Below are positions 1-6,009 of a stretch of DNA of 6,009 nucleotides, in pieces. Both the position numbers and the translations under genes were made by a program. The DNA is from Pseudomonadota bacterium. Lineage in GTDB: Bacteria > Pseudomonadota > Gammaproteobacteria > Pseudomonadales > Halieaceae. Location: positions 1 through 6,009 of the forward strand of contig JAUVBI010000193.1 of NCBI GenBank assembly GCA_030591305.1, read 5' to 3'. The notes below the pieces were generated by a model that worked only from the letters and a program-made list of their open reading frames with translations, made no database searches and was not told the origin of the DNA. Each line of letters begins with the position of its first letter. The stretch's first letter is position 1.

Positions 1-93
1 CCCGTGGACCGCCGCCGCAGCCAACACCAATACTGCGAGACGCTTTGCCCAGGCTGATGTGGCCCGCCACCCTGTGATGCTATATCCTGTCAC
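1..93 (-). CDS. possible divergent gene, 5' end only, hydrophobic N-terminus
   Basis: This minus-strand reading frame is open from position 93 to the left edge of the window. A GTG start at 93-91 has GGAG at 103-100 (minus strand) six bases upstream, a good ribosome-binding arrangement. The 31 visible residues contain basic positions (W-A-K-R-L) followed by the hydrophobic run LAVLVLAAAAV, which looks like a signal peptide or a first membrane segment. The same frame could also begin at an ATG at 144-142, which has no ribosome-binding site and lies in the loop of an inverted repeat. The product is not recognisable from this fragment. A plus-strand frame (2-156) is also open here, so the call is tentative and rests on the start signal and hydrophobic segment. 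Confidence 0.25.
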   Translation of the reverse strand, partial: MTGYSITGWRATSAWAKRLAVLVLAAAAVHG

Positions 94-131
94 CCACGAC
101 TCCACTATGAAACTATTTTCGAAACTCTGCG

Positions 132-159
132 TCTCAGTGTTCATACAGGGACACTGAGA
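132..159. repeat. 9-bp perfect inverted repeat, possible operator
   Basis: The arms TCTCAGTGT (132-140) and ACACTGAGA (151-159) are exact reverse complements around a 10-base spacer. No T-run follows on either strand, so it does not look like an intrinsic terminator. The half-site ACACTGA occurs again at 210-216, just after the candidate -35 box of dsbD, which would suit an operator. No regulator can be named. Confidence 0.45.
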
Positions 160-203
160 ATCCTGTGCCGGGCACTATAGCAGTTCCACCCCACGAAATG
201 CGA

Positions 204-232
204 TTGGGGACACTGACCCAGGCTGCTACAAT
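204..232 (+). promoter_or_regulatory. candidate sigma-70 promoter of dsbD
   Basis: A -10 hexamer TACAAT (227-232, five of six consensus bases) lies 17 bases downstream of TTGGGG (204-209, matching only the TTG of the -35 consensus). Transcription would start near 239 and give a very short leader before the dsbD ATG at 256. The -10 and spacing are good, but the -35 is weak. Confidence 0.35.
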
Positions 233-255
233 CCAACTTTGACAAGAGAACCACC

Positions 256-2031
256 ATGCGCACACTGCTCGCCACCGTGTTATTAATTAGTACCGTACTT
301 TGTTGCCACGCCCAGGGCGCATCAGGCGGGCAGGACTGGTCCGAGGATGTTCTGGGCAGCCCCGAATTGGGCACCAATAGCATGAACCAACCGGAATTCC
401 TCCCGGTAGAGGAGGCCTACCAGATTGCCCTTGAAATTGAGGGCGATCACGGCGTACGTGTGTACTGGCAGATTGAAGACAGCTACTACCTGTACCAGCA
501 TCGATTTGCCTTTAAGCTGGAAGACAGCTCGGGGCCAGTGGAGTTGGACATTAACTTCCCACCAGCCATTGAACGCCACGACGAATATTTTGGCGATGTA
601 AAAGTCTACTACCACAATGCCGACATCTCCCTGCAACTGCAACGCGGCGCAGTTTCTATCGGCACTCTGGCGGTTTCCTCCCAGGGCTGTGCCGATGCTG
701 GCCTGTGCTACCCCCCGCAGACACAGTATTTCAAAGTGGACTTCAGTGCCGGAACAATCTCTGCGGTAGAAAAATCACCTGCAAAACCAGCGCGCTCTTC
801 CGGCCAGAACAGTGTGGTGGGGGAAAACCCATCCAGCGAAGCCAGCTCGCTGCTCTATATGATGCTGCTGGCTTTTTTAGGCGGAGCCATACTCAACCTG
901 ATGCCCTGCGTCTTTCCCATTTTGTCCCTTAAACTACTCAGTTTTGCCCGCAGCGACGACAGCGACCGCCATATTCACGGCTGGGTCTATGCCGGCGGTG
1001 TGATTTTCAGCTTTGTTGTGGTTGCCGCAATTTTGATTTCCCTGCAGCAGGCCGGTAGTGCCCTGGGCTGGGGGTTTCAATTGCAATCGCCCGCCTTTGT
1101 GATTGTATTGGCATATTTATTTGTGGCGATGGGCCTGTCGCTGTCCGGCATTATTGAGCTGGGCCAGGGCGTCATGGGCGTTGGCAGCGGGCTGGCCGAC
1201 CGCAAGGGCTTGAGCGGTAGCTTTTTCACCGGGGTGTTGGCTGTAGTAGTGGCCAGCCCCTGTACCGCGCCTTTTATGGGCACCGCCCTGGGCTTTGCAC
1301 TCACCCAGCCACCCTGGGTAGCCATGGCGATATTCATCGCCCTTGGCAGTGGCATGGCTGCTCCCTTGCTATTGCTTAGCTACAGCGCCGGTGCACGCCG
1401 TGTGATGCCCAGGCCCGGGCCGTGGATGGAAACGCTCAAACAGTTACTCGCCTTTCCCCTGTATGCCACGGCTATCTGGTTGCTGTGGGTTGCCGGGCGC
1501 CAGACCGGTGTCAATACCATGGCCCTGGCTCTGGGTGGCGCGCTGCTGCTGGCACTGGGCCTGTGGTTGTGGCGCTATACCGGGTGGCGAAAAGGCCTGG
1601 CCGCAGCCTGCGTGGCCGGCGCCCTGATGCTGGCCATCACCGTACCGGCAGAACAACGGGAGGCCAGCGACACCCCGGCGTGGACCGAACAGCAACTCAC
1701 AGACCTGCGCAACACCGGGCGAGCCGTGTTTGTCGATGTCACAGCCGACTGGTGTATAACCTGTATCGCCAATGAGCAGGCGGTCCTGCTGAGTGACGAG
1801 GTCAGCGCTGCATTCGTGGATCACGACGTGGCCTACATGGTTGCCGACTGGACTCACTACAGCGCGGATATCGGCAAATTCCTGCAAAAGCACGGGCGCA
1901 ATGGTATCCCTTTTTACATCATGTATCCGGCAGACCCCGCGCAAAAACCTATTATCCTGCCGCAGCTGCTAACAAAATCTACGGTGCTTGAAGCAATAGC
2001 CAGTGCCAGTGGCAAGCCGCTGGCACTGTAA
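256..2031 (+). CDS. dsbD: thiol:disulfide interchange protein DsbD (protein-disulfide reductase)
   Basis: DsbD passes electrons from cytoplasmic thioredoxin across the inner membrane to periplasmic partners such as DsbC and cytochrome c maturation proteins. The 591 residues show all three expected modules. A signal peptide occupies about 1-19 (hydrophobic core, C-H-A before Q20). The periplasmic alpha domain has the Cys pair of GCADAGLCYPP (C145, C151). About eight membrane segments span 198-463, with the paired cysteines in LMPCVFP (C218) and ASPCTAPF (C336). The C-terminal thioredoxin-like domain (about 470-591) has WCITC (C500, C503) and a likely cis-proline in NGIPFYI (P552). E. coli DsbD is 565 residues, so this protein is full length. 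The ATG start follows AAGAGA about eight bases upstream. The thioredoxin domain looks more like that of ScsB/DsbD2-type proteins than E. coli DsbD (CVAC). The gene appears to have its own transcript, ending in a hairpin. No cutA gene, which often precedes dsbD, is visible. Confidence 0.96.
   Translation: MRTLLATVLLISTVLCCHAQGASGGQDWSEDVLGSPELGTNSMNQPEFLPVEEAYQIALEIEGDHGVRVYWQIEDSYYLYQHRFAFKLEDSSGPVELDINFPPAIERHDEYFGDVKVYYHNADISLQLQRGAVSIGTLAVSSQGCADAGLCYPPQTQYFKVDFSAGTISAVEKSPAKPARSSGQNSVVGENPSSEASSLLYMMLLAFLGGAILNLMPCVFPILSLKLLSFARSDDSDRHIHGWVYAGGVIFSFVVVAAILISLQQAGSALGWGFQLQSPAFVIVLAYLFVAMGLSLSGIIELGQGVMGVGSGLADRKGLSGSFFTGVLAVVVASPCTAPFMGTALGFALTQPPWVAMAIFIALGSGMAAPLLLLSYSAGARRVMPRPGPWMETLKQLLAFPLYATAIWLLWVAGRQTGVNTMALALGGALLLALGLWLWRYTGWRKGLAAACVAGALMLAITVPAEQREASDTPAWTEQQLTDLRNTGRAVFVDVTADWCITCIANEQAVLLSDEVSAAFVDHDVAYMVADWTHYSADIGKFLQKHGRNGIPFYIMYPADPAQKPIILPQLLTKSTVLEAIASASGKPLAL
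2001..2028 (+). terminator. stem-loop over the last codons of dsbD
   Basis: The arms CAGTGCCAGTGG (2001-2012) and CCGCTGGCACTG (2017-2028) form a 12-bp stem with one T-G wobble and a CAAG loop, ending one base before the TAA stop. It could act as a transcription attenuator or as a 3' stabilising structure for dsbD mRNA. No proper T-tract follows (the next bases are TAAAGCACTTGCAG), so it is not a textbook intrinsic terminator. The stem is directly visible; the role is inferred. Confidence 0.4.
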
Positions 2032-2153
2032 AGCACTTGCAGTTTACTTATTAAAACCAGCTAACTTCTTAAAATCAGTGTGTAATTGTGGTCAAAATCC
2101 ACAAACTACGTGAAAATATAGACAATTGACCAAATCTGCGGCAGTATTACCTC
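2032..2153 (+). promoter_or_regulatory. AT-rich spacer, probable control region of aroQ
   Basis: This 122-base gap is much more AT-rich than the flanking genes and holds no reading frame of note, which fits a promoter region for aroQ and the genes after it. It contains two inverted repeats: TTGTGG (2086-2091) with CCACAA (2099-2104), and TGGTCAA (2089-2095) with TTGACCA (2126-2132). Possible -10 hexamers are TAAAAT (2070-2075) and TATAGA (2117-2122), but neither has a good -35 at the right distance. I therefore call a region and not a specific promoter. Confidence 0.3.
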
Positions 2154-2597
2154 ATGGCAACTATCCTCGTTTTACATGGGCCCAACCTGAACATGCTGGG
2201 CGAACGCGAACCGGACATCTACGGCAGCATAACGCTGGGTGATATCAACCGCTCCCTGGAGCAGTTGGCTGTGGAGCGCGGACACCATCTCCTGAGCATG
2301 CAAAGCAATGCCGAATATGAGCTGGTCGAGCGGATACAGGACGCCAGGCACGAGGGGGTTAACTTTATCCTCATCAACCCGGCAGCTTTTACCCATACCA
2401 GTGTCGCCATCAGGGATGCGCTGGCCGCAGTCGCCATCCCCTTTATTGAGATACACCTGTCCAACACCCACGCCAGGGAAGACTTTCGCAAACAGTCCTA
2501 TTTTTCTGATATTGCCCAGGGCGTGATATGCGGCCTGGGGGCACAGGGCTATGAACTTGGGTTACAGGCTGCACTGCACAGGCTTGAACAACCTTAA
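2154..2597 (+). CDS. aroQ: type II 3-dehydroquinate dehydratase AroQ
   Basis: This enzyme converts 3-dehydroquinate to 3-dehydroshikimate in the cytoplasmic shikimate pathway. The 147 residues match the usual size of the dodecameric type II family. The N-terminus [16 protein letters not shown] is diagnostic. Expected active-site residues are present: R18, catalytic Y23, N75 in INPAAFTH, H81, E99 and catalytic H101 in IEIHLSN, and R108 and R112. The loop reads SNAEYEL, the form I recall from Pseudomonas, instead of the SNHEGEL of many homologues. The ATG start is fixed by the conserved N-terminus, although no clear Shine-Dalgarno sequence precedes it (GCAGTATTACCTC). It is the first gene of the aroQ-accB-accC-prmA cluster and 33 bases before accB. 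Nothing suggests inactivation. Confidence 0.97.
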
Positions 2598-2612
2598 TCA
2601 ACACTTTATAAA
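2584..2612 (+). promoter_or_regulatory. candidate internal promoter for accBC(-prmA)
   Basis: TTGAAC (2584-2589, four of six -35 consensus bases) and TATAAA (2607-2612, five of six) are separated by exactly 17 bases. The -35 lies inside the last codons of aroQ. Predicted initiation near 2619 would leave only about a dozen bases before the accB ATG, so the leader would be unusually short. This is the best-matched promoter-like pair in the window by eye, but it could be chance in the AT-rich gap. Confidence 0.4.
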
Positions 2613-2630
2613 AGACAAAGAGACAGCATT

Positions 2631-3110
2631 ATGGACATTCGCAAAGTAAAAAAATTGATCGAGTTACTGGAAGAGTCCGACATTGATGAAATTGAAATCA
2701 AGGAGGGCGAAGAGTCCGTGCGCATCAGCCGCAATGGCGCTGCACAACGGATGGCGATGGCGCCCTATCCCGCCGCTCCTGTGTATAGTGCTCCGGCACC
2801 GGCAGCGGCTCCTATAGCCGCTGCTACCACTACGCCCGTTGCCGAGGCGGCACCAACCAAACCAGCCGCTATCGAAGGCCATGTAGTCAGATCCCCGATG
2901 GTTGGCACTTTTTACAGCTCGCCATCTCCCACCTCTCCGGTTTTCTTCGAAGTCGGGCAATCGGTGAAAGTAGGCGACGTGGTCTGCATTGTAGAGGCCA
3001 TGAAAATGATGAACCAGATTGAGGCCGACAAATCGGGCACCATCGCGGCGATACTGGTTGAAAATGGTGAACCGGTGGAGTTTGACCAGCCTTTAGTCTC
3101 CATCGTATAA
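2631..3110 (+). CDS. accB: biotin carboxyl carrier protein of acetyl-CoA carboxylase
   Basis: AccB carries biotin between the biotin carboxylase (AccC) and the carboxyltransferase (AccA/AccD) in malonyl-CoA synthesis, the first committed step of fatty acid synthesis. The 159 residues (E. coli 156) show the usual plan. An N-terminal segment [16 protein letters not shown] is followed by a flexible Pro/Ala-rich linker at about 42-80. The biotinyl domain follows at about 82-159, with the target lysine K125 in EAMKMMN. The thumb motif [13 protein letters not shown] typical of bacterial AccB is present at 88-100. A purine-rich stretch AAAGAGAC (2617-2624) serves as ribosome-binding site. The gene lies 13 bases before accC, the near-universal accBC pairing, and is probably co-transcribed with it. 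BirA, needed to attach biotin, is not in the window. Confidence 0.98.
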
Positions 3111-3123
3111 AAGAGGATCACCC

Positions 3124-4473
3124 ATGGCCAAGCTGGAAAAGGTCCTGATTGCCAACCGCGGAGAGATCGCACTGCGCATCCTGCGCGCCTGCAAGGAACT
3201 CGACATCGGCACAGTTGCCGTGCATTCCACCGCAGACCGTGAGCTGATGCATGTTCGCCTGGCAGATGAAGCCGTGTGCATTGGCCCCCCCGCCTCTACC
3301 GACAGTTATTTAAACGTACCGGCTATTATCAGTGCAGCAGAAGTGACCAATGCCACCGCGATTCATCCAGGCTATGGCTTTCTCGCAGAGAACGCCGATT
3401 TTGCCGACCAGGTCGAAAAGAGTGGCTTTGTCTTTATCGGGCCAACTGCCGACACCATTCGCCTGATGGGTGACAAAGTGTCCGCCATCAAAGCCATGAA
3501 GCGCGCCGGTGTTCCCACTGTACCGGGCTCTGATGGTGGCCTAACCGACGATTCCGAGCGCACCCTGCAAATCGCCAAAGACATTGGCTACCCCGTTATC
3601 ATCAAAGCGGCGGCGGGCGGCGGCGGGCGCGGCATGCGTGTGGTACACAATGAAGCAGCCCTGCTCAACTCGGTACAAGTTACCCAGACGGAAGCCGCCT
3701 CCTTCTTTGGCAGCGGTGTGGTCTACATCGAGAAGTTTTTGCAAAAGCCACGGCACGTCGAAGTTCAGGTACTGGCAGACGGCCAGGGCAATGCCATTCA
3801 CCTGGGCGACAGGGATTGCTCCTTGCAGCGGCGCCACCAGAAAATTCTGGAAGAGGCACCGGCACCGGGTATTCCCGACGATGTGCGCGAGGCGGTGGCC
3901 AAGAGCTGCGTCGATGCCTGCATAGAAATCGGCTATAGAGGGGCGGGAACATTCGAGTTTTTGTACGAGGACGGCGGCTTCTACTTTATCGAGATGAACA
4001 CCCGTATTCAGGTCGAGCACCCGGTATCTGAAATGATAACCGGCATCGACATCGTCAAAGAGCAACTGCGCATCGCCAGCGGGATGCCCCTGTCCATCAC
4101 CCAGAGTGATGTTATTATCAAGGGACACTCTTTTGAGTGTCGCATTAACGCCGAAGACCCCAGAACCTTTTACCCATCCCCAGGCCAAATCAAGTACTTC
4201 CACGCCCCCGGCGGCCCCGGGATTCGAGTGGACTCCCACCTGTACGACGGCTATACAGTGCCACCCTTCTACGACTCACTGATCGCTAAAATAATCAGCT
4301 ATGGTGAGAATCGCGATGTCGCCCTCAAGCGTATGGCACTGGCCCTGGATGAACTGATTGTAGAGGGCATTCGCACCAACACGCCCCTGCACAGAGACCT
4401 GGTTCGCGACAAAGCGTTCCAGGCCGGCGGGGTGAGCATTCACTACCTGGAAAGCAAGCTGGAAGACATCTAG
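3124..4473 (+). CDS. accC: biotin carboxylase subunit of acetyl-CoA carboxylase
   Basis: AccC carboxylates the biotin on AccB with ATP and bicarbonate. The 449 residues equal the E. coli length, with positions shifted by +2 at the N-terminus. The ATP-grasp fold is complete. It has the N-terminal [14 protein letters not shown]-binding lysines K118 (MGDK) and K161, the glycine-rich loop [10 protein letters not shown] (162-171), H211 and K240 (RRHQK). The metal-binding acids are E278 and E290, followed by the catalytic stretch [10 protein letters not shown] with N292, R294 and E298, and R340. All correspond to residues known to be essential in the E. coli enzyme, so it should be active. A good Shine-Dalgarno GAGGA (3113-3117) lies six bases before the ATG. 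prmA begins nine bases after the stop, so the two genes are likely on one transcript. Confidence 0.98.
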
Positions 4474-4482
4474 GTATACCCT

Positions 4483-5373
4483 ATGAGCTGGTTGCAGTTG
4501 CGCCTGGACACCCGGCCAGATGAACTCGATACACTGGAAAAGCTTATGCTGGCCACTGGTTCGGTGGCCGTCACTCTGGAAGACAATGCCGACCAGCCCG
4601 TGCTGGAGCCCGGTGTGGGCAAAACTCCCCTGTGGCTGCAAACACGCCTTACCGGCCTGTACCGCGCCGACACCGACATGGACGCTGTTCTGGCCCATTT
4701 CCCCGAAACATTAATCAACACCGCCAACTACCGTGTGGAGATTCTCGAGGACAAGGACTGGGAACGCGAGTGGATGCAACATTACCAGCCCATGCAATTT
4801 GGCAAAGCATTCTGGGTTTGCCCAAGCTGGATAGAGCCTCCCGACCCCGCCGCCACCAACTTGCTGCTGGACCCGGGGCTCGCTTTCGGTACCGGCACCC
4901 ACCCCACCACTGCCCTGTGCCTGAGCGAAATTGCCGGCATGCCATTGCAGGGGCTCAGCGTTGTTGATTACGGTTGCGGCTCCGGCATTCTCGGTGTGGC
5001 GGCGCTACAGTTGGGTGCCGCCCAGGTGCTGGCTGTGGACAATGACCCCCAGGCCCTGGTAGCCACTGCCGATAATGCCGAGCGCAATGGTATCGAGCCG
5101 TCATCCTTAACCGTGGTTCTGCCGGAGAACGTTAACTTCGACATTTACACAGGCAAAGCCGAGCTGGTAATCGCCAACATTCTGGCGGGGCCGCTTGCCA
5201 GCTTGTCGGAGACCCTATTGTCACTCCTTAAACCGGGTGGACGCCTGTTGTTGTCTGGGCTACTGGAGAATCAGGCCGAGGACTTATGTGCCCACTATGC
5301 GTCGGATATTGAAATTTCGATTGCTGGGGAGAAGGATGGGTGGGTTTGTTTGCTGGGGGTTAAATCAGGGTAG
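4483..5373 (+). CDS. prmA: ribosomal protein L11 methyltransferase
   Basis: PrmA trimethylates ribosomal protein L11 using S-adenosylmethionine. The 296 residues (E. coli 293) comprise an N-terminal L11-recognition domain (about 1-60), a linker with EDKDWEREWM (89-98), and a class I methyltransferase domain. Diagnostic motifs are LDPGLAFGTGTHPTT (129-143), the SAM-binding VVDYGCGSGILG (160-171), the acidic site AVDNDP (184-189) and VIANILAGPL (229-238). The gap after accC is nine bases, and the AGG at 4472-4474, overlapping the accC stop, may serve as ribosome-binding site, suggesting translational coupling. The last 20 or so codons are rich in GGG, GTT and TTG compared with the rest of the gene. 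The stop lies only seven bases before the repeat pair, but the protein is not truncated. Confidence 0.97.
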   Translation: MSWLQLRLDTRPDELDTLEKLMLATGSVAVTLEDNADQPVLEPGVGKTPLWLQTRLTGLYRADTDMDAVLAHFPETLINTANYRVEILEDKDWEREWMQHYQPMQFGKAFWVCPSWIEPPDPAATNLLLDPGLAFGTGTHPTTALCLSEIAGMPLQGLSVVDYGCGSGILGVAALQLGAAQVLAVDNDPQALVATADNAERNGIEPSSLTVVLPENVNFDIYTGKAELVIANILAGPLASLSETLLSLLKPGGRLLLSGLLENQAEDLCAHYASDIEISIAGEKDGWVCLLGVKSG

Positions 5374-5380
5374 GTTAGCC

Positions 5381-5498
5381 GCAGACTGGGTGTTGTAGAG
5401 GTTTGCAGGGCACACCAAAAGACGCATCCATGCGGGGCTCGACCTCGGCCATCCATGGCCTCAGACGGCCCTGCAAACCTCTACAACACCCAGCCTGC
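5381..5498 (-). repeat. structured palindromic repeat, copy A
   Basis: A 26-bp perfect inverted repeat (5386-5411 with 5468-5493) bounds this element. Four more pairs lie beyond one mismatch (5381-5384 with 5495-5498). The 56-base interior holds two small palindromes with the same loop: GGCCATCCATGGCC (5447-5460) and CGCATCCATGCG (5423-5434). On the minus strand these read as hairpins with ATGGAT loops, so the whole would fold as a long stem carrying two short hairpins. The minus-strand core matches the core of copy B at 44 of 51 aligned bases, which sets the orientation. Measured from the outer CTGGG/CCCAG ends the element is 108 bp. No target-site duplication is visible. It starts seven bases after the prmA stop and could affect the 3' end of that transcript, though no T-tract follows. 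The family is not recognised. Confidence 0.85.
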
Positions 5499-5564
5499 TC
5501 AATCACTTCTTTGATTTATCTATCGCATACAAATTCACGTCCGAAAATCCAATGATAGGAGCAT

Positions 5565-5674
5565 CTGGAATGGTCTCTTGCCTTGTCAGGCCGTCTGAGG
5601 GCAAGGACGCCCGAAGCCGAGCGCCGCATGGATGCGTCTTTTCGCGTGTCTGACAAGGCAAGAGAGCATTTCAG
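5565..5674 (+). repeat. structured palindromic repeat, copy B
   Basis: This is the second copy of the repeat, inverted relative to copy A. Its arms include a 16-bp perfect inverted repeat (5574-5589 with 5650-5665), extended outward to 5565 and 5674 with two mismatches, giving 110 bp. The core carries CGTCTGAGG, then a hairpin GGGC-AAGGAC-GCCC (5599-5612), then CGC-ATGGAT-GCG (5625-5636) followed by TCTTTT, then GTGT before the right arm. The arms share little with those of copy A apart from CTGG at the outer end and TTG-CAG near the core, yet they remain self-complementary. The CGCATGGATGCG-TCTTTT portion resembles a very small intrinsic terminator in this orientation, but its stem is too short to call. 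No target-site duplication is seen. Confidence 0.82.
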
Positions 5675-5751
5675 GTGTGGTGCCCTACAAAGGAATTTCT
5701 ACATCAGTTAGCGTTGACTTAGCGCAAACATTGATGCTTTTTTGCACAGTT

Positions 5752-5792
5752 TTGCTTTCCCCCAAATGGGCTGTCGCGTATCATGGCGCCTC
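5752..5792 (+). promoter_or_regulatory. candidate promoter of dusB (dusB-fis operon) with GC-rich discriminator
   Basis: A -10 hexamer TATCAT (5779-5784, five of six consensus bases) is followed at once by GGCGCC and then TCTTTTTT. Initiation would fall near C5792, 32 bases before the dusB ATG. A GC-rich discriminator and initiation at C are known features of the stringently controlled E. coli dusB-fis promoter, and the same design appears to be used here. The -35 is poor: TTGCTT (5752-5757) is 21 bases upstream, longer than ideal, so the promoter may depend on an activator or on AT-rich upstream sequence. A TTGACT at 5714-5719 has no matching -10. Confidence 0.4.
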
Positions 5793-5823
5793 TTTTTTCG
5801 AGCAATGTTGCAAGCTGCTTTCC

Positions 5824-6009
5824 ATGCTAACAATCGGCACCTACAAACTGGAAAACCCTGTGATATTGGCCCCCATGGCTGGCGTCAGTGATTTGCCGTT
5901 TCGCCGCCTTTGCATAGCGTTTGGTGCGGGACTGGCAGTGGGGGAGATGATCAGCTGTAATCCCCAGTTACGCAATACACGCAAGACCCTGTTACGCAGC
6001 CGCCACGAC
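5824..6009 (+). CDS. dusB: tRNA-dihydrouridine synthase B, N-terminal part (runs off window)
   Basis: DusB reduces specific uridines in the tRNA D-loop region to dihydrouridine using FMN and NADPH. The first 62 residues are present. LENPVILAPMAGVSDLPFR (9-27) is the signature FMN-binding start of Dus proteins, and GAGLAVGEMISCNPQL (34-49) matches the DusB subgroup (E. coli GAGLTVSEMMSSNPQ, from memory). The catalytic cysteine and the rest of the TIM barrel and C-terminal domain lie beyond the right edge. The ATG at 5824 is chosen because the family begins just before this motif and no upstream in-frame start is seen. The ribosome-binding site is poor (CAAGCTGCTTTCC). The following gene is expected to be fis, but that is not in the window. 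Confidence 0.94.
   Translation, partial: MLTIGTYKLENPVILAPMAGVSDLPFRRLCIAFGAGLAVGEMISCNPQLRNTRKTLLRSRHD

What the first reader, a model, noticed from the sequence alone, without database searches (positions are those of the whole stretch)
5381..5674. Two copies of an unrecognised ~110-bp element with a conserved core and non-conserved but self-complementary arms
Copies A (108 bp, minus orientation) and B (110 bp, plus) share a core that is identical at 44 of 51 bases by hand alignment. The long outer arms differ almost completely between the copies, yet each arm pair is complementary (26 of 26 bp in A; 16 perfect plus a 9-position extension with two mismatches in B). Ordinary MITEs do the opposite: terminal repeats are conserved and the interior varies. 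Possible explanations are an element that inserts into existing palindromes, arms kept symmetric by template switching or conversion, or a structured RNA/ssDNA element in which only stem pairing matters. Only CTGG at the outer end and TTG-CAG near the core are shared by the arms.
Basis: partly seen in the sequence, partly recalled or inferred. Interest (0 to 1): 0.72.

Follow-up and report, generated by a model that had tools for sequence, protein, structure and literature searches.

The report
Dispersed RNA-like hairpins with hypervariable arms
Between two ordinary bacterial genes sits a pair of mirror-image hairpins, one of many such pairs in related genomes, whose small loops look like docking sites for the RNA-binding regulator CsrA while the long stem can have almost any sequence as long as its two sides still match.

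Summary
Window 5381-5498 (minus) and 5562-5677 (plus) are two hairpins with a shared core and unrelated, self-complementary arms. They are not unrecognised: both match Rfam RF01731, TwoAYGGAY, below its cut-off (E 1.1e-4 and 3.5e-4; 38.4 and 36.2 bits, cut-off 43). Relatives (nearest named PrmA: Halioglobus sp.) carry many copies. 53 of 56 neighbour pairs within 450 bp are inverted doublets in the same minus-plus order, so the unit is the doublet and the window holds one. The stem is 30 bp. On the strand with the ANGGA loops, imperfect stem pairs are G.T rather than A.C (92 v 11; 137 v 173 just outside), so a folded single strand, most likely RNA, is selected. In a young burst the closest copies differ by symmetric changes (7 v 0), which suggests arm-to-arm copying. 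Loops fit the CsrA/RsmA site. Mobility: the prmA-dusB spacer is 76-244 bp without a long palindrome in 21 of 26 measured relatives; one of 30 loci scanned has a doublet. CsrA binding, transcription and the mobilising enzyme are untested. New variant of a known kind.

The parts
5381..5498 (-). Hairpin A: 31-nt arms 5381-5411 / 5468-5498 around a 56-nt core
   Evidence: Inverted repeat I2, 97% complementary; fold z -9.22 on the minus strand; RF01731 38.4 bits, E 1.1e-4; R1 109.4 bits (A is one of the 19 sequences R1 was built from)
5447..5460 (-). Inner hairpin 1 of A, GGCC-AUGGAU-GGCC on the minus strand, inside a stem with a tandem G.A/A.G (CUGAGGCC / GGCCGAGG)
   Evidence: Read; paired in the RF01731 alignment; tandem GA column pattern
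5424..5433 (-). Inner hairpin 2 of A, GC-AUGGAU-GC
   Evidence: Read; RF01731 alignment
5499..5561 (.). Spacer between the two hairpins of the doublet
   Evidence: Gap between the R1 matches is 68 bp, close to the 66-75 bp of all 7 doublets listed for G014 and G034 and most for G018
5562..5677 (+). Hairpin B: 28-nt arms 5562-5589 / 5650-5677 around a 60-nt core
   Evidence: Inverted repeat I3, 89% complementary; fold z -8.13; RF01731 36.2 bits, E 3.5e-4; R1 100.3 bits (B is in R1's training set too)
5599..5612 (+). Inner hairpin 1 of B, GGGC-AAGGAC-GCCC (differs from A at the free loop positions and at a compensated stem pair)
   Evidence: Read
5626..5635 (+). Inner hairpin 2 of B, GC-AUGGAU-GC
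   Evidence: Read; RF01731 alignment
5374..5723 (.). Stretch between the prmA stop (5371-5373) and the conserved dusB-upstream part that relatives lack; outer ends uncertain. GTTAGC at 5374-5379 and 5707-5712 is a possible 6-bp target duplication (may be chance)
   Evidence: Compared by eye: spacers of relatives (L203, L204) resemble the window from about 5724 (GCAAACATTGATG..TTTTTTGCACAG)

Best explanation
The window holds one copy of a dispersed, non-coding, divergent doublet of TwoAYGGAY-like hairpins. Each hairpin is a 30-bp stem of almost free sequence topped by two small hairpins whose loops read ANGGA, the recognition site of CsrA/RsmA-type proteins. Shown: multicopy doublet architecture, fixed stem length, core and loop conservation, selection for pairing on the ANGGA strand, symmetric differences between the closest copies, and patchy presence at gene junctions. 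Inferred: (i) the folded strand is RNA made by read-through from neighbouring genes; because doublets are nearly always minus-plus, a transcript from either side carries one sense hairpin nearer its 3' end; (ii) each sense hairpin binds one CsrA dimer with its two loops, so the doublets act as dispersed CsrA/Rsm decoys or as CsrA-controlled 3' elements; (iii) the long stem is a sequence-indifferent scaffold whose two sides are rewritten from each other by template switching between the arms, with G.U-tolerant selection on top, so core and ends stay recognisable while arms drift apart; (iv) the units spread by transposition with an enzyme supplied in trans.
For: RF01731 matches, and published CsrA-motif matches in TwoAYGGAY with an outer stem 'not well conserved' (PMC4333381, passages). 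53 of 56 neighbour pairs minus-plus. In 19 aligned copies 97% of outer-stem cells pair and 26 of 30 pairs change on both sides. In both loops of those 19 copies C, A, G, G, A and G of C-A-N-G-G-A-N-G are invariant; in the larger set 147 of 158 first loops and 158 of 158 second loops read CA.GGA.G, with a search pattern that required C..GG..G. Core-only detection: 136 of 139 cores with enough flank have at least 18 of 24 Watson-Crick arm pairs; G.T 92 v A.C 11 at stem positions 3-21, 137 v 173 at 30-39. G010: 16 paralogue pairs with core identity of at least 94% have median arm identity 0.33. Young G035 burst: mean pairwise difference 0.32 in arms, 0.11 in the core, 0.44-0.47 in flanks; nearest-copy tree edges with at most 2 pair differences: 7 double Watson-Crick changes, 0 one-sided, at positions 0-21. 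CsrA found in 53 of 58 relatives, 9 of the 10 element-rich ones. 27 of 48 scored doublets between convergent genes.
Against: No transcription or CsrA-binding data. No CsrA found in element-bearing G003 (genome may be incomplete). CsrA is near-universal here, so its presence discriminates little. In G018, G034 and G035 arms of copies with similar cores are partly alike (median 0.50-0.79), so arm hypervariability is not uniform. No sigma-70-type promoter or terminator-like site at window 5300-5900, and only 5 of 162 copies have a terminator-like site within 90 nt after the sense hairpin. ssDNA folding would give the same G.T bias. The symmetric-change evidence rests on few events, one-sided changes rise with distance (29 v 18, 65 v 36), and singletons in 20 related copies are 6 symmetric v 5 one-sided. 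Elements at the same gene pair in different genomes are no more alike in core (0.72) than random cross-genome copies (0.73). R1 does not find the over-threshold TwoAYGGAY copies of four other genomes at E 1e-4.
Confidence: 0.55

Rival explanations
1. The hairpins are mainly ssDNA structures: transposition or replication signals (like attC sites or terminal hairpins) used as folded single strands, and the CsrA-like loops are a coincidence or bind a transposase.
For: Minus-plus doublets put one sense hairpin towards the 3' side of either strand; patchy insertion; the G.T bias fits ssDNA as well as RNA; in G035 12 of 34 copies have GGCACTTACTTTA-type repeats (up to 3 substitutions) on both sides, a MITE-like unit.
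Against: Second loops vary only at the two positions free in the CsrA site, first loops in 147 of 158 (consensus recalled); published CsrA-motif matches for the Rfam relative; no Y1 (HUH) transposase found in element-rich G001, G003, G017, G024, though the other six have one match each.
Confidence: 0.2
2. Bidirectional 3'-end elements (RNA end protection or factor-dependent termination) with no CsrA role.
For: 27 of 48 doublets between convergent genes; 42 of 54 gene ends facing convergent doublets lack an intrinsic-terminator-like site before the doublet.
Against: No T-run after the hairpins: terminator-like site in 5 of 162; does not explain the invariant GGA loops.
Confidence: 0.15
3. An old MITE family, now inert: the core is alike by descent, the arms only look special because they are old.
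For: Terminal repeat-like ends; 27 of 48 doublets in convergent spacers, where insertions are tolerated; a G035 burst with terminal repeats.
Against: Neutral decay would break arm pairing and give G.T equal to A.C; observed 92 v 11 in the stem. GGA columns invariant in 19 copies.
Confidence: 0.1

Closest known systems
TwoAYGGAY RNA (Rfam RF01731)
   Same: Long outer stem with poorly conserved sequence, two inner hairpins with AYGGAY-type loops, tandem G.A in one inner stem; over-threshold members in G216 and G326 also occur up to 9 times per genome (scoring cap 9) and as inverted doublets
   Different: Window copies score 38.4 and 36.2, below the cut-off of 43; our model R1 does not reach the over-threshold members; by eye, arms of the G216/G326 copies are much more alike than those of the window's relatives
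CsrB/CsrC/RsmX/Y/Z CsrA-sponge RNAs (named in PMC4333381, passages)
   Same: GGA in the loops of small hairpins, in pairs
   Different: Dispersed in tens of copies at gene junctions instead of one or a few dedicated sRNA genes (recalled); no promoter or terminator seen in the window; binding untested
REP/BIME elements and RAYT transposases (PMC2817692, listing and start of abstract)
   Same: Dispersed palindromes in alternating orientation between genes
   Different: 30-bp stem of free sequence plus a conserved core; no Y1 transposase found in 4 of 10 element-rich genomes
MITEs
   Same: Small, non-coding, multicopy, terminal repeat-like ends
   Different: Conserved centre, non-conserved arms; no consistent target duplication shown for the doublets
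attC sites of integrons; parvovirus terminal hairpins (recalled)
   Same: Structure kept while stem sequence is free; stem with two inner hairpins
   Different: Comparison from memory only; no integrase or replication gene was looked for

Membership tests
TwoAYGGAY (RF01731) | Score at or above the gathering cut-off (43 bits) | tested here: not met
   38.4 and 36.2 bits, E 1.1e-4 and 3.5e-4; one of 6 matches in G001 reaches 51.4
TwoAYGGAY (RF01731) | Two inner hairpins with AYGGAY-type loops inside one outer stem | tested here: met
   copy B loop 1 is AAGGAC, outside strict AYGGAY but within ANGGAY
TwoAYGGAY (RF01731) | Tandem G.A in an inner stem (PMC4333381) | tested here: met
   G.A / A.G in 16 of 19 copies, both window copies included; G-C or G.G with C-G in the other 3
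CsrA-binding RNA | ANGGA in hairpin loops closed by C-G | tested here: met
   Invariant loop columns in 19 copies; 147 of 158 first and 158 of 158 second loops CA.GGA.G (pattern required C..GG..G; 7 of 165 copies gave only one loop)
CsrA-binding RNA | Binds CsrA/RsmA | not testable with these tools
   CsrA gene found in 53 of 58 relatives
MITE | Terminal inverted repeats and target-site duplication | tested here: inconclusive
   End motif CCGG.CTACGAAG common but not universal; window GTTAGC repeat may be chance; G035 burst has terminal repeats in 12 of 34 copies
REP/BIME with RAYT | Y1_Tnp (PF01797) transposase in the genome | tested here: not met
   None in G001, G003, G017, G024; one match each in G010, G014, G018, G031, G034, G035 (genomes may be incomplete)
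Intrinsic terminator | Hairpin followed by a T-run | tested here: not met
   0 in window 5300-5900; 5 of 162 copies within 90 nt
attC site | R/L boxes and an integron integrase | not tested
   None

The most novel reading that the evidence does not exclude
The doublet is a minimal mobile element whose two T-shaped terminal hairpins (long stem plus two small hairpins, inverted at the two ends) fold as single strands at the 3' side of either strand and prime copying of one arm from the other during each round of movement or replication. Its arms are therefore rewritten symmetrically and become hypervariable, while the core that binds CsrA or a transposase stays fixed: a bacterial counterpart of hairpin-telomere replication, with CsrA-type loops tying its activity to the host's Csr system.
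Probability: 0.08. Interest if true: 0.85.

Novelty: new variant of a known kind. Interest (0 to 1): 0.5.

Why it matters
TwoAYGGAY was listed in 2010 and still called a family of unknown function in 2014. The data here recast a lineage of TwoAYGGAY-like hairpins, and by the same signs the over-threshold members in G216 and G326, as dispersed inverted doublets, give the stem of the lineage a measured length (30 bp) and a strand, and offer a natural case where symmetric change of palindrome arms can be counted. If the loops bind CsrA, a genome with tens of doublets would carry tens of extra dimer sites, which bears directly on how free CsrA is set.

Tried and rejected
Phage origin: 16 hits of an 18-position core pattern (17 fixed bases) in viral contigs lack, by eye, the rest of the core and the arms. 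Plasmids and phages: no blastn match to a 76-base core query at E 1e-3 and 1e-2. Intrinsic terminator: rejected. RAYT mobilisation: not required. Insertion into an existing palindrome: no inverted repeat above 12 pairs in the 21 short prmA-dusB spacers. Arms copied from elsewhere in the genome: no listed second match in G010 spans the arms of one G010 doublet, but that list was cut and few candidates were scored. Vertical inheritance at shared gene pairs: one search lists 25 cross-genome locus pairs with a matching flank, 15 with both; 12 of those 15 were compared (20 hairpin pairs; the 3 left out involve L078 or L075) and cores are no more alike than random, so preferred insertion sites or homogenisation remain open. 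MIR5084 and the other Rfam matches were dismissed as generic palindrome matches. Literature: 7 papers hold TwoAYGGAY (5 listed), passages of 4 seen; two wider searches and one on CsrA, sponge, MITE and hairpin showed nothing on dispersed TwoAYGGAY doublets in their listings; no other search was made, and the 2010 supplement could not be read.

Biases and dropped rows. R1 was built with arms, so copies found with it favour paired arms; re-detected copies from the core alone, but within loci mostly chosen by R1. The set chosen without arms is G001 (blastn with the window): one search lists 21 copies, two of them the window's own, one (L053) cut by a contig end, 18 others; 17 of these were aligned and pair, and L036's second copy pairs over the bases present. 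A copy in L037 was dropped there by the script's duplicate filter. Counts can include one hairpin on both strands (6 of 46 matches were such) and at most 150 candidates per genome were scored. Of the matches, one search left out 9 opposite-strand ones and two weak ones (L079:8526, L149:1073), each of which would have made a further minus-plus pair. In one search, 23 of 34 G035 copies were kept (same core length, core within 30% of a consensus), 3 more with unrelated arms were dropped. In one search, 48 of 53 doublets passed the gene score; no genome-wide baseline for convergent spacers was computed. Of 165 copies, one search used 164. Spacers include the dusB start codon; one search gives the lengths without it. 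One search found PrmA in 53 of 58 genomes, none in G001; only the best 30 loci were fetched.

Full report
What is there. The window runs dsbD-aroQ-accB-accC-prmA-(spacer)-dusB (ORFs; PrmA's name is borne out, the other gene names are recalled from the protein sequences). PrmA's closest named relative is from Halioglobus sp. (78% identity), with Halieaceae names further down the list. The 450-bp spacer between the prmA stop (5373) and the dusB start (5824) contains hairpin A on the minus strand (5381-5498) and hairpin B on the plus strand (5562-5677). The arms within each hairpin are 97% and 89% complementary and the cores pair with each other at 85%. Both fold far better than shuffles on the strand that carries ATGGAT.

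Identity. cmscan puts both copies in RF01731 TwoAYGGAY at E 1.1e-4 and 3.5e-4, below the curated cut-off. The core holds two small hairpins with ANGGAY loops, one of them with the tandem G.A noted for this family (PMC4333381, passages). The 2010 discovery paper's table rates it 'y' (probably) as an RNA and 'n' (probably not) as cis-regulatory (passage). Because the cut-off is not met and our model does not find the over-threshold members, I call it TwoAYGGAY-like, not a member.

Family. A core pattern hits one MAG only among the genome contigs (JADFVW01, 5 loci), and blastn finds some twenty copies there, each with its own arms. 20 of 58 genomes searched, that MAG (G001) included, carry the core (blastn E 1e-3), and R1 finds 17 to 120 matches at E 0.01 in each of 10 of them (both-strand duplicates and a scoring cap make these rough). 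RF01731 itself matches 17 of 274 genomes drawn from the class, 13 over the cut-off, 0 of 14 controls. In ten loci of G216 and G326 its over-threshold members form 5 close pairs: 4 minus-plus, and L186 plus-minus. No similar sequence was found in the plasmid and phage records at the limits used.

The unit is a doublet. Of 165 copies extracted, 56 neighbour pairs lie within 450 bp: 53 minus-plus, 2 plus-minus, 1 minus-minus. Gaps run from 51 to 437 bp, with a cluster at 60-75, and 68 in the window. 54 copies have no neighbour within reach. Outer ends often read CCGG.CTACGAAG, inner ends GAGG or GCAGG. 48 doublets could be placed between genes: 27 convergent, 18 tandem, 3 divergent (no baseline computed).

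The stem. Aligned outward from the core, Watson-Crick pairing stays high for 30 positions and then falls to background (117 of 164 at position 29, 52 of 164 at position 30). In 19 copies, 26 of 30 outer pairs change on both sides and 97% of cells pair; shuffled and slid controls are far lower for the structure as a whole. Detecting copies from the core alone (141 hits, 139 with flank, 136 with at least 18 of 24 Watson-Crick pairs), stem positions 3-21 hold 92 G.T and 11 A.C, positions 22-29 hold 111 and 23, and positions 30-39, outside the stem, 137 and 173. A double-strand process treats G.T and A.C alike, so pairing is selected in a single strand, the one with the ANGGA loops. RNA and ssDNA are not distinguished by this.

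How arms change. In G010, 16 pairs of copies with core identity of at least 94% have median arm identity of 0.33; in G018 and G035 such pairs are at 0.79 and 0.58. In G035 a younger burst lets arms be aligned: 23 copies, mean pairwise difference 0.32 in arms, 0.11 in the core, 0.44-0.47 in flanks; relative to the commonest pair there are 140 cells changed on both sides to another Watson-Crick pair, 21 G.T, 1 A.C, 9 other. On a nearest-copy tree, edges with at most 2 differing pairs carry 7 symmetric and 0 one-sided changes at positions 0-21; with at most 3, 11 v 2; at most 4, 13 v 4; at most 6, 29 v 18; at most 9, 65 v 36. Stepwise compensation predicts the reverse trend. Some symmetric changes (25 of the 65) are transversions that G.U intermediates cannot bridge. 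Among singletons of 20 related copies the count is 6 v 5, so the case is good, not closed. In the same 20 copies the three variable pairs of inner hairpin 1 and the one of hairpin 2 have matching counts on both sides.

Mobility. In the prmA-dusB spacer of relatives, 26 of 30 loci could be measured: 21 are 76-244 bp, 5 are 743-988 bp. R1 finds a doublet only in G010. None of the 21 short spacers holds an inverted repeat of more than 12 pairs, against 30 in the window, so a ready-made long palindrome at the target is not seen. In the ftsN-hslV-like spacer (names recalled), 10 genomes were examined: 7 have 75-157 bp and no R1 match, G014 and G018 have doublets with different arms, G035 a single hairpin. 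Among 109 element clusters, 15 cross-genome locus pairs match on both flanks; in the 12 compared, cores are no more alike (0.72) than random cross-genome copies (0.73), while paralogues are at 0.74-0.87. That fits repeated insertion at preferred sites, or homogenisation. In G035 12 of 34 copies have GGCACTTACTTTA-type repeats on both sides, a MITE that carries the hairpin. The mobilising enzyme is unknown; Y1 transposases were not found in 4 of the 10 element-rich genomes.

Function. In 19 copies the loops vary only at positions that the CsrA/RsmE consensus (recalled) leaves free; in the larger set 147 of 158 first loops and 158 of 158 second loops fit. CsrA genes are found in 53 of 58 relatives, but not in G003, which has the element. 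I therefore favour an RNA platform with two CsrA sites, transcribed by read-through, and mark binding, transcription and effect as untested.

Noticed in passing
L099 / L078 (G035), hslV-side spacer: A second, unrelated long palindrome (AGTACTGCAACCCGGAA ... TTCCGGGTTGCAGTACT) with a ~130-nt interior lies next to the G035 hairpin; not identified.
   Followed up: no
L079:8526-8612 (G010): A copy that seems to have lost the stretch between the two inner hairpins, as if fused at the shared GCCATGGA; arms still paired.
   Followed up: no
L221 (G010), prmA-dusB spacer of 760 bp: Near-repeats of a GCGTGCCATGCGGGG type before the doublet, possibly another dispersed repeat.
   Followed up: no
L038, L046, L048, L054 (G001): Some copies lie inside a further, longer palindrome beyond the 30-bp stem, separated by a short unpaired patch.
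   Followed up: partly
L077, L078, L160-L163 (G035): MITE-like units of mostly 178-189 bp with GAATGGCACTTACTTTA-type terminal repeats that carry a single TwoAYGGAY-like hairpin; several have possible 7-10 bp direct repeats outside, judged by eye.
   Followed up: partly
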